From contig CP073761.1 of assembly GCA_018399015.1 (NCBI GenBank), positions 2,728,001 to 2,792,000 on the forward strand: a stretch of 64,000 nucleotides of DNA. The letters run 5' to 3'. Below the pieces are notes generated by a model. That model worked only from the letters and a program-made list of their open reading frames with translations. It was not told the origin of the DNA and searched no databases. Position 1 is the first letter of the stretch; every line of letters begins with the position of its first letter. The position numbers and the translations under genes are program-made. Shown here one piece after another: positions 1-64,000 of this stretch. The stretch is from Cyanobium sp. M30B3. GTDB taxonomy: Bacteria > Cyanobacteriota > Cyanobacteriia > PCC-6307 > Cyanobiaceae.

Positions 1-208
1 GCAAAAACAGCCGGAAGCATGACGCATGCCGCTGTGGCCTCTGCTACGGGAGCCAGCCAGCGATCTGTGATTCAATACCTCTCCAGGTGGTGAACCCAGG
101 TTGGCTTCAGCCCTATTGGTTTAAAGCTGAGTGCCATCCAGTGGACTCCAACCAATGGATGCCAACCAACCCTGAACCGACATCCAACAGCCCAATCTTT
201 TCCCGAGC
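1..208. other. Non-coding upstream region of the rhamnose operon
   Basis: No convincing gene is seen here. The only short open frame (87-287, plus strand) is low complexity and runs out of frame into rfbA. The stretch is less GC-rich than the operon and probably carries the operon leader or promoter, but no clear -35/-10 pair stands out. Confidence 0.4.
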
Positions 209-1144
209 ATGTCCTGCAACGCCCGCAAGGGCATCATCCTGGCCGGCGGCAGCGGCACCCGCCTCCACCCCATCACCCAGGGGGTGAGCAAGCAGCTGCT
301 GCCGGTGTACGACAAGCCGATGATCTACTACCCGCTCAGCACGCTGATGCTGGCGGGGATCCGTGAGGTGCTGATCATCACCACCCCGGTGGACCAGCCG
401 GCCTTTGAACGGCTGTTGGGGGATGGCAGCCGCTGGGGCATGACGATCCAGTACGCCCAGCAGCCCAGTCCGGATGGGCTGGCCCAGGCCTTCCTGATCG
501 GCGACGACTTCCTGGCAGGCGCCCCGGCGGCGCTGGTGCTGGGCGACAACCTCTTCCATGGCCACGACCTGGTGCCCCAACTGGCCGCCAGCAATGGCAG
601 CGCCACGGGAGCCACGGTGTATGCCTATCCCGTGAGCGACCCGGAGCGCTACGGGGTTGTGGCCTTCGATCGGCAGGGTCGGGTGACCAGCCTGGAGGAG
701 AAACCCGCCAACCCCAGCAGCCGCTACGCGGTGACCGGCCTCTACTTCTACGACCACACCGTGGTGGAGCGGGCCCGTCAGGTGGTGCCCTCCCCCCGGG
801 GCGAGCTGGAGATCACCGATCTCAACCGCATGTATCTGGAGGATGGCCTGCTGCAGGTGGAACTGATGGGCCGGGGCATGGCCTGGCTGGATACGGGCAC
901 CTGCGACTCCCTGCACGAGGCAGCCAGCTACATCCGCACCCTGGAACACCGCCAGGGCCTGAAGGTGGGCTGCCCGGAGGAGGTGGCCTGGCGGCAGGGC
1001 TGGATCAACAGCGAGCAGCTGGAACGGCTGGCGCTGCCGCTGCGCAAGAGTGGCTATGGCGACTACCTGCTGCAGCTGCTGCAGGAGGGCGAGGGCGACC
1101 ACGTGGCGCTGCAACAGAGTCTGGAGGTTCCCCATGCAGGTTGA
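209..1144 (+). CDS. rfbA: Glucose-1-phosphate thymidylyltransferase RfbA/RmlA
   Basis: This enzyme joins glucose-1-phosphate and dTTP into dTDP-glucose, the first step of dTDP-L-rhamnose synthesis in the cytoplasm. The 311-residue protein has the usual family length. It opens with the nucleotide-binding loop [11 protein letters not shown] (residues 11-21), followed by [18 protein letters not shown] (about 26-43) and the GDNLFHGHD segment of the sugar-nucleotide pocket. The ATG at 209 places the loop where the family has it. It is the first gene of a tight operon, and its end overlaps the start of rfbC by 11 bases. A broken, diverged fragment of a second rfbA lies at 40381-40493. Confidence 0.97.
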
Positions 1145-1724
1145 AGAGCTCAGCACAGCCGGGGGGCAGCTGATGGAGGGGCCCCTGCTGATCACGCCCA
1201 AGCTGTTCGGCGATGACCGGGGCTTCTTTTTCGAGAGCTGGAACCAGCGCCGCTTCGACGAAGCCGTTGGAGCGGCCATCAGCTTTTCCCAGGACAACCA
1301 TTCCCGCTCCTGCCGCGGCGTGCTGCGCGGCCTGCACTACCAGCTGGAGCCAGAACCCCAGGGCAAGCTGGTGCGCTGCCCCATGGGAGCGGTGTTCGAT
1401 GTGGCGGTGGACCTGCGCCGCGGATCGCCCACCTTCGGCCAGTGGGTGGGTGCCGAGCTCAGCGCCGACAACCAACAGCAGCTGTGGGTGCCGGTGGGCT
1501 TCGCCCACGGCTTCCTCACGTTGACTGAGACTGCCGAGGTGCTCTACAAGGCCAGCGGTTTCTGGAGCAAAACCTGTGAGCGATCCCTGCTCTGGAACGA
1601 CCCTGAGCTGGCAATTGCCTGGCCCCTGGATCGCCTCAACGGCAGCGAGCCACTGCTGGCCGAGAAGGATGCCGCTGCCCCCGGCTTTCCCGAGGCCATT
1701 GCCGCCGGGGAGGTGTTCGCGTGA
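1134..1724 (+). CDS. rfbC: dTDP-4-dehydrorhamnose 3,5-epimerase RfbC/RmlC
   Basis: It epimerises C3 and C5 of dTDP-4-keto-6-deoxyglucose, the third step of dTDP-rhamnose synthesis. The 196-residue cupin protein shows [12 protein letters not shown] near the N-terminus, the catalytic histidine in LRGLHYQ (His68), a conserved lysine (Lys78), VPVGFAHGF (about 119-127) and a tyrosine near 138. The frame is open upstream to 1050, but the family begins at the ATG at 1134, which overlaps the rfbA stop by 11 bases and implies translational coupling. The stop overlaps the GTG of rfbD. Confidence 0.96.
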
Positions 1725-2632
1725 AAATCCTGCTCACCGGCGCCGCCGGCCAGCTGGGCCAGGCCCTGCGCCAGCAAGTGCCCGAAGGGATCGACCTGAT
1801 CGCCACCAGCCGCGGCGGCGGTGAGGGCCTGGTGGCCCTGGATCTGGCCGATGCCGAGGCATGCCGGGCCGCAGTGCACGAGCACCGGCCCGACTGGGTG
1901 CTGAACGGTGGCGCCTACACGGCGGTGGACAAGGCCGAGAGCGAACCGGAGCTGGCCCTGGCGGTGAACGGCGGCGCACCGAGAGCCTTCGCGGAGGCAC
2001 TGCTGGAGAGAGGGGGGCGCCTACTGCAGGTGAGCACGGATTTCGTGTTCAACGGCCAGCAGGGCAGCCCCTACCGCCCGGAACAGGCCCGCGATCCACT
2101 CGGGGCCTATGGCCGCACCAAGGCCGCCGGAGAGGAAGCGCTGGAGGAGGTGCTGGACGGCAGCGGCCGGGGCGTGATCCTGCGCACCAGCTGGGTGATG
2201 GGGCCGGTTGGCAAGAACTTCGCCCTCACCATGCTGAGGCTGCACCGCGAGCGCGGCGCCAGCGGGCAGTCGCTGGGGGTGGTGGCCGACCAGGTGGGCT
2301 GCCCCACAAGCACCCACACCCTGGCGGCCGCCTGCTGGCGGGTGATTGCAGCGACGGACACCACGGCCGGGCTGCCGGCAGTGCTGCACTGGAGTGATGC
2401 GGGAGCAGCGAGTTGGTACGACGTGGCCGTGGCGGTGGGCGAACTGGGGGAGGAGTTGGGGTTGGTGGAGCGCATGGCCCATGTGAACCCACTCACCACC
2501 GCGGAATTCCCGACGCCCACGGAGCGCCCGAGCTACTCACTGCTCGACTGCTCGGCCAGCCGGGCAGCACTGGATCTCGCGCCAACCCCCTGGCGGCAAG
2601 CGCTGCGGCAGTTGCTGGTAGGGATCAGTTGA
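1721..2632 (+). CDS. rfbD: dTDP-4-dehydrorhamnose reductase RfbD/RmlD
   Basis: It reduces dTDP-4-keto-L-rhamnose to dTDP-L-rhamnose with NAD(P)H, the last pathway step. The 303-residue short-chain dehydrogenase has the nucleotide-binding motif TGAAGQLG (6-13), STDFVF (105-110) and the catalytic YGRTK (Tyr130, Lys134). The start is a GTG overlapping the rfbC stop in the four-base arrangement GTGA, typical of translational coupling. Length is normal for the family. Confidence 0.96.
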   Translation: MKILLTGAAGQLGQALRQQVPEGIDLIATSRGGGEGLVALDLADAEACRAAVHEHRPDWVLNGGAYTAVDKAESEPELALAVNGGAPRAFAEALLERGGRLLQVSTDFVFNGQQGSPYRPEQARDPLGAYGRTKAAGEEALEEVLDGSGRGVILRTSWVMGPVGKNFALTMLRLHRERGASGQSLGVVADQVGCPTSTHTLAAACWRVIAATDTTAGLPAVLHWSDAGAASWYDVAVAVGELGEELGLVERMAHVNPLTTAEFPTPTERPSYSLLDCSASRAALDLAPTPWRQALRQLLVGIS

Positions 2633-2770
2633 GCGTAACGTCGTCTCAGGCGACGCTGATTTCTACAGCCTGAAGGATGGATTCAGGCTGGACCCATCAA
2701 GTCGGTACCGACAAAACCACTGGCACCGCTGGATAGCGCGCACCGCCCCACTGAAATTGAACACGTTTCT

Positions 2771-3850
2771 GTGACAGACCTACCACCTCCCAACGTCCAG
2801 ACCCTGCTCGCCGGCCGCCGCCGCATCCTGGTGACCGGCGGCGCCGGTTTCATCGGTGGTGCCGTGGTGCGCCGCCTGCTGCGGGAAAGCAACGCGCTGG
2901 TGTTCAACCTCGACAAGTGCGGCTACGCCAGCGACCTCACCAGCATCGAGCAGATGCTGGCGGATCTTGGCCCTGGGGGCCTAACCGCCGATGGGCAGAG
3001 CCGCCATCAGCTGCTCAAGGTGGACCTCACCGATGCCGAGGCCACCGCCGCCGCGGTGCGCCAGGCCGACCCCGACCTGGTGATGCACCTGGCGGCCGAG
3101 AGCCATGTGGACCGCTCAATCGAGGGACCCGGCGCCTTCATCGACAGCAACGTGACCGGCACCTTCCATCTCCTGCAGGCGGTGCGCGCCCACTGGCAGG
3201 CGCTGCCGGAAGAACGCCAGGCCCACTTCCGTTTCCACCACATCAGCACCGACGAAGTGTTCGGCTCCCTGGGCGCCGATGGCCGCTTCTCGGAAACCAC
3301 CCCCTACGACCCACGCAGCCCGTACTCCGCCAGCAAGGCCGCCAGTGACCACCTGGTGAATGCCTGGCACCACACCTATGGCCTGCCGGTGGTGCTCACC
3401 AACTGCAGCAACAATTACGGCCCCTGGCAATTTCCGGAAAAGCTCATTCCGGTCGTGATTCTGAAGGCCGCCGCCGGCGAGCCGATTCCGCTTTATGGCG
3501 ATGGTCTTAACGTACGCGATTGGCTTTATGTGGAAGATCACGTAGATGCCCTTCTACTTGCGGCTTGCCTGGGGAAGACAGGCAATAGTTACTGCGTGGG
3601 AGGTCACGGAGAGCGCACCAACAAGCAAGTCGTCCAGGCAATCTGCGATACACTAGATGGATTACAACCGGCTTTCGCACCACACTCGCGCCTGATCACT
3701 CAAGTCACTGACAGGGCGGGCCACGATCGCCGCTATGCCATTGATCCGACATTGATCACAGCCGAACTGGGCTGGTCACCGCGCCATAGCTTCCAAGAGG
3801 GCCTCAGGACAACTGTACAATGGTACTGGGAGCGCCAATCAGCGCACTAA
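2771..3850 (+). CDS. rfbB: dTDP-glucose 4,6-dehydratase RfbB/RmlB
   Basis: It converts dTDP-glucose to dTDP-4-keto-6-deoxyglucose, the second step of the pathway. The 359-residue extended short-chain dehydrogenase has TGGAGFIGG (22-30) for NAD, the catalytic Thr-Asp-Glu triplet in HHISTDEVFG (160-162) and YSASKA (Tyr185, Lys189). The start is GTG at 2771, after a 138-base gap from rfbD that could hold a second promoter. About the last 140 codons use more AT-rich codons than the rest, so the 3' end may have been recombined. Confidence 0.96.
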   Translation: MTDLPPPNVQTLLAGRRRILVTGGAGFIGGAVVRRLLRESNALVFNLDKCGYASDLTSIEQMLADLGPGGLTADGQSRHQLLKVDLTDAEATAAAVRQADPDLVMHLAAESHVDRSIEGPGAFIDSNVTGTFHLLQAVRAHWQALPEERQAHFRFHHISTDEVFGSLGADGRFSETTPYDPRSPYSASKAASDHLVNAWHHTYGLPVVLTNCSNNYGPWQFPEKLIPVVILKAAAGEPIPLYGDGLNVRDWLYVEDHVDALLLAACLGKTGNSYCVGGHGERTNKQVVQAICDTLDGLQPAFAPHSRLITQVTDRAGHDRRYAIDPTLITAELGWSPRHSFQEGLRTTVQWYWERQSAH

Positions 3851-4183
3851 GCAGTCACGACACTACTAGCTCCAATACCTCCAAGACAACTAACATGCAA
3901 ATCAATTAATCAGAAACGACACCTGCATTTCAGCTCACCAAATTAAGAAAGTTAATCGCTCAAAGCGCAACATCCCCCCGAACGACTTGCCAAGCCTAAT
4001 TCGCACAATCACCCAATTCTCACGATGCTCGGAATCTTAACCATTCAGGGGTAATTCACAAGCTGGTGAATCGCGTCAACGCCCTCCGCGGAGCCAAAAC
4101 AGAGCAGCACCAACGTGCTGGATTACCGAGCATTTATTGGGTTTCCCAACCACTCAGCACCAAGACTCAGATTCGCATTCAAA
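3851..4183. other. AT-rich intergenic region
   Basis: These 333 bases separate the rhamnose operon from the large WbsX/RgpF gene. They are clearly AT-richer than the operon and match the composition of the downstream gene, so the compositional boundary probably lies inside or just before the end of rfbB. No gene and no clear hairpin terminator were found. The downstream reading frame is open from 4115, but the family start is at 4184. Confidence 0.4.
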
Positions 4184-7100
4184 ATGACAAAAGCAATTGC
4201 ATTCTACCTTCCCCAATACCATTGCATTCCAGAGAATGACCTGTGGTGGGGCGAAGGATTTACCGAGTGGAGGAACGTAAAATCAGCCGAGCCGCTTTTC
4301 GAGGGCCATTACCAACCGCATAAACCCCTGAATGACAACTACTACAATCTCTTAGACGTAGCAACACAGCGCCAGCAAATAGAGCTGGCCAAAGCATATG
4401 GCGTATTCGGATTCTGTTTCTATTTTTACTGGTTCAACGGCAAGACACTATTAGAGTCTCCACTGATGAACTGGCTTCAAGACAAGTCACTTGACATGCC
4501 ATTTTGCCTTTGCTGGGCAAACGAAAACTGGACTCGCCGATGGGATGGACTTGACAACGAAGTACTGATCAAACAGCAGTATTCCCCGAAAGACGATCGT
4601 GACATTATTGGACATTTAGTCAAGTACATAAGAGACCCCCGCTATATAAGAATTAATGGCAAGCCTTTGGTAATTCTGTACCGCCCAAGCCTACTTCCAA
4701 GTCCACGTTTCACTGCAAAACAATGGCGTTTTGAGTGCAACCGAGCAGGCGTTGGTGATATTTACCTTGCTTATGTTCAATCATTTGACCAAGTCGATCC
4801 AAAAGAATTCGGCTTTGACGCTGCAATTGAGTTTCCTCCGATATCATCTCAAGCCCCCTCAACGACACATAACTACAATACAAAAACCGAGGGCAACATT
4901 TTTCATGTTTATCAATATGGAGACATCGCAAGCTATTCAGAGAGTAGATATCAACAACGCGTAGATTACCATATTTTTCCCGGCATTTGCCCTTCATGGG
5001 ACAATACAGCCAGAAGAAGAAATAATGGAGCCTCTGTAATCGCAGGATCCACACCACAGCGATACGAGCAATGGCTTCGATTAGCCAGCCAAGAGGCCAA
5101 AGTACGAGCGAATGGGAATCCTGATTTGGATGTTATTTTTATTAACGCCTGGAACGAATGGGGAGAAGGTTGTCATCTTGAGCCCGATCAAGAATATGGG
5201 CTTAGCTACCTTGAGGCAACTGGCAATGCCTTGCAGCAGTCTCATAATGAAAGCGCAATAAAGACTAATGAACTCAGCCACCATCCAACTCAAGCAACAA
5301 AGATTAGAGCCGAGGATTTTGCAATCATTATTCATGCATTCTACCTAGATGTTTTCCAGCAACTACTGCCAGGCATAGAGGAATCGAGCGCACTAGGAAT
5401 AAAGCTATACATTACTTGCCCACCCAAGAACGAGGAAGGCTTAATCAGACTGCTTGAATTACGCAACATTCCATATGTTATTTTCCCCTGCGACAATCGA
5501 GGCAGGGACATCCTGCCATTTTTATCAGCACTGTCAACCATTATCAGCGCTGGCCATCCCTATTTAGTTAAAGTCCACACTAAGAAAACACTACATAGAT
5601 CTGATGGCGAAAGATGGCTAAAAGAGCTCACTACCGACCTTCTTGGAGTCACGGCACTTACACACATCAAGAATAGATTTACTGAGGATAGCCTTCTAGG
5701 CATAATTGGACCATCTGGAAATGTTGTGCCAACACACATGTATCTAGGCAGCAATCTGTATCACATCCATCAGCTATTAGACAAGCTTGATATCGAATAT
5801 GAAGATTTTTTGAATACAGTCTTTGTTGCTGGAAGCATGTTTGCAGCTAGGACAAAGGCCTTGTCCCCACTTCTAGAACTGCAGCTGACTCCAACGGATT
5901 TCGAAGAAGAAGCCGGGCAAGTTGACGGAACAATTGCTCATGCTTTAGAAAGGATTGTTTCAGTATCTGCTGGCAAACTAAATTACAAAACGGAAGCGGC
6001 AGACAGAGTTATTACTCACGACTTTCAGTTTGCAGCAACTACTGCCATGGAAGATGCACAGAAAGCCTCCCTCAAAATAGATTCTCATCTGCTTAATTCG
6101 GTCGAATTGCCACCTGGTATTTCATCTGCTGCACATCCGCAGTTTATGGGATGGATTGATTATCCCAACGAAGGAGAATCGCTTCGTGGATGCACCGATA
6201 TAAGTGGCTGGTGCTTTCATGTCGACGAGGATATTGAAGCAATCAACATATGGATTGGGAACAAGTTCATTCAACCGGCTCTTTATGGACATGACAGAAA
6301 AGACATCCTAGAATTTTACCCACAAGCCGGCACGTCAAGCGTAGGGTTTGGAGCGCATATCGATCTCACGTCATTCCCTGAATTATTAAAAGGAACAATC
6401 GGACATATCCACCTTGAGATTATTACTCGCAATCATAGATTCTTGGGGCTTACGAAAGCTATTATACTTCCAGGCAGGCGATCGGAATATCTAAATTATC
6501 TACTGTCACGTTCAACGACATACCAGCAAGAAGCAAAGCTTCAGCATGCTATTCCACAGTCAGCCCTAGGGGTCCGCACTATATGTTTTTACTTACCTCA
6601 GTTTCATGCTATTCCTGAGAATGATGAGTGGTGGGGCTCAGGCTTTACCGAATGGGTCAATGTAGCCCAAGGCTTACCTTTGTTTGTGGGACATGAGCAG
6701 CCTCGCCTGCCTGCTGATCTAGGTTTCTATGATCTTGCCAATCCAGAAACACAGCTACAACAAATAGCTCTCGCTCAACATTACGGGATTGAAGGGTTCT
6801 GCTACTACATTTACTGGTTTGGGGGTCGGCGACTGCTTGAACTTCCCACAGAGAGATTGCTAACTGACTCAAGGTTCACAGCTCCCTTCTGTTTGTGTTG
6901 GGCCAATGAGAATTGGTCAAGAAGATGGGACGGTGGGGATAACGATCTACTCATGGAGCAGCATTATGGGCCAGAAGATGATATTGATCTGATTACGGAG
7001 ATGTCTCGCTACTTTGCACTGGAGAATTACATTAGAGTAGATGGCAAACCTGTTTTTTTAGTCTACAATATTGAGCTGCTGCCGGATCCATTGGGAACAG

Positions 7101-7645
7101 CTAACCGATGGAGAGATGCCTGCAGAAACCTTGGAATTGGCGAAATTTATTTGGCTATATGTCATAGTTTCACCGGAGAATCGCCCAATATAATTGGCTT
7201 CGATGCGGCAGTAGAGTTTCCTCCGCTTAGATTTCCCTGTGATCGGATAGAATATAAGCTTGATATTGGCGATCCAACATATCCTGGTAAAATCTATGAT
7301 TGGATGAGCCTAGTTCACAATCATATTGCTCGCAAAGAGCCCGAAGACTTCGTTCTTCACCCGTCATTAGTTATGGGCTGGGATAACGTAGCCCGCAAAG
7401 GCGTTCGGGGACATGTTTTTCATGGAGCGAATCCTAAGACGTTTGGCGAATGGTCCCACGCCGTCTCTAGACGCCGCTTATTGAATAAGCCTTATGAATC
7501 ACGTCTTCTATTTATTAATGCTTGGAACGAATGGGCTGAGGGAACTTACCTAGAGCCTGACCGTCGACACGGGTATGGCTTTTTGAATGCTTTGGTGAAT
7601 GGACTCACCACAGCTTTATCATATGGCTCGTTCGAAGACGAGTAA
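4184..7645 (+). CDS. Trimodular WbsX - RgpF - WbsX surface glycan protein
   Basis: The protein has 1153 residues from the ATG at 4184; the frame is open from 4115, but the conserved domain begins FYLPQYHCIPEN a few residues after this ATG. Residues about 1-355 and 799-1145 are two copies of a WbsX-type domain (the GH99-like family of O-antigen loci). Each has an FYLPQ(Y/F)H start, CWANENW(T/S)RRWDG and NAWNEW(G/A)EG. Between them, residues about 380-609 match the rhamnan synthesis RgpF domain (DNRGRDILPFL, VKVHTKK, FVAGSMFAART). Residues about 651-761 look like a beta-rich linker (GWIDYPNEGESLRG...SGWCFHVDEDIE). There is no signal peptide or membrane segment. The gene is much AT-richer than its neighbours. 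The likely role is assembly or processing of a rhamnose-containing glycan; the exact reaction is unknown. Confidence 0.85.
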   Translation: MTKAIAFYLPQYHCIPENDLWWGEGFTEWRNVKSAEPLFEGHYQPHKPLNDNYYNLLDVATQRQQIELAKAYGVFGFCFYFYWFNGKTLLESPLMNWLQDKSLDMPFCLCWANENWTRRWDGLDNEVLIKQQYSPKDDRDIIGHLVKYIRDPRYIRINGKPLVILYRPSLLPSPRFTAKQWRFECNRAGVGDIYLAYVQSFDQVDPKEFGFDAAIEFPPISSQAPSTTHNYNTKTEGNIFHVYQYGDIASYSESRYQQRVDYHIFPGICPSWDNTARRRNNGASVIAGSTPQRYEQWLRLASQEAKVRANGNPDLDVIFINAWNEWGEGCHLEPDQEYGLSYLEATGNALQQSHNESAIKTNELSHHPTQATKIRAEDFAIIIHAFYLDVFQQLLPGIEESSALGIKLYITCPPKNEEGLIRLLELRNIPYVIFPCDNRGRDILPFLSALSTIISAGHPYLVKVHTKKTLHRSDGERWLKELTTDLLGVTALTHIKNRFTEDSLLGIIGPSGNVVPTHMYLGSNLYHIHQLLDKLDIEYEDFLNTVFVAGSMFAARTKALSPLLELQLTPTDFEEEAGQVDGTIAHALERIVSVSAGKLNYKTEAADRVITHDFQFAATTAMEDAQKASLKIDSHLLNSVELPPGISSAAHPQFMGWIDYPNEGESLRGCTDISGWCFHVDEDIEAINIWIGNKFIQPALYGHDRKDILEFYPQAGTSSVGFGAHIDLTSFPELLKGTIGHIHLEIITRNHRFLGLTKAIILPGRRSEYLNYLLSRSTTYQQEAKLQHAIPQSALGVRTICFYLPQFHAIPENDEWWGSGFTEWVNVAQGLPLFVGHEQPRLPADLGFYDLANPETQLQQIALAQHYGIEGFCYYIYWFGGRRLLELPTERLLTDSRFTAPFCLCWANENWSRRWDGGDNDLLMEQHYGPEDDIDLITEMSRYFALENYIRVDGKPVFLVYNIELLPDPLGTANRWRDACRNLGIGEIYLAICHSFTGESPNIIGFDAAVEFPPLRFPCDRIEYKLDIGDPTYPGKIYDWMSLVHNHIARKEPEDFVLHPSLVMGWDNVARKGVRGHVFHGANPKTFGEWSHAVSRRRLLNKPYESRLLFINAWNEWAEGTYLEPDRRHGYGFLNALVNGLTTALSYGSFEDE

Positions 7646-7972
7646 TCGCGTACTTTTAATATTAGCGCAGCATGATATCATTCATCAGCTCTTTGAATAG
7701 CCTACAAACTTTATTAGGCACCTAGGCTCCCGACTAGTCCATCGGCATTGACGTGGGCCCCAAAAACCGAACCAGACTTCATGAGAGCTTCCCAACCGGC
7801 ATGACTTGGCCAGCAATCTACCGCGACGATTAGATAGGCGCCCGCCCATGTAGGGCTTCCTGAAGAAAGCCAGACCCGCTGCAGCACAGTAGATGCGAGC
7901 AGTTTGTGGCAGTGAAATGTGTGCGAATGGTGCCGAATGTGCCCCAGAGCCGCCCAACGTTTGCTACACCTA
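7646..7972. other. Intergenic region with an IS21-end-like remnant
   Basis: No gene is supported in these 327 bases. Positions 7823-7840 repeat 18 bases of the right terminus of the IS21 element at 12671-15426, continuing as a degraded copy with a GCCCATGTAGG segment. This suggests a former IS21 end. Confidence 0.4.
7823..7840. repeat. Solo IS21 terminal sequence
   Basis: These 18 bases equal the reverse complement of the right end of the IS21 element near 15409-15426. The match lies about 4.8 kb from the intact element and is followed by no transposase sequence. Confidence 0.45.
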
Positions 7973-8053
7973 TGAGGTGGTCTGGCTTTCCTGGACAGCC
8001 CCCATCGTTAACGTCTGAGGCGGGGCACCACCCCTGAGAGGGGGCTCCCACCG

Positions 8054-8333
8054 ATGAGCAAGCGCCGCACCCACAGTCCCGAGTTCAAGGCCAGGGTCGC
8101 CATGGAGGCGATCAGTGGCCGCAAGACGATCCAGGAGATCGCCGCCGACCACGCCATCCACCCGATCCAAGTCAGCCAGTGGAAGAAGCAGCTACTTGAG
8201 GGCGCCAGCGAGCTGTTCACCAGGGGCAAGAAGACCAAGGACAAGGAGGAGGGGCAGGCCAAGGAGGCGGAGCTGTTTCAGCAGATCGGGCGGCTGCAGA
8301 TGGAGCTGGAGTGGCTCAAAAAAACAGCACTGC
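8054..8333 (+). pseudogene. IS3 transposase OrfA, cut by IS110
   Basis: This is the HTH subunit of an IS3 transposase, which binds the element ends. It begins MSKRRTHSPEFKARVAMEA and contains the HTH segment IQEIAADHAIHPIQVSQWKK, then a leucine-rich tail LQMELEWLKK. A run of seven A at 8318-8324 is where IS3 elements frameshift into orfB. The frame continues to 8380 only through inserted IS110 sequence, so OrfA and OrfB are now physically separated and the pair is dead. Confidence 0.85.
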
Positions 8334-8580
8334 ACAGCTTGCGCGTTCCCCCAGCCGAAACACATGCTGCCAGACCCTGATCAGGTGTTCATGATGAGAA
8401 AGGGCGTGGTCAGCGGCCGAATGACTACTGGAGGTCTGACCCCGTAAAAAAACCTGGCTCAGGGTCTTGTACGAAATCTCACCTGGCGAGAGTTCATGAT
8501 CATCATGCATCTCATCCCGATTAGGAAAACGACACTGCACGAAGACCCCGTCTGCGCCCTTCAACGTACATCGCAGCACC
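8334..8580 (+). ncRNA. Candidate bridge-RNA region of IS110
   Basis: This is the long non-coding left end of the IS110 element. Members of the family with this layout transcribe a structured RNA from this end that pairs with target and donor DNA. The region has no good ORF. I could not fold it reliably by eye, so the RNA is inferred from family and position only. Confidence 0.3.
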
Positions 8581-9951
8581 ATGAGCAACTCAACCGGTAT
8601 CAAACGACAGCCGCGATCAAAACTGACCGTAGTCAATCCCAGGGCAGCGGGGATTGATATAGGCAGCCGCTTTCATGTTGTTGCAATCCCCTGTGAACTT
8701 GAAGATCAGTCAACGCGTCAGTTCGGAACATTTACCGGCGACTTGCTTGAATTAGCGACTTGGCTTAAAGGGCACGGGATTACGACTGTAGCAATGGAGT
8801 CTACTGGAGTTTATTGGATTCCAGCATTTGAGATTCTGGTCAAGGCTGGAATTGCAGTTGAGCGCGTGAATGCCAGGCATGTTAAAAGCGTTCCGGGTCG
8901 CAAGTCGGATGTCAACGATGCGCAGTGGCTCCAGCAGCTCCACTCTTATGGTTTATTGCGGGGTAGCATTCTTCCCGAGGGTTCACTTGCGCATTTAAGA
9001 TCGTACGTGCGCACAAGAGAAAACCTGGCCAGAGGAAGAGCCCGTTATCTACAGTTAATTCAGAAGTCGCTCATGCAGATGAATCTGCAGCTTCATCATG
9101 TTGTCACAGATGTCATGGGCGAAACTGGACGTCGGATCATAACTTCTATTCTTGCTGGCGAAAGAGATCTCCTCGTGTTGTCCGAGCATCGAGATGCACG
9201 CTGCAAGCAGACCCAGCAGACGATCGCCAAAGCGCTGGAAGGAAACTACGAGGACGACCATCTTTTCGAGCTGGAGAATGCTTTTTCTCTTTACAACTAC
9301 TATTCGGATAGAATCTCAAGATGCGAAGATAGAATCAATGAACTGCTGCAGGCCTTGGTTGAGTCAACGAGCCAGGAGAATATGCGTTTCTTAAGTGACA
9401 AGAAGCTCTCAAGTGCGAAGCATGACGCTGGAAATCGGATTCGATCTCTGAACTTAAATCCCAGGCCACTGTGCGCTGCTCTTTGTGGCAGAGACATGAT
9501 GCAACTACCTGGAATGGGCCATGGAACTCTTTTGACAGTGATTAGTGAGTGTGGAACTGATATGAGGCGATGGCCAACGGCCAAACATTTCACGTCATGG
9601 CTTGGCCTGGCCCCGCGGAACAAAGTATCTGGTGGAAGGCTTCTGTCATCAGGCACAGCGGTGGGAGCCAATCCTGCCCGAACTGCTTTTTGGATGGCCG
9701 CGCAAGTTTTGGCACGTACGCAGACTTCTCTCGGTGGATTTCAAAGACGGTTAGCAGCGAGGATTGGTCGCCCAAAGGCAATCATTGCAACGGCACGCAA
9801 GTTGGCCGAACTCTATTACCGAGCATTACGCGATGGCATATCCCTTGTTGATCCTGGTCTGGGCCATTACGAAGCTGAGCAGCGGCAGATACAGATCAAT
9901 GCCATAAAGAGACGAGCTCAGCGCCTTGGCCTAACGCTCACTCAAGCGTGA
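8581..9951 (+). CDS. IS110-family transposase (DEDD type)
   Basis: The 456-residue recombinase has an N-terminal RuvC-like domain: GIDIGS with the first acidic residue (about 20-25), AMESTGVYW with the glutamate, and GRKSDVNDA with the closing aspartates. The C-terminal Transposase_20-type domain has LPGMGHGTLLTVISECG and WLGLAPRNKVSGGRLLSSGT, which carries the conserved serine region. It is complete, uninterrupted and AT-richer than its neighbours. The ATG at 8581 fits the family N-terminus. It may be one of the few active transposases in this stack. Confidence 0.92.
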   Translation: MSNSTGIKRQPRSKLTVVNPRAAGIDIGSRFHVVAIPCELEDQSTRQFGTFTGDLLELATWLKGHGITTVAMESTGVYWIPAFEILVKAGIAVERVNARHVKSVPGRKSDVNDAQWLQQLHSYGLLRGSILPEGSLAHLRSYVRTRENLARGRARYLQLIQKSLMQMNLQLHHVVTDVMGETGRRIITSILAGERDLLVLSEHRDARCKQTQQTIAKALEGNYEDDHLFELENAFSLYNYYSDRISRCEDRINELLQALVESTSQENMRFLSDKKLSSAKHDAGNRIRSLNLNPRPLCAALCGRDMMQLPGMGHGTLLTVISECGTDMRRWPTAKHFTSWLGLAPRNKVSGGRLLSSGTAVGANPARTAFWMAAQVLARTQTSLGGFQRRLAARIGRPKAIIATARKLAELYYRALRDGISLVDPGLGHYEAEQRQIQINAIKRRAQRLGLTLTQA

Positions 9952-10005
9952 ATAGAGCAGACATAGATCCCCGCCGCAACGCTGTGTTTCTTAGGAAAGT
10001 CTCTG

Positions 10006-10897
10006 CTGCTCTGATGCCCGTGAACTGCGCAAGCTGGTCGATCACGACCACCCCGAGCTCAGCGTCAGCCGCCAATGTGCGCTGCTGGGCCTGCCCAGAT
10101 CCACGTTCTATTACCGGCCTACACCGGTGCCGGCATCGACCCTGCAGATCATGGCCAGGATCGATGCTCTCTATCTGGAAGACCCGTGCAGCGGCAGCCG
10201 CCGGATGGTGGACTACCTGGCCCGAGAAGGGATCCCGATCAGTCGTGATCGAGTCCGAAACCTCATGCGCCGCATGGGATTACGGGCGATCTACCGGAAA
10301 CCTCGCACCACCGTTCCAGGGGATCCAGCAGAGCGTTTTCCCTGCTTGGTGGATCTCAACACGGTCACGGATGTGGATCAGGTCTGGGCCACGGACATCA
10401 CCTACATCCCGCTGCAGAAGGGATTCCTGTACCTGGTGGCGATCGTGGATCTCTTCTCCAGGACCATCCTCAGCTGGAAGCTCTCGAACAGCCTTGACAC
10501 GGAGTTCTGTCTGGATGCCCTTGAGATGGCGCTGGAAGGTGGCCGCAGGCCCGAGATCTTCCACTCAGATCAAGGCTGCCAGTTCACCTCTGGTGACTTC
10601 GTTGCGAGACTGCAGGCTGAGGCGATCAAGATCAGCTGGTCAGGCAGGAAACGGTGTTACGACAACATCCTCGTTGAGCGATTGTGGCGAACAGTCAAGT
10701 ATGAGGAGGTCTACCTCCGTGCCTACAGCGATGGCTGGGAGGCTGAGATCAGCCTGGCCCGCTTTCTGTGGAGGTACTGCCATGTAAGACCGCACAGCTC
10801 CCTGGGAGGCAGAACTCCCCACGAGGTCTATACTGAGACCGAACCCAGTTCCTCCCGCCCAGAGTTAACGATGTCAGGGGGTGAACCTGTCCAATAA
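10006..10897 (+). pseudogene. IS3 transposase OrfB, separated from OrfA
   Basis: This is the catalytic DDE integrase part. Coding resemblance starts near 10013 (DARELRKLVDHDHPELSVSR), before the first ATG at 10127. The catalytic residues are visible: Asp in WATDITYIPLQKG, Asp in FHSDQGCQFTS, and Glu in DNILVERLWRTVKYEEVY. The C-terminus includes HSSLGGRTPHEVY. The frame is intact to the stop at 10897, but its fusion partner OrfA is cut off by IS110, so it is called a pseudogene. Confidence 0.85.
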
Positions 10898-10912
10898 AAG
10901 GCACCCACCTCA

Positions 10913-12014
10913 TCATCCAACCAGGGCACCCTATTGATCGACGCTACGTGCGTCCCCGCCGATATCCGATACCCAACGGATCTCTCTCTTCTCAATGAGG
11001 CCAGGGAGGTCACGGAGAAGCTGATTGATGCGATGCATCCTCAGGTCAGAGCATCCTTTGGCGATAAGCCTCGAACACATCGCAAGAAAGCCAGGCAGCA
11101 GTTTCTGGCCGTGGCCAAGAAAAAGCGACCTCGCATCGGCAAGATCCGCAAGGCCATTCAGCAGCAGCTGCGGCATCTGGAGCGGAATCTTGGCAGCATT
11201 GATGCCCTGATCGCTTGTGGTGGCTCGCTTCTTGCGGCAGGTCGGCATTGGTACCACAAGCTGCTGGTGGTCAGTGAACTGGTGCGTCAGCAGAAGATTC
11301 TGTATCACTCAGACAGCAGAAGCATCCCCGATCGGATTGTGAGCCTCTACCAAGCTCACATCAGGCCCATCGTGCGTGGCAAGGCCAGGAGCAACGTTGA
11401 GTTTGGCGCTAAGATCTCTATCTCAGTCACTGGTGACGGCTTTACCTTCCTCGATCGGCTGAGTTATGATGCTTACAACGAAGGAGAAGATCTGAAAGCT
11501 CAGGCAAGAGCCTTCAGGCGTCGCCATGGTCACTATCCCAAAGTAATCTGTGCTGATCAGATTTATCGAACGCGATCCAACCGAGCTTTCTGCCAGCGTC
11601 ATGGAATTCGCCTGAGTGGTCCGCGCCTCGGTCGCCCCCAGAGCGATCCACAGTTGCTGGCCGAGGAGAAGAAACAGTTTGTTGATGACCAACGACGACG
11701 CAATGCTGTTGAGGGCAAGATCGGCCAAGGGAAGCGGCGGTATGGATTGGATCTGATCCGCGAGAAGCTCGCGACGACCCAAGGTTCTGCCATTGCGTTG
11801 AATGTGCTCGTCATGAACCTCGAGAAGCTCCTGGAGCTTCTTTTTGTCCTTTTAGCCTTTTGGCTACAGCTTCTTCTGGGGCATAGAGTAGCTTGCGGCT
11901 CCCATGTGGCGGTGATGAATGATCAGCCCGCTGCTGCCTGAGCATCACCAGCAAGGTCGAGAGCATGCCCTGGTGTTCTCAGTTGAGGCATCGCTCAACT
12001 TTCTCAGCAGGCCC
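10913..12014 (+). pseudogene. 5'-truncated IS5-like transposase
   Basis: The reading frame enters already inside the family (SNQGTLLIDATCVPADIRYP) directly after the IS3 right end. About 190 N-terminal residues present in the paralogue at 21822-23363 are missing. The remaining frame (to 11941) is open and shows the DDE residues: Asp in DATCVP, Asp in CADQIY, and Glu in AVEGKIGQGKRRYGL. The TTG at 10934 is only a fortuitous start. Just beyond the stop, CAGCAGGCCC ending near 12014 resembles the terminus of the related element at 21718-23477. Confidence 0.85.
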
Positions 12015-12061
12015 TGACTAGATCCCAATGACTGCAGTGGATCTAGCCGAGAGAATGGGGC

Positions 12062-12662
12062 ATGCAGAAGCACAAGACCTTTCGCCCCTGGCAGCCTGAG
12101 CAGACCCTCCTGGTGCCTCCATCACCCAGGGATTGGCTCTCAGAAGACCATCAGGTGTATTTCCTGTTGGATCTGGTGGATGAGCTGGATCTCTCACAGG
12201 TCCTGATACCAGCTCAGGCCAAGGATCCCCGCAGGGAGAAGGGCTTTGACCCGCGGATGTTGACGCTGCTATTGCTCTATGCGTACCGCGTGGGCATCAT
12301 CTCCTACCGCAGGATCGAGCGCGCCTGCTACGAGGACCTGGCCTTCCGGGCGCTGACCGGCAACCAACAGCCTGATCAGTGAGTTCCGGCGCCGCAACCT
12401 CGACGGCCTCAAAGGCCTGCTCATTCAGATCCTGCGGCTCTGTCAGAAGGCCGGGATGATGAGCCTGGGCCATGTGGCGCATGATGGCACCAGGGTACAG
12501 GCCAATGCCTCCAAACACAAGGCCATGAGGCATGAGCGGATGCTCAGGGCGAAAAAGGAGCTGGACAAAGAGATCAACGCATTGATGCGCAAGGCAGAAA
12601 TCCTCGATGCACAGGAGGGTCGTCACTACGGCAAGGGAAAACGTGGCAGTGATCACCGCTGA
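12062..12662 (+). pseudogene. IS1182-family transposase remnant
   Basis: The first 100 codons (QKHKTFRPWQPEQTLLVPPS, then REKGFDPRMLTLLLLYAY) match the N-terminus of IS1182 transposases. After NQQPD the frame shifts near 12375. The continuation EFRRRNLDGLKGLL and HDGTRVQANASKHKAM, which carries the first catalytic Asp, is read in another frame to 12662. The remaining two thirds are absent because IS21 begins at 12671. Confidence 0.85.
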
Positions 12663-12722
12663 GTGCCCGGTGTCAACTACGTAGGCGGCTCGCGTCAATT
12701 ACGTTGGCGGGTTCCCCTGCTC

Positions 12723-12748
12723 CCTCCCCCTGCCATGGCAGGGGGAGG
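12723..12748. repeat. 26-bp perfect palindrome in the IS21 left end
   Basis: The sequence CCTCCCCCTGCCA is followed directly by its reverse complement. It lies about 270 bases downstream of the istB stop, in the 350-base non-coding end of the element. It could form a very stable hairpin that stops transcription, though no T-run follows in either direction. Confidence 0.6.
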
Positions 12749-13020
12749 CGACTGCGAAAACCGGTGCACCGCCGGGGACACCACAAAACCTGGCCCAGCC
12801 TTCTCCGGGTTCCTCCCGTGCTGCTGCGGGACTCTTGATAGGCACCAGGCGACAGCCAAGTTGGCCGGTTGTGCGCCGACACCTCCGCTCGAATCTCTCG
12901 CGGAGCGCATGAGCCGGCGGACCCGACGGTCCGCCGGCAGCGCGGAGCCCTGCAGTGGGCGGTTCCGCCTGTGGCCTGCCGGTGGTTGGCGGGTTGTTGA
13001 CGCCTGGTCCGGACGACCAA

Positions 13021-13815
13021 TCAGCGGTTGGCAGCGCCGCCTACACGCCGTGCCCGCCGGCGGCGGTAGCTCTCGCCGTTGATCTGGATCAGGGTGCTGT
13101 GGTCCACCAGCCGGTCCACCGCCGCGACGGTCATGGCGCTGGTGGAGAACACGTTCTCCCACTCGCTGAACGGCTGGTTGCTGGTCACCAGCAGGGAGCG
13201 GCGCTCGTAGCGGTGCATCACCAGCTCGAACAGCACCGAGGTCTCGGCCTCGTCCTTGCGGACATAACCGATGTCGTCAATGACGAGCAGGGCATAGCGA
13301 TCGAGCTTGTTGAGCGCCTTGGCCAGGGCGTAGTCAGCCTTGGCCCGCTGCAGCTCCTGCACCAGCGTCGTGGCCGTGAAAAACCGTGCGGAGCGATCCA
13401 GGGCGATCAGGCTGCGGCAGATGCCCGCTGCCAGGTGGGTTTTACCCACGCCACTGGGGCCAAACAGCAGCAGGTTTTCAGAGCGGTCCACCCAGCCGGT
13501 GTCGTGGGCCAGTTGCTCAATCTGGTGTCGGTCCAGATCGGGGATGGCGCCCCAGTCGAACTCGGCCAGGGTTTTGGGGACCGGCAGCTGCGCCTCATGC
13601 AACAGCCGCCGCAGCCGCGCCTGATGCCGCTGCTGGTGTTCCTGTTCCGCCAGGACATAGAGGTAGCTGGCCGGCGTCCAGCCATCGGCTTGTGCCTGCT
13701 GCTCCGCCGCCTGCCACTGGCTGCGGAACTGGGCCAGTTTCAGTTGCTTGAGGAGAGATGGCAGGGCCGTTTCCAGCGCTGCTCGGCTGGGGGGCTCCAC
13801 CCAGGAGTTCGTCAT
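13021..13815 (-). CDS. istB: IS21 helper ATPase IstB
   Basis: This 264-residue AAA+ ATPase assists IS21 transposition by selecting the target and stimulating IstA. It has Walker A GPSGVGKTHLAAG (about 119-131) and Walker B LLVIDDIGYV, with the sensor region SLLVTSNQPFSEW. Its N-terminus SLLKQLKLAQFRSQW is the usual IstB helical part. The ATG at 13815 lies within istA in another frame, so the two genes overlap by 221 bases, far more than the few bases usual in IS21. Confidence 0.93.
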   Translation of the reverse strand: MTNSWVEPPSRAALETALPSLLKQLKLAQFRSQWQAAEQQAQADGWTPASYLYVLAEQEHQQRHQARLRRLLHEAQLPVPKTLAEFDWGAIPDLDRHQIEQLAHDTGWVDRSENLLLFGPSGVGKTHLAAGICRSLIALDRSARFFTATTLVQELQRAKADYALAKALNKLDRYALLVIDDIGYVRKDEAETSVLFELVMHRYERRSLLVTSNQPFSEWENVFSTSAMTVAAVDRLVDHSTLIQINGESYRRRRARRVGGAANR

Positions 13816-15337
13816 AGCTGCTGAGGGTGTGTTCGGGAATGTCGAGTTGGGGGATGGCCGTCAGCCCCCGTGGGGGCCGCAGGCCGTAGTGATCCCGCAG
13901 TGCGGTGAGGTTCAGCTCACCGCGGCGCAGCTCACGCCGCAGATACCGCTCCACAACGTCAAGGTCGTTTTCCCTGCCAGCGACATGCAGGGCATCGACC
14001 ATGACCTTGGCGGCCTCATCCGGCGGCAAGGCCGCCAGCAGCTGGCGCCACAACTGCCGCCACGGTTCGCCAGGAAGCAGATCGTTCTGCAGTTGGGCGC
14101 GCAGCAGGGCCCGCGGTTTGCGGCGCAGGCTCTCGATCACGTGGCGAAAATCGATGCGCCGCAGCGCCTTCTGCCCTTTGCGGGCATGCAGCCGCGGCAG
14201 CGTCTCCACAAACTGGGTGCGCAGGAACAGATCCAGCCGGTCGTGGCGCAGGTGCACCGTCAGCTGCTGGCCGATCAGCCGTGAGGGGACGCTGTAGGTG
14301 ACCGAACGCACCTCGATCGTGCTGGTGCTGCGCACCCGCGCCAGCACAGGGTCATAGTCGGTAAAGCGCTCCACCGGCAGGGGCCGCAGGTGCAGCCTCT
14401 CGATCACCAGCTTCTGCTGCACGCTCTCTCGGTTGTTCAGCTCCCCGTTGACCTGGGCCACCAGCTGGCGGTACTCAGCTTCTGTGTCGAAATCCCTGCT
14501 GCCGCGCTGGATCAGCTGCTGCTCCAGACGGTGCTTCCAGTGCCGGTGCGGGCCCTCGATTGCGCCGTTCTCGTGGGCGACGCCACGGTTGTTGCGGGTG
14601 GCGATCACGCCAAGATGGGCACACAGCTCGCGGTATCGGCTGGTGTAGTCGCCGGCGTAGCTGCCGTCGCGATTGCGGAAACAGGCACTGAGGCTGTCGG
14701 TGCGGTGCTCCGCCGGCACACCGCCGCAGAGAGCCAGGGCGTTCTGCAGCGCTACTCCTGCGGAGAAGGCTTCGCCTACGGCCAGAGCGACAAAGCTTTC
14801 GCCGCCGTGGATCACCTCCACATGGCACCAGCCGGAATAGGGCAGGCGGAAGTGAAAGAGCCGGTGCTCCAGCACCTTCCCCGCAATCGTGATCGGCCCG
14901 CCCTTGAGCAGCGTGAAATCGGAGATCCCCAGCACACCGGCCCGGTGCTCCTGCAGGAACATCACCTCTTGTGCCGGTCCATGCAGGGCCCGCCACTGCT
15001 CCACACGCCGCTGCAGGGTGCGTTTACGCCGGTACCACTCCTGATCCGGAAAGGTCCGCTCCAGGTGCAGCAGCAGCGTCTGGGGTTCCAGCTGCGGTGC
15101 CTTCTCCAGCATTGGCACCAGAACGCTCTGCCACACATCCGCCAGGGGATCGGCACGGGTGCGCCAGTGCCTGCCCACCCGCTGCTGTTGGCCCTCGGGC
15201 TGCAGCTCACCCCGATCGATCCGCTGGGCACTGCGCACCGAGATCCCCACCGCATCAGCGGCAACCTGCTGGCTCAGCCCCTCGGCCCGCTTGGCCATGT
15301 ACCGCTCCTTGATCCGCAACGAAAGTGGGGCGGGCAT
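13595..15337 (-). CDS. istA: IS21 transposase IstA with peptide insertion and long C-terminal overlap
   Basis: The 580-residue DDE transposase has an N-terminal HTH (EGLSQQVAADAVGISVRSAQR) and an rve catalytic core including CHVEVIHGGESFVALAVG, GGVPAEHRTDSLSACF and HENGAIEGPHRHWKHRL. Between ALA and LQNAL, where IstA proteins usually continue directly, it carries about eight extra residues (GEAFSAGV) encoded by a palindrome-rich stretch at 14750-14779. The last 70 residues, rich in Pro, Gly and Ala, overlap istB and are not family-like, so the original stop may have been lost. The ATG at 15337 is chosen; MAKRAEGLSQQ at residue 14 is an alternative. Confidence 0.88.
   Translation of the reverse strand: MPAPLSLRIKERYMAKRAEGLSQQVAADAVGISVRSAQRIDRGELQPEGQQQRVGRHWRTRADPLADVWQSVLVPMLEKAPQLEPQTLLLHLERTFPDQEWYRRKRTLQRRVEQWRALHGPAQEVMFLQEHRAGVLGISDFTLLKGGPITIAGKVLEHRLFHFRLPYSGWCHVEVIHGGESFVALAVGEAFSAGVALQNALALCGGVPAEHRTDSLSACFRNRDGSYAGDYTSRYRELCAHLGVIATRNNRGVAHENGAIEGPHRHWKHRLEQQLIQRGSRDFDTEAEYRQLVAQVNGELNNRESVQQKLVIERLHLRPLPVERFTDYDPVLARVRSTSTIEVRSVTYSVPSRLIGQQLTVHLRHDRLDLFLRTQFVETLPRLHARKGQKALRRIDFRHVIESLRRKPRALLRAQLQNDLLPGEPWRQLWRQLLAALPPDEAAKVMVDALHVAGRENDLDVVERYLRRELRRGELNLTALRDHYGLRPPRGLTAIPQLDIPEHTLSSYDELLGGAPQPSSAGNGPAISPQATETGPVPQPVAGGGAAGTSRWLDAGQLPLCPGGTGTPAAASGAAAAAVA
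14750..14779. repeat. Palindrome-rich insertion inside istA
   Basis: On the plus strand this reads CGCTACTCCTGCGGAG, then AAGGCTTCGCC. It adds about 24 bases in frame relative to the usual IstA sequence. The composition (CTTC/GAAG arms, TAGCG edge) resembles the 23-base sequences at 16044-16066 and 18540-18562 and the small dispersed repeats known from other cyanobacteria. Confidence 0.45.
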
Positions 15338-15427
15338 CGCGTGACTCCAAATCGGTCTCGGAGCCCTGTTGTCGCGTCCTGAGACCCGCCTATGTAGTTG
15401 CGCGGTCCCGCCTATCTAATCGTCGCC

Positions 15428-15590
15428 GAACAGCTGAGATCCAGGCGGTGTACCAGGAGCCCCGGGGCTTCTACGGCTCTCCTCGGATCCACCAGGAACT
15501 GCGCGCTGCCGGGCAATCCGGTGGGCCGACACAGTGCCGCCCGGCTCCCTGCGCCGTACCGATCTCAGGGCTAGGACGGTGACTGTCAGG
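15428..15590 (+). pseudogene. IS3 OrfB fragment, HTH_21 part
   Basis: The frame reads AEIQAVYQEPRGFYGSPRIH, then QELRAAG, the typical region just before the catalytic core of IS3 OrfB. After that the frame shifts once near 15545, beyond which RRTDLRARTV can be read. The fragment is cut by IS21 on the left and by a tandem IS3-like block on the right. The piece at 19167-19471 is probably its continuation. Confidence 0.75.
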
Positions 15591-15681
15591 AAAGATGACG
15601 CCCCAGCCGCAACTCAGGGGGGACAACAATCCTAGCTGCTTCACTCCCGTTTTCCGATGGCGGCGGATTGATCCAGACCAC

Positions 15682-16731
15682 CTATGGTTGACGCCAGCAA
15701 CGGGTGCTGCGACTCCAGCGGCGCGGATGTCGTTGTCGGGCCTGCTCGTAGACCCGGGCACGATGGCGGCAGATCGCATGGGCCTCTCCGCTGTGGCGTT
15801 GGGATGGCGTCACAAATCGGATGCCGCTGTGGCGGTGTTGCTCGTTGTACCAGCTCACGAACGCCGCCACCCAGGCGCAGGCTTCCTCCACGCTGGTGAA
15901 TGGCCTGCGGGGATAGTCCGGCCGGTATTTCACGGTGCGGAACAGCGACTCCGAGTAGGGATTGTCGTTGCTCACCCTCGGTCTGGAGAAGGATCTGAGC
16001 ACACCCAGCTCCTCCAGGCGGCTTTCGAGCGTTGCGGCTCGCAACTCTTCGAGAAGCCTGCGGCTAGGCGTTGCCGTTGTCGGCATGGTGGATCAATGGT
16101 TGTGGTCGGCCCTTGCTGATCCGCTCCCGCAGGCAGGCGCGGCTGATGAGATCCGCGGCGATCTGGGCGTCCTCCCGCTCGGCCACATCCCAGGCCACCA
16201 CCTCCGGCTCCAGACGTCGATCACCAGATAGAGGTACAGCCAGACGCCACGGACGCTGGTGGGCAGATAGGTGATGTCCCAGCTCCAGAGCTGATTCGGC
16301 CCTCTGGCCTCCAGCCGCGGCACCGGGCGAGGCTCCCGGGGCGGCCGGGCACGGCCACGGCGATGGGCCTGGCCATGGTCATGGAGCACCCGGTAGAAGC
16401 TGCGCTCGGAACCGATGTAGACCCCTCGATCGGCAAGGATCGGCACGATCTGCCCCGGCGGCAAGGCCGCGAACTCGGGCTCGTTGCAGGTGAGCAGGAT
16501 CCGCTGACGCTCCACATGCGTGAGGCGGAGAGAAACTAGGCGGTGGCTACCTTTACGGCCATCCAGGCCGTCCCCATCACCCGCAAACTGGCGACGCCAG
16601 CGCTGCAGGGTGGTGAGCCCCACGCCCAACAAATCTGCCACTTTCTGAGCCCGAGCACCAGCCGCTACGGCGGCATCAAGGATCTCCAGGGCCTTGCGGC
16701 GATCCTCAGGCGCGGTCAATCCACCTCGTCC
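15682..16731 (-). pseudogene. IS3-like OrfB of element A, two frameshifts
   Basis: Reading down the minus strand, the N-terminal part is clear: EDRRKALEILDAAVAAGARA, GLTTLQRWRRQFAGD, NQLWSWDITYLPTSVRGVWL with the first Asp, and VIDVWSRR. The frame then shifts near 16225. About 50 residues (VVAWDVAERED...HHADNGN with the second Asp) are in another frame. A 23-base palindromic insertion at 16044-16066 returns the reading to the first frame for LEELGVLRSFSRPRVSNDNP and the final Glu region YSESLFRTVKYR. Not functional. Confidence 0.8.
16044..16066. repeat. 23-nt palindromic insertion in element A orfB
   Basis: On the minus strand it reads TAGCCGCAGGCTTC, then TCGAAGAGT, between codons for the HADNGN and ATLES segments that should be adjacent. 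It closely resembles the 23-nt insertion at 18540-18562 in element B. It introduces a stop codon and shifts the frame. Confidence 0.55.
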
Positions 16732-17258
16732 TCGCCCCAGTAGGCCTGGATCTTTTTTGAGGCGATCAGCAACGCCGCCGCCTCCGCCAGTGCCTTGTCC
16801 TTGCGGCGCAGTTCCTGCTGCAGCCGTTTGATCTCCCGCTGATCCTCCTGGTGCCGCCTCTGGAGGTCTTTCTGGTCGGCCATCGTCAGCAGCGGCTGGG
16901 CATTGGCATCCTGGGCGGCCTGCCGCCAACGGGCCACCTGCTCGGGGAACAGGCCCCGCTCGCGGCAGTACCCACCCAGTTCCGTCGCGTTTAGACCGGC
17001 CGTCTCCAGCACCACGGTGAACTTGTCGGCCGGCCCCCAGCCCTCGGGATCCTTCTGGCTGGCCGGCACCACCTCCCCCTGCAGCCGCCAGGCCTTGCGC
17101 CATTTGTAGAGGGTGATCACATGGATACCCAGCTGCTGGGAGATCTCGAACACGCTCTGACGATGGGGAGGCACCATCCGGCGACGGACATCAGCCTTGA
17201 CGGCCTCGCTGCGGCGCATATCAGGAAAGAAGTCCGCTCGGGGTGCTGCGCTCAGCAC
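16716..17258 (-). CDS. IS3-like OrfA of element A
   Basis: This 180-residue HTH subunit contains HRQSVFEISQQLGIHVITLY, which is an HTH, then YCRERGLFPEQVARWRQAAQ, a second HTH-like segment shared with element B. A leucine/lysine-rich coiled tail follows, ending SKKIQAYWGEDEVD. It overlaps the start of orfB near 16716-16731. The frame is open, but its orfB partner is broken. The upstream end of the element is missing. Confidence 0.75.
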   Translation of the reverse strand: MLSAAPRADFFPDMRRSEAVKADVRRRMVPPHRQSVFEISQQLGIHVITLYKWRKAWRLQGEVVPASQKDPEGWGPADKFTVVLETAGLNATELGGYCRERGLFPEQVARWRQAAQDANAQPLLTMADQKDLQRRHQEDQREIKRLQQELRRKDKALAEAAALLIASKKIQAYWGEDEVD

Positions 17259-17352
17259 CTCATGAATCCTACTCCGAGTTGTAGGTCATGGACTACGGCT
17301 ACTGGCAATGGCAGTCCTCGAGTGCACCACTTGATGCAGAAGATTGAGCGGC

Positions 17353-17418
17353 CGGCCCCCGGGCGGGGCTGAGGCGGGTCCGCCTCTTGCGGGCGGACCC
17401 GCCTCAGCCCCTGGGGCC
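17353..17418. repeat. Very strong GC hairpin between elements A and B
   Basis: The arms 17365-17384 and 17392-17411 are perfect 20-base inverse complements around a 7-base loop, and a further GGCCCC/GGGGCC pair lies outside (17353-17358, 17413-17418). No T-run follows on either strand. It lies downstream of element B orfB and upstream of element A orfA, so it may block read-through between the two, or be a REP-like palindrome. Confidence 0.7.
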
Positions 17419-17471
17419 TGGGTTGTTGATGTTCAAGCGGCCACGGTTTCTTGCGGGCGAGGATGATTCAC

Positions 17472-18491
17472 CTACACGATCTGTGGTTGTGACCAATCGC
17501 GTGGGGCTCTGGCCCAGCGGCGTGGATGACGTTGGCGAGCCTGCTCATAGGTCTGCTGACGGATCGAGCAGATCGCATCAGCCTCATCGTAGTGACGCTG
17601 GTTCGGCGTCACGTACTTGATGCCGCTGTGGCGGTGCTCAGCGTTGTACCACTCCACAAAGCCATCCACCCAGGCTCGTACTGCGAGAAGATCCCGGAAG
17701 CGCCTGTGTGGGTAGCTCTGGTGGTATTTCAGCGTGCGGAATAACGACTCGGCATAGGCATTGTCATTGCTCACGCGCGGGCGCGAGAATGACATCTCGA
17801 TCCCCAGTTCAGCCAGCTTGGCGGCCAAGGTGTAGGAGCGCATCGGTGCTCCGTTGTCGGCGTGCAGGATCGTGGACGACCGCGAGTTGATCCCTTCATC
17901 ACGGCAGACGCGATCAAAGAAATGCTTGGCCAGCTCGCCGCACTCCCGTTCATGCACCTCGACGCCAAGGATGCGCCGGCTCCACACATCCATCACCATA
18001 TAAAGGTAGTAGAACTGACCCTTCACAGGCCCGGGCAATAGGGTGATATCCCAGGCCAGCACTTGATGGATGCCCGTCGCCTCCAGCACGGGTGGCTCTC
18101 TTGGCTCCCGCGGCGGGCGGCTCCTGCCGCGATGATTCAGCAGGCCCTCTTGGCGCATAATGCGGTAGATTGTGGACTCTGAACCCACATAGATTCCCTC
18201 CTCGGCAAGGATCGCCACGATCTGATTGGGTGTGAGATCGGCAAAACGTGGATCGTTGACAGTCGAGAGCACCTGTTGGCGCTCTTCCTCGCTGAAACGA
18301 TGCATCACATGCCTGGGTGATCCCTTGCGTTGATCGCGACTGAATCCCTGGGCTCGAATCATCAAGCCCCACCGCCGCAGCGTTCGTGTCGCCAGGCCAA
18401 ATAGATCAGCAATAGCCTTGGCCGAAACGCCACGACTGATGCCTTCCTCCAGCAGTGCGACGATCGCACCCCGATCCTCAGAGGGGATCAA
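17472..18491 (-). CDS. IS3-like OrfB of element B (DDE integrase)
   Basis: This 339-residue uninterrupted catalytic subunit has an HTH GVSAKAIADLFGLATRTLRR near the N-terminus, the first Asp in HQVLAWDITLLPGPVKG, the second in ILHADNGAPMRSYT, and Glu in DNAYAESLFRTLKYHQSY. The C-terminus is NAEHRHSGIKYVTPNQRHYD. The ATG at 18491 is used, but in IS3 elements OrfB is normally made as a frameshift fusion with OrfA, and here that is prevented by the stop at the palindrome upstream. Confidence 0.88.
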   Translation of the reverse strand: MIPSEDRGAIVALLEEGISRGVSAKAIADLFGLATRTLRRWGLMIRAQGFSRDQRKGSPRHVMHRFSEEERQQVLSTVNDPRFADLTPNQIVAILAEEGIYVGSESTIYRIMRQEGLLNHRGRSRPPREPREPPVLEATGIHQVLAWDITLLPGPVKGQFYYLYMVMDVWSRRILGVEVHERECGELAKHFFDRVCRDEGINSRSSTILHADNGAPMRSYTLAAKLAELGIEMSFSRPRVSNDNAYAESLFRTLKYHQSYPHRRFRDLLAVRAWVDGFVEWYNAEHRHSGIKYVTPNQRHYDEADAICSIRQQTYEQARQRHPRRWARAPRDWSQPQIV

Positions 18492-18539
18492 GGCTCCTCG
18501 TCCGGCTGAATGATCTGGGTGAACTTTTTTGAGAGCAAC

Positions 18540-18562
18540 CGCTTCGCGGAAGCGTGCCGCTA
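18540..18562. repeat. 23-nt palindromic insertion with 4-bp flanks in element B
   Basis: The core on the minus strand is TAGCGGCACGCTTCC, then GCGAAGCG. It is flanked on both sides by the same four bases (CAAC on plus, 18536-18539 and 18563-18566), as expected for an inserted unit. Removing core plus one flank restores the OrfA tail TLLLSKKFTQ, equivalent to ALLIASKKIQ in element A. The insertion places a TAG stop in frame. Confidence 0.6.
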
Positions 18563-19021
18563 CAACAGCGTTGCTGCCTCCGTAAGCGCCTTTTCTTTCT
18601 TCTGCAGTTCTCGCTCCAGTTTGCGATTCTGCCGGATCAGTTCCTGATTCTTGCGCTGCAGTTCCCGTTGATCAGCCATGCTCGGAGCGCTGGGGCCATT
18701 GGCATCCTCAGCGGCCTGGCGCCAACGGGCAACCTGCTTGGGGTACAAACCCCGTTCCCTGCAGAACGACCCGAGCTCGGTTCCGCTCAGTCCTGCGGCC
18801 TGGATCACGGCCGCAAGCTTGTCGGCAGCGCTCCACTGCTCGGGTGGCTTGGGACTCGCAGGCACCAGCTGTCCCTGCTTCTGCCACTGGCTGCGCCAGT
18901 TGTAGATGGTCTGCGCTGTGATCCCGGTGTCGCGGGCGATCTGGGCCACGCTCTCGCGGTTCGGAGGGCTCATCCGGATGCGGACGGCGTCCCGCAGAGC
19001 GGCGTCATAAGGCGGTTGCAT
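18560..19021 (-). CDS. IS3-like OrfA of element B, ended early by the palindrome
   Basis: This 153-residue HTH protein has NRESVAQIARDTGITAQTIY then NWRSQW, and FCRERGLYPKQVARWRQAAE, followed by a basic coiled coil ending EKALTEAATLL. The TAG that ends it belongs to the 23-base inserted palindrome. The original frame continued about 15 codons to the poly-A stretch CTCAAAAAAG on the minus strand, which looks like an IS3 frameshift site. The ATG at 19021 fits the family. Confidence 0.8.
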   Translation of the reverse strand: MQPPYDAALRDAVRIRMSPPNRESVAQIARDTGITAQTIYNWRSQWQKQGQLVPASPKPPEQWSAADKLAAVIQAAGLSGTELGSFCRERGLYPKQVARWRQAAEDANGPSAPSMADQRELQRKNQELIRQNRKLERELQKKEKALTEAATLL

Positions 19022-19166
19022 GGTCGTCGGTTGGGCCCCCAGGTGGACGGGTCAGACCGAGCGGACTTCTTTGCTGACACTGGGGGCTGTAACGATTCAT
19101 TGATCAATTCCATCAAGCCCCCTGGTGGTCAAACTGGTCGAGTTGGTGAGGCGTCATCTTTCCTGG

Positions 19167-19471
19167 CAGAGGGGGGGACGCGCACGCTCTTCCGGCACTG
19201 CTCCAGGGCCAGCAGAGGAGCCAGTGGCGTAGTGGGGGCTGGTTTGAGCAGGACTTCCGGCCGACAGCCCCGAACCGCTGCTGGGCAGGCGACATCACTG
19301 ATATCCGCACCACGGCCGGCTGGCGGTATCTAGCCGTCTGGATCGATCTGTTCAGCCGCCGTGTGGTCGGCTGGTCGCTGGCTCAGCGGATGGATCCTGT
19401 CCTGGTGATCGAGTCCCTCAACCAGGCCCTCGGCGACGCCCTTGCGGCAGTACCGAGAAGAAGTCAGTGTT
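19167..19471 (+). pseudogene. IS3 OrfB fragment, start of catalytic core
   Basis: The readable part, FEQDF then APNRCWAGDITDIRTTAGWR and YLAVWIDLFSRRVVGWSLAQ, is the beginning of the IS3 integrase core with its first catalytic Asp. It runs to a stop at 19471 (VPRRSQC). It lacks the remaining catalytic residues. With the HTH_21 fragment at 15428-15590 it looks like one OrfB gene split by the A-B block. Confidence 0.8.
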
Positions 19472-19787
19472 AATTGACAGACTTCGAGAATGCTATGATA
19501 ACTTCGTTGTGCTACGCTCCTCAACCTAATACCTGCAACGAGGTTGGCGCCTGCTTATTGTGATATAGACTTAGTGAACCAAACAGTACTTGGGATGAGT
19601 TCAAACCAAACTTCCTGTCCTGCGCGGAAAGACCATCAAGTCATCAATCACCCTTCATTAGCGAGATCTCTTGATGAAAACTCAATAAGAGCTCGATGAG
19701 TCCTACTGAGCTCACGCCTCGCCTTCTTAAATATTCAAGAGTTTCAAGCTCAAGGCAAAGCCTTGATGCCCTAACTAATGAAAGCTG
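19472..19787. promoter_or_regulatory. AT-rich region upstream of a sulfotransferase gene
   Basis: These 316 bases have no convincing gene and are far AT-richer than the IS block to the left. TTGACA at 19474-19479, followed at 16 bases by TGATAA (within CTATGATAAC), resembles a sigma-70-type promoter, but it is about 290 bases before the gene. Confidence 0.35.
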
Positions 19788-20615
19788 ATGAGCAACCCAA
19801 TGGCGCAAAAAGCAAATTCACCCGTTCAACCCTGGAGAAAATACTACGAAGGTGGCTCAAACAATAGATTCAATCCGCTGATAAGCACAATAAAACAATC
19901 GGCTGGACGACAGATCGTTTTATTCGTGCACACAGGAAAGTGCGCAGGGGAGTCAATACTCAAAGGCATGGTAAAACTTTTCGGCTCGGATGTGCTCATA
20001 TTTGAGTACCATGTTTTTGATGGCAACGAGAGATTGCTAGATGCTCTAGACTATTTTCATGCAAATACCTCTGAGCTTGCATCTGTAGTAATCGCAACCC
20101 GCGACCCTTTACGCCGATGGGTCTCCTCCTATAATTGGGATTTGCACAACTTATTTCTAAGCAAGAATTACCAGCCGCCGGAAGGCTTCTCCAAATATCC
20201 AGACGTAAACAGACTTGCGATTGGCATTAAGGAACGTGAGAGATTGGCCTTAAGATTTGGCAAGTTTGGCCACATGGGGATGGGCATATCTTGGTACCTT
20301 CCCATTGATAGACATTTGCTGCTTGATCGAGAAAATACCTATATTTTAAGAACAGAAGAACTTGATTCCGATTTCCATGCTTTTGTGAATCATTATTACA
20401 ATTTGCGCAACCTTCAAGCAGGCGACGTGAGCAATATCAGCCAAGCTCTGTCTCATACCAAGCACAATTTTCAGTCCTCCTATCCCAAGGATACCTTTCG
20501 AGATTTAGACTACTCAAATACTGAGCTGGTTGAAGCTATGCGTGAGTACCTAAGGGAAGACATAGAGGCTCATAACAGCTTGGTAAATACATTTTTCGCC
20601 AATAAAGATGTATAG
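19788..20615 (+). CDS. Sulfotransferase-family protein
   Basis: The 275-residue protein has the two PAPS-binding signatures of sulfotransferases: VLFVHTGKCAGESIL (about 44-58, the 5'-phosphosulfate loop) and VIATRDPLRRWVSSYNW (about 100-116, the 3'-phosphate motif with Arg and Ser). No membrane segment is seen, so it should be cytoplasmic and sulfate a sugar or lipid-linked glycan precursor. The ATG at 19788 is used; a second ATG lies four codons later. The gene is AT-rich and isolated between broken insertion sequences, a pattern of horizontally acquired cargo. Substrate unknown. Confidence 0.8.
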   Translation: MSNPMAQKANSPVQPWRKYYEGGSNNRFNPLISTIKQSAGRQIVLFVHTGKCAGESILKGMVKLFGSDVLIFEYHVFDGNERLLDALDYFHANTSELASVVIATRDPLRRWVSSYNWDLHNLFLSKNYQPPEGFSKYPDVNRLAIGIKERERLALRFGKFGHMGMGISWYLPIDRHLLLDRENTYILRTEELDSDFHAFVNHYYNLRNLQAGDVSNISQALSHTKHNFQSSYPKDTFRDLDYSNTELVEAMREYLREDIEAHNSLVNTFFANKDV

Positions 20616-20693
20616 ATTTGAATTGTCATGGGGAGACTTGTGAAATCTCGGTCATCTGCTGAACAAGGGGCCGTGAAAGCAAGTCAGGTCTTG

Positions 20694-21716
20694 ATTACCC
20701 AGGTCGATCGGCAGTGGTTGCCCTGGGGTCGTAGAGTGGTGTATAAATACCAGTCTGATCTTGACCCGCAGTGCGATCCAATTCCAGAAAAGTCTCTCCC
20801 TGCCTGCGTTCCAGCGGCTTTACGGCTCCGAGGAGCAATGTGAGGCTGCATTGGAGAAGGCGCGCTAGCCCGATGGGTTCCGCTGTCCCGGCTGCAATGG
20901 CCATGAGCATGGACTGGTCTATGGCCGGCGGCTCAAGCGTTATCAGTGTCGCAACTGCGGCCATCAGGCCACGCTCACGGCCGGCACGATCATGCAAGCC
21001 ACCAAATTGCCTCTGACCACCTGGTTTCTGGCTTTCTATCTGATCGGCCAGGCCAAGACTGGGATCTCCTCGCTGGAGCTCAGCCGGCACTTGGGCGTCA
21101 AATACGACACGGCTTGGCTGCTGCACAACAAGATTCTGCGGGCGATGGCTGATCGGGAGGAGGCCTACCTGCTGCGGGGAAAAATCCAGATCGATGACTC
21201 CTACCTCGGCGGAGAACTGCCGGGCGGCAAGGCAGGTCGCGGATCGGAGAACAAGATCCCCATCGTCGCGGCCGTCTCCTTGAACGAGGCGGGGCATCCG
21301 ATTCACACCAGGATCACAGCCGTGAGTGGCTTCAGTTCAGAAGCAATCGGCGCCTGGGCCAGAGAGCACCTGGCTCCCGGCAGCCAGGTGCTCTCTGATG
21401 GCCTGGCCTGCTTCCGTGCCGTCACCACTGCGGGCTGCAGCCATCAGGCCATCGTCACTGGTGGGACGCACCCCAGCGATCTGCCGCAGTTCAGCTGGAT
21501 CAACACGCTGCTCGGCAACCTCAAGACCAGCTTCAACGGCACCTTCCATGCCTTCAACTTTGACAAATACGCCAGGCGCTACCTCGGCGGCTACTGCTTC
21601 CGCTTCAACCGGCGCTTCTCGCTGGCGGCGATGGCCGAACGGATCGCCAATGCCGTCTGCCGCTGTATGCCTTGCACCGAACGGGATCTAAGGGTCGCGG
21701 AGTTTTATGGGTAATT
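20694..21716 (+). mobile_element. IS1595-family element (decayed)
   Basis: Transposase similarity spans about 20785-21714. A short inverted match, ATTACCCA near 20695 against TGGGTAAT near 21709-21716, suggests the ends. The right end abuts the TAATTA flank of the next element, and the sequence on the far side of that element is IS3 orfB. So the IS1595 probably once inserted into the IS3 copy at 23484-24114. Confidence 0.55.
20785..21714 (+). pseudogene. IS1595 transposase with internal stop
   Basis: The N-terminal zinc-ribbon part is readable (SLPAFQRLYGSEEQCEAALE, then PDGFRCPGCNGHEHGLVYGR and YQCRNCGHQATLTAGTI), with four cysteines. It is interrupted by TAG at 20866-20868 where the family has Trp before PDGF. 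No clear start codon remains upstream. The open part from 20992 holds the DDE-type core: IQIDDSYLGGELPGGKAGRG, VLSDGLACFR, and [20 protein letters not shown]. The ATG at 20992 would yield a protein without the DNA-binding domain. Confidence 0.85.
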
Positions 21717-21717
21717 A
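21712..21717. repeat. Flanking direct repeat TAATTA, left
   Basis: It matches TAATTA at 23478-23483 on the other side of the IS5-like element. The motif is itself palindromic, so the true duplication could be four bases (AATT) to six. Confidence 0.6.
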
Positions 21718-23477
21718 GGGCTTGCTGAATTTCCTTTGCGGGCTTTTCGGCGCGCCAAAGGGAAATCTATCGGCCCGTACGCTCAAGCTGTGGCGACCAC
21801 AGTTTTACTCCTAAAAGCGGACTAAGCAGCCCATAGAAGCTCTGGATGGCGCCTAGAAGCGCATAAATAAAGCATCAGAATATACGCAGAGACAAGAATA
21901 GGCAATAAGAGGCGTAGCAGCCTCATGATCTGCTCGGCATTCATCACAAAGAACGCCATCATGATCACCGTTCGTGATGTTTCAACCAGCTTGGTCAGGA
22001 TCCGATCCAGGCCATATTTCCGCTTGCCCGTTCCGATTCTTCCTTCAATCACGGAACGCTTCCTCAGGTCTGATTTGAACAGCTCTTGCTGCTCTGCTGT
22101 CTGCACTTCGGCTTGAATCTGCCTCTTACGCGGGCGGCCGCTGAGTCTGATATTGTTAGCAGTACAGAACTTTTTATTCTCAGACGTCATATAGATCGAG
22201 TCGGCACAGATCCGAGCTGGATAGTATCCTAGCTCTTCTTTGCACTGCTTGGCACGCGCGATCAGGTCGCCGGCTTCATTGTAGTTGTCCCAGCTGATCC
22301 GATCCACATCGACAAAGCCATTATCATCGGAAATCGAGATCTTGGCTCCAAACTCGGTTTTCTTGCCCGCCTTCCCTCGCACGATCGGTCGTACATGGGG
22401 TTTCGACAGATTGACGATCCTGTCATCGATGCGCCGGCTGTCAGCGTCGTACATCTCTTGCTGCTGGCGGGTGACTTCACTGGCGATCTACAGCTTGCGG
22501 TAGAGCTGTGAACCAAGCGCTGAAAGCTCTGCACCGCAATGGATCATGCTGTCAATTGCCCTTAGGTTGCGGCTGATCTCGTTGAGCTGGAAGCGCTTCG
22601 CGTCCCGGATCTCCTCACGGCTTGGCTTTTTCTTTTTGATGATGCCCAGGAATAGGTTGTGAGCTTTAACACGATTGCAACGCGGCTTGCGGGGAATCTT
22701 GCCCTGGTACTGTTTGAAAAACTCGTCAATGACCTTCTCCGTAGTTTCCCGGGATTCAGCAAGCAACCTCAAGTCCACTGGGTAGGGGATGTCATCAGGC
22801 ACGCAGGTTGCATCAAGGATCAGAGTTCCCCAGTTGCTCCCAGGATCCAGGGATGCTGGCTTCACGCCAAGCTCCTCCTCAATCGCCGCAAGCTGCTTGT
22901 GATCCTCTGCAGCAATCCCGTCCTCCTGCTCACACGTCGTCAACAGCTCCTGAATCATCGCGATCCCGTTGGCCTTGGTCATGGCATTGCAGACCTTGAT
23001 CAGTTCAGGGCCAATGCGCTTGCGAAAGTGCACCATCATGGATGCGTCAAACGGCGGCACGGGCTGGTAACCGCTCAAGCCAATGAAAAATTGCAGATAG
23101 GGTGATTCCGTGATCAGCTCCACCGTCTCTCGATCCGTCACTCCCAATCGTTGCTGGATGTACACCGCCCCAAGCGCCATCTGGAAGGGCTTGGCTGGCG
23201 CTCCTGTCCTGGCGCTGAACTGAGGCGCGTAGTGGCCTTCCAGTGGAATCCACGGAATCAACTTTTGGAGCAGAACCCAGCGGTTGTTGGGATCGAGCTT
23301 TCCACCAAAGGGCGAGTAGAACTCCTCAATCGATAGCTGACCCGTGTGCCGAAAGACGTACATTGGCTTGCCAGCAGGTTCTTCTAAGCCAGGAATGGCT
23401 GATTGCTAGCCATCCTAACATGAGACTTCTGCTGGAATCAACTGTGGCGCAGCGGGTCTGGGTTTCTAAGCAAGCCC
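21718..23477 (-). mobile_element. IS5-like element flanked by TAATTA
   Basis: The ends read GGGCTTGCTGAATTTCC at 21718 and, inverted from 23477, GGGCTTGCTTAGAAACCC. Each is bordered by TAATTA, so the 1760-bp element is complete. Its single gene on the minus strand has one nonsense codon. The related, 5'-deleted copy is at 10913-12014. Confidence 0.8.
21822..23363 (-). pseudogene. IS5-like transposase with one amber codon
   Basis: The gene starts at 23363 (MYVFRHTGQLSIEEFYSPFG, a DUF772-type N-terminus) and runs in one frame to 21822, broken only by TAG at 22488-22490. The sequence on both sides aligns without a gap to the paralogue at 10919-11941: HWYHKLLVVSELVRQQ there corresponds to QLYRKL, stop, IASEVTRQQQ here, so a leucine codon became TAG. 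The DDE residues are in DATCVPDDIPYP, ICADSIYM and VIEGRIGTGKRKYGL. The last codons include a hydrophobic tail. Confidence 0.88.
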
Positions 23478-23483
23478 TAATTA
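23478..23483. repeat. Flanking direct repeat TAATTA, right
   Basis: Right partner of the repeat at 21712-21717, bordering the IS5-like element. Confidence 0.6.
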
Positions 23484-24114
23484 GGAGGCTGTTTGAAAGC
23501 TTCCAGCTGAGCACATTCCTGGAGAAGAGATCCACAATCGCCACCAGGTAGAGGAACCCCCTCTGCAGCGGAATGTAGGTGATGTCCGTGGCCCAGACCT
23601 GATCCACAGCCGTGATCTTGTTGACATCCACCAGGCAAGGAAAGCGCTCTGCTGGATCTCCTGGAATGGTGGTGCGAGGTTTCCGGTAGATCGCCCGTAA
23701 CCCCATGCGGCGCATGAGGTTTCGTGCCCGGTCACGACTGATCGGGATCTCTTCTCGGGCCAGGTAGTCCACCATCCGGCGGCTGCCGCTGCACGGGTCT
23801 TCCAGATACAGAGCATCGATCCTGGCCATGATCTGCAGAGTCGATGCAGGCACCGGTGTAGGCCGGTAATAGAGCGTGGATCTGGGCAGGCCCAGCAGCG
23901 CACATTGGCGGCTGACGCTGAGCTCGGGGTGGTCGTGATCGACCAGCTTGCACAGTTCACGGCCTCCTTGGCCTGTCCTTCCTCCTTGTCCTTGCTCTTC
24001 TTGCCCCTGGTGAACAGCTCGCTGGCGCCCTCCAGCAGCTGGTTCTTCCACTGTCTCACCTGGATCGGGTGGATGGCGTGGATGGGACCTGCCCAGAAAA
24101 GCCAGACCACCTCA
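23484..24114 (-). pseudogene. Second copy of the IS3 element, internally deleted
   Basis: On the minus strand the left IS3 end (TGAGGTGGTCTGGCTTTTCT from 24114) is followed by OrfA residues from IHAIHPIQVRQWKNQLLEGA, so the first 35 or so codons are deleted. A second deletion joins GQAKEA directly to the OrfB segment RELCKLVDHDHPELSVSRQC. OrfB then runs to SRNVLSWKLSNS, where it stops at the junction with the IS5-like element, lacking two catalytic residues. It is very similar to the copy at 7973-10912. Confidence 0.85.
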
Positions 24115-24197
24115 GCCCAACCTGGATGGAAATCCCCATATGCATGAGATCGAGGCTCGCGAGCTTAAAGTAATGCCAGTTCCAACCCGAAAATCGA

Positions 24198-24686
24198 ATG
24201 CCGCTGACGACAGCAAAAATCGAAGATCGCGTCGCTCAACTGTTTTCCATTCACAAGTTTAAGTTGTTTCACCAAATTAGCGATTACGTCGCCCTCTTCG
24301 GTGAGCCGGCGATGGCAGAAGATGGCTGGATTATCAACCTGCCAGCCTCCCATGTGTTTGAAGGCGACTATCACTCTCTACCTTTTGATGTCGAGCTCCA
24401 AGCCACCTGGGTAAATGCTCAATCAACAGTGAAGCAGCCATTAGCAAACTACATCTCGCTCACATCTTCTCCCACATCATGGAGCGTCAAAGCTGCCAGC
24501 CTGGGAATAGCCAACTACGGGCGTCCTGACCTATTTCGAGACCTGTCTTCAATATTGATTATCGCAAAGCAACCGGTTCCAGCCCTTTCATTTATCCAAG
24601 TTGCTCATCAGCTAAGGCCTAGCGGTCCCGCCATTCGCGAAAAGCTTCGGAAGTTAACCAAACAAGTAGCGCAATCTCATTCATGA
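24198..24686 (+). CDS. Hypothetical protein, possibly a C-terminal remnant
   Basis: I do not recognise this 162-residue protein. It is AT-richer than the genes to its right and follows directly after a deleted insertion sequence. Its last 45 residues (ILIIAKQPVPALSFIQVAHQ, LRPSG, IREKLRKL) resemble a single TPR-type helix pair, so it may be the tail of a larger TPR or methyltransferase protein cut off by IS3 insertion. No signal peptide or membrane segment is seen. Start at the ATG at 24198 is uncertain. Confidence 0.5.
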   Translation: MPLTTAKIEDRVAQLFSIHKFKLFHQISDYVALFGEPAMAEDGWIINLPASHVFEGDYHSLPFDVELQATWVNAQSTVKQPLANYISLTSSPTSWSVKAASLGIANYGRPDLFRDLSSILIIAKQPVPALSFIQVAHQLRPSGPAIREKLRKLTKQVAQSHS

Positions 24687-24745
24687 TTCATTATTCTGGT
24701 CAAGTCTAAGAGCTCAATTGGCCTTTTTGAGTGCGGTCCACTTTT

Positions 24746-25936
24746 ATGGCACTGCCCATGCACCCAATGCCACTTCAGCCTGCAAGCACACTTGCCGATG
24801 CACGCTTTATCTATACCCAGGCAGCCATACATCTTGCCCGTGGCTCCCTACTGGCCGATCAACCCGAACCAGCCATTGAGCACTTCCATGCCGCCCTCGA
24901 CCATGACCTCCCCGGGGGCATCGAGCCCCATCTGCCGCTGCTGATCGAAGAAGCCGAGAGATGCACCGCCCTTGGTGACCACCGCGAAGCGATTCAGCGC
25001 TGGCAGGACATCGCTGCCCTGCTCGGAGAAGATACCCCTCCATCGATCTACCACCATCTCAGCGTCGCCTACTCGGCCAACCAAAGCGGGTTTGGTGGCA
25101 CGGATCAAGAAAATAGTCTCTGGGGGGATTACTCCAAGCACACCTTCCTCTCCTGGTTGCACCGATGGTTGCAGCCAGCTCTGTATCTGGAGATCGGCGT
25201 GGATGAAGGGGTGAGCCTCGCCTGCGCCACCGGCCCAGCTATCGGAGTGGATCCGAGGCCCGAGCTGCATCTCAGCGTGGCTCCGCCCACCACTGCCCGG
25301 ATTGTGGCCAGCAGCAGTGACACCTTTTTCGCCGAACACGCCCACAGGCTGCTGCAGCCGGCCCCTGAGCTGGCCTTCATTGATGGCATGCATCTGTTCG
25401 AGTTCGCCCTGCGCGATCTGATCCACACCGAACAGCACATGGCCCCCTGGGGCCTTGTGGTGATCGACGACATCTACCCCTGCCATCCCGCCCAGGCCCG
25501 CCGCCGCCGCCGCACCGGCTCCTGGACCGGGGACGTATGGAAAATGCTGCCTTTATTGCGGGAACACCGGCCCGATCTCACCCTGCTCTGTCTCAACGCC
25601 CACACCACCGGCCTGCTGCTGATCGCCGGGCTGGATGCCGCCAACAGTCAACTGGCTGCCGTGGCAGCCCAGGCCGTGCGCCACTACCGGCCGATCGCCG
25701 AGCCTCCCCCCGGGGTACTGGAACGGCACGGCGCCATCCCCTCCGATCACCCCCTGGTGCGGGAGCTGTTGCAACTGCTGCGCCTGGCCCGCCAGCAGCG
25801 CCTGGATCCGGCCGCTGTGCAGGCGCTGCTGGCGCCGCTGCGCCCGCGCATTACCGCGGCCGAGCACCAGCACTGGGGCCAGGCTCGCCAGCTCAGCCTT
25901 CGCCCGTGTGTTCTGCCTGATCCAACCGCTGCCTGA
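24746..25936 (+). CDS. TPR - class I methyltransferase protein
   Basis: The protein has 396 residues from the ATG at 24746 (an in-frame GTG lies at 24731). Residues about 20-110 form TPR-like helices (GSLLADQPEPAIEHFHAALD, LGDHREAIQRWQDIAALLGE). Residues about 140-270 look like a Methyltransf_24-type SAM fold: LYLEIGVDEGVSLACATG, FIDGMHLFEFALRDL and GLVVIDDIYPCHP. TPR-methyltransferase fusions of this type are common in cyanobacterial glycan loci, where they may modify sugars. The C-terminal 130 residues are Ala/Leu/Arg-rich helices of unknown role. Its 3' end overlaps the convergent HTH gene by 44 bases. Confidence 0.75.
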   Translation: MALPMHPMPLQPASTLADARFIYTQAAIHLARGSLLADQPEPAIEHFHAALDHDLPGGIEPHLPLLIEEAERCTALGDHREAIQRWQDIAALLGEDTPPSIYHHLSVAYSANQSGFGGTDQENSLWGDYSKHTFLSWLHRWLQPALYLEIGVDEGVSLACATGPAIGVDPRPELHLSVAPPTTARIVASSSDTFFAEHAHRLLQPAPELAFIDGMHLFEFALRDLIHTEQHMAPWGLVVIDDIYPCHPAQARRRRRTGSWTGDVWKMLPLLREHRPDLTLLCLNAHTTGLLLIAGLDAANSQLAAVAAQAVRHYRPIAEPPPGVLERHGAIPSDHPLVRELLQLLRLARQQRLDPAAVQALLAPLRPRITAAEHQHWGQARQLSLRPCVLPDPTAA

Positions 25937-26216
25937 GCAGCTCCAGCTGCTCGGCGGCCAGGGCCAGCTCCTGTTCAATCCGTCGCTGACGCATGGCCTG
26001 CTCGTCTCGCTCCCGCTGGAGCTGCGTCAGCTGCCGCTCCAGCCGTGCCCAGCGCATCCAGCCCCGCAGGGTGGAAGGGGCAACCCCCAGCTCTGCCGCC
26101 ACCTGGGCTGCAGGCTCTCCCCCATCGAGGCAGCGACGGATGGCCTGCAGTCGCTGAGGATGTGGGCCCATGCAATGAGAGTGGGAATGGTCCACGACTA
26201 GCAGTTTGTCGCCCAT
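25893..26216 (-). CDS. Small HTH plus coiled-coil protein
   Basis: From the ATG at 26216 it encodes 107 residues. PQRLQAIRRCLDGGEPAAQV and AELGVAPSTLRGWMRW form a homeodomain-like helix-turn-helix of the kind found in transposase OrfA and small regulators. A charged coiled coil follows (QLTQLQRERDEQAMRQRRIE and on). The frame continues upstream to 26318 through a peptide (VVAEREPITPDGLKPLW) also found in the remnants near 27800 and 28640, so that part is probably a fused remnant rather than the native start. An ATG at 26171 is another possible start. Function unknown. Confidence 0.45.
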   Translation of the reverse strand: MGDKLLVVDHSHSHCMGPHPQRLQAIRRCLDGGEPAAQVAAELGVAPSTLRGWMRWARLERQLTQLQRERDEQAMRQRRIEQELALAAEQLELLRQRLDQAEHTGEG

Positions 26217-26423
26217 TTCCCGGCAAACCGCTGGGCCAGATCCACCGCCAGCCGGCGTCCACAGCGGCTTGAGGCCATCGGGCGTGATCGGCTCGCGCTC
26301 GGCCACGACGGTGTACACCTGCTGCTCCCGGCGGCGGGCGTTGTCAGCGGCGGCCTCCGCCTCCAGCTCCTTGGGCAGGTCGGCCGATGGAACCGACGGT
26401 TTGGGAAGACAAGGTGATCTCAG

Positions 26424-27564
26424 TCAGGCCCATGCCGCCAACGCCTCCGCCAGCGTCACCACCCGCGCCCGTTCATGGAGCCGGTAGCTGCGCTCTCCCG
26501 GCGTGATCACGAGCAGCTCATCGAGTTCCAGATCTGCCAGCACCTGCCGCATCGAGGCGCTCAGGCGCGGGGCATCGGCACGCTTGATCTCCACGCCAAG
26601 GCGCCGGCCGCCGTGGTTCACCAGCAGATCCAGCTTGGCGCCGCCATGGGTGGCCCAGAACCAGGCTCCTTCCGGCCGCCAGCTGGCCAGAAGCTGCTCG
26701 ATCACGAAGCCCTCCCAGGAGGCCCCCAATCGAGGGTGCTGCAGCAGCGCATCGTGGCTGGGGATCTGCAGCAGCTGGTGCAGCAAACCTGTGTCGCGGA
26801 AGTAGATCTTGGGCGCTTTCACCTGGCGTTTCAGGGAGTTGGTGTGCCAGGGCTGCAGCAGCCGCACCATGAACACACCGGCGAGCAGATCGAGATAGCG
26901 GCGGCAGGTGGTCTGGTTCACCCCGAGGGATCGGCCCAGTTCGGCGCCGTTCCAGAGCTGGCCGTGGACATGGGCGAGCATGGCCCAGAACCGCTGCAGC
27001 GTGGCCGCCGGCACCCGCACGCCAAGCTGCGGCAGATCGCTCTCCAGCAGCGTGCGGATGAAGTCACGGCGCCAGATCAGGCTGTCAGCATCGTTTGCGG
27101 CGAGGAAGGAGCGGGGAAAACCACCCCGCAGCCAGAGCGTCTTGGCCTGCTCCAGGCCCACCTCCGCCAGCGAAAAGCCTTCCATCTCCACCATCTCCAG
27201 GCGCCCCGCCAGCGACTCCGACGACTTCCGCAGCAACGCCGGCGACGCCGAGCCGAGGATCAGGAATTGCGCCGGCTGATCAGCCCGGTCTGCCAGCACC
27301 CGCAACAGCGGGAACAGCTCCGGCCGCCGCTGCACCTCATCGATCACCACCGTGCCGTGCAGTTCGCCCATGTGCGGTGAGCGGCTGATCGAGCCGCGCC
27401 AGGCTGATGGGGTCTTCCAGGTCGAAGTAGTTGGCGCTCGCTGCCGGCACCAGCTGGCGGGCCAGAGTGGTTTTGCCGCATTGGCGCGGCCCCAGCACCG
27501 CCACCACGGGCGAGCGGGCGAGGGCAGCCTCCAGGGCCGCCAGGAGGGATGGACGCGGGAGCAT
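26424..27564 (-). pseudogene. AAA ATPase with DUF4143-type C-terminus, single frameshift
   Basis: The start at 27564 gives PSLLAALEAALARSPVVAVL and Walker A GPRQCGKTTLARQL. After LARLDQPLTA the frame is lost near 27375. One extra C in GCACATGGGC explains it: removing one base joins to MGELHGTVVIDEVQRRPELF, with Walker B VVIDEVQ. The remainder to 26424 is intact (GFSLAEVG, FWATHGGAKLDLLVNHGG, LGVEIKRADAPRLS), including the nuclease-like DUF4143 end. Proteins of this kind are orphan ATPases frequent in mobile regions; role unclear. A sequencing error cannot be excluded. Confidence 0.85.
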
Positions 27565-27615
27565 GCCCCTACGCCAGCGTCATGCCTTGAAATTCCTGCA
27601 ATTGGCGCAGGATTT

Positions 27616-27957
27616 TCAAGGCAAAAGTCCCATCTGATCTCTGGCTACCACGTCACCGCCGGCAACAGAGGCCCGCGCCATTGGGCTGTATCCCCAGCAC
27701 AGCCACCGTCTTTGCCGGCAGCCACGGCTCTTGCTCAGGTGCACCAGATTGGCCGGGTGCTGCAGCACCAGCTCAAAGGAATGCTCCACGGTGCGGGATT
27801 CGTGCTCGGCCACGACGGTGTGCACCGGCAGCTGGGCTGTTGAACGACGGTTCGGATCGACTGCCAAAGCTCGCGGCCCTGGCGCATCCAGCGGCTGCGA
27901 TCGGGCGCGGCGGGGCTCTCGGGCATGGGGCGAGGCGCAGTAGTGCAGGTGTACCAT
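27616..27957 (-). pseudogene. Remnant of an unknown gene, copy 1 of a tandem unit
   Basis: The minus strand carries pieces like those at 28595-28873: GRELWQSIRTVVQQ in one frame, then VHTVVAEHESRTVEHSF in another, so the gene is frameshifted. Family unknown. It lies directly upstream of, and divergent from, the membrane coiled-coil gene at 27990, as in the second copy. Confidence 0.4.
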
Positions 27958-27989
27958 GAAGTGACCGGCCCTGATGCGTCCTCGCTACG

Positions 27990-28484
27990 GTGATCCCATC
28001 TCAAAACCGTTCAGCGCTGCCCGCTTTGGTGCCGCAGCCCCGGCTGCTGGATCGCCAGGGTTGGTCAACGCTTCTGGCCGGCGCCCTGCTGCTGCTGATT
28101 TCGTTCACCACCAACTACGGCGATGACAACCTCTCCCGCTTCCGCAGACTCCCGGCCCATGAGCAGATCGGAATGGGTCTCCACCTTGCCGCCCTGGCGG
28201 CGCTTGTTGGCGATGTTCAATTGGCGTCCCGTCTACGACATCGAGCAGCGAACGAAGCAACTGAGGATCGAATCGCTCGAAAGCGAGAAGCGGCTGCTCG
28301 ACAGCGAGAAGCGCTTGAAGCTGCTGAAGAAAGAGAACGAACGGCTCGCCGCGCTCGAATCGAAGCTCGATGCCTTGCTGCTCAATGCCGATTCCTCCTC
28401 GCAGACACCGCCCGCAACCGGCTCCAACTGAGTGAAACCCTGGCGGTGTTGCTGGAAGAGCTCCGGCCGGCGCCGATCACGTAG
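27990..28484 (+). CDS. Membrane-anchored coiled-coil protein, tandem copy 1
   Basis: The 164-residue protein starts at GTG 27990. Residues about 22-42 (STLLAGALLLLISFTTNY) form one membrane helix. An Arg/Glu/Ala coiled coil follows (DRIARKREAAARQREALEAA), then a conserved tail ARIEARCLAAQCRFLLADTA. It is paralogous to 28918-29466. Another open frame (28123-28431, 102 residues) overlaps it and is also kept open in the second copy. Function unknown; small cyanobacterial proteins with one membrane helix and a similar tail exist, but I cannot assign a role. Confidence 0.6.
   Translation: MIPSQNRSALPALVPQPRLLDRQGWSTLLAGALLLLISFTTNYGDDNLSRFRRLPAHEQIGMGLHLAALAALVGDVQLASRLRHRAANEATEDRIARKREAAARQREALEAAEERERTARRARIEARCLAAQCRFLLADTARNRLQLSETLAVLLEELRPAPIT
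28123..28431 (+). CDS. Alternative overlapping ORF with leucine-rich coiled coil, copy 1
   Basis: This 102-residue ATG frame lies inside the preceding gene in another frame. It reads SEWVSTLPPWRRLLAMFNWR, YDIEQRTKQLRIESLESEKR and KENERLAALESKLDALLLNA, a regular coiled coil. Several differences from copy 2 are silent in this frame. It could equally be a compositional shadow of the Arg/Glu/Ala-rich gene it overlaps. Confidence 0.3.
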   Translation: MTTSPASADSRPMSRSEWVSTLPPWRRLLAMFNWRPVYDIEQRTKQLRIESLESEKRLLDSEKRLKLLKKENERLAALESKLDALLLNADSSSQTPPATGSN

Positions 28485-28594
28485 GGCCCGAGCTGGGCTG
28501 CAGGTCATGAGGTGCCTGCCGGCCTTGAGAGTCCCTGGCAGCGCAGGCACCGGCCCGCTCAGCAGGCTTCACCCCCTGGCGGCTGCGAGAGGAG

Positions 28595-28873
28595 TCACCC
28601 CGAATCCACCCCCAGCCGCGTCCACCGCCGCTTGAGGCCATCGAGCGTGATCGACTCGCGCTCGCCCACGAAGGTGTGCACCGATAACTGGGCTTTGGTT
28701 ACAGCTGTTTGGATGGGCTGCCACAGCTCCCGCCCCCATTGGGGGTGGCTGCCCAGCAGCGCCACCGGATAGCCCAGGCACTGGTCTAGCTGCCCCAGCG
28801 TGAAGTTGCGGCAGGCCGCCGGCAGACATGGGGTGAGGCCATGGCGAACGGGGGCGGGGCGCATATGGTGCAT
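28595..28873 (-). pseudogene. Unknown gene remnant, copy 2 of the tandem unit
   Basis: The 92-residue open frame begins MHHMRPAPVRHGLTPCLPAA, continues FTLGQLDQCLGYPVALLGSH and GRELWQPIQTAVTKAQLSVH, and ends VGERESITLDGLKRRWTRL. The last motif recurs at 26240-26318 and 27795-27815, so at least three pieces of one gene family are scattered here. I do not recognise the family. It may be a complete small gene, but the other copies are broken. Confidence 0.4.
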
Positions 28874-28917
28874 GCGTACTATGGGGTGATCTGCTCTGGT
28901 GCGCCCTCGCTAGGGTG

Positions 28918-29466
28918 ATGTCATTTCAAAACCGTTCAGCGCTGCCCGCTTTGGCGCCGCAGCCCCGGCTGCTGGATCGCCAGGGTTGGTCAACGCTTCT
29001 GGCCGGCGCCCTGCTGCTGCTGATTTCGTTCATCACGAACTACGGCGATGACCACCTCTCCCGCCTCAACAAGCTCCCGGCCCACGACAAGGTCGGAATG
29101 GGTCTCCACCTTGCCGCCTTGGCGGCGCTTGCTGGCGATGCTCAACTGGCGACCCGTCTACGACATCGAGCAGCGAACGCAGCAACTCAGGATCGAATCG
29201 CTCGAAAGCGAGAAGCGGGAGAAGCAGCTCGAGAGCGAGTTCGAGCAGAGAGAGCTCGAACGGGACAAGCGCTTGAAGCTGCTGAAGAGCGAGACCGAGC
29301 TGCTGAGGAAAGAGAACGAACGTCTCGCCGCGCTCGAATCGAAGCTCGATGCCTTGCTGCTCAATGCCGATTCCTCCTCGCAGACACCTCCCGCAACAGG
29401 CTCCAACTGAATGAAGCGCTGGCGGTGTTACTGGAAGAACTCCGGCCGCCGGACACGCAGTCTTAA
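28918..29466 (+). CDS. Membrane-anchored coiled-coil protein, tandem copy 2
   Basis: The protein has 182 residues from the ATG at 28918 (GTG at 28915 also possible). It has the same layout as the gene at 27990: one membrane helix (STLLAGALLLLISFITNY), then a charged coiled coil about 20 residues longer (ARERVRAERARTGQALEAAE), then ARIEARCLAAQCRFLLADTS. Length differences from copy 1 are multiples of three. A rho-independent terminator follows at once. The overlapping frame at 29048-29410 is again open. Confidence 0.6.
   Translation: MSFQNRSALPALAPQPRLLDRQGWSTLLAGALLLLISFITNYGDDHLSRLNKLPAHDKVGMGLHLAALAALAGDAQLATRLRHRAANAATQDRIARKREAGEAARERVRAERARTGQALEAAEERDRAAEERERTSRRARIEARCLAAQCRFLLADTSRNRLQLNEALAVLLEELRPPDTQS
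29048..29410 (+). CDS. Alternative overlapping ORF with leucine-rich coiled coil, copy 2
   Basis: This 120-residue counterpart of the frame at 28123-28431 is longer by an in-frame insertion (EKQLESEFEQRELERDKRLK). The C-terminus, LDALLLNADSSSQTPPATG, is identical to copy 1. Whether it is translated is uncertain. Confidence 0.3.
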   Translation: MTTSPASTSSRPTTRSEWVSTLPPWRRLLAMLNWRPVYDIEQRTQQLRIESLESEKREKQLESEFEQRELERDKRLKLLKSETELLRKENERLAALESKLDALLLNADSSSQTPPATGSN

Positions 29467-29490
29467 GCATGCCAGCAGGCATGCTCTTTT
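29466..29490 (+). terminator. Rho-independent terminator
   Basis: An 8-bp perfect stem (AGCATGCC / GGCATGCT) with loop AGCA is followed by CTTTT, directly after the stop codon of the duplicated membrane coiled-coil gene. Confidence 0.8.
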
Positions 29491-29650
29491 GGATGTTGCA
29501 CGCCCGGGCCTGTGCAGGAGAAGCCACCGAGAATCCCCACGGCCCGACTGAAGCTCACAGCAGCGCTTCACGCCCCGCCTTCCGCACCATGCGAATGGAG
29601 CAGGTCAAGGTCCAGCACTAGTCTGGACCCAGGTCTTCAAGCCAGCCCAG

Positions 29651-31894
29651 ATGGAGGATCAGGTCCAGCGCTCGCCCGCTGAGCTGCAGGCCGCATTGCT
29701 CGCTGTGTGCGATCGCCACGGCTGGCCTGCCTCCTTCATCCAGTCCAAGCCCCAGTCGCGAGAACAGCTGGTTCGGCTCTGCGTGAAGGAGCTGGCCGCC
29801 TGCCGGGCCGCTGGCCGGGGCGAGCTGGCCGTGGCCCTCGCCGATGCAGCTGTGGCGGCAGGGCTTGAGCATCCACGCCTGGCCACACAACGCGAGCGGG
29901 CCCGGCAGCAGGGAGGTGCCCTCGCCCGGCAGGACCCAAGCGGCTCCTCGGCTCTGGCCGGCCCGGCTGGCAAGCCGAAACACACCTCTGGCTTCTGGCG
30001 ATGGCTGTCAGGCCTCAGCGGCAAACCAGGCGGCAAACCCAGCCGACCCGCCACCCCCGGCACGGCCGCCCAAATCGAGAAACTTGGGGCCGTCTGCCGC
30101 GCAGCCGGCTGGAGCCCTCAGGTGATCAACGGCGATCTCGCCCAGCGGGATCTGCCCAAAGCGTTGCTGCGCGAACTGCGCGCCTGCTCCGCCGCCGGAG
30201 AACATCAGCTGGTGGTGCAGCTCTGCCGTGCTGCCACCAAGCTCGGCATCCAGCATCCCCGCTTCAAACGGGCCCGGCGTCAGGCCCAGGGCCTGCTCGA
30301 CTCAGCCCTCCGCAGCCAGCTGGAAACCGCCATCCAGCTGCGGGAGGGGGGCCAGGCCGCCGCTTCCCTCGCCCTGCTCGATGCCGCCCTCAACGCCGGC
30401 CATCAGAGCCCCTGGATCGACGACAACCGCGCCCAGGCCCTCGTTGACCTGGGCCGCCGCGCCGAGGCCATCTCCCTCTGGGAGCAGCTCCAGGGCCACG
30501 GCGACAGTGCCGTTGCCGACGCGGCGCGTCAGATGCTCGAGCTCCAGCGCCAGCAGCTGCTGGTTCCCCTCCACGCCTCAGTCCACCAGCTGGCCGAACA
30601 GCACGCCTGGCCCCTGCAGCATCTCGGCGATCCCACCAGCCTCGATCTCCAGCCCTACTCCACCTCCCTTCTCAAGGAGGCCATCGAGGCCCGCGACAAC
30701 GGCCAGGCCGATCTCTCCCTTGCCCTGCTCGATGCCGCACTCGCTGCCGGCCTCGCCAATCCCTGGCTGCTCGACAACCGCGCCCGCGCCCTCGTCCATC
30801 TCCACCGCCTCCCAGAGGCCGTGGCCCTCTGGCAGCAGCTCAGCCAGCAGGAGGACGACAGCCTCCGCACCACCGCCCAGGGGATGGTGGAGCGCTTCGG
30901 GGCCCAGGCCCGCAGACAGGCTCTGCTTTCAGAAGCGGAGGCCCTTATCGGCCATGGCCGCTTCGGCCAGGCTGTGGAGCTGCTCGAGGGGGAGCTGCAA
31001 CAGAGCGACAGCCCCGATCCGTTGGTCCCCATGGCCATCCAGCTGCGGGAGGGTGACCAGGCCGCCGCCTCCCTCGCCCTGCTCGATGCCGCCCTCAACG
31101 CCGGCCATCACAGCCCCTGGATCGACGACAACCGCGCCCGCGCCCTTGTGGACCTGGGCCGCCGCCCGGAAGCCATCGCTCTCTGGGAGCAACTCCTGGG
31201 CCATGAGGATCCCGGCGTCGTGGATGCCGCCCAGCAGATGCTCCAGCTCCACCGCCTCCAGCTGCTGGTTCCCCTCCACGACAGCCTCCACCAGCTGGCC
31301 GATCAGCACGCTTGGCCCCTGCGCCACCTCGGCGATCCCACCGCCCTTGATCTCCAGGCCTACGTCACCTCCCTGCTTAAGGAGGCCATCGAGGCCCGCG
31401 ACAACGGCCATGCCGATCTATCCCTCGCCCTGCTCGATGCCGCTCTCGCCGCCGGCCTCGCCAATCCCTGGCTGCTCGACAACCGCGCCCGCGCCCTCGT
31501 CCATCTCCACCGCCTCCCCGAGGCCGTGGCCCTCTGGCAGCAGCTCAGCCAGCAGGAGGACGGCGCCCTCCGCACCACCGCCCAGGAGATGGTGGAGCGC
31601 TTCGGTGTTCAGGCCCGCAGGCAGGCTCTGCTTTCACAAGCGGCTGAGCTTGAGCAGGCCGGTGAACGGGAGCAGGCCATCAGCCTGCTCACCAATGCTC
31701 TCCTGGGCGACCCCCAGTGCCTGGACATCCAGAGCCGGCTGCAACATCTCCTGGCCCAACGCGACGGTGCCCTGCCCAACAGCGAAGACGACTCCAGCCA
31801 GGAGCTCGAACCGCATCGGCGTGGGCTGCTGGCCTTCACCGAAGTGCTCAACACGCTTGAGGAGCGCTTGCGCGGCGATCAGCCCTCAAGCTGA
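29651..31894 (+). CDS. TPR-type protein with a 235-residue internal duplication
   Basis: This 747-residue Ala/Leu-rich helical protein has no signal peptide. The first 225 residues hold two copies of a small helical motif (LVRLCVKELAACRAAGRGEL; LPKALLRELRACSAAGEHQL). Residues about 227-461 and 462-660 are near-identical repeats (SLALLDAALNAGH, WIDDNRA.ALVDLGRR.EAI, LLVPLH, PWLLDNRARALVHLHRLPEA), each with two TPR-like hairpins. It ends 19 bases from the stop of the convergent coiled-coil gene. TPR proteins like this usually act as scaffolds. The link to glycan assembly is inferred only from location. Confidence 0.65.
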   Translation: MEDQVQRSPAELQAALLAVCDRHGWPASFIQSKPQSREQLVRLCVKELAACRAAGRGELAVALADAAVAAGLEHPRLATQRERARQQGGALARQDPSGSSALAGPAGKPKHTSGFWRWLSGLSGKPGGKPSRPATPGTAAQIEKLGAVCRAAGWSPQVINGDLAQRDLPKALLRELRACSAAGEHQLVVQLCRAATKLGIQHPRFKRARRQAQGLLDSALRSQLETAIQLREGGQAAASLALLDAALNAGHQSPWIDDNRAQALVDLGRRAEAISLWEQLQGHGDSAVADAARQMLELQRQQLLVPLHASVHQLAEQHAWPLQHLGDPTSLDLQPYSTSLLKEAIEARDNGQADLSLALLDAALAAGLANPWLLDNRARALVHLHRLPEAVALWQQLSQQEDDSLRTTAQGMVERFGAQARRQALLSEAEALIGHGRFGQAVELLEGELQQSDSPDPLVPMAIQLREGDQAAASLALLDAALNAGHHSPWIDDNRARALVDLGRRPEAIALWEQLLGHEDPGVVDAAQQMLQLHRLQLLVPLHDSLHQLADQHAWPLRHLGDPTALDLQAYVTSLLKEAIEARDNGHADLSLALLDAALAAGLANPWLLDNRARALVHLHRLPEAVALWQQLSQQEDGALRTTAQEMVERFGVQARRQALLSQAAELEQAGEREQAISLLTNALLGDPQCLDIQSRLQHLLAQRDGALPNSEDDSSQELEPHRRGLLAFTEVLNTLEERLRGDQPSS
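30329..31660 (+). repeat. 705-bp tandem duplication inside the TPR gene
   Basis: The sequence from 30329 (GCCATCCAGCTGCGGG) recurs from 31034 with the same phase, 705 bases apart (235 codons). Similarity continues to about 31660. Long stretches are identical, so the duplication is recent. Confidence 0.8.
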
Positions 31895-31913
31895 GGCCCA
31901 TGGCCCGGCACCT

Positions 31914-34900
31914 TCAGCGCTGTGTTGTGTGTGCCAGCAGCTGCAGGGCACGTTGCTGCTGTCGCTCCAGTTCAGCGATCAGCTCTGCCTGGCTGCGGCT
32001 GTGCAGGAAGTAGTGCTCCAGCTCCTCCTGCACCTGCTGCAGCTGTTCGCTAGTCGCCTGGCTCTCCGCAGCGGCAGCCGCTAGCGCCCCGCCACGCTCC
32101 TGCAGCTCCTGCTCCAGCTCAACGATCCGGCTTCGCTGCTGCTCCACCTGCTCCTGGCTGGCAGCCAGCTGCTCCGATCCTGCATTCACCCGCCCCTCCA
32201 GCTCCTTGCTGCGCTCCTCCGCCCGTTGATGGGCCAGGAACACCTGCTCCAGCTCCTCCTGCACCTGCTGCAGCTGTTCGCTAGTCGCCTGGCTCTCCGC
32301 AGCGGCAGCCGCTAGCGCCCCGCCACGCTCCTGCAGCTCCTGCTCCAGCTCAACGATCCGGCTTCGCTGCTGCTCCACCTGCTCCTGGCTGGCAGCCAGC
32401 TGCTCCGATCCTGCATTCACCCGCCCCTCCAGCTCCTTGCTGCGCTCCTCCGCCCGTTGATGGGCCAGGAACACCTGCTCCAGCTCCTCCTGCACCTGCT
32501 GCAGCTGTTCGCTAGTCGCCTGGCTCTCCGCAGCGGCAGCCGCTAGCGCCCCGCCACGCTCCTGCAGCTCCTGCTCCAGCTCAACGATCCGGCTTCGCTG
32601 CTGCTCCACCTGCTCCTGGCTGGCAGCCAGCTGCTCCGATCCTGCATTCACCCGCCCCTCCAGCTCCTTGCTGCGCTCCTCCGCCCGTTGATGGGCCAGG
32701 AACACCTGCTCCAGCTCCTCCTGCACCTGCTGCAGCTGTTCGCTAGTCGCCTGGCTCTCCGCAGCGGCAGCCGCTAGCGCCCCGCCACGCTCCTGCAGCT
32801 CCTGCTCCAGCTCAACGATCCGGCTTCGCTGCTGCTCCACCTGCTCCTGGCTGGCAGCCAGCTGCTCCGCTCCTGCATTCACCCGCCCCTCCAGCTCCTT
32901 GCTGCGCTCCTCCGCCCGTTGATGGGCCAGGAACACCTGCTCCAGCTCCTCCTGCACCTGCTGCAGCTGTTCGCTAGTCGCCTGGCTCTCCGCAGCGGCA
33001 GCCGCTAGCGCCCCGCCACGCTCCTGCAGCTCCTGCTCCAGCTCAACGATCCGGCTTCGCTGCTGCTCCACCTGCTCCTGGCTGGCAGCCAGCTGCTCCG
33101 CTCCTGCATTCACCCGCCCCTCCAGCTCCTTGCTGCGCTCCTCCGCCCGTTGATGGGCCAGGAACACCTGCTCCAGCTCCTCCTGCACCTGCTGCAGCTG
33201 TTCGCTAGTCGCCTGGCTCTCCGCAGCGGCAGCCGCTAGCGCCCCGCCACGCTCCTGCAGCTCCTGCTCCAGCTCAACGATCCGGCTTCGCTGCTGCTCC
33301 ACCTGCTCCTGGCTGGCAGCCAGCTGCTCCGATCCTGCATTCACCCGCCCCTCCAGCTCCTTGCTGCGCTCCTCCGCCCGTTGATGGGCCAGGAACACCT
33401 GCTCCAGCTCCTCCTGCACCTGCTGCAGCTGTTCGCTAGTCGCCTGGCTCTCCGCAGCGGCAGCCGCTAGCGCCCCGCCACGCTCCTGCAGCTCCTGCTC
33501 CAGCTCAACGATCCGGCTTCGCTGCTGCTCCACCTGCTCCTGGCTGGCAGCCAGCTGCTCCGATCCTGCATTCACCCGCCCCTCCAGCTCCTTGCTGCGC
33601 TCCTCCGCCCGTTGATGGGCCAGGAACACCTGCTCCAGCTCCTCCTGCACCTGCTGCAGCTGTTCGCTAGTCGCCTGGCTCTCCGCAGCGGCAGCCGCTA
33701 GCGCCCCGCCACGCTCCTGCAGCTCCTGCTCCAGCTCAACGATCCGGCTTCGCTGCTGCTCCACCTGCTCCTGGCTGGCAGCCAGCTGCTCCGCTCCTGC
33801 ATTCACCCGCCCCTCCAGCTCCTTGCTGCGCTCCTCCGCCCGTTGATGGGCCAGGAACACCTGCTCCAGCTCCTCCTGCACCTGCTGCAGCTGTTCGCTA
33901 GTCGCCTGGCTCTCCGCAGCGGCAGCCGCTAGCGCCCCGCCACGCTCCTGCAGCTCCTGCTCCAGCTCAACGATCCGGCTTCGCTGCTGCTCCACCTGCT
34001 CCTGGCTGGCAGCCAGCTGCTCCGCTCCTGCATTCACCCGCCCCTCCAGCTCCTTGCTGCGCTCCTCCGCCCGTTGATGGGCCAGGAACACCTGCTCCAG
34101 CTCCTCCTGCACCTGCTGCAGCTGTTCGCTAGTCGCCTGGCTCTCCGCAGCGGCAGCCGCTAGCGCCCCGCCACGCTCCTGCAGCTCCTGCTCCAGCTCA
34201 ACGATCCGGCTTCGCTGCTGCTCCACCTGCTCCTGGCTGGCAGCCAGCTGCTCCGATCCTGCATTCACCCGCCCCTCCAGCTCCTTGCTGCGCTCCTCCG
34301 CCCGTTGATGGGCCAGGAACACCTGCTCCAGCTCCTCCTGCACCTGCTGCAGCTGTTCGCTAGTCGCCTGGCTCTCCGCAGCGGCAGCCGCTAGCGCCCC
34401 GCCACGCTCCTGCAGCTCCTGCTCCAGCTCAACGATCCGGCTTCGCTGCTGCTCCACCTGCTCCTGGCTGGCAGCCAGCTGCTCCGATCCTGCATTCACC
34501 CGCCCCTCCAGCTCCTTGCTGCGCTCCTCCGCCCGTTGATGGGCCAGGAACACCTGCTCCAGCTCCTCCTGCACCTGCTGCAGCTGTTCGCTAGTCGCCT
34601 GGCTCTCCGCAGCGGCAGCCGCTAGCGCCCCGCCACGCTCCTGCAGCTCCTGCTCCAGCTCAACGATCCGGCTTCGCTGCTGCTCCACCTGCTCCTGGCT
34701 GGCAGCCAGCTGCTCCGCTCCTGCATTCACCCGCCCCTCCAGCTCCTTGCTGCGCTCCTCCGCCCGTTGATGGGCCAGGAACACCTGCTCCAGCTCCTCC
34801 TGCACCTGCTGCAGCTGTTCGCTAGTCGCCTGGCTCTCCGCAGCGGCAGCCGCTAGCGCCCCGCCACGCTCCTGCAGCTCCTGCTCCAGCTCAACGATCC

Positions 34901-35663
34901 GGCTTCGCTGCTGCTCCACCTGCTCCTGGCTGGCAGCCAGCTGCTCCGATCCTGCATTCACCCGCCCCTCCAGCTCCTTGCTGCGCTCCTCCGCCCGTTG
35001 ATGGGCCAGGAACACCTGCTCCAGCTCCTCCTGCACCTGCTGCAGCTGTTCGCTAGTCGCCTGGCTCTCCGCAGCGGCAGCCGCTAGCGCCCCGCCACGC
35101 TCCTGCAGCTCCTGCTCCAGCTCAACGATCCGGGCCTGGCGCTCAGCCAACTGGTGTTGCTGCATTCGCCAAGTATCGAGCACCTGTTCCGCCTTCATAC
35201 AGGCTCGCGACCTCTGGCCGTAGCTGCTGTCGACAGGAGTTTGGGCCAGTTCAGCCTGGAGCTCCAGATCCAGGTACGCATCAAGCAGCTCGGGTGCCGC
35301 CTGAAGAAGGCCATCCAACACCAGGGCCTGCAGGGGCCCTGAAGGGTCAGAGGGAGTGGCCGCCGCCGGGGGGCATGGATGGTCGCCACTCAGCCAGCCG
35401 GCAATCCCCTCAGGGTCTAGGGCCAGCAGGCGCCAGTCAGCAATCAGCCGGTGGCCGGGATCTCGGGCCAGCAGCACCCGATAGCCAGTCAGAAACTCTG
35501 CCAGCCCAGTGGGAGCAGCCAGCAGCGACTGGGGCGTGACGTAAACCAAGAGCGCATCCGGGGGAAGCTGATCCTCCGGCCCGGCCATCCGGGTCAAGCC
35601 CGCAGCGGCGAGATGATCCTGCACTCCAGTGCTCAGCTCAAAGGGTGAAGACCAGTACAACAA
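31914..35663 (-). CDS. Giant coiled-coil protein with thirteen 77-residue repeats
   Basis: The protein has 1249 residues. Residues 1-177 form a unique N-terminal part (LLVYVTPQSLLAAP, YRVLLARDPGHRLIADWRLL) of no family I recognise. Residues 178-1178 are 13 near-identical 77-residue units (RIVELEQELQERGGALAAAA and on), then a partial unit and a short tail (AELIAELERQQQRALQLLAH). Hydrophobic residues fall at a/d positions (2, 5, 9, 16, 30, 33, 37, 40, 54, 58, 65, 72), and 77 equals eleven heptads, so the coil phase runs through every junction. No signal peptide or membrane helix is seen. The start is a TTG at 35663, because no ATG exists before residue 26. It is divergent from 35739-36701. Function unknown; a length-setting scaffold is a possibility. 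Confidence 0.75.
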   Translation of the reverse strand: MLYWSSPFELSTGVQDHLAAAGLTRMAGPEDQLPPDALLVYVTPQSLLAAPTGLAEFLTGYRVLLARDPGHRLIADWRLLALDPEGIAGWLSGDHPCPPAAATPSDPSGPLQALVLDGLLQAAPELLDAYLDLELQAELAQTPVDSSYGQRSRACMKAEQVLDTWRMQQHQLAERQARIVELEQELQERGGALAAAAAESQATSEQLQQVQEELEQVFLAHQRAEERSKELEGRVNAGSEQLAASQEQVEQQRSRIVELEQELQERGGALAAAAAESQATSEQLQQVQEELEQVFLAHQRAEERSKELEGRVNAGAEQLAASQEQVEQQRSRIVELEQELQERGGALAAAAAESQATSEQLQQVQEELEQVFLAHQRAEERSKELEGRVNAGSEQLAASQEQVEQQRSRIVELEQELQERGGALAAAAAESQATSEQLQQVQEELEQVFLAHQRAEERSKELEGRVNAGSEQLAASQEQVEQQRSRIVELEQELQERGGALAAAAAESQATSEQLQQVQEELEQVFLAHQRAEERSKELEGRVNAGAEQLAASQEQVEQQRSRIVELEQELQERGGALAAAAAESQATSEQLQQVQEELEQVFLAHQRAEERSKELEGRVNAGAEQLAASQEQVEQQRSRIVELEQELQERGGALAAAAAESQATSEQLQQVQEELEQVFLAHQRAEERSKELEGRVNAGSEQLAASQEQVEQQRSRIVELEQELQERGGALAAAAAESQATSEQLQQVQEELEQVFLAHQRAEERSKELEGRVNAGSEQLAASQEQVEQQRSRIVELEQELQERGGALAAAAAESQATSEQLQQVQEELEQVFLAHQRAEERSKELEGRVNAGAEQLAASQEQVEQQRSRIVELEQELQERGGALAAAAAESQATSEQLQQVQEELEQVFLAHQRAEERSKELEGRVNAGAEQLAASQEQVEQQRSRIVELEQELQERGGALAAAAAESQATSEQLQQVQEELEQVFLAHQRAEERSKELEGRVNAGSEQLAASQEQVEQQRSRIVELEQELQERGGALAAAAAESQATSEQLQQVQEELEQVFLAHQRAEERSKELEGRVNAGSEQLAASQEQVEQQRSRIVELEQELQERGGALAAAAAESQATSEQLQQVQEELEQVFLAHQRAEERSKELEGRVNAGSEQLAASQEQVEQQRSRIVELEQELQERGGALAAAAAESQATSEQLQQVQEELEHYFLHSRSQAELIAELERQQQRALQLLAHTTQR
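32016..35132 (-). repeat. 231-bp tandem repeat array, 13 full units plus a partial
   Basis: The unit length is 231 bases (for example 32101 to 32332). Units are identical except for one base that switches a Ser (TCC GAT on plus) to Ala (TCC GCT). From the N-terminus the order is S A S S A A S S A A S S S. The array lies wholly inside the coiled-coil gene. Array length in the assembly should be treated with caution, since repeats this similar often collapse or expand. Confidence 0.95.
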
Positions 35664-35738
35664 GACACCAAGATTGCGCTTAGCCCAGCCTACGGAGCCG
35701 AGGAAGCCCCCTAATGTTCAGCAGTAGGCTTGTCGTGC

Positions 35739-36701
35739 ATGGAAAGGCTGAAGCTGCTGCGTGTGCTGATTGGCCCCCGCAGGTTTGAGGATTGGAACCC
35801 CCAACCCACCCTTGTGGTAGAGGCAGAGACTGACCGGCTCGCCGTGCTCCGCCAGCAGTTCGCCCACCGGCTAGCCAGTGGGAATCTGGAGTGCAGACAA
35901 GCCGTTCTGGCTGCAACCGCCAACAGCGAAGTTGACTGGCATACTTACAACGATCCCCGGCTCAATGGGGTCGTTCCCCTTGAGCGCTGGCAGCCGCATT
36001 ACCCCAACCTCCAGCACAGCGGCCACGCCATATTTCCTGCAGACACCCTCGCAAATATCCTCTCGACCTGGCCAGCGGCTGCCGACCACAATAAGGAGCT
36101 TGAGCTCAGCATCGGTCAGGGAGACCCCCTGCAGGTTTTGCTCGGAGCTGGCAGTTGGCTGCAGCGGCTAAGGCGGATCCAATTGCAGGGCCCCCGTGCC
36201 GCAGAGCTTTGGCGGGAATCCATCGATTCCTGGCTGCAGGATCAAGGCTTCCGGCCCGATCCCCACGATCCCCTGATCTGGAATCTTGATCCGTTGGCCG
36301 TCAGACTGAGCCAACAGCAGAGAGAATTCGAGACTCTGCACCTTCAGTATCAGGAAGAGCTGCAAGAACTTGCAGAGCAGGCATCAAAAACAAAAGAGGC
36401 TTTAAGGCAGATTTTTCCTTACAACGTCTACAAAGAGAAACGGCCAGATCTGGCAGCTTTTACCGATCACCAGCTGTTAGATCACTTTGTTAATACCGGC
36501 ATCCACGAAGGCGTCAATCTCCAGTTCAGCGCCCTGGAAAACGCCCTGCAAAGCCAACTGCAGCAGCTGCATGCTGAGCGGGAGGCTGAGCGGGAAGCCG
36601 AGACCGCCCGGGTGGAGCTGCTCCAGGAGAAAAGCCGGCACACCGCCCAGCAGCTCGATCTGCTCAAGGACCTCTTCGCCCGGCTGATGGTGAACCCTTG
36701 A
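35739..36701 (+). CDS. Possible methyltransferase-like protein ending in a coiled coil
   Basis: The protein has 320 residues from the ATG at 35739 (an in-frame TTG lies at 35730). The first 160 residues weakly recall FkbM-type methyltransferases (PTLVVEAETDRLAVLRQQFA, then ANSEVDWHTYNDPRLNG), but no glycine-rich SAM motif is clear. Residues about 190-225 are helical. A short motif PYNVYKEKRPDLAAFTDHQL then HFVNTGIHEGVNL recalls the Y..NPD...HF...G..EGR segment seen in many cyanobacterial glycan proteins. The end is a coiled coil (LQQLHAEREAEREAETARVE). It is translationally coupled to the next gene by a TTGA overlap and divergent from the giant coiled-coil gene. Confidence 0.5.
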   Translation: MERLKLLRVLIGPRRFEDWNPQPTLVVEAETDRLAVLRQQFAHRLASGNLECRQAVLAATANSEVDWHTYNDPRLNGVVPLERWQPHYPNLQHSGHAIFPADTLANILSTWPAAADHNKELELSIGQGDPLQVLLGAGSWLQRLRRIQLQGPRAAELWRESIDSWLQDQGFRPDPHDPLIWNLDPLAVRLSQQQREFETLHLQYQEELQELAEQASKTKEALRQIFPYNVYKEKRPDLAAFTDHQLLDHFVNTGIHEGVNLQFSALENALQSQLQQLHAEREAEREAETARVELLQEKSRHTAQQLDLLKDLFARLMVNP

Positions 36702-38017
36702 GCGCACGCCCTGCCACCACCGAACCCGCCATCCTCGAGGCCCTGCTCCTCCAGGCCGCGGGCCAGTGGCGCACGCTGGAGCGTCTCGATGAGCCCACCA
36801 CCCGGCCCCCTGCCCCCCTCGACGCCGCCCTGCTCAACGCCCTCCGCGCATCGCCCTTGCAGGCACCGGAGCACCACCAGGCCAGCCTGGACACCCTGGC
36901 GCATCTCGACCGCCACGCCGCCTGCGCCCTGGCCCTCTGCCGCAGCCAGCTGGCGCTGGCCCAGGAGCAGCTTCTCCTCGGGGAAACAGCTGCAGCGGCC
37001 ACGAGCTTGCGCCAGGGCCTGGCCAGCAGTGTCAACGCCGTGGCGGGCACAGGCATGCCGATGCCCGCCAACCTGGCCGATCAGCTGCTCAACCAGGCCG
37101 GTTGGCTGGGCCCAACCCTCGCCAGCCAGCTGGATCTGGCCCTGGCCAGCCGGCGAGGGCAGCTTCCCGCCCAGCTGGTGCTGGTGCTGGGTATGCACCG
37201 CAGCGGCACCTCAGCCCTGTCCGGCCTGCTGGTGCAGGCCGGCCTGGATGGCCCCAGGGATCTGATGCCCGCCACCCAGGCCAATCCGCGTGGTTACTGG
37301 GAATCCCTCGGAGAGGTGGCACTCAGTGATCAACTGCTTCAGCAGCTGGGCAGCCACTGGTCCAGTTGCTGGGCCCTGCCCCACCACTTCTGGGACAGCA
37401 ACCCCACCGCCGTGCAGGGCTGGCGCTCCGGCCTGCTTCACCTGTTGTCCACCACCTACGCCCACGGCGGGCGGGCGGTACTCAAGGATCCCCGGCTGTG
37501 TGTGCTGCTTCCCGCACTCCAACCCTGGCTGGAATCCAACCTGATCAGCTGTGCGGCCTTTCTGCCGGTGCGCCACCCCGCCGAGGTGGCCAGCTCGCTG
37601 CGGCTGGCCGAGGGGCTGCCCCGCAGGCAGGCCCTGCTGCTGTGGCTGGGCCACGTGCTCCAGGCCGAGCGCCACAGCCGGGCACTGCCGAGGCTGATCG
37701 TCGACTACCGGAAGCTGCTCGAAGATCCCCAGGCCGTGCTGGCGAGTGCCGGCCGCGTGCTGGAGCTGGCCGGCGACGGACTGCCGCTGCCGCCCACCTG
37801 GACTATCGAGGAGGCCAGCGGCTTCATTGATCCCCAGCTGCAACGGCAACGGGCCAGCGAGGAGGTGCCCAGCTGGGTTCTGGATGAGCAGGCTGACGTG
37901 TGGTACGACCTCGCCCTGGGCGTACACGCCGTGATGGTCGATCCCCAGCTGAGCGAAGCGCAGCGCTCCGCCGCCCTGGATCAATACTGGCACCAGTGGA
38001 CAACCCTCGCGCCCTGA
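36698..38017 (+). CDS. Sulfotransferase with N-terminal helical extension
   Basis: The 439-residue protein starts with TTG at 36698, overlapping the previous stop. The first 160 residues are Ala/Leu helices, possibly TPR-like. The sulfotransferase domain begins LVLVLGMHRSGTSALSGLLV (PAPS 5'-phosphosulfate loop, about 167-186), continues NPRGYWESL and LKDPRLCVLLPAL, and has the 3'-phosphate motif AFLPVRHPAEVASSLRLAE. It should transfer sulfate from PAPS to an unknown acceptor, probably a sugar. Its last 66 bases are included in the duplicated segment found again at 41676. Confidence 0.85.
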   Translation: MSARPATTEPAILEALLLQAAGQWRTLERLDEPTTRPPAPLDAALLNALRASPLQAPEHHQASLDTLAHLDRHAACALALCRSQLALAQEQLLLGETAAAATSLRQGLASSVNAVAGTGMPMPANLADQLLNQAGWLGPTLASQLDLALASRRGQLPAQLVLVLGMHRSGTSALSGLLVQAGLDGPRDLMPATQANPRGYWESLGEVALSDQLLQQLGSHWSSCWALPHHFWDSNPTAVQGWRSGLLHLLSTTYAHGGRAVLKDPRLCVLLPALQPWLESNLISCAAFLPVRHPAEVASSLRLAEGLPRRQALLLWLGHVLQAERHSRALPRLIVDYRKLLEDPQAVLASAGRVLELAGDGLPLPPTWTIEEASGFIDPQLQRQRASEEVPSWVLDEQADVWYDLALGVHAVMVDPQLSEAQRSAALDQYWHQWTTLAP

Positions 38018-38676
38018 TCGGCCGCTGCCATGGCGCTCTGGCTCTGCCGGCTTGATGCCCCCCCGCTTGATGCCGCCTGCGGGGTGGGTGGCTGGCTGCT
38101 GCCCACGGATCTCAGCCCCGACGGCGTGGAGCCGCCTTGCCTCTGGGAGCTCTACCAGGCCAGCGGTGGCAGCCTGCCCTTCGGGTTGGATTGCCGCCTG
38201 GTGGCCCCGTTCACGCCGGCCCAGGAGCGGCGGATCGGTGCCCAGCTCGCCCCCTGGCTGGTTCAGGAGCGCAGCCTGAGGTTGCAGGGGCGTCCCGTGC
38301 TGCTGGTGCGCGGCGCCGCACACTTCAGCCATCGCCGCTTCGGCCCCAGGGGGCTGCGACTCGCCCTGAACAACGCCCTGCGCCAGCTCGGCTGCCTCCA
38401 GCCACTGCTGCTGATCGGCCTGCGGAACGACCCCATCCTTGACGCTGATGCCCTGATCGATGGGCTGGTGCACCCGCCGGCCGACAGCCCGCTCAACTAC
38501 GAGGTGTTGCTTCGCGAAGCCCACCATCGCGGCGGTGACGCGGGGCCATGGCGCATCCCGGCGGTGCTGGCGCCCGCCGATCCCGATCGCAGCCCCTTCT
38601 TCAACGCCAGAGCCGAGCGCTACAGCGAATGGCTGCAGCTGGAGAGCAGCTGGAGTGCCTTCCGGTGCCAGGGAGC
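37944..38676 (+). repeat. Duplicated segment, copy 1
   Basis: It is collinear with 41676-42408 at a constant offset of 3732 bases. It contains the 3' end of the sulfotransferase gene, the 12-base spacer and the first 215 codons of the WbsX-like gene. The copies differ mainly in patches near 38370-38400 and 38445-38490. Confidence 0.85.
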
Positions 38677-38924
38677 CACCGATTGTTCGGCGCTGATCCG
38701 CCGCTTCCACGAGGCAGCCCAGGCGAAGGCACCGAGCATGACCTGCTGGGGCACGGGATCGCCGCTGCGGGAATTCCTGCATGTGGATGACCTGTGCGAA
38801 GCGTGCGTGTTTGCCTTGGAGCGGTGGCGACGGCCACGGGCTTTCAGGGTGAGATCGCGTGGGACGACAGCAAGCCCGACGGCACTCCCAAAAAGCAATT
38901 GGATGTGAGCCGGCTACAGCGGTG
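38030..38924 (+). pseudogene. Chimera: WbsX-like N-terminus joined to a broken fcl fragment
   Basis: Codons 1-220 match the first part of the protein at 41762 (LWLCRLDAPPLDAACGVGGW, LRLQGRPVLLVRGAAHFSHR). From codon about 222 the sequence switches to GDP-L-fucose synthase: ALIRRFHEAAQAKAPSMTCW, then GTGSPLREFLHVDDLCEACV. After RWRRP the fcl frame shifts, and its end continues in another frame (GEIAWDDSKPDGTPKKQLDV, SRLQR) to a stop at 38922-38924. The open frame to 38908 is therefore a fusion product without the RgpF half present in the other copy. Probably non-functional. Confidence 0.85.
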
Positions 38925-39030
38925 ATTGGCCGGGCAGCCGGGCCGTTGAGCGAGAGCTGCAGGGCGGGTCGCGCACCATCGCCGTGAGCAAGGCGGCATA
39001 GCCACCCCCCTGATGCTGGTGGATCGTGGC

Positions 39031-40284
39031 CTAAGGCCCAAGGGCCCCAACCGGAACCACGACGACCCCGTCGGAGCGGCGGTAGCCATACCCCTTGCTA
39101 CAGATCACGGCAAGAAACGCCGGTGAGCCGGAGCGTTGTGGGTCGATCTGCTCGGAGAAGCGCTTCAGACTGGCAGCAGCGGCGTCCACCTGGCTTTCGC
39201 CCAGCTTGATTTCGATGGCGCCCCAGCGTCCGTCGTGCAACTGCACGATCGCATCCACCTCAACGCCGTAGTCATCGCGATAGTGCAACACCTCACCCTC
39301 GAGGGGCTGGCTGAGCACACGCAAATCCCGGATCACCAGTGATTCGAACAGCTGCCCGAACCACTCAACATCCTGAAGCAAACGCTCGGCAGAAGCACCG
39401 TTGGCCGCCAACGCCAGCGATGGGTCCACGAAGTGCCGCTTCGGGGCCTTGCGCAACCGCGCCCGTGAGCGCAGGTGCGGAGCCCAGGCGGGCTGATCTT
39501 CGATCACCATCAGCCGCTCCAGGGCCTGGAGGTAGTCGGTCACGGTGCGATCGTCGAGCGAACCATCGGCCCCGCCTGCATCGGCGGCCAGCGTTGCGCG
39601 CTTCGCCTCTGTGGCGCAGTGGCGCCCAAGGGAACGCAACAGCGCCCCCACCCGCACCGGATCCCGGCTGCGATCTCCCACCCGGCTGATGTCCACCTGC
39701 CTCACCTGCTCGAGGTAATCGCGAGCCGAACGACTGGCAGCCTTCAGCGATCGGCCCTGCTGAGCCGGCCAACCGCCTCGGGCGATCAGCGCGCTGAGGT
39801 CGTGGATGTTGAGTCCAGGATCGGCCACGGCCGGCCCATGGCCCGCGAACAGCTGCTGCAGCGAAACCGCGCCACTGGAGGCACCTGTTTCAAACAGGCT
39901 CATGGGCCGCATCCGCAGAAAGGCGAAACGGCCAGCACCGGTATGGCGGCTGGCATCCTCCGCTGGCACCGCTGAACCCGTGAGCAGGAATTGGCCGGGC
40001 TGGTCGGCGTCGTCGACAGCTCTGCGCACCTGATTCCAGAGCTCAGGTGCCACCTGCCATTCATCGAGCAGTCGCGGCCTGGCTCCTTCAAGCAACAAAG
40101 CCGGATCCACCGCCAACACCTGACGTGCGGCCTGGTCGATATCGAGCAAAACACGAGAGGCCGCCAGCTGTGAGGCCGTCATCGTTTTGCCGCAAGCCTT
40201 GGGCCCTTCGATCACCACCGCACCGGCGGATGCCAACAGCTCCCTCAGCTCGGCATCCACGATTCGAGGGCTGTAGGCAGGCAC
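39031..40284 (-). CDS. AAA ATPase with DUF4143-type C-terminus (intact)
   Basis: The 417-residue protein has Walker A IEGPKACGKTMTASQLA (about 25-41), Walker B RLLDEWQVAPELW, and sensor LLTGSAVPAED. It is followed by the DUF4143 nuclease-like domain, YRDDYGVEVDAIVQLHDGRW then AIEIKLGESQVD, which has the D...E.K residues of a PD-(D/E)XK fold. It is intact, unlike the relative at 26424-27564. It lies between the broken fcl and rfbA pieces, so it probably came with the rearrangement. Role in the cell unknown. Confidence 0.85.
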   Translation of the reverse strand: MPAYSPRIVDAELRELLASAGAVVIEGPKACGKTMTASQLAASRVLLDIDQAARQVLAVDPALLLEGARPRLLDEWQVAPELWNQVRRAVDDADQPGQFLLTGSAVPAEDASRHTGAGRFAFLRMRPMSLFETGASSGAVSLQQLFAGHGPAVADPGLNIHDLSALIARGGWPAQQGRSLKAASRSARDYLEQVRQVDISRVGDRSRDPVRVGALLRSLGRHCATEAKRATLAADAGGADGSLDDRTVTDYLQALERLMVIEDQPAWAPHLRSRARLRKAPKRHFVDPSLALAANGASAERLLQDVEWFGQLFESLVIRDLRVLSQPLEGEVLHYRDDYGVEVDAIVQLHDGRWGAIEIKLGESQVDAAAASLKRFSEQIDPQRSGSPAFLAVICSKGYGYRRSDGVVVVPVGALGP

Positions 40285-40782
40285 TCAGACACATGGATGC
40301 GGGAAACACAGCCATCCTAATGCACCAAATACGGAGCTCTAAATCCAGCTTTTACGGGGATGGCGATGCGGATTCTGCGGGCGCCGGCCGCTCTGGTGCT
40401 GGGCGACAACCTCTTCCACGGCCACGACCTGGTGCCCCGAGGCTGCTGCCAGCAGTGGCAGCAGCCTCGGGGCCACGGTGTACGCCTACCCGGGCTGGGG
40501 TGGCTGCCTCACATGGCGTTCGTAGAACTCGCTGTGAAAACCCACCCGCTGGTGGACCTCCTCGGCCGCGGGCAGGTTGGCAACCCAGCCATCTTCAACC
40601 GCAGAGGGGGAGCCGTACAACGCAACCTGCAGGCTGTCGCTAAAAAACAGCCGGATCTTGTGGATGTGGGCCTACGCCGGCAAGGCGGAATCCATGCGCG
40701 TCGTAGCAGAGGAGTTGCTGACAGTAAAGCCAAAGAGACGCAGAACTGCCTTGAACACAGACGACAGCAATTATAATCCTAC
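40285..40782. other. Gene-fragment region
   Basis: There is no intact gene in these 498 bases. It holds the rfbA fragment (40381-40493). On the minus strand, about 40505-40665, lies an unidentified coding-like stretch (RLFFSDSLQVALYGSPSAVE, then WVANLPAAEEVHQRVGF) without start or stop. Around 40745-40800 it turns AT-rich. Confidence 0.45.
40381..40493 (+). pseudogene. Fragment of a second rfbA gene
   Basis: It encodes [19 protein letters not shown] and then, after one extra base, [18 protein letters not shown]. This matches residues about 104-142 of RfbA at 209-1144 ([37 protein letters not shown]). It differs at several positions, so it derives from a diverged rfbA rather than a recent copy. 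Confidence 0.8.
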
Positions 40783-41577
40783 TCAGACACTAACCCCAGC
40801 AGCCCCCTCGAAAAGCATCGGCGACGATGGCACAAACGCTGGGCGAATGCTCTGAAAGAGCTCATTACGCCGAGCAATCCGCCCCTGCGGATCATGCACC
40901 ATTCGATTCATCTCCAGCAGTGCCATCAACACCGGCTCACTCATCGAAATGTTCTTCCATGACACCTGTTCAGGCAGTTCCTCCTCCTTGGCACCGGCTG
41001 CTTTGAGCAGCCTCTGCACCAGGCTTTCTGCAGGCTCATAGGCCAACATCTCCACCTCCAACCCTGCAGCTTCCAGATCCTCAATCATGGGCTCGAGGAT
41101 GTGATTGCACTCTTCTTCCTTCAGCCACTGCTGCGGGCTGCGGGTTTCACCCACATAGGGGTCCTTCACCGCCTGGTTGTAGAGCGAGGCTGCCCTGCTG
41201 CGCAGCTCCCGCTCCACCAGCAGTGCCCGCAGTCCCTGCGGATCGGCAATGCCGTGGCTCACCAGCCAGTTCACCACCTGTGCGGCGCAACCGGTGCTCA
41301 GAAACTCGCTGCTGATCAGCAACGTGTCGTGTGCCACGGCAGCCAGCTCCTGCTGCAGCTGCTCCAGCAACACCTCGGGCTCCAGCGCCTCGGCATCCGG
41401 GCGTCGCAGCTCAGGCACCAGGCTAAAGACCAGATTGTGATGGGCCCCATCCGGCCACTGTCCCGTGCGGGGATAATAAAAGGCTGCGAACGATTGCTGC
41501 CTCAGCATCGCCTGGATGGCGCTGGTGCCCGTCTTGTGCGGACCAGCATGCAGGATCAGACGACGGGGAAGAAGCAT
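40783..41577 (-). CDS. Sulfotransferase-like protein
   Basis: The protein has 264 residues from the ATG at 41577 (open upstream to 41601). The N-terminus LLPRRLILHAGPHKTGTSAI is a classic sulfotransferase PAPS loop. The rest is helical (LLISSEFLSTG, LRALLVERELRSRAASLYNQ, where Arg/Ser fits the second PAPS site). It is shorter and of a different subfamily from the proteins at 19788 and 36698. It is oriented opposite to its neighbours. Acceptor unknown. Confidence 0.7.
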   Translation of the reverse strand: MLLPRRLILHAGPHKTGTSAIQAMLRQQSFAAFYYPRTGQWPDGAHHNLVFSLVPELRRPDAEALEPEVLLEQLQQELAAVAHDTLLISSEFLSTGCAAQVVNWLVSHGIADPQGLRALLVERELRSRAASLYNQAVKDPYVGETRSPQQWLKEEECNHILEPMIEDLEAAGLEVEMLAYEPAESLVQRLLKAAGAKEEELPEQVSWKNISMSEPVLMALLEMNRMVHDPQGRIARRNELFQSIRPAFVPSSPMLFEGAAGVSV

Positions 41578-41675
41578 GGTGGAGGTGCAACGCTGAATCA
41601 CCCAGTGGGTTCTGAACGATCAGGCGGCAGACTGAATCGAGACTGGCATGGCCGTGCGCCCCGTGATGAGTACCT

Positions 41676-42408
41676 CCCAGCGGAGCGAAGCGCAGCGCTC
41701 GGCCGCCCTGGATCAATACTGGCACCAGTGGACAACCCTCGCGCCCTGATCGGCCGCTGCCATGGCGCTCTGGCTCTGCCGGCTTGATGCCCCCCCGCTT
41801 GATGCCGCCTGCGGGGTGGGTGGCTGGCTGCTGCCCACGGATCTCAGCCCCGACGGCGTGGAGCCGCCTTGCCTCTGGGAGCTCTACCAGGCCAGCGGTG
41901 GCAGCCTGCCCTTCGGGTTGGATTGCCGCCTGGTGGCCCCGTTCACGCCGGCCCAGGAGCGGCGCATTGGTGCCCAGCTCGCCCCCTGGCTGGTTCAGGA
42001 GCGCAGCTTGAGGCTGCAGGGGCGTCCCGTGCTGCTCGTGCGCGGCGCCGCACACTTCAGCCATCGCCGCTTCGGGCCAAGTGGTCTGCGACTGGCCCTG
42101 AACGCCGCCCTGCGGCAGCGCGGCTGTGACCGGCCAGTGCTGCTGCTCTGCTGGCAGAACGACCCCATCCTTGACGCTGATGCCGTGGTGGACGGGGTGG
42201 TGGATTCGCCGTCCACCACGCCGCTCAACTACGAGGTGTTGCTTCGCGAAGCCCACCACCGCGGCGGTGACCCGGGGCCATGGCGCATCCCAGCGGTGCT
42301 GGCGCCCGCCGATCCCGATCGCAGCCCCTTCTTCAACGCCAGCGCCGAGCGCTACAGCGAATGGCTGCAGCTGGAGAGCAGCTGGAGCGAGTTCAGGCTG
42401 CAGGGGGC
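41676..42408 (+). repeat. Duplicated segment, copy 2
   Basis: Counterpart of 37944-38676. It begins with an orphan 3' end of the sulfotransferase gene (ALDQYWHQWTTLAP and stop at 41747-41749) upstream of the full-length WbsX-like/RgpF gene, showing that copy 1 is the source of the left part. Confidence 0.85.
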
Positions 42409-43348
42409 CGCAGATGCTCCGGTGGTGCTGGGTTCCTGGCTCGGCCATCAACGCTGGTGGCGTCAACCGGAGGCCACGCCAGCACCGCCTGAGCCAGCCC
42501 CCGCCTCGCCCGCGGCCCAGGCAGCCCTGCCCTTGCACGCCGCCTGGGGCACCCAGGAGCCGGGGAATCTGGCCCTGCTGGTGCATGGCTTCCATCAGCC
42601 GGAGCTGCGGCGCATCCTCCAGCCCTTGGCCCCGGACGGGGGCACCCACGGACTCCCAGGCATCGACCTCTATCTCTCCGTACCCGAGGATCACTTCGGC
42701 TCCGCCATCAGCCTGCTACGGCACCTGGCATGGCCAAGGGTGCAGCTGTTCGGCGTCGCCAATCGCGGCCGCGACATCGCGCCTTTCCTGCTGCGTGCCC
42801 TGCCAGCGGCGATTGCCAACAACCATCGGCAATTCGTGAAGGTTCACACGAAGAGGTCAACCCACCTGGGCGACGGCGAACCGTGGGGCGCCCACCTGCT
42901 CAGCAGCCTGCTGGGCCCGTCGTTTCTGCGGCAACTGATTGCCGAGTTGGAGAGCACCAGCCAGCTCGGCTTGCTGGCACCCGCCGGCACCCTGCTGCCC
43001 TGCACCCTCAGCCTGGGCCGCAACAGCCACCATCTGCTGGCTCTGTGCGAGCACCATCAGGTGGAACCCCGATCCGTGCTCTCCAGCCGCTTTGTTGCCG
43101 GCTCGATGATGGCCGGCCGGCTCGAGGCGCTGAGGCCGTTGCTGGAGCACCCTCCCTCCCTGGAGGCCTTTGAAGCCGAGGCGGGGCAGACCGATGGAAC
43201 GCTTGCCCATGCCTACGAGCGCTGGATTGGCGTGCAGGCCGAGCGTCATGGCTGGGAGGTCAGGGAGTTACCGGGAAACGCTGCAGCCGTACCGAACTTC
43301 GGCTACGCCTGGGCGCAGCACCCTCCATCTGGCAACCGCAAAAGCTGA
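41762..43348 (+). CDS. WbsX-like / RgpF two-domain glycan protein
   Basis: The protein has 528 residues. Residues 1-220 are a shortened WbsX-like barrel (LVAPFTPAQERRIGAQLAPW, RLQGRPVLLVRG, RYSEWLQLESSW). Residues about 262-510 match the RgpF domain (NLALLVHGFHQPELRRIL, VANRGRDIAPFLLRALPA, FVKVHTKRSTHLGDGEPW, SRFVAGSMMAGR, EAEAGQTDGTLAHAYERWI), clearly homologous to the central domain of the protein at 4184. It is GC-rich, so resident rather than recently acquired. It is probably involved in making a rhamnose-rich surface glycan. The stop is 13 bases from the convergent gltB stop. Confidence 0.75.
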   Translation: MALWLCRLDAPPLDAACGVGGWLLPTDLSPDGVEPPCLWELYQASGGSLPFGLDCRLVAPFTPAQERRIGAQLAPWLVQERSLRLQGRPVLLVRGAAHFSHRRFGPSGLRLALNAALRQRGCDRPVLLLCWQNDPILDADAVVDGVVDSPSTTPLNYEVLLREAHHRGGDPGPWRIPAVLAPADPDRSPFFNASAERYSEWLQLESSWSEFRLQGAADAPVVLGSWLGHQRWWRQPEATPAPPEPAPASPAAQAALPLHAAWGTQEPGNLALLVHGFHQPELRRILQPLAPDGGTHGLPGIDLYLSVPEDHFGSAISLLRHLAWPRVQLFGVANRGRDIAPFLLRALPAAIANNHRQFVKVHTKRSTHLGDGEPWGAHLLSSLLGPSFLRQLIAELESTSQLGLLAPAGTLLPCTLSLGRNSHHLLALCEHHQVEPRSVLSSRFVAGSMMAGRLEALRPLLEHPPSLEAFEAEAGQTDGTLAHAYERWIGVQAERHGWEVRELPGNAAAVPNFGYAWAQHPPSGNRKS

Positions 43349-43361
43349 TCCGTGGCAGCGC

Positions 43362-46300
43362 TCAAGCCACCACCGCCTCCCGCTCCGCCAGGCCCAGGTT
43401 GGCCTTCTCGCTGGGGGGCACCAGCAGCTTGAACGTGCCCTTCCATCTGGGCCAGTCGGCCAGGATCGCCGCTGCCTTGGCGCTGCCGGTGAGCTCCAGG
43501 TGGGCCTCCAGCAGGGGCTTGAGCAGGGCCTCCTGCTCGGGGGTGGTGAGGTCGCAGATCGCCACAATCTCGGGGTTCACCCGCTCGGCCAGGCCGCCGC
43601 TCTCATCGAGGATGAAGGCCACGCCGCCGGTCATGCCGGCAGCCACGTTGCGGCCTGTGGAGCCGAGCACCACCACCACGCCGCCGGTCATGTACTCGCA
43701 GCAGTGGTCGCCGGCGCCCTCTACCACGGCGGCGGCGCCGCTGTTGCGCACGGCGAAACGCTCGCCGGCCCGGCCGAGGGCAAACAGCTCACCGCCGGTG
43801 GCGCCATAGAGGCAGGTGTTGCCCAGGATCACCTGGCTGCCGGGGTCGTTGCCGCCGGCGGGGGGCACCACGGTGATGCGGCCGCCGTTGATGCCCTTGC
43901 CCACGTAGTCGTTGGCTTCACCCACCAGGCGCACGGCCATGCCCTGCACGCTGAAGGCGCCGAAGCTCTGGCCGGCCGCCCCCTCGAAGGTGAGATCGAG
44001 CTGGCCATTGAAGCCCTTGTTGCCGTGGCGGGCGGCGATCTCGCCGCCCAGGCGGGCGCAGACGCTGCGGTCGGTGTTCACGATCGCCAGGGTGCGGGCC
44101 ACGCGGCTTTGGCCCTCGATGGCGGCCATCACCTCGGCATCGGCCAGGAGCTGGTCTTCCAGGATCGGGCCGTTGCCGTGGGCTACGGCGTCGTGGCGCA
44201 GCCAGCTGCGGTCGGCAGCGGCGGCGATCGGCTCCAGCAGACAGGAGAGATCGATGGCCTGGGTCTTGGCCAGCTGCCGCGAGCGCGGCTGCAGGAAGTC
44301 GCTGCGGCCGATCAGATCCTCGAGCCGGGCCACGCCCAGCACGCTCAGCAGCTGGCGCACCTCTTCGGCCACGAACAGGAAGAAGTTCACCACGTGTTCG
44401 GGGATGCCGGTGAAGCGCTTGCGCAGCGCCTCCTTCTGGCTGGCCACGCCCACCGGGCAATTGTTGGTGTGGCACACCCGGGCCATGATGCAGCCCTCGG
44501 CGATCATGGCGATCGAGCCGAAGCCGTATTCCTCGGCGCCCAGCAGGGCGGCGATGATCACGTCCCAGCCGGTCTTGAGGCCGCCGTCGGCGCGCAGCAG
44601 CACCCGGTCGCGCAGGCCGTTCACCAGCAGGGAGCGGTGCACCTCGGTGAGGCCCAGCTCCCAGGGGCTGCCGGCGTGCTTGATCGAGCTCAGCGGTGAG
44701 GCGCCGGTGCCGCCGTCGTGGCCGGAAATCTGGATCACGTCGGCGTTGGCCTTGGCCACACCGGCGGCGATCGTGCCGATACCGATCTCGGCCACCAGCT
44801 TCACGCTCACCCTGGCGGCGGGGTGCACCTGGTGCAGGTCGTGGATCAGCTGGGCCAGGTCCTCGATCGAATAGATGTCGTGGTGGGGCGGCGGCGAGAT
44901 CAGCGGCACGCCGGCCTTGCTGTTGCGCAGCCAGGCGATGTAGGGATCCACCTTGGGCCCGGGCAGCTGGCCGCCCTCGCCCGGCTTGGCCCCCTGGGCC
45001 ACCTTGATCTCCAGCTGGCGGCCGCTGCGCAGGTATTCGGGGGTCACCCCGAAGCGGCCGGAGGCGATCTGCTTGATCGCCGAGCAGGCGGTGTCGCCGT
45101 TGCGCAGGCCCTTGATCGTGGGCAGGGTGGCGGAGCGCCCCTCGCCGTCCACGTCGGTGAGCGTGTGGAAACGGGCCGGGTCCTCGCCGCCCTCGCCGCT
45201 GTTGCTCTTGCCGCCGATGCGGTTCATCGCCACCGCCAGCACCTCGTGGGCCTCGCGCGAGAGGGCCCCCAGGCTCATGCCGCCGGTGCAGAAGCGGCTG
45301 CAGATGCTCTCCACGCTCTCCACCTGATCCAGGGGCAGCGGCGTGGCAGCTGGCCTGAGCTCCAGCAGGTCGCGCAGGGCCGTCACCGGCCGGTTCTCCA
45401 GCAGCGTCTTGTAGGTGGAGAAGTGGTCGTACCCCGGGCCGGCCGCCACGGCGGCATGCAGGGCCTTGGCCATCTCGGGGCTGTTGAGGTGGTACTCGCC
45501 GCCGGTGCGGTACTGCACGAAGCCCATGAACTCGAGCTTGCTGCGGTTGAGCTCGGGGAAGGCCTTGGCGTGGAAGCTGAGGGTTTCGCTGGCGAGTTCG
45601 CTCAGGCTCAGGCCGGCCACGCGGCTGGTGGTGCCCTTGAAGGCCAGCTCGATCAGGTCGGCGCCGATGCCGATCGCCTCGAAGATCTGGGCACCGTGGT
45701 AGCTGGCCAGCAGCGAGATGCCGATCTTCGAGAGAATCTTGCGCAGGCCGTCCTCCAGTGCCTTGCGCACGTTGGCCTGCACCTGATCGGGCGTGAGGGC
45801 GGGCAGCTTGCCGCGCTCGATGTTGGTCTGCACCTTGGGCTGGGCCAGCCAGTGGCGCGCCGTCTCCCAGGTGAGCCAGGGGCACACGGCGCTGGCGCCG
45901 TAGCCGATCAGGCAGGCCACATGGTGGGTGCTCCAGCACTGGGCCGTGTCCACCACCAGCGACGCCTGCAGACGCAGGCCCAGGTTGAGCAGGTGGTGGT
46001 GCACCGCGCCCACCGCCAGCAGCGGCGGCAGGGTGGTGGTGGTGGCGCTGATGCCGCCCGAGGCGGGGCGATCACTCAGCACCAGGATCTGGCTGCCGGC
46101 GCGCACCGCGGCCTCGGCCTCACCGCGCAGGCGCTCGAGGGCGGCGCTGAAGGCTGCGGGCCCATCGGTGATCGGCACCAGGGTGGAGAGGGTGCTCAGG
46201 GGAAGCCCCTGCTCTCCGAGGGCCACCAGTTCCGCCTCGTTGAGGATCGGGCTGCCCAAATGCAGCACGGCGGCGGCCGAGGCCTCAGGACGCAGGGCCG

Positions 46301-47957
46301 AGCCCCGCTGGCCCAGGTGCATCTCCAGGCTCATCACCAGCTTCTCGCGCAGCGGATCGATCGGCGGGTTGGTGACCTGGGCGAAGCGCTGCTTGAAGTA
46401 GTCGTAGAGCAGGTGGGGCTTGTCGGAGAGCACCGCCAGGGGGATGTCGTCGCCCATGCAGTAGGTGGGCTCCTTGCCGGCGCCGGCCATGTCCTCGATC
46501 ACCAGGTCGAAGTCTTCCGCCGTGAAGCCGAAGGCCGTCTGCAGCTGCAGCAGCTCCAGGTCGCCCAGCTGGCGTTCCTGGCTCCAGGGCTGGGGAGCCA
46601 GGCTGCGGCGGTGCTCCGCCAGCCAGGCGGCGTAGGGATGGCGCGCGGCCACCTCCTGCTTCACCTCCCAGTTGTGCAGCAGGCGGCCCTGCTCCAGATC
46701 CACCGCCAGCATCTGGCCGGGGCCGAGGCGGCCCTTCTCGATGATGCGGCTCTCCTCCAGCTCGGCCACGCCCGTTTCCGAGCCCATCACCACGAAGCCG
46801 TCGCTGGTGATGCAGTAGCGGGCAGGCCGCAGGCCATTGCGATCCAGAGTGGCGCCGACGCTGCGGCCATCGGCGAACACCAGCAGGGCCGGGCCGTCCC
46901 AGGGCTCCTGGGTGCAGGCCGAATACTCATAGAACGCCTGAACATCAGGCTTGTCGGCCAGCTCGGGCTGGTTGCGGAAGGCCTCCGGCACCAGGGTGAG
47001 CAGGCTCTCGGTGATCGGCCGGCCACTGCGCACCAGCAGCTCCAGGGTGGCGTCGAGGTTGGCCGAATCGCTGAAGGCGGCGTTCACCACCGGCTTGAGG
47101 TCGGCGGCAGCCTCGCCCCACACCGCATCGAGGCTGGCCTCCGAGGCCCGGGCCCAGTTGAGGTTGCCCAGCAGGGTGTTGATCTCGCCGTTGTGACCCA
47201 GCAGCCGCATCGGCTGGGCCAGGGGCCAGCGGGGCAGGGTGTTGGTGCTGAAGCGGCGGTGGTACACCGCGAAGGTCACGGCGAAGCGCTCGTCGCGCAG
47301 GTCGGCGTAGAAACGCGCCAGCACCTCCGAGCGCACCATGCCCTTGTACACAACCGTGCGGCCGCTGAGCGAGGCGAAATAGAGGTCGCTGGGGCCGGCC
47401 CCCCAGGCCGCGCGGGCCCGGTCACCGCAGCGGCGGCGCAGGCGGAACAGCAGCCCCTCCAGGGCGTCGCCGCCCTGCTCAGCGGCCAGCAGCCACTGCT
47501 CGATCACCGGGGCGGTATCGCGGGCCATCGGGCCCAGCACCGCCGGATCCACCGGCACCACCCGCCAGCCCATGCTGCGCAGCCCCAGCCGCTCGGCCTC
47601 TTCGTTGCAGAAGGCTCTGGCCTGCTCGCGGCGCTCGGCATCTGCAGGCATGAACACCATGCCCAGTCCCCGGCCCGGGCCGGAGCAGGCGGAGGCCTCA
47701 GGCCACACCGCCTCCAGGTACGACCAGGGGATCCCGCAGAGCACACCCGAGCCGTCGCCGGAGTCGCCATCGCCGCCGCAGCCACCGCGGTGCTCCATGC
47801 AGTGCAGCCCGCGCAGCGCCTGCTCCAGCACCCAATGGCTGGCCTCCCCTTTCAGACTCGCCAGAAAACCCACTCCGCAGGCGTCTTTCTCACCCGCCAC
47901 AGCGGCCGGCGCCGGGCTGTCGCAGTGGGGCCAAACAGGACGCGAAAACTGGGGCAT
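43362..47957 (-). CDS. gltB: Glutamate synthase large subunit (probably ferredoxin-dependent)
   Basis: It makes two glutamates from glutamine and 2-oxoglutarate, the second half of ammonium assimilation. The 1531-residue protein has the class II glutaminase domain with nucleophile Cys27 in [12 protein letters not shown] after a short propeptide, and a central domain. The FMN-binding synthase domain has [16 protein letters not shown] and [20 protein letters not shown], and the 3Fe-4S cysteines lie in [15 protein letters not shown] (about 1155-1166). The C-terminal beta-helix has [20 protein letters not shown]. No small NADPH subunit gene is adjacent, and picocyanobacteria generally use ferredoxin, so the name glsF may be more exact. 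The start at 47957 places Cys27 correctly. Confidence 0.95.
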
Positions 47958-48126
47958 GTCCAGGGGGGTTCCGGCAGGGGCGCGGGGATTGGGTTGTGCT
48001 GAGCACCGGCGCCACAGCGGGCCCCGGGGCTCGCGCGACAGCGGAACCTCAGATCCTAGTTACAGGAGGCCCGGCAAGCGCGTCTAGCGTCCTGGAACCC
48101 ACGCCGCAGCCGCACCTCCTCCTGCC
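47958..48126. promoter_or_regulatory. Divergent promoter region gltB / glycosidase gene
   Basis: This 169-base gap lies between two diverging starts and must contain both promoters. CAGATCCTAGTTACAGGAGG near 48050-48070 includes a Shine-Dalgarno-like AGGAGG too far from the plus-strand ATG to serve it. No NtcA site (GTA-N8-TAC) was recognised by eye. Confidence 0.4.
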
Positions 48127-49896
48127 ATGCCCCCTGCCTCCGCCACCGCAGCTCTGGTCACCCTGGTGCTCGGCAGCCTGGTGAATCCCGTTGCGTGGAG
48201 TTGGCAGGCGGCCGACGCCGCCCCACGCCAACCCCTCTCCTCCAGCCGCAGCGGCCCAGCCCCCCGCAACCGCGAAGGCACCAGCCTGCAGATCAACGGC
48301 CGAAGCCAGCAGGCCCAGTGGCGCTGGATCGGCGCCGGCGGCCAGCCACCCCAGCAGCTCTGGCTGCCCCTGGAGGTGCTCCAGAACCAGCTGGGGGTGA
48401 GCAGCCGCTCCCTGCCCGACGGCACCCTCGACCTGGAATGGTTCGGCCAGGGATTGAAGGTGCCGCCGGCCGAGCAACAGGCCCTCGCCGATGAAGTGGC
48501 CCTCGATGCCCTGCCCCTGCTGCGGGCCCTGGGGGTGGGCGTGGAGGCGGAGGGGAGCCAGCTGCGGCTGCGCCTGGCCCCCGCCCGGCTTGTGCAGGTG
48601 CGCAGCTCCAACCAGGGAGCCACCCGGCGCGTGGTGCTCGATCTCAATGCGCCCGCCCTGGTGCGCCAGGAGGGCAATGAGCTGGTGCTCGACCTCCGCA
48701 GCGACCCGCAGCTGCAGACCCAGCTGCGCCAGCTCGGCCTGGTGGCCCGCCCGGCAGGCCCAAGCCTGGCCCTGCGCAGCAGCCTGGGCACGCCCCAGCG
48801 GGTGTTCAGCCTGGGCGAGCCCAACCGGCTGGTGATCGACCTGCCCGCCGGCAGCACGGCCACCGCCCCCACCAGCCCCACGGCGCCTGCGCCGATCGAC
48901 CCCCGCCTGCAGGCCCTGCTGGGACGGGGCGTGCGCTGGGAGCAGATCAGCCGCAGCGGCATGCGCATCAACGCCGTGCGGGTGGAGCCGCTCAACGGAC
49001 CGCTGCGGCTGGCCCCCCTGGCGCCGGCCGGGGGAATGGAGGGGCTGGTCACCCTCCCCCAGCTGGCCCAGCAACGCCAGGCCCTGGTGGCCGTGAACGG
49101 GGGCTACTTCAACCGGGTGCGCCGCCTGCCCCTCGGGGCCCTGAAACAGGACGGCCGCTGGCTCTCCGGGCCGATCCTCAACCGGGGGGTGGCCGCCTGG
49201 AGCGGCCGGGAGCTGCCCCGTTTCGGCCGGCTCAGCCTGCAGGACTGGGTGAGCGGCGCCGACGGCCGGCGCCAGCCCCTGGTGGTGGTGAACAGCGGCT
49301 TCGTGCAGCGGGGCATCAGCCGCTACGACGACGCCTGGGGCCCGGTGTACCGCGCCCTGAGCGGCTCGGAGTCGGCCCTGCTGCTGCGCCAGGGGGTGGT
49401 GAGCCAGCGCTTCGAGAGCGGCCAACTGGAGCAGGGGGTGCCACTGCGGCCCGGCGACACATTGCTGGTGGCCCGCGGTGGAGCCCTGCTGCCCTGGAGC
49501 CAGGGCGAACGGCTCACGGTCAACAGCCAGCCCAGTTCGCCCCTGGGCAATGCCGACCAGGTGATCGGCGGTGGGCCCCTGCTGCTGCTGAACGGCCAGT
49601 TCGTGCTCAACGGCGCCGCCGAGAACTTCGGAGCCGCCTTCATGAAACAGGGCGCGCCCCGCACGGTGCTGGCCAGCGATGGCCTGGAGGTGTGGCTGGT
49701 CACCCTCCAAGGGGAGAACAGCCCCGGCCCCACCCTGGAGCAGACCGCCCAGATCCTGCGCCAGATGGGCGTGCGCGATGCCCTCAACCTCGATGGCGGC
49801 AGCTCCACCGGCCTGGTGATGGGGGGCAGCCTGCGGGTGATGGGCCGCGGGGTGGCGGGCCGGGTGCACAACGGCGTGGGGCTGGTGGCGCCCTGA
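48127..49896 (+). CDS. Exported phosphodiester glycosidase-domain protein
   Basis: The 589-residue protein has an N-terminal hydrophobic stretch (ATAALVTLVLGSLVNPVAW) ending near AADAAPRQ, consistent with a signal peptide. Residues about 45-245 are beta-rich with AMIN-like repeats (ATRRVVLDLNAPALV, SLGEPNRLVIDLPAG). Residues about 275-589 are the NAGPA-type domain: LVAVNGGYFNRVRRLPLGAL, ADQVIGGGPLLLLNGQFV, and LNLDGGSSTGLVMGGSLRVM near the end. Such proteins are periplasmic or wall-linked; substrate unknown in cyanobacteria. The ATG at 48127 fits the signal peptide. Confidence 0.88.
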   Translation: MPPASATAALVTLVLGSLVNPVAWSWQAADAAPRQPLSSSRSGPAPRNREGTSLQINGRSQQAQWRWIGAGGQPPQQLWLPLEVLQNQLGVSSRSLPDGTLDLEWFGQGLKVPPAEQQALADEVALDALPLLRALGVGVEAEGSQLRLRLAPARLVQVRSSNQGATRRVVLDLNAPALVRQEGNELVLDLRSDPQLQTQLRQLGLVARPAGPSLALRSSLGTPQRVFSLGEPNRLVIDLPAGSTATAPTSPTAPAPIDPRLQALLGRGVRWEQISRSGMRINAVRVEPLNGPLRLAPLAPAGGMEGLVTLPQLAQQRQALVAVNGGYFNRVRRLPLGALKQDGRWLSGPILNRGVAAWSGRELPRFGRLSLQDWVSGADGRRQPLVVVNSGFVQRGISRYDDAWGPVYRALSGSESALLLRQGVVSQRFESGQLEQGVPLRPGDTLLVARGGALLPWSQGERLTVNSQPSSPLGNADQVIGGGPLLLLNGQFVLNGAAENFGAAFMKQGAPRTVLASDGLEVWLVTLQGENSPGPTLEQTAQILRQMGVRDALNLDGGSSTGLVMGGSLRVMGRGVAGRVHNGVGLVAP

Positions 49897-49988
49897 TCGC
49901 CCATGCCCCGGCGACGGGTTGCAGGGGCTCCCGCTGCCAGGATGGCTGCAGTCCGATTCTCCGGCTGATGCCGGACCGTGTCGCCACC

Positions 49989-50324
49989 ATGCCCAAGGGC
50001 CACAGCCTGCGCCTCACCGCCGCCGCCGCCGCCGAACTGGGCCGCCAGGCCGCGGTGGCCGGCACGCCGGGCCTGATGCACCTCGACCTGGTGGAGGGGG
50101 GCTGTGAGCAGTGGACGATCCGGCTGCGCCCGGGACACCTGGCGGGAGTGCCCATCGCCCGGGCCGATGGGGTGACGCTCTACGCCCCCGATGGGCAGCT
50201 GGCCCTGCTGGCGGGGCTCAGCCTCGACTACCGCGGCGATCTCAGTGGCGGTGGCTTTCTGGTGCGCAGCAGCGCGACGCTGAAGTGCTGTGCCTGCGGG
50301 GCCGCCTTCAGCCGCCAGGGCTGA
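49989..50324 (+). CDS. HesB/IscA-like iron-sulfur protein
   Basis: The protein has 111 residues from the ATG at 49989 (an ATG at 49968 is also possible; the frame is open to 49692 through the previous gene). LRLTAAAAAELGRQAAV is followed by GLMHLDLVEGGCEQWTIRL, the first Cys region of A-type iron-sulfur carriers, and SLDYRGDLSGGGFLVRSSAT. The C-terminal CCACGAAFS is the C-x-C pair position. It probably takes part in Fe-S cluster carriage or scaffolding. It lies 100 bases upstream of rpsL. Confidence 0.7.
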   Translation: MPKGHSLRLTAAAAAELGRQAAVAGTPGLMHLDLVEGGCEQWTIRLRPGHLAGVPIARADGVTLYAPDGQLALLAGLSLDYRGDLSGGGFLVRSSATLKCCACGAAFSRQG

Positions 50325-50423
50325 TCGCGGGGTGGACGGGCAGACGACCCAGTAAGGTGGCGGATTGTCGAAAGCGGTCGGTCGTCCGACCACTGTTCCC
50401 GGCCCCCGAACCTTCGGCCCTCG

Positions 50424-50798
50424 ATGCCCACTATTCAGCAGCTCATCCGTACCGAGCGGCAGACCCTGACTCGCAAGACGAAGTCCCCTGCCCTGCGCGC
50501 CTGCCCCGAGCGGCGAGGTGTGTGCACCCGCGTGTACACCTCCACCCCCAAGAAGCCCAATTCAGCGCTGCGCAAGGTGGCCCGGGTGCGCCTCACCTCC
50601 GGTTTTGAGGTCACCGCGTACATCCCCGGCATCGGCCACAACCTGCAGGAGCACTCCGTGGTGCTGATCCGCGGCGGCCGGGTCAAGGATCTGCCTGGTG
50701 TGCGCTACCACATCATTCGCGGCACGCTTGACACCGCCGGTGTCAAGGACCGCCGTCAGTCCCGCTCCAAGTACGGCGCCAAGACTCCCAAGGGCTGA
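50424..50798 (+). CDS. rpsL: 30S ribosomal protein S12
   Basis: This decoding-centre protein has 124 residues with the invariant [20 protein letters not shown] and [20 protein letters not shown], ending [12 protein letters not shown]. The lysine positions where streptomycin-resistance changes occur are wild type (PKKPNS and RVKDLPG). It is the first gene of the str operon rpsL-rpsG-fusA-tuf-rpsJ. Confidence 0.98.
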
Positions 50799-50878
50799 TG
50801 ACCGCGGGGGCCCCGGCCTGAGCCTCCACCTCCCAGCCCCCTCCATCCCCTTCCCGTTCCTCCCTTTCCAGTTCCTCC

Positions 50879-51349
50879 ATGTCTCGCCGCAACGCTGCCG
50901 AGAAGCGCCCGGTTCTCCCCGATCCCCAGTTCAACAGCCGTCTGGCCTCGATGATCGTGGCCCGGCTGATGAAGCACGGCAAGAAGTCCACCGCCCAGCG
51001 GATCCTCTCGGATGCCTTCAGCCTGATCAACGAGCGCACCGGCAACGACCCGCTCGAGCTGTTCGAAACCGCCGTGCGCAACGCCACCCCGCTGGTGGAA
51101 GTGCGCGCCCGCCGCGTGGGTGGCGCCACCTACCAGGTGCCCATGGAGGTTCGCCAGGAGCGAGGCACCGCCATGGCCCTGCGCTGGCTGGTGAATTTCT
51201 CGCGAGCCCGCAACGGCCGCAGCATGGCCCAGAAACTGGCCGGCGAACTGATGGACGCCGCCAATGAGGCCGGCAGCGCCGTTCGCAAGCGCGAGGAAAC
51301 CCACAAAATGGCCGAGGCCAACAAGGCCTTCGCCCACTACCGCTACTGA
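50879..51349 (+). CDS. rpsG: 30S ribosomal protein S7
   Basis: This 156-residue 16S rRNA-binding protein of the small-subunit head, and in bacteria often the translational repressor of the str operon, begins [20 protein letters not shown]. It contains [20 protein letters not shown] and ends [18 protein letters not shown]. The 80-base gap after rpsL is compatible with co-transcription. Confidence 0.98.
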
Positions 51350-51429
51350 GCCGTAGCACCCATCGGGCCCTGGAGCACCGCTCTGTAGAGTGCCCTTCAC
51401 ATTTTTAGACCCTTCGGAGACCTCCCACT

Positions 51430-53505
51430 GTGGCCCGCGCCTTTCCACTGGAACGCGTCAGAAATATCGGTATCGCCGCCCACATCGACGCGGGTAAAAC
51501 CACCACCACCGAGCGCATCCTGTTCTATTCAGGTGTCGTTCACAAGATGGGCGAGGTGCACGACGGCGCAGCCGTGACCGACTGGATGGCCCAGGAACGG
51601 GAGCGCGGCATCACCATCACCGCTGCGGCCATCTCCACCAGCTGGAAGGATCACCGCATCAACATCATTGACACCCCTGGCCACGTGGACTTCACCATCG
51701 AGGTGGAGCGCTCGATGCGGGTGCTGGATGGCGTGATCGCCGTGTTCTGCGCCGTCGGGGGCGTGCAGCCCCAGTCGGAAACCGTATGGCGTCAGGCGGA
51801 TCGCTACAAGGTGCCGCGCATGGTGTTCGTCAACAAGATGGACCGCACGGGCGCCGATTTCCTCAAGGTCTACGGCCAGATCAAAGACCGCCTCAAGGCC
51901 AACGCCGCCCCCATCCAGTTGCCGATCGGCGCTGAAGGCGAACTCAGCGGCATCATTGATCTTGTCAAGAACAAAGCCTTCATCTACAAGGACGATCTCG
52001 GCAAGGACATCGAAGAGGCCGATGTACCCGCCGACATGGCCGATCAGGTTGCCGAGTGGCGCAACAAGCTGATGGAGTCGGTCGCCGAGACCGACGAAGA
52101 CCTGGTGGAGGTGTTCCTGGAAACCGGCGAACTCAGCGAGGAGCAGCTGCGCAAGGGCATCCGTGAGGGCGTGCTCAAGCACGGCTTGGTGCCGATGCTC
52201 TGCGGTTCGGCCTTCAAGAACAAGGGCGTGCAGCTGCTGCTCGATGCGGTGGTCGACTATCTGCCCGCCCCCGTGGACATCCCCCCGATTCAGGGTCTGC
52301 TCCCCGATGGCAGCGAAGCGGTGCGCCCCTGCGAGGACAGTGCCCCCTTCAGCGCCCTGGCCTTCAAGGTGATGGCCGACCCCTTCGGCAAGCTCACCTT
52401 TGTGCGCATCTACTCCGGTGTGCTCCAGAAGGGCAGCTATGTGCTCAACTCCACCAAGGACAAGAAGGAGCGCATCTCCCGCCTGATCATCCTCAAGGCC
52501 GATGAGCGCGAAGAAGTGGATGAGCTGCGCGCCGGCGACCTCGGCGCCGTGCTGGGCCTCAAGGACACCACCACCGGTGACACCCTCTGCGTGGACAGCG
52601 ATCCGATCATTCTGGAATCGCTCTACATTCCCGAGCCCGTGATCTCCGTGGCCGTGGAGCCCAAGACCAAGGGCGACATGGAGAAACTCTCCAAGGCCCT
52701 CACCTCCCTGTCTGAAGAAGATCCCACTTTCCGGGTCTCCACCGATCCGGAAACCAACCAGACCGTGATCGCCGGCATGGGCGAACTCCACCTGGAAATT
52801 CTGGTGGACCGCATGCTGCGTGAGTTCAAGGTGGAGGCCAACATCGGTGCTCCCCAGGTGTCCTACCGGGAAACCATCCGGGGCAGCGCCAAGGGCGAAG
52901 GCAAATTCGCCCGCCAGACCGGCGGCAAGGGCCAGTACGGCCACGTGGTGATCGAGATGGAGCCCGGTGAACCGGGAACGGGTTTCGAGTTCGTCAACAA
53001 GATCGTTGGCGGTGTCGTGCCCAAGGAATACATCGGTCCTGCCGAAAACGGCATGAAGGAAACCTGCGAATCCGGTGTGATTGCGGGTTATCCGATGATC
53101 GATGTGCGCGTCACCATGGTGGACGGCTCTTACCACGACGTCGACTCTTCGGAGATGGCGTTCAAGATCGCCGGCTCCATGGCCTTCAAAGACGGCGTCA
53201 AGAAGTGCAACCCCGTACTGCTTGAGCCGATGATGAAGGTGGAGGTCGAGATCCCCGAGGATTTCCTCGGTTCCGTGATCGGCGACCTCTCCTCGCGCCG
53301 TGGCCAGGTCGAAGGGCAGTCCGTCGATGACGGCCAGTCCAAGGTCCAGGCCAAGGTGCCCCTGGCCGAGATGTTCGGCTACGCCACCCAGCTCCGATCC
53401 ATGACCCAGGGTCGGGGTATCTTCTCGATGGAATTCAGCCACTACGAGGAAGTTCCTCGCAATGTGGCCGAGGCCATCATCTCCAAGAATCAGGGCAAGT
53501 CCTGA
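51430..53505 (+). CDS. fusA: Elongation factor G
   Basis: This translocase GTPase has 691 residues and a GTG start at 51430 preceded by GGAGACC. G motifs: [15 protein letters not shown] (G1), [20 protein letters not shown] (G3), [12 protein letters not shown] (G4), [11 protein letters not shown] (G5). Domain IV contains [20 protein letters not shown] and domain V ends [19 protein letters not shown]. Length and order are normal for the str operon. Confidence 0.98.
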
Positions 53506-53546
53506 TCTTTTCCCCCTAACCCACCTACCCCCGATTCTTTCCTTCC

Positions 53547-54746
<1,200 letters not shown>

Positions 54747-54781
54747 ACACCAGCCAGGTCTTCCCGCTGATCTAGGTTCAC

Positions 54782-54805
54782 AGGGGTGGGCAGCCGTCCA
54801 CCCCT
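54782..54805 (+). terminator. Hairpin between tuf and rpsJ
   Basis: AGGGGTGG and CCACCCCT form an 8-bp stem with an 8-base loop, 36 bases after the tuf stop. There is no T-run, so it may be a partial terminator or an mRNA processing or stability element within the str operon. Confidence 0.4.
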
Positions 54806-54940
54806 CTGCCGTCTCTGCCCCTGGCAGACGGGCAAACCGATCTCCCGCATCTCGACAACCTCAGCGCAACCCGAGGTCATCTCCCGGCCCCGGCCGGTTT
54901 TTCCGCTCCCTGCAGCGACCCCAGGACCGTCTTCATTCCC

Positions 54941-55261
54941 ATGTCCACCGCCATCGCCCAGCAGAAGATCCGCATCCGCCTCAAGGCGTTTGATCGCCGC
55001 ATGCTGGATCTCTCCTGCGACAAAATCATTGAAACGGCCGATCACACCGCCGCCACGGCGATCGGACCGATCCCCCTGCCCACCAAGCGCAAGATCTACT
55101 GCGTGCTGCGCTCGCCCCACGTGGACAAGGACTCCCGTGAGCACTTCGAGACCCGCACCCACCGCCGGATCATCGACATCTACAGCCCCTCGGCCAAGAC
55201 CATCGATGCCCTGATGAAGCTCGACCTGCCGAGCGGCGTGGACATCGAGGTGAAGCTCTGA
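54941..55261 (+). CDS. rpsJ: 30S ribosomal protein S10
   Basis: The 106-residue protein contains [40 protein letters not shown] and [20 protein letters not shown], and ends [13 protein letters not shown]. Its position after tuf is the cyanobacterial arrangement. The 194-base spacer after tuf contains a hairpin and possibly its own promoter. Confidence 0.98.
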
Positions 55262-55321
55262 GTCCAGGCCGCGCCGGCCAGGGGTTGTTTCTAGGATAGG
55301 CGGGCATCTCCTGCTGAAGCC

Positions 55322-55969
55322 ATGGGTGAACTGGCCGTACGGGAGCTGCCCCTGTTTCCGCTGCCCGATGTGGTGCTCTTCCCGCAGGAAGTGTTGCCGC
55401 TGCACATCTTCGAGCCCCGCTACCGGATGCTGCTGCGCACGGTGATGGCCGAGGATCGGCGCTTCGGCGTGATCCGCTGGGATCCCCAGGAACGGCGCAT
55501 GGCCGATGTGGGCTGTTGTGCCGAAATCATCCACTGCCAGACCCAGGAGGATGACCGCAGCAACATCGTGACCATGGGCCAGCAACGCTTCCGCGTGCTG
55601 GACGTCGTGCGGGAGGCCCCGTTTCGCGTCGGGCTGGTGAGCTGGATCGAAGATGAGCCCGACAGCGACAGCCGAGGCGTGGCCGACCTGGCCGATCAGG
55701 TGCGGGACGCCCTCAAGGACGTGGTGGAACTCACCGCCAAACTGATCGGCAAGCCCGCCCAGCTGCCCGGCGATCTGCCCGACCTGCCCCGCGAGCTCTC
55801 CTTCTGGATCGGCTCCCACCTGGGCGGGCCGGTGGCCGACCACCAGCAGGCCCTGCTGGAGATCACCAGCACCGGCGAACGCCTGCGCCAGGAATTCGAC
55901 CTGCTCGACCACACCCGCCGTCAACTGGCGGCCCGCACCGTGCTCAAGGACACCTTCCAGCCCCAGTGA
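55322..55969 (+). CDS. LON substrate-binding domain protein
   Basis: The 215-residue protein is the stand-alone LON N-terminal domain without ATPase or protease parts. It reads ELPLFPLPDVVLFPQEVLPL, HIFEPRYRMLLRTVMAEDRR, IVTMGQQRFRVLDVVREAPF, with helical C-terminal QLPGDLPDLPRELSFWIGS. It probably binds peptides; true role unknown. It is conserved in picocyanobacteria next to rpsJ. The stop overlaps the GTG of the next gene by four bases. Confidence 0.9.
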   Translation: MGELAVRELPLFPLPDVVLFPQEVLPLHIFEPRYRMLLRTVMAEDRRFGVIRWDPQERRMADVGCCAEIIHCQTQEDDRSNIVTMGQQRFRVLDVVREAPFRVGLVSWIEDEPDSDSRGVADLADQVRDALKDVVELTAKLIGKPAQLPGDLPDLPRELSFWIGSHLGGPVADHQQALLEITSTGERLRQEFDLLDHTRRQLAARTVLKDTFQPQ

Positions 55970-56946
55970 CAGGCCTGCCCCTCGCCGTCGGAGCTGCGGC
56001 CACGGCCGTGGGCGCCGCCGCCCTGTTCAGCTGGCAGCAGCGCAACCGCCGCTACACCAGCGCTGCCAGCGTTGCCGAGGCCTACGACCGCTGGACCAAC
56101 GACCAGTTGCTGGAGCGCCTCTGGGGAGAGCACATCCACCTCGGCCACTACGGCAACCCGCCACGCCGGGCCGGGAGCCTCGACTTCCGCCAGGCCAAGG
56201 CGGACTTCGTGCATCAGCTGGTGCGCTGGAGCGGCCTCGACCGCCTGCCAGCGGGCTCTCGCGTGCTGGATGTGGGCTGCGGCATCGGCGGCAGCGCCCG
56301 CATCCTGGCCCGCGACTACGGCCTGGAGGTGCTGGGCATCAGCATCAGTCCGGCCCAGATCGCCCGCGCCACGGCCCTCACTCCCGCCAGCCTGCCCCAC
56401 TGCCGCTTCCAGGTGATGGATGCCCTGAACCTCAACCTCCCGGATGGCAGCTTCGACGGCGTGTGGAGTGTGGAGGCCTGTCCCCACATGCCCGACAAGC
56501 AGCGCTACGCCGATGAGCTGCTGCGGGTGCTGCGGCCGGGCGGACGGCTGGCGGTGGCGGACTGGAACCGGCGCGACCCGGCGGACGGGGCCATGACCGG
56601 CCTGGAGCGCTGGGTGATGCGCCAGCTGCTGGAACAGTGGGCCCACCCGGAATTCGCCAGCATCGCCTCCCTGCGCCGCAACCTTGAAAACAGCGCCTGG
56701 GCAGAAGGTCTGGCGGTGACCACCGGCGACTGGACCGCCGCCACCCTGCCCTCCTGGATCGACTCGATCCTCGAGGGCCTGCGCCGGCCCGGAGCGGTGC
56801 TCACTCTGGGGCCAGCAGCCGTGCTCCAGGGCCTGCGGGAAACCCCGACCATCCTGCTGATGCACTGGGCCTTCGCCACCGGCCTGATGCAGTTCGGCGT
56901 GTTTCGGGGCACGAAGCCCGCTCAGGCCAGCGCGGTGAGCGGGTAG
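55966..56946 (+). CDS. MPBQ/MSBQ-type methyltransferase (plastoquinone/tocopherol)
   Basis: The 326-residue protein strongly resembles the Synechocystis Sll0418-type enzyme that methylates 2-methyl-6-phytyl- and 2-methyl-6-solanesyl-benzoquinol on the way to tocopherol and plastoquinone. It has an N-terminal membrane helix (LAVGAAATAVGAAALFSW), AYDRWTNDQLLERLWGEHIH, SAM motif I VLDVGCGIGGSARILARDYG, and VWSVEACPHMPDKQRYADEL, with late ETPTILLMHWAFATGLMQFG. The start is GTG 55966 in a GTGA overlap with the previous stop. The 3' end overlaps convergent pheA by 25 bases. Confidence 0.88.
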   Translation: MTGLPLAVGAAATAVGAAALFSWQQRNRRYTSAASVAEAYDRWTNDQLLERLWGEHIHLGHYGNPPRRAGSLDFRQAKADFVHQLVRWSGLDRLPAGSRVLDVGCGIGGSARILARDYGLEVLGISISPAQIARATALTPASLPHCRFQVMDALNLNLPDGSFDGVWSVEACPHMPDKQRYADELLRVLRPGGRLAVADWNRRDPADGAMTGLERWVMRQLLEQWAHPEFASIASLRRNLENSAWAEGLAVTTGDWTAATLPSWIDSILEGLRRPGAVLTLGPAAVLQGLRETPTILLMHWAFATGLMQFGVFRGTKPAQASAVSG

Positions 56947-57800
56947 CTGCCGAACAGGGCCAGGTGCTCACACAGGGGCCTGAGTTCAGCCAGGGCCGCC
57001 TCCAGGGCGCTGGACTTCCCCGGGGCTGGGGCAGCGGCATCCGCAGGGGGGCCGCCCGGTGGCTCCAGGTCCAGGTCCAGGTCAACAAAGAAGATGTATT
57101 CGCCCATCTCCCGCTTGGAGGGCCGCGACTCGATCCGGCTCATGTTCAACCCGCGGCGGGCGAAGCAGCCCAGGGCCTCCAGCAGCGCTCCGGGCTGGTT
57201 GGAATGCAGGGAGAAGGCCAGGCTGGCCACTGCACCGCGGGCCTGGCGCGCGTCCCGGCGCAGCAGCAGGAAGCGGGTGCAGTTGCCGGCCACGTCGTTG
57301 ATCGGGTAGGCCAGCTCCTGCAAGCCATGGTCGTGGGCGGCCTGGCGGGAAGCCACCGCCGCCCGGAAGCGGCTGCCCGCCACCATCCGGGCCGCCTCGG
57401 CCGTGGAACTGGTGGGCAGCTGCAGGGCGTTGGGCAGATGCTCGGCCAGCCACTGGCTGCACTGGGCCAGGGCCTGGGGATGGGAGAGCACCTCGCTCAC
57501 CCCCTCCAAGCCACCACTGCCCAGCAGGGCATGGCGAATCGGCAGCACCAGGGCCCGGGTGATCGCCAGCTCGGGATGCTCCCAGAGGGCATCCAGGCAG
57601 GCGGTCACGCCGCCCTCCACCGAGTTCTCCACCGGCACCACGGCCGCGTCGCAGCTGCCGCTGGCCAGGGCCTGCACCACGGCCCGGATACCCAGCTGGG
57701 GCACGTACTCCACATCCTGCAGACCCTCCAGCGCCACCAGCTGCAGGGCCGCCTGCTCGCCATAGGTGCCAACGGGGCCGAGGAAGGCGAGACGCATCAC
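56922..57800 (-). CDS. pheA: Prephenate dehydratase
   Basis: This monofunctional enzyme converts prephenate to phenylpyruvate for phenylalanine synthesis (292 residues). The catalytic domain has LAFLGPVGTYGEQAALQL, VPVENSVEGGVTACLDALWE, and NDVAGNCTRFLLLRRDAR with the catalytic TRF. The C-terminal ACT domain (about 200-275) has FSLHSNQPGALLEALGCFAR and the phenylalanine-binding SRIESRPSK. It is therefore probably feedback-inhibited by phenylalanine. The start at 57800 fits the family. Confidence 0.96.
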   Translation of the reverse strand: MMRLAFLGPVGTYGEQAALQLVALEGLQDVEYVPQLGIRAVVQALASGSCDAAVVPVENSVEGGVTACLDALWEHPELAITRALVLPIRHALLGSGGLEGVSEVLSHPQALAQCSQWLAEHLPNALQLPTSSTAEAARMVAGSRFRAAVASRQAAHDHGLQELAYPINDVAGNCTRFLLLRRDARQARGAVASLAFSLHSNQPGALLEALGCFARRGLNMSRIESRPSKREMGEYIFFVDLDLDLEPPGGPPADAAAPAPGKSSALEAALAELRPLCEHLALFGSYPLTALA

Positions 57801-57845
57801 GACGGGAGCTGACCGATAAGATCATGCCGCGCCGGCCAGCAGGCC

Positions 57846-58358
57846 ATGCCCCTGGCCTTCAGTGCCAGTCAGCAACTGCAACTCACCGTGAACCACCAGC
57901 CGCAACGGCTGGTTGCCTACCTCACCCAGGAAGACCGGGTGGTGAAGGCCCTGCTCAACCCGAGCCAGCTCGCGGCCCTCGGGCCAGGCCGCTACCGCTA
58001 CGCGGTGACGCACCTGCAGGTGTTTCAGCTGCAGATCCACCCCGTGGTGCAGCTGCGCACCCATGCCATGCCGGGGCGGATTGAGCTGGAGGCCATCGAC
58101 TGCCAGCTGGAAGGGCTGGGGTTGGTGGACGACTTTGAACTGACCCTGCACTCCTGGCTCGAGGCGGCAGAGGGCGGGCTGATTGGCGAAGCGCGGCTGG
58201 ATGTGCGCGTCAGCCAGCCGCCGCTGCTGCGCCTGATTCCAGCGCGGGTGCTGGAGGCCACCGGCCGCTCGCTGCTGGCCGGCATCCTGCTGGGCATCAA
58301 GGGCCGGGTGGGCCAGCAGCTGCTGGCCGACTACGAGAGCTGGTTGCTCGAAGACTGA
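57846..58358 (+). CDS. DUF1997 family protein
   Basis: The 170-residue protein, [70 protein letters not shown], ending [11 protein letters not shown], has the beta-rich START/SRPBCC-like pattern of DUF1997, found in cyanobacteria and plastids. Its function is not established. The start is the ATG at 57846; the 3' end overlaps convergent rnhB by 28 bases. Confidence 0.85.
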
Positions 58359-58930
58359 GCCGCCAGCAGCTTGCGCAGAAAGCTGCGGCGGTGCAGGGCC
58401 GTGGGACCGAGCTGGAGCAGGGCCTGCCGGTGCAGGGCTGTGGCATAGCCCACGTGGCGCTCCAGGCCATAGCCGGGGAAGCGGGGGGCGAGGACGTCGA
58501 TCACCAGCCGGTCGCGGGCCTGCTTGGCCAGCACGCTGGCGGCGGCGATCGCCGGGCAGAGACGATCCCCCTGCACCAGGGTGCGCTGGGGGCCCCTCCA
58601 GCCGCGCAGCGGCAACACCCCATCCACGATCACCAGGGAGGGGCACCGGGGCAGTTTCTGCAGGGCACGCAGCATGGCCCGTTCGGTGGCGGCCCGGATG
58701 CCCAGCCGGTCGATCTCGGCGGCCGAGGCCTGGCCCAGGGCCCAGCCAGCGGCCTCAGCCGTGATCGCCGGCACCAGGGCGGCCCGGCGGCGGGCGGTGA
58801 GGGCCTTGCTGTCGGTGAGACCGAGGGCCTGCAGCGAGGGCGCCGCCCCTGGGCCGAGCACCACCGCCGCGGCGAACACGGGGCCGAACAGGCAGCCGCG
58901 GCCCACCTCATCCACCCCGGCCGTGACCAT
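58331..58930 (-). CDS. rnhB: Ribonuclease HII
   Basis: It cleaves RNA in RNA-DNA hybrids, including single ribonucleotides in DNA. The 199-residue protein has the catalytic acidic residues in [19 protein letters not shown] (Asp6, Glu7), [33 protein letters not shown] and [20 protein letters not shown]. It is 17 bases downstream of rne on the same strand, so probably co-transcribed with it. Confidence 0.96.
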
Positions 58931-58947
58931 GCCCGGCCTGTCCAGCC

Positions 58948-60954
58948 TCAGGTTGCGGCCGACGAGCGGCGGCGGCGGCGGCGCGGCTGGTTGTCGTCCT
59001 CCACCTCGACATCCGCTGCTGCAGCGCCCACGGCGAGCGGTTGCTCCTCAGGTTCCGCCGGTGGCCGGGTGGGCACGGAGACCGTGACAATCGTTTCGGG
59101 CTCGAGCTGCGGAGGCAGCGGTGTGATCTCCACCGGTGCCGGCCGGCGCTCCTCCAGCTGGTCGGGCTCACCGGATGGGGCGCTGCCATTGCCCGCTCCG
59201 CTGGTGGGCGCCCCGGCAGCGCCGCCACCACGGCTGGAGCGTCCCCGGCGGCGACGGCTGCCACTGCTGGCCAGCTGCTGGCGGGCCTCCTCCAGCACGG
59301 CCTCGGCATCGGCGTCGGGGCGCACCACCCGCACCACCACGTTGTCGCCCGGGGGTGGCGCGTCGAGCAGCAGGGTTGGGCTCAGCCCCAGCCAGCCGTA
59401 CACCGCCTCCTGCTCGGCATCCATCGGCACCGCCACGAGCTCCGGCTCGGGCCGCCGGCTGGCAGCTGCTGGCTCCGAGGCGCCATTGAGGGCGGTGGGC
59501 TCGCCGATCAGGCCATCCTGGCCCTCCAGCAGGGGGGCGATCGGCATGAACACGCCCGAATCGGCCAGATCACCGCCCACGGGGGCGGCCGCCGTGCTCC
59601 GGCCTCCCCGACCGCCGCGGCGACGACGGCCGGAGCCCGTTTCAACGGCAGCACCGGGGGCCAGCACCTCGGCGCGGGCCGAGGCGGCGGAACGCACCAG
59701 GCCGGTGGCGGTGGCCAGGGGCTGGAGGCTGTCCTGACCGGGCAGCACGGCCACATGGCCCAGGCCGCCACAGCTGGGGCAGGCACGGCCGAACAGCTCA
59801 TAGATGTTCTGGCCCTGGCGCTTGCGGGTGAGCTCCACCAGGCCGAGTTCCGTGAGCTGGGCAATCTGGGGACGGGCCGCGTCATCGCGCACGGCCTGGG
59901 TGAAGTGCTCCAGCAGCTGCAGCTGGTCGCGGCGCGACTCCATATCGATGAAGTCGACGATCACCACCCCGCCGATGTTGCGCAGCTTGAGCTGGCGGGC
60001 AATCTCCACCGCCGCTTCACAGTTGGTCCACAGCACCGTTTCGCGCGCATTGGCGGAGCGGGTGAAGGAGCCCGAGTTCACGTCGATCACCGTGAGCGCC
60101 TCGGTGGGCTCGATGATCACGTAGCCACCGGAGGGGAGATCCACCCGGGGCTTGAGGGCATCGCGGATGGCGGCGTTGACCTTGAACGCCTCGAGAATGT
60201 CGGAGGATTCGCTGTGGGCCTCCACCTGCACATTGGCGTGGTCGGCGCCGAGGAAGGCATTGGCCCGGGCCACGGCCGCCGGGGTGTCCACCACCACCCG
60301 CAGCACATCGGGGCTGTAGAGATCGCGCAGCACGCGATGGATGAAATCCTCATCGCGGTTGAGCAGCACCGGCGGGTTGGCCGTCTCGGCGGCGGACTGG
60401 ATCGCTTCCCACTGGCGCAGCAGCGCTTCCAGGTCGTCGATCAGCAGGTCTTCGCTCACCCCCTCCGCCTCGGTGCGGATCAGCAGCCCGGCGCCGGGGG
60501 GCTTGATCAGCACCCCCAGGGCGCGCAGGCGGTTGCGCTCGTGGTCGCCGTTGATCCGGCGGGAGATGTTCACCCCCTGGCCATGGGGCTGCAGCACCAG
60601 GAAGCGGCCGGGCAGGGTGAGATTGCCGGTGAGCCGGGGCCCCTTGGTGCCCGTGGGCTCCTTCATCACCTGCACCAGCACCTTCTGCCTGGGCTCCAGC
60701 AGCTCGGTGATGCCAGCGGCGCCTTTCTTCAGGCGCAGGGGGCCGAGATCAGTGACATGAATGAAGCCGTTCTTTTCGCTCTCGCCGATATTGACAAAGG
60801 CCGCATCAATACCCGGGAGAACATTTTCGACAGTACCCAGGTACACGTCGCCGATCTGGTAACGGCCCTGGGCGACAACCAGTTGATCAACCCGCTCATC
60901 GTTGAGAACCGCGGCGATCCGCAGTTGCTCGGCAATGACGATCTGCTGTGGCAT
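58948..60954 (-). CDS. rne: Ribonuclease E/G with cyanobacterial C-terminus
   Basis: The main endoribonuclease of RNA turnover has 668 residues. The S1 domain (about 35-120) has [20 protein letters not shown] and [10 protein letters not shown]. The DNase I-like domain has the catalytic Asp pair in [12 protein letters not shown] and [16 protein letters not shown], and the zinc link [13 protein letters not shown]. The rest (from about 420) is Ala/Pro/Arg-rich and disordered, ending [13 protein letters not shown]. The RRRRRRSSA nonapeptide is the PNPase-binding site reported for cyanobacterial RNase E. It is transcribed with rnhB, with a 399-base leader. Confidence 0.96.
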
Positions 60955-61353
60955 GGGGGAAGGGGTTTGGCCTGCTCTGGCCGATCCGGTTAACGAGGTC
61001 GCTGCGGCGATGGCGCGGGTAGGACCCCAGCCTCAAGCCACAGAACGGAGAACAAAACTTGGGAGGAGACCGATCGGGTCTCCATCTGAGGCGGTGCGCC
61101 GATGAAGGCTGGGGCGAACGGCCGGCTGGAGTCCATCTCTGAAACCGTGGGCCCAGGGGGGCCGTGTGCGGAGAGGACAGCAGACCAGGCCTGAACTCTG
61201 GGGAGGGCGCCTGGGATGCCGGTTGGATCTGGTGAGCGACGCAGCTGAAAGAAGGCTGTTCGCTGAAAAAGCTTTCGAGTTGGAAGCTCGGATGAAGCTC
61301 GCAGGCAGCCTGCCTGATCGCCTGTAGCCAGGCTATCACGGCTGTTCTGTGGA
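60955..61353 (-). promoter_or_regulatory. Long upstream region / leader of rne
   Basis: These 399 bases lie between the radical SAM stop and the rne start on the same strand and hold no gene. On the minus strand there are small U-rich patches (AAGCTTTTTCAGC near 61262-61274, AAGTTTTGTTCTCC near 61047-61060). RNase E genes commonly have long leaders cleaved by the enzyme itself for autoregulation, so this is a candidate for such control. Confidence 0.4.
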
Positions 61354-64000
61354 TCAGGACTCCCGCAACAGCAGGGCCGTGCGGCACTGGGGGCCAAGAG
61401 CCAGTTCCCGGCCCAGGTGCTCCGCCAACCAGTGGGCCACCTGGGCCGGACGCAGGCTGCGTCCAGCCCCATCGATGGCGGCCTCCAGCTCAAGCACCAG
61501 CTCGCCTGGGGCCGCGGGCGCTTCTGGGTCTGCCCCGGGGGCGACCAGCCGCAGATCCTGAAGCTCCGGCCGGCAGTCCCGCTGGCGGGGTCGGCCCTTC
61601 TTGTCGGTGTCGTGCCAGCTGAGCACCGGCGCCGCCAACAGGGCCGCAATCGCGGCGCCACAGGCCTGCGGATCCAGCGCCGGGCCGTTCTCGGCCCGGA
61701 GAGCGAAGCGCCAGTGGGCCGCCGCCAGCTCCTGGCTGAGGCTGGGGCCGAAGGTGGGCACCACCGCCGCCGAGAGCAGCTGCAGCCCCGGCGGCAGCTC
61801 CGCCTGCAGGCGGGCACGCACCGCCGCAGGCTCCACCGGCTGGGTGAACTCCAGATCGAGCCACTCGCCCTGGCCCTCCACCCCCAGGGGCAGGGCCAGG
61901 GCCACCTGCAGCCGCGGCAGGGGGTGGAAGCCGCCGCTGAAGCTCACCGGCATCCCCGTGCGGCGCAGGGCCCGCTCCAGCAGCCGCAGCAGATCCAGGT
62001 GGCTGATCAGCGCCAGGGAGCCGGTTTTGGCAAAACCCATGCGCAGCCGGCACACCCGCTCGCTGGCCGGGGCCCGCTGGGGCAGGGCCGGCGGAATCGC
62101 TGGCGGCGGGATCACCACGTTGTGGCCCAGCTCGGGCCCGCACACGCCGCAGCTGCTGCAGCCCTCAAAGGAGCAGTCGGGCACCACGGTGGCGTCCAGG
62201 GCCCGCTGCAGATCCTCGGCCAGCCAGCGCTTGTCGAGCCCCGCATCGATGTGGTCCCAGGGCAGGCTCTGGCGGCAGAACGCCTCCAGGTCCGCCACCT
62301 CCATCGCCTCCACGGCGCTCCAGGCCCCCAGCTCCAGCTGCCGGTAGCGGCCGCCCAATCCCGCAGCCTCGATCGCCCCGGTCCAGGCGGCGTAGCTGCG
62401 CTCAGCCGACTCAAACCAGGCGTCCAGGCCCGCCCCGGCCCGCCAGGCGGCCTCGATCACCGGCGCCAGGCGGCGGTCGCCGCGGCCGATGAAGTCTTCG
62501 ATGGCCGAGAGGCGCACATCGGTGAAATTGGTCTTGATGCCGCGCAGCTGGCGCAGGGCGGTGCGCAGCAGCTGCTGGCGGCGCCGGAATTCCTCCGTGC
62601 TCACGCTGTGCCACTGGAAGGGCGTGTGCGGTTTGGGCGTGAAGTTGGAGATGGTGAGGTTGAGCTCCAGCCGGCCCAGATCGCGGCACTGCTGCTGCAA
62701 CCGCGCGCAGGTGTCGGCGATGCCGAGCACATCGGCGTCGGTCTCCCCCGGCAGGCCGATCATGAAGTAGAGCTTCACCTTGCGGTAGCCGCTCGCCATG
62801 GCCGTGCGGATGCCGGCCAGCAGCTCGGCGTCGGTGAGCCCCTTGTTCACGATGTCGCGCAGGCGCTGGCTGCCGGCCTCCGGCGCGAAGGTGAGACCGC
62901 CCTTGCGGGTGCCACCCAGGATGTGGGCGATGTTTTCATCGAAGCGATCCACCCGCTGGCTGGGCAGGGTGAGGCTCACGTTCTGGTCGGCCAGCCGGTT
63001 GCGCAGCTCCACCCCCACCGCCGGCAGGGCCAGGTAGTCGGAGCAGCTGAGCGACAGCAGCGAGAAATCGCTGTAGCCGGTGCGGCGCATGCCCTCCTCG
63101 ACAGCGTCGATGACGGCCTCGGGCTCCACGTCGCGGGCGGGGCGGGTGAGCATGCCGGGCTGGCAGAAGCGGCAGCCGCGGGTGCAACCGCGGCGGATCT
63201 CCACCGTGAGCCGGTCATGCACCGTTTCGATGTGGGGCACCAGCCCCATGGCGTAGTGGGGCATGGGCGTGGCCGTGCGCCGCTGGATGCGCTCCGGCAG
63301 GCCGGACTCCAGCGGCTCGATCGCCACCCCATCGGCGCCGGGGCCATAGAGCGCGGGCACATACACCCCCGGCACCTGGGCCAGATCGCGCAGCAGCTGG
63401 CGGCGCGGGAGCCCGGCGGCGCGGGCCTCGGCCACCACCAGGCCGATCTCGGGCAGCAGCTCCTCGCCATCGCCCAGGGCGATGAAGTCGAAGAAGGCGG
63501 CGAAGGGCTCCGGGTTGCTGGTGGCGGTGGGGCCGCCGGCGAAGATCAAGGGCGGCGCATCAGGGTGGCTCAGGGGCAGATCGCCCCGCTCGGCCGCGCG
63601 GATCGGGATGCCGGCCAGCTCCAGCATCTCGAGAATGTTGGTGCCGCCCAGCTCGTAGCTGAGCGAGAAGCCGAGGATGTCGAAGGCGGCCAGGGGGCGG
63701 CGGCTCTCCACCGCGAACAGGGGGGCGCCGCGCGCGCGCAGGCGGGCAGCCAGATCCGGCGCCGGCAGGTAGCTGCGGTCGCACAGCTGGCCGGGAACGC
63801 TGTTGAGGATCGAATAGAGAATGATGTGGCCGCTGTTGCTGGCCCCCACCTCGTACACCTCGGGGTAGGTGAGCGCCCAGCGCACCCCGGCGGCGGCCCA
63901 GTCGTGATCCCAGTCGCGCGGCTGCACCCCCAGCTCATTGCCCAGGTAGCGGGCCGGCTTGCTGATGCCCAGATCCACCAGGGCGTCGAAATCGACCGGC
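61354..64000 (-). CDS. B12-binding/radical SAM protein with C-terminal DUF2344 (5' end beyond window)
   Basis: At least 874 residues are present. The frame is open past a GTG at 63978 up to the window edge (PVDFDALVDLGISKPARYLG), so the true start probably lies outside. An N-terminal cobalamin-like domain (YEVGASNSGHIILYSILNSV, FDILGFSLSYELGGTNILEM) is followed by the radical SAM cluster motif RGCTRGCRFCQPGM (about 264-277, C-X3-C-X2-C) and GLTFAPEAGSQRLRDIVNKG. The end is a DUF2344 domain (MGFAKTGSLALISHLDLLRL, FSGGFHPLPRLQVALALPLG). This two-domain fusion is typical of the TIGR03960/TIGR03936 pair. The substrate is not known. Confidence 0.9.
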   Translation of the reverse strand, partial: PVDFDALVDLGISKPARYLGNELGVQPRDWDHDWAAAGVRWALTYPEVYEVGASNSGHIILYSILNSVPGQLCDRSYLPAPDLAARLRARGAPLFAVESRRPLAAFDILGFSLSYELGGTNILEMLELAGIPIRAAERGDLPLSHPDAPPLIFAGGPTATSNPEPFAAFFDFIALGDGEELLPEIGLVVAEARAAGLPRRQLLRDLAQVPGVYVPALYGPGADGVAIEPLESGLPERIQRRTATPMPHYAMGLVPHIETVHDRLTVEIRRGCTRGCRFCQPGMLTRPARDVEPEAVIDAVEEGMRRTGYSDFSLLSLSCSDYLALPAVGVELRNRLADQNVSLTLPSQRVDRFDENIAHILGGTRKGGLTFAPEAGSQRLRDIVNKGLTDAELLAGIRTAMASGYRKVKLYFMIGLPGETDADVLGIADTCARLQQQCRDLGRLELNLTISNFTPKPHTPFQWHSVSTEEFRRRQQLLRTALRQLRGIKTNFTDVRLSAIEDFIGRGDRRLAPVIEAAWRAGAGLDAWFESAERSYAAWTGAIEAAGLGGRYRQLELGAWSAVEAMEVADLEAFCRQSLPWDHIDAGLDKRWLAEDLQRALDATVVPDCSFEGCSSCGVCGPELGHNVVIPPPAIPPALPQRAPASERVCRLRMGFAKTGSLALISHLDLLRLLERALRRTGMPVSFSGGFHPLPRLQVALALPLGVEGQGEWLDLEFTQPVEPAAVRARLQAELPPGLQLLSAAVVPTFGPSLSQELAAAHWRFALRAENGPALDPQACGAAIAALLAAPVLSWHDTDKKGRPRQRDCRPELQDLRLVAPGADPEAPAAPGELVLELEAAIDGAGRSLRPAQVAHWLAEHLGRELALGPQCRTALLLRES

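Follow-up and report, generated by a model that had tools for sequence, protein, structure and literature searches.

In WbdD and its kin, as described in the parts of the literature cited here, a coiled coil keeps the chain-ending enzyme off the polymerase, and a longer coil leads to a longer glycan (PMC5082667, PMC3482155, PMC11231755); glycan length control is said there to be marked by a coil combined with a terminator (PMC11231755, PMC5082667). The coil gene studied here, from Cyanobium sp. M30B3, resembles the WbdD/WbbB rulers (E. coli O9a, K. pneumoniae O3, O12, O4 and O7), as far as these accounts go, in having an N-terminal domain, an extended coil and a conserved C-terminal end, and in lying among genes of glycan type. 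In contrast to WbdD/WbbB, its coil is made of near-identical DNA repeats and its N-terminal domain is without an identified terminator enzyme; the rod, predicted to be about 160 nm, would be about eight times longer than the WbdD coil of about 20 nm. Streptococcal M proteins are also coiled-coil rods with repeat blocks variable in number, but are secreted, wall-anchored and have another role. Among relatives of the PCoil domains of prophage collagen-like proteins, and of PadC linkers, lengths differ in sevens according to the portions cited (PMC3368898, PMC9587094); these are, however, phage-fibre-like proteins and light-sensor linkers, whereas the coil gene has large tandem DNA units and codes for a glycan-locus protein. 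The repeat region of H. pylori CagY, in the account cited, likewise consists of tandem DNA repeats that code for helical modules and are deleted and duplicated in frame, but its module multimers are disulphide-dependent, mutants argue against a coiled coil, and the protein is part of a secretion system (PMC2581425).

The coil gene (31914..35663) lies on the minus strand of the window, by which we mean the whole stretch of 64,000 nucleotides that was analysed, and codes for 1,249 aa from a TTG start to a stop at 31914-31916. An N-terminal domain (N-domain; aa 1-171, 35151..35663), alpha/beta in the model and without family match, is followed by 13 full units of 231 bp, each of 77 aa or 11 heptads (aa 178-1178, 32130..35132, delimited by sequence comparison). 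About half of a 14th unit comes next (32014..32129, up to the array end given by TRF), and a C-terminal tip with QVQEELEHYF (aa 1208-1249, 31917..32042, from the tip alignment), ending in LEHYFLHSRSQAELIAELERQQQRALQLLAHTTQR, closes the protein, so that the array sits between the N-domain and the tip. The units start at aa 178, 255 and so on to 1102, and each of the 13 is exactly 231 bp long. The original observation of 13 full 231-bp units differing at one position was confirmed by unit comparison as well as by TRF, which gave a period of 231, 13.5 copies, 99% match and a score of 6205. The sole variable site is unit base 184, where T or G codes for Ser or Ala, in the order S A S S A A S S A A S S S from the N-terminus. 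Of the six frames, five are closed in the array by 13, 14, 14, 28 and 27 stops, and a single one is open throughout. The coil protein is without a predicted membrane segment.

A unit of 77 aa is 11 x 7, and 12 of its 15 strongly hydrophobic residues fall on a/d positions of one register. When 28-residue windows were scored with our own rough residue weights, the same register was best in every window sampled, with starts at aa 155-400 and 1166-1208, and a register shift appeared at aa 1215. The predicted keeping of heptad phase over the unit junctions is thus borne out, one register being best from about aa 155 to 1208. The claim that a/d positions are hydrophobic throughout held only in part: the strong hydrophobics do gather on a/d, but even with Ala counted, hydrophobic residues fill only 14 of a unit's 22 a/d positions, the other eight being S, H, S, R, T, G, S and Q. 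In the AlphaFold2 model of aa 1-331, run with six relatives, a small alpha/beta domain is followed by one helix, 148-330, which crosses the Gly-Gly and Asn-Ala-Gly spots of both modelled units, including the unit junction. Breaks at these spots would have spoken against a continuous coil; the single helix runs through both, but pLDDT, 86-96 in most of unit 1, is mostly 50-74 in unit 2. AlphaFold2 is prone to drawing long helices, and because of this readiness and the low pLDDT in unit 2 the modelled helix is weak evidence for an unbroken coil. An extended coiled coil after the N-domain, as in WbdD/WbbB, is thus present by prediction. The SMC profile (TIGR02168) scored 129.6 bits with the coil protein, below its curated cut-off of 567.35. 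Pox_A_type_inc, DUF16, ATG16, CEP63, FlaC_arch and EncFtn-like of Pfam passed the whole-protein cut-off, none of the six with a single stretch passing alone, and we read these matches as sums of weak matches over 13 identical units.

The N-domain had no match in Pfam, and no NCBIfam stretch fell within aa 1-150. A sulfotransferase-like fold was suggested by reading of the sequence and, weakly, by VIA-align (Z 5.1-5.5); for a sulfotransferase origin, Foldseek gave a best E of 0.1, to other folds, hhalign a probability of 0.2%, and the PDB sequence search no backing either. None of Pfam, NCBIfam, VIA-align, Foldseek and hhalign identified a catalytic terminator in the N-domain, and Wzt_C (PF14524), present in 2 of 13 genomes of the genus, had no match in the genome of the window. 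Since neither a terminator enzyme nor a Wzt_C match was found, we do not class the coil protein as a member of the WbdD group, and its identity as a WbdD-type terminator is not supported. In 5 of 14 tips the helical moment was reached by under 5% of shuffles, and in none of the 14 by under 2%, with the best window picked per tip; tip amphipathicity is not clearly above that of shuffles. Another locus, L139, appeared on reading to code for a sulfotransferase-coil fusion, but Pfam gave no match.

The genes around the coil gene point to surface-glycan assembly. Divergent from it is a partner gene coding for 323 aa (35730..36701, plus strand), which AlphaFold2 models as a Rossmann-like, methyltransferase-like domain followed by a helical part of about 135 aa. 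Ranks 1-17 of VIA-align for the partner were methyltransferases (Z 5.3-7.6) except 2esr, a hypothetical protein; for about half of these ranks the assignment is by function, and for the rest by title. Foldseek alone gave no significant match for the partner, Pfam no family and the PDB sequence search nothing useful. The sulfotransferase-like gene (36698..38017, plus strand) scored 18.4 bits with PF13469, below the cut-off of 27 bits; its MHRSGTSA loop is conserved, up to one substitution, in 5 aligned homologs, and a PDB sequence search with its family also gave nothing useful. Farther on, at 41762..43348 of the plus strand, lies a gene assigned by Pfam to RgpF (rhamnan synthesis F), and on the other side a TPR-like gene with internal duplication (29651..31894, plus strand) converges on the coil gene. 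Homologs of the partner were present at 12 of 31 distinct loci searched and at 10 of the 13 that hold an N-domain, lying beside the coil gene in relatives; the TPR-like, sulfotransferase-like and RgpF genes had homologs at 8, 4 and 3 of the 31. Pfam families in 49 neighbour ORFs were GT2 (4), RgpF (3), RmlD (2), GDP-mannose dehydratase (2) and others, and in the window the listed families of 27 genes include one that is clearly glycan-related, RgpF. Cyanobacterial sulfotransferase genes lie mostly within exopolysaccharide clusters, according to the portion of the study cited (PMC8205485).

The N-domain profile matched 36 of 400 Cyanobiaceae genomes and, in a class-wide draw, 6 of 291, five of them Cyanobiaceae and one a weak partial match outside. 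At domain E < 1e-3, the tip was carried by 12 of 30 distinct N-domain genes. Among the 18 tipless ones, a contig end truncates three (L033, L034 and L080), L068 is tip-positive in the genome search, and most of the remainder have short tails of 53-153 residues. With tails after the N-domain ranging from 53 to 1,078 aa, the family comprises a short tipless branch and a tip-bearing branch of highly variable coil length. The tip profile matched 53 of 400 Cyanobiaceae genomes, including proteins without the N-domain of the coil gene: the tip stands behind an FkbM methyltransferase domain (PF05050) in L145 and behind hydrophobic segments in L134, L135 and L140. All ten residues of QVQEELEHYF are invariant in 5 of 5 aligned members, though not every member keeps them (e.g. 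ERCFL in L073). Our literature search returned no paper that we recognised as describing this protein family.

Heptad-keeping steps were looked for with TRF in 36 sequences, the window and 35 loci, tagging arrays with at least 90% match and a unit of at least 13 aa in ORFs matched by the profile of the tip, the N-domain or the partner. The unit was a multiple of seven in 12 of 14 tagged arrays and, at units of at least 20 aa, in 9 of 11 (77, 133, 63, 56, 56, 42, 42, 35 and 28; exceptions 54 and 96). Leaving out the non-coil array of L078, with its 54-aa unit, 9 of 10 high-identity coil arrays step in sevens (binomial 2e-7, chance 1/7), and merging L129 with L138 while keeping L078 gives 8 of 10 (6e-6); the arrays are not fully independent, which the binomial ignores. 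Among four non-coil arrays at the same loci, two of them sharing a gene and overlapping there, the unit was a multiple of seven in one; with one array taken per gene at any match level, it was so in 12 of 16. The unit of L140 has 17 aa, and the homologous L069, L131 and L133 have 96/97-residue units (96 aa in L133; 97/193 aa, at lower identity, in L069 and L131). The pattern is weaker for spacings between tip-motif copies outside the window, where 11 of 21 are multiples of seven and 19 of 21 are 0, 3 or 4 modulo 7, two leaving 1 or 6; the spacings that leave 3 or 4 (8 of the 10 non-multiples) are in our reading local irregularities of the coil, a stutter or a stammer, with the seam intact. The proposal that this DNA is built to vary in length therefore stands insofar as the tails of relatives differ widely, partly through tandem coil copies mostly in sevens, and a continuous rod extended by whole heptads is a good reading. 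What speaks against it as a family rule is a syntenic ortholog without array (L032), the 18 of 30 N-domain genes that are tipless and mostly short-tailed, the 96/97-residue units and the motif spacings.

L032, from Cyanobium ATX 6A2 (contig of G004:C22), has the N-domain and the tip with a tail of only 70 residues, and is 50-57% identical to the coil protein over the aligned parts; its contig also bears homologs of the TPR gene and the partner gene of the window. Array expansion is therefore lineage-specific. Apart from base 184 there are zero differences among the 13 units, at silent sites too, whereas the N-domain region is 50-59% identical to that of the closest relatives, which argues that the array is young. 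The Ser/Ala variant forms seven alternating runs (S A SS AA SS AA SSS), against the two expected from one-unit slippage of a single state pair, and we infer copying or conversion of multi-unit blocks. A four-unit super-period in this pattern was rejected (lag-4 p 0.067, any-lag p 0.25).

The explanation that we prefer, and to which we give about an even chance, is a cytosolic spacer formed by a coiled coil, which changes length in evolution by steps that mostly preserve the register and which works like a spacer or ruler. That some relatives extend similar rods in such steps suggests that the length is of consequence and open to rapid change. The coil was lengthened here by tandem copying of an 11-heptad segment holding one tip-motif copy; recombination between units would shift blocks of several units, where single-unit slippage would need recurrent mutation, and selection would purge most register-breaking changes because the rod holds a distance. 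A role in surface-glycan assembly is less certain; the N-domain would be held at a set distance from the binding target of the tip, perhaps in the manner in which WbdD/WbbB rulers set glycan chain length. Against a ruler, the helical part of the partner is far from matching the coil in length. Chance copying could instead have lengthened a tolerant coil in one lineage, the length being functionless and the register kept because register-breaking coils aggregate. We consider this less likely, although the array-less ortholog and the youth of the near-identical units favour it, as does the duplication of non-coil neighbours (54 aa x 3.7 in L078, 126 aa x 6.4 in L134, 152 aa x 1.9 in L137, and the TPR gene of the window), since long or repeated tip-bearing tails recur in several genera and every lengthened coil that can be read through to its terminus still ends in the tip. 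If the steps are indeed under selection, the family offers a clean case of selection keeping structural register, as any in-frame step is possible and the high-identity coil arrays are nearly all in sevens.

Length could also stand for the number of partners and not for a distance, if the coil self-assembled or served as a long cable, cytosolic or attached to the membrane, to which glycan enzymes are tethered. We regard such a scaffold or filament as unlikely. Each of the 13 units does hold one altered copy of the tip motif, LQQVQEELEQVFL, motif copies are repeated also in L036, L037 and L076, internal EHYFL copies are present in L037 and L069, and the tip is found behind different N-termini; but in the window, as in L036 and L076, the terminal form, EHYFL, is not that of the internal copies, as if the last alone had been kept for binding. 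It is very improbable that the array is an assembly error with a wrong deposited repeat number: 3.1 kb of perfect repeats are difficult for short reads, but the genome forms a single contig and no unit interrupts the reading frame, though the number of units may not be exact. The orthologs L033 and L034 meet a contig edge 16 and 41 residues past the N-domain, so that 2 of 24 draft hits have a contig end within 200 bp after it against 0.30 expected, with the limit set after seeing them. These 24 remain of 41 N-domain places once 10 from genomes with no more than two contigs, and 7 hits that are partial or second ones, are set aside. A hidden repeat that broke the assembly is suggestive only; as for the missing halves in G012 and G110, no TPR homolog was found in either genome, and tip hits were weak and in G012 only.

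A bolder extension of the spacer explanation, which we think improbable, is a hypermutable ruler in small cyanobacteria: each unit gained or lost by recombination between units would alter the rod by about 11 nm with register intact, and the population would come to contain surface glycans of various lengths, or various tethering distances, selectable by phages, grazers or habitat. For this species the coil gene is known from a single genome. Should the length of the rod have a function, the family is a natural length series, one kind of N-domain bearing tails that range from 53 to 1,078 residues, and a coiled-coil ruler would be testable without engineering in harmless photosynthetic bacteria with poorly understood sulfated glycans. 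The step itself recurs among relatives: the tip motif is spaced by 77 residues in L076 also, which indicates that the unit length of the window may be an old spacing, and the TRF period of L037 is again a 77-aa step.

Internal duplication was also present in the TPR-like gene at 29651-31894, which adjoins the array of 77-residue units in the coil gene; the duplicated stretch of this TPR-like gene aligned over 611 bp with 88.9% identity, the distance between the copies being 705 bp. Among the loci of relatives, another TPR-like gene (L134:4623-7027) carried 6.4 copies of a 126-residue unit (92%). The homolog of the divergent partner gene at L078:5386-5978 contained a non-coil repeat with 3.7 copies of a 54-residue unit (99% match). 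A coil gene with the conserved C-terminal tip (L138:3849-4879) contained six 56-residue units with 99% match, and this array is young, like that of the window.

The small genes at 27990-28484 and 28915-29466 were paralogous neighbours. Both encoded a single hydrophobic segment together with a charged helix, and the helix differed in length between the two. Genes of AAA_14/DUF4143 type, as assigned on reading, lay on either side of the locus (26424-27371 and 39031-40284); these families were matched in 2 of the 27 window genes. At 38030-38908, a fragment resembling GDP-fucose synthase was fused in frame behind an RgpF-like N-terminal part, which was a duplicate of the corresponding part of the RgpF gene at 41762-43348.
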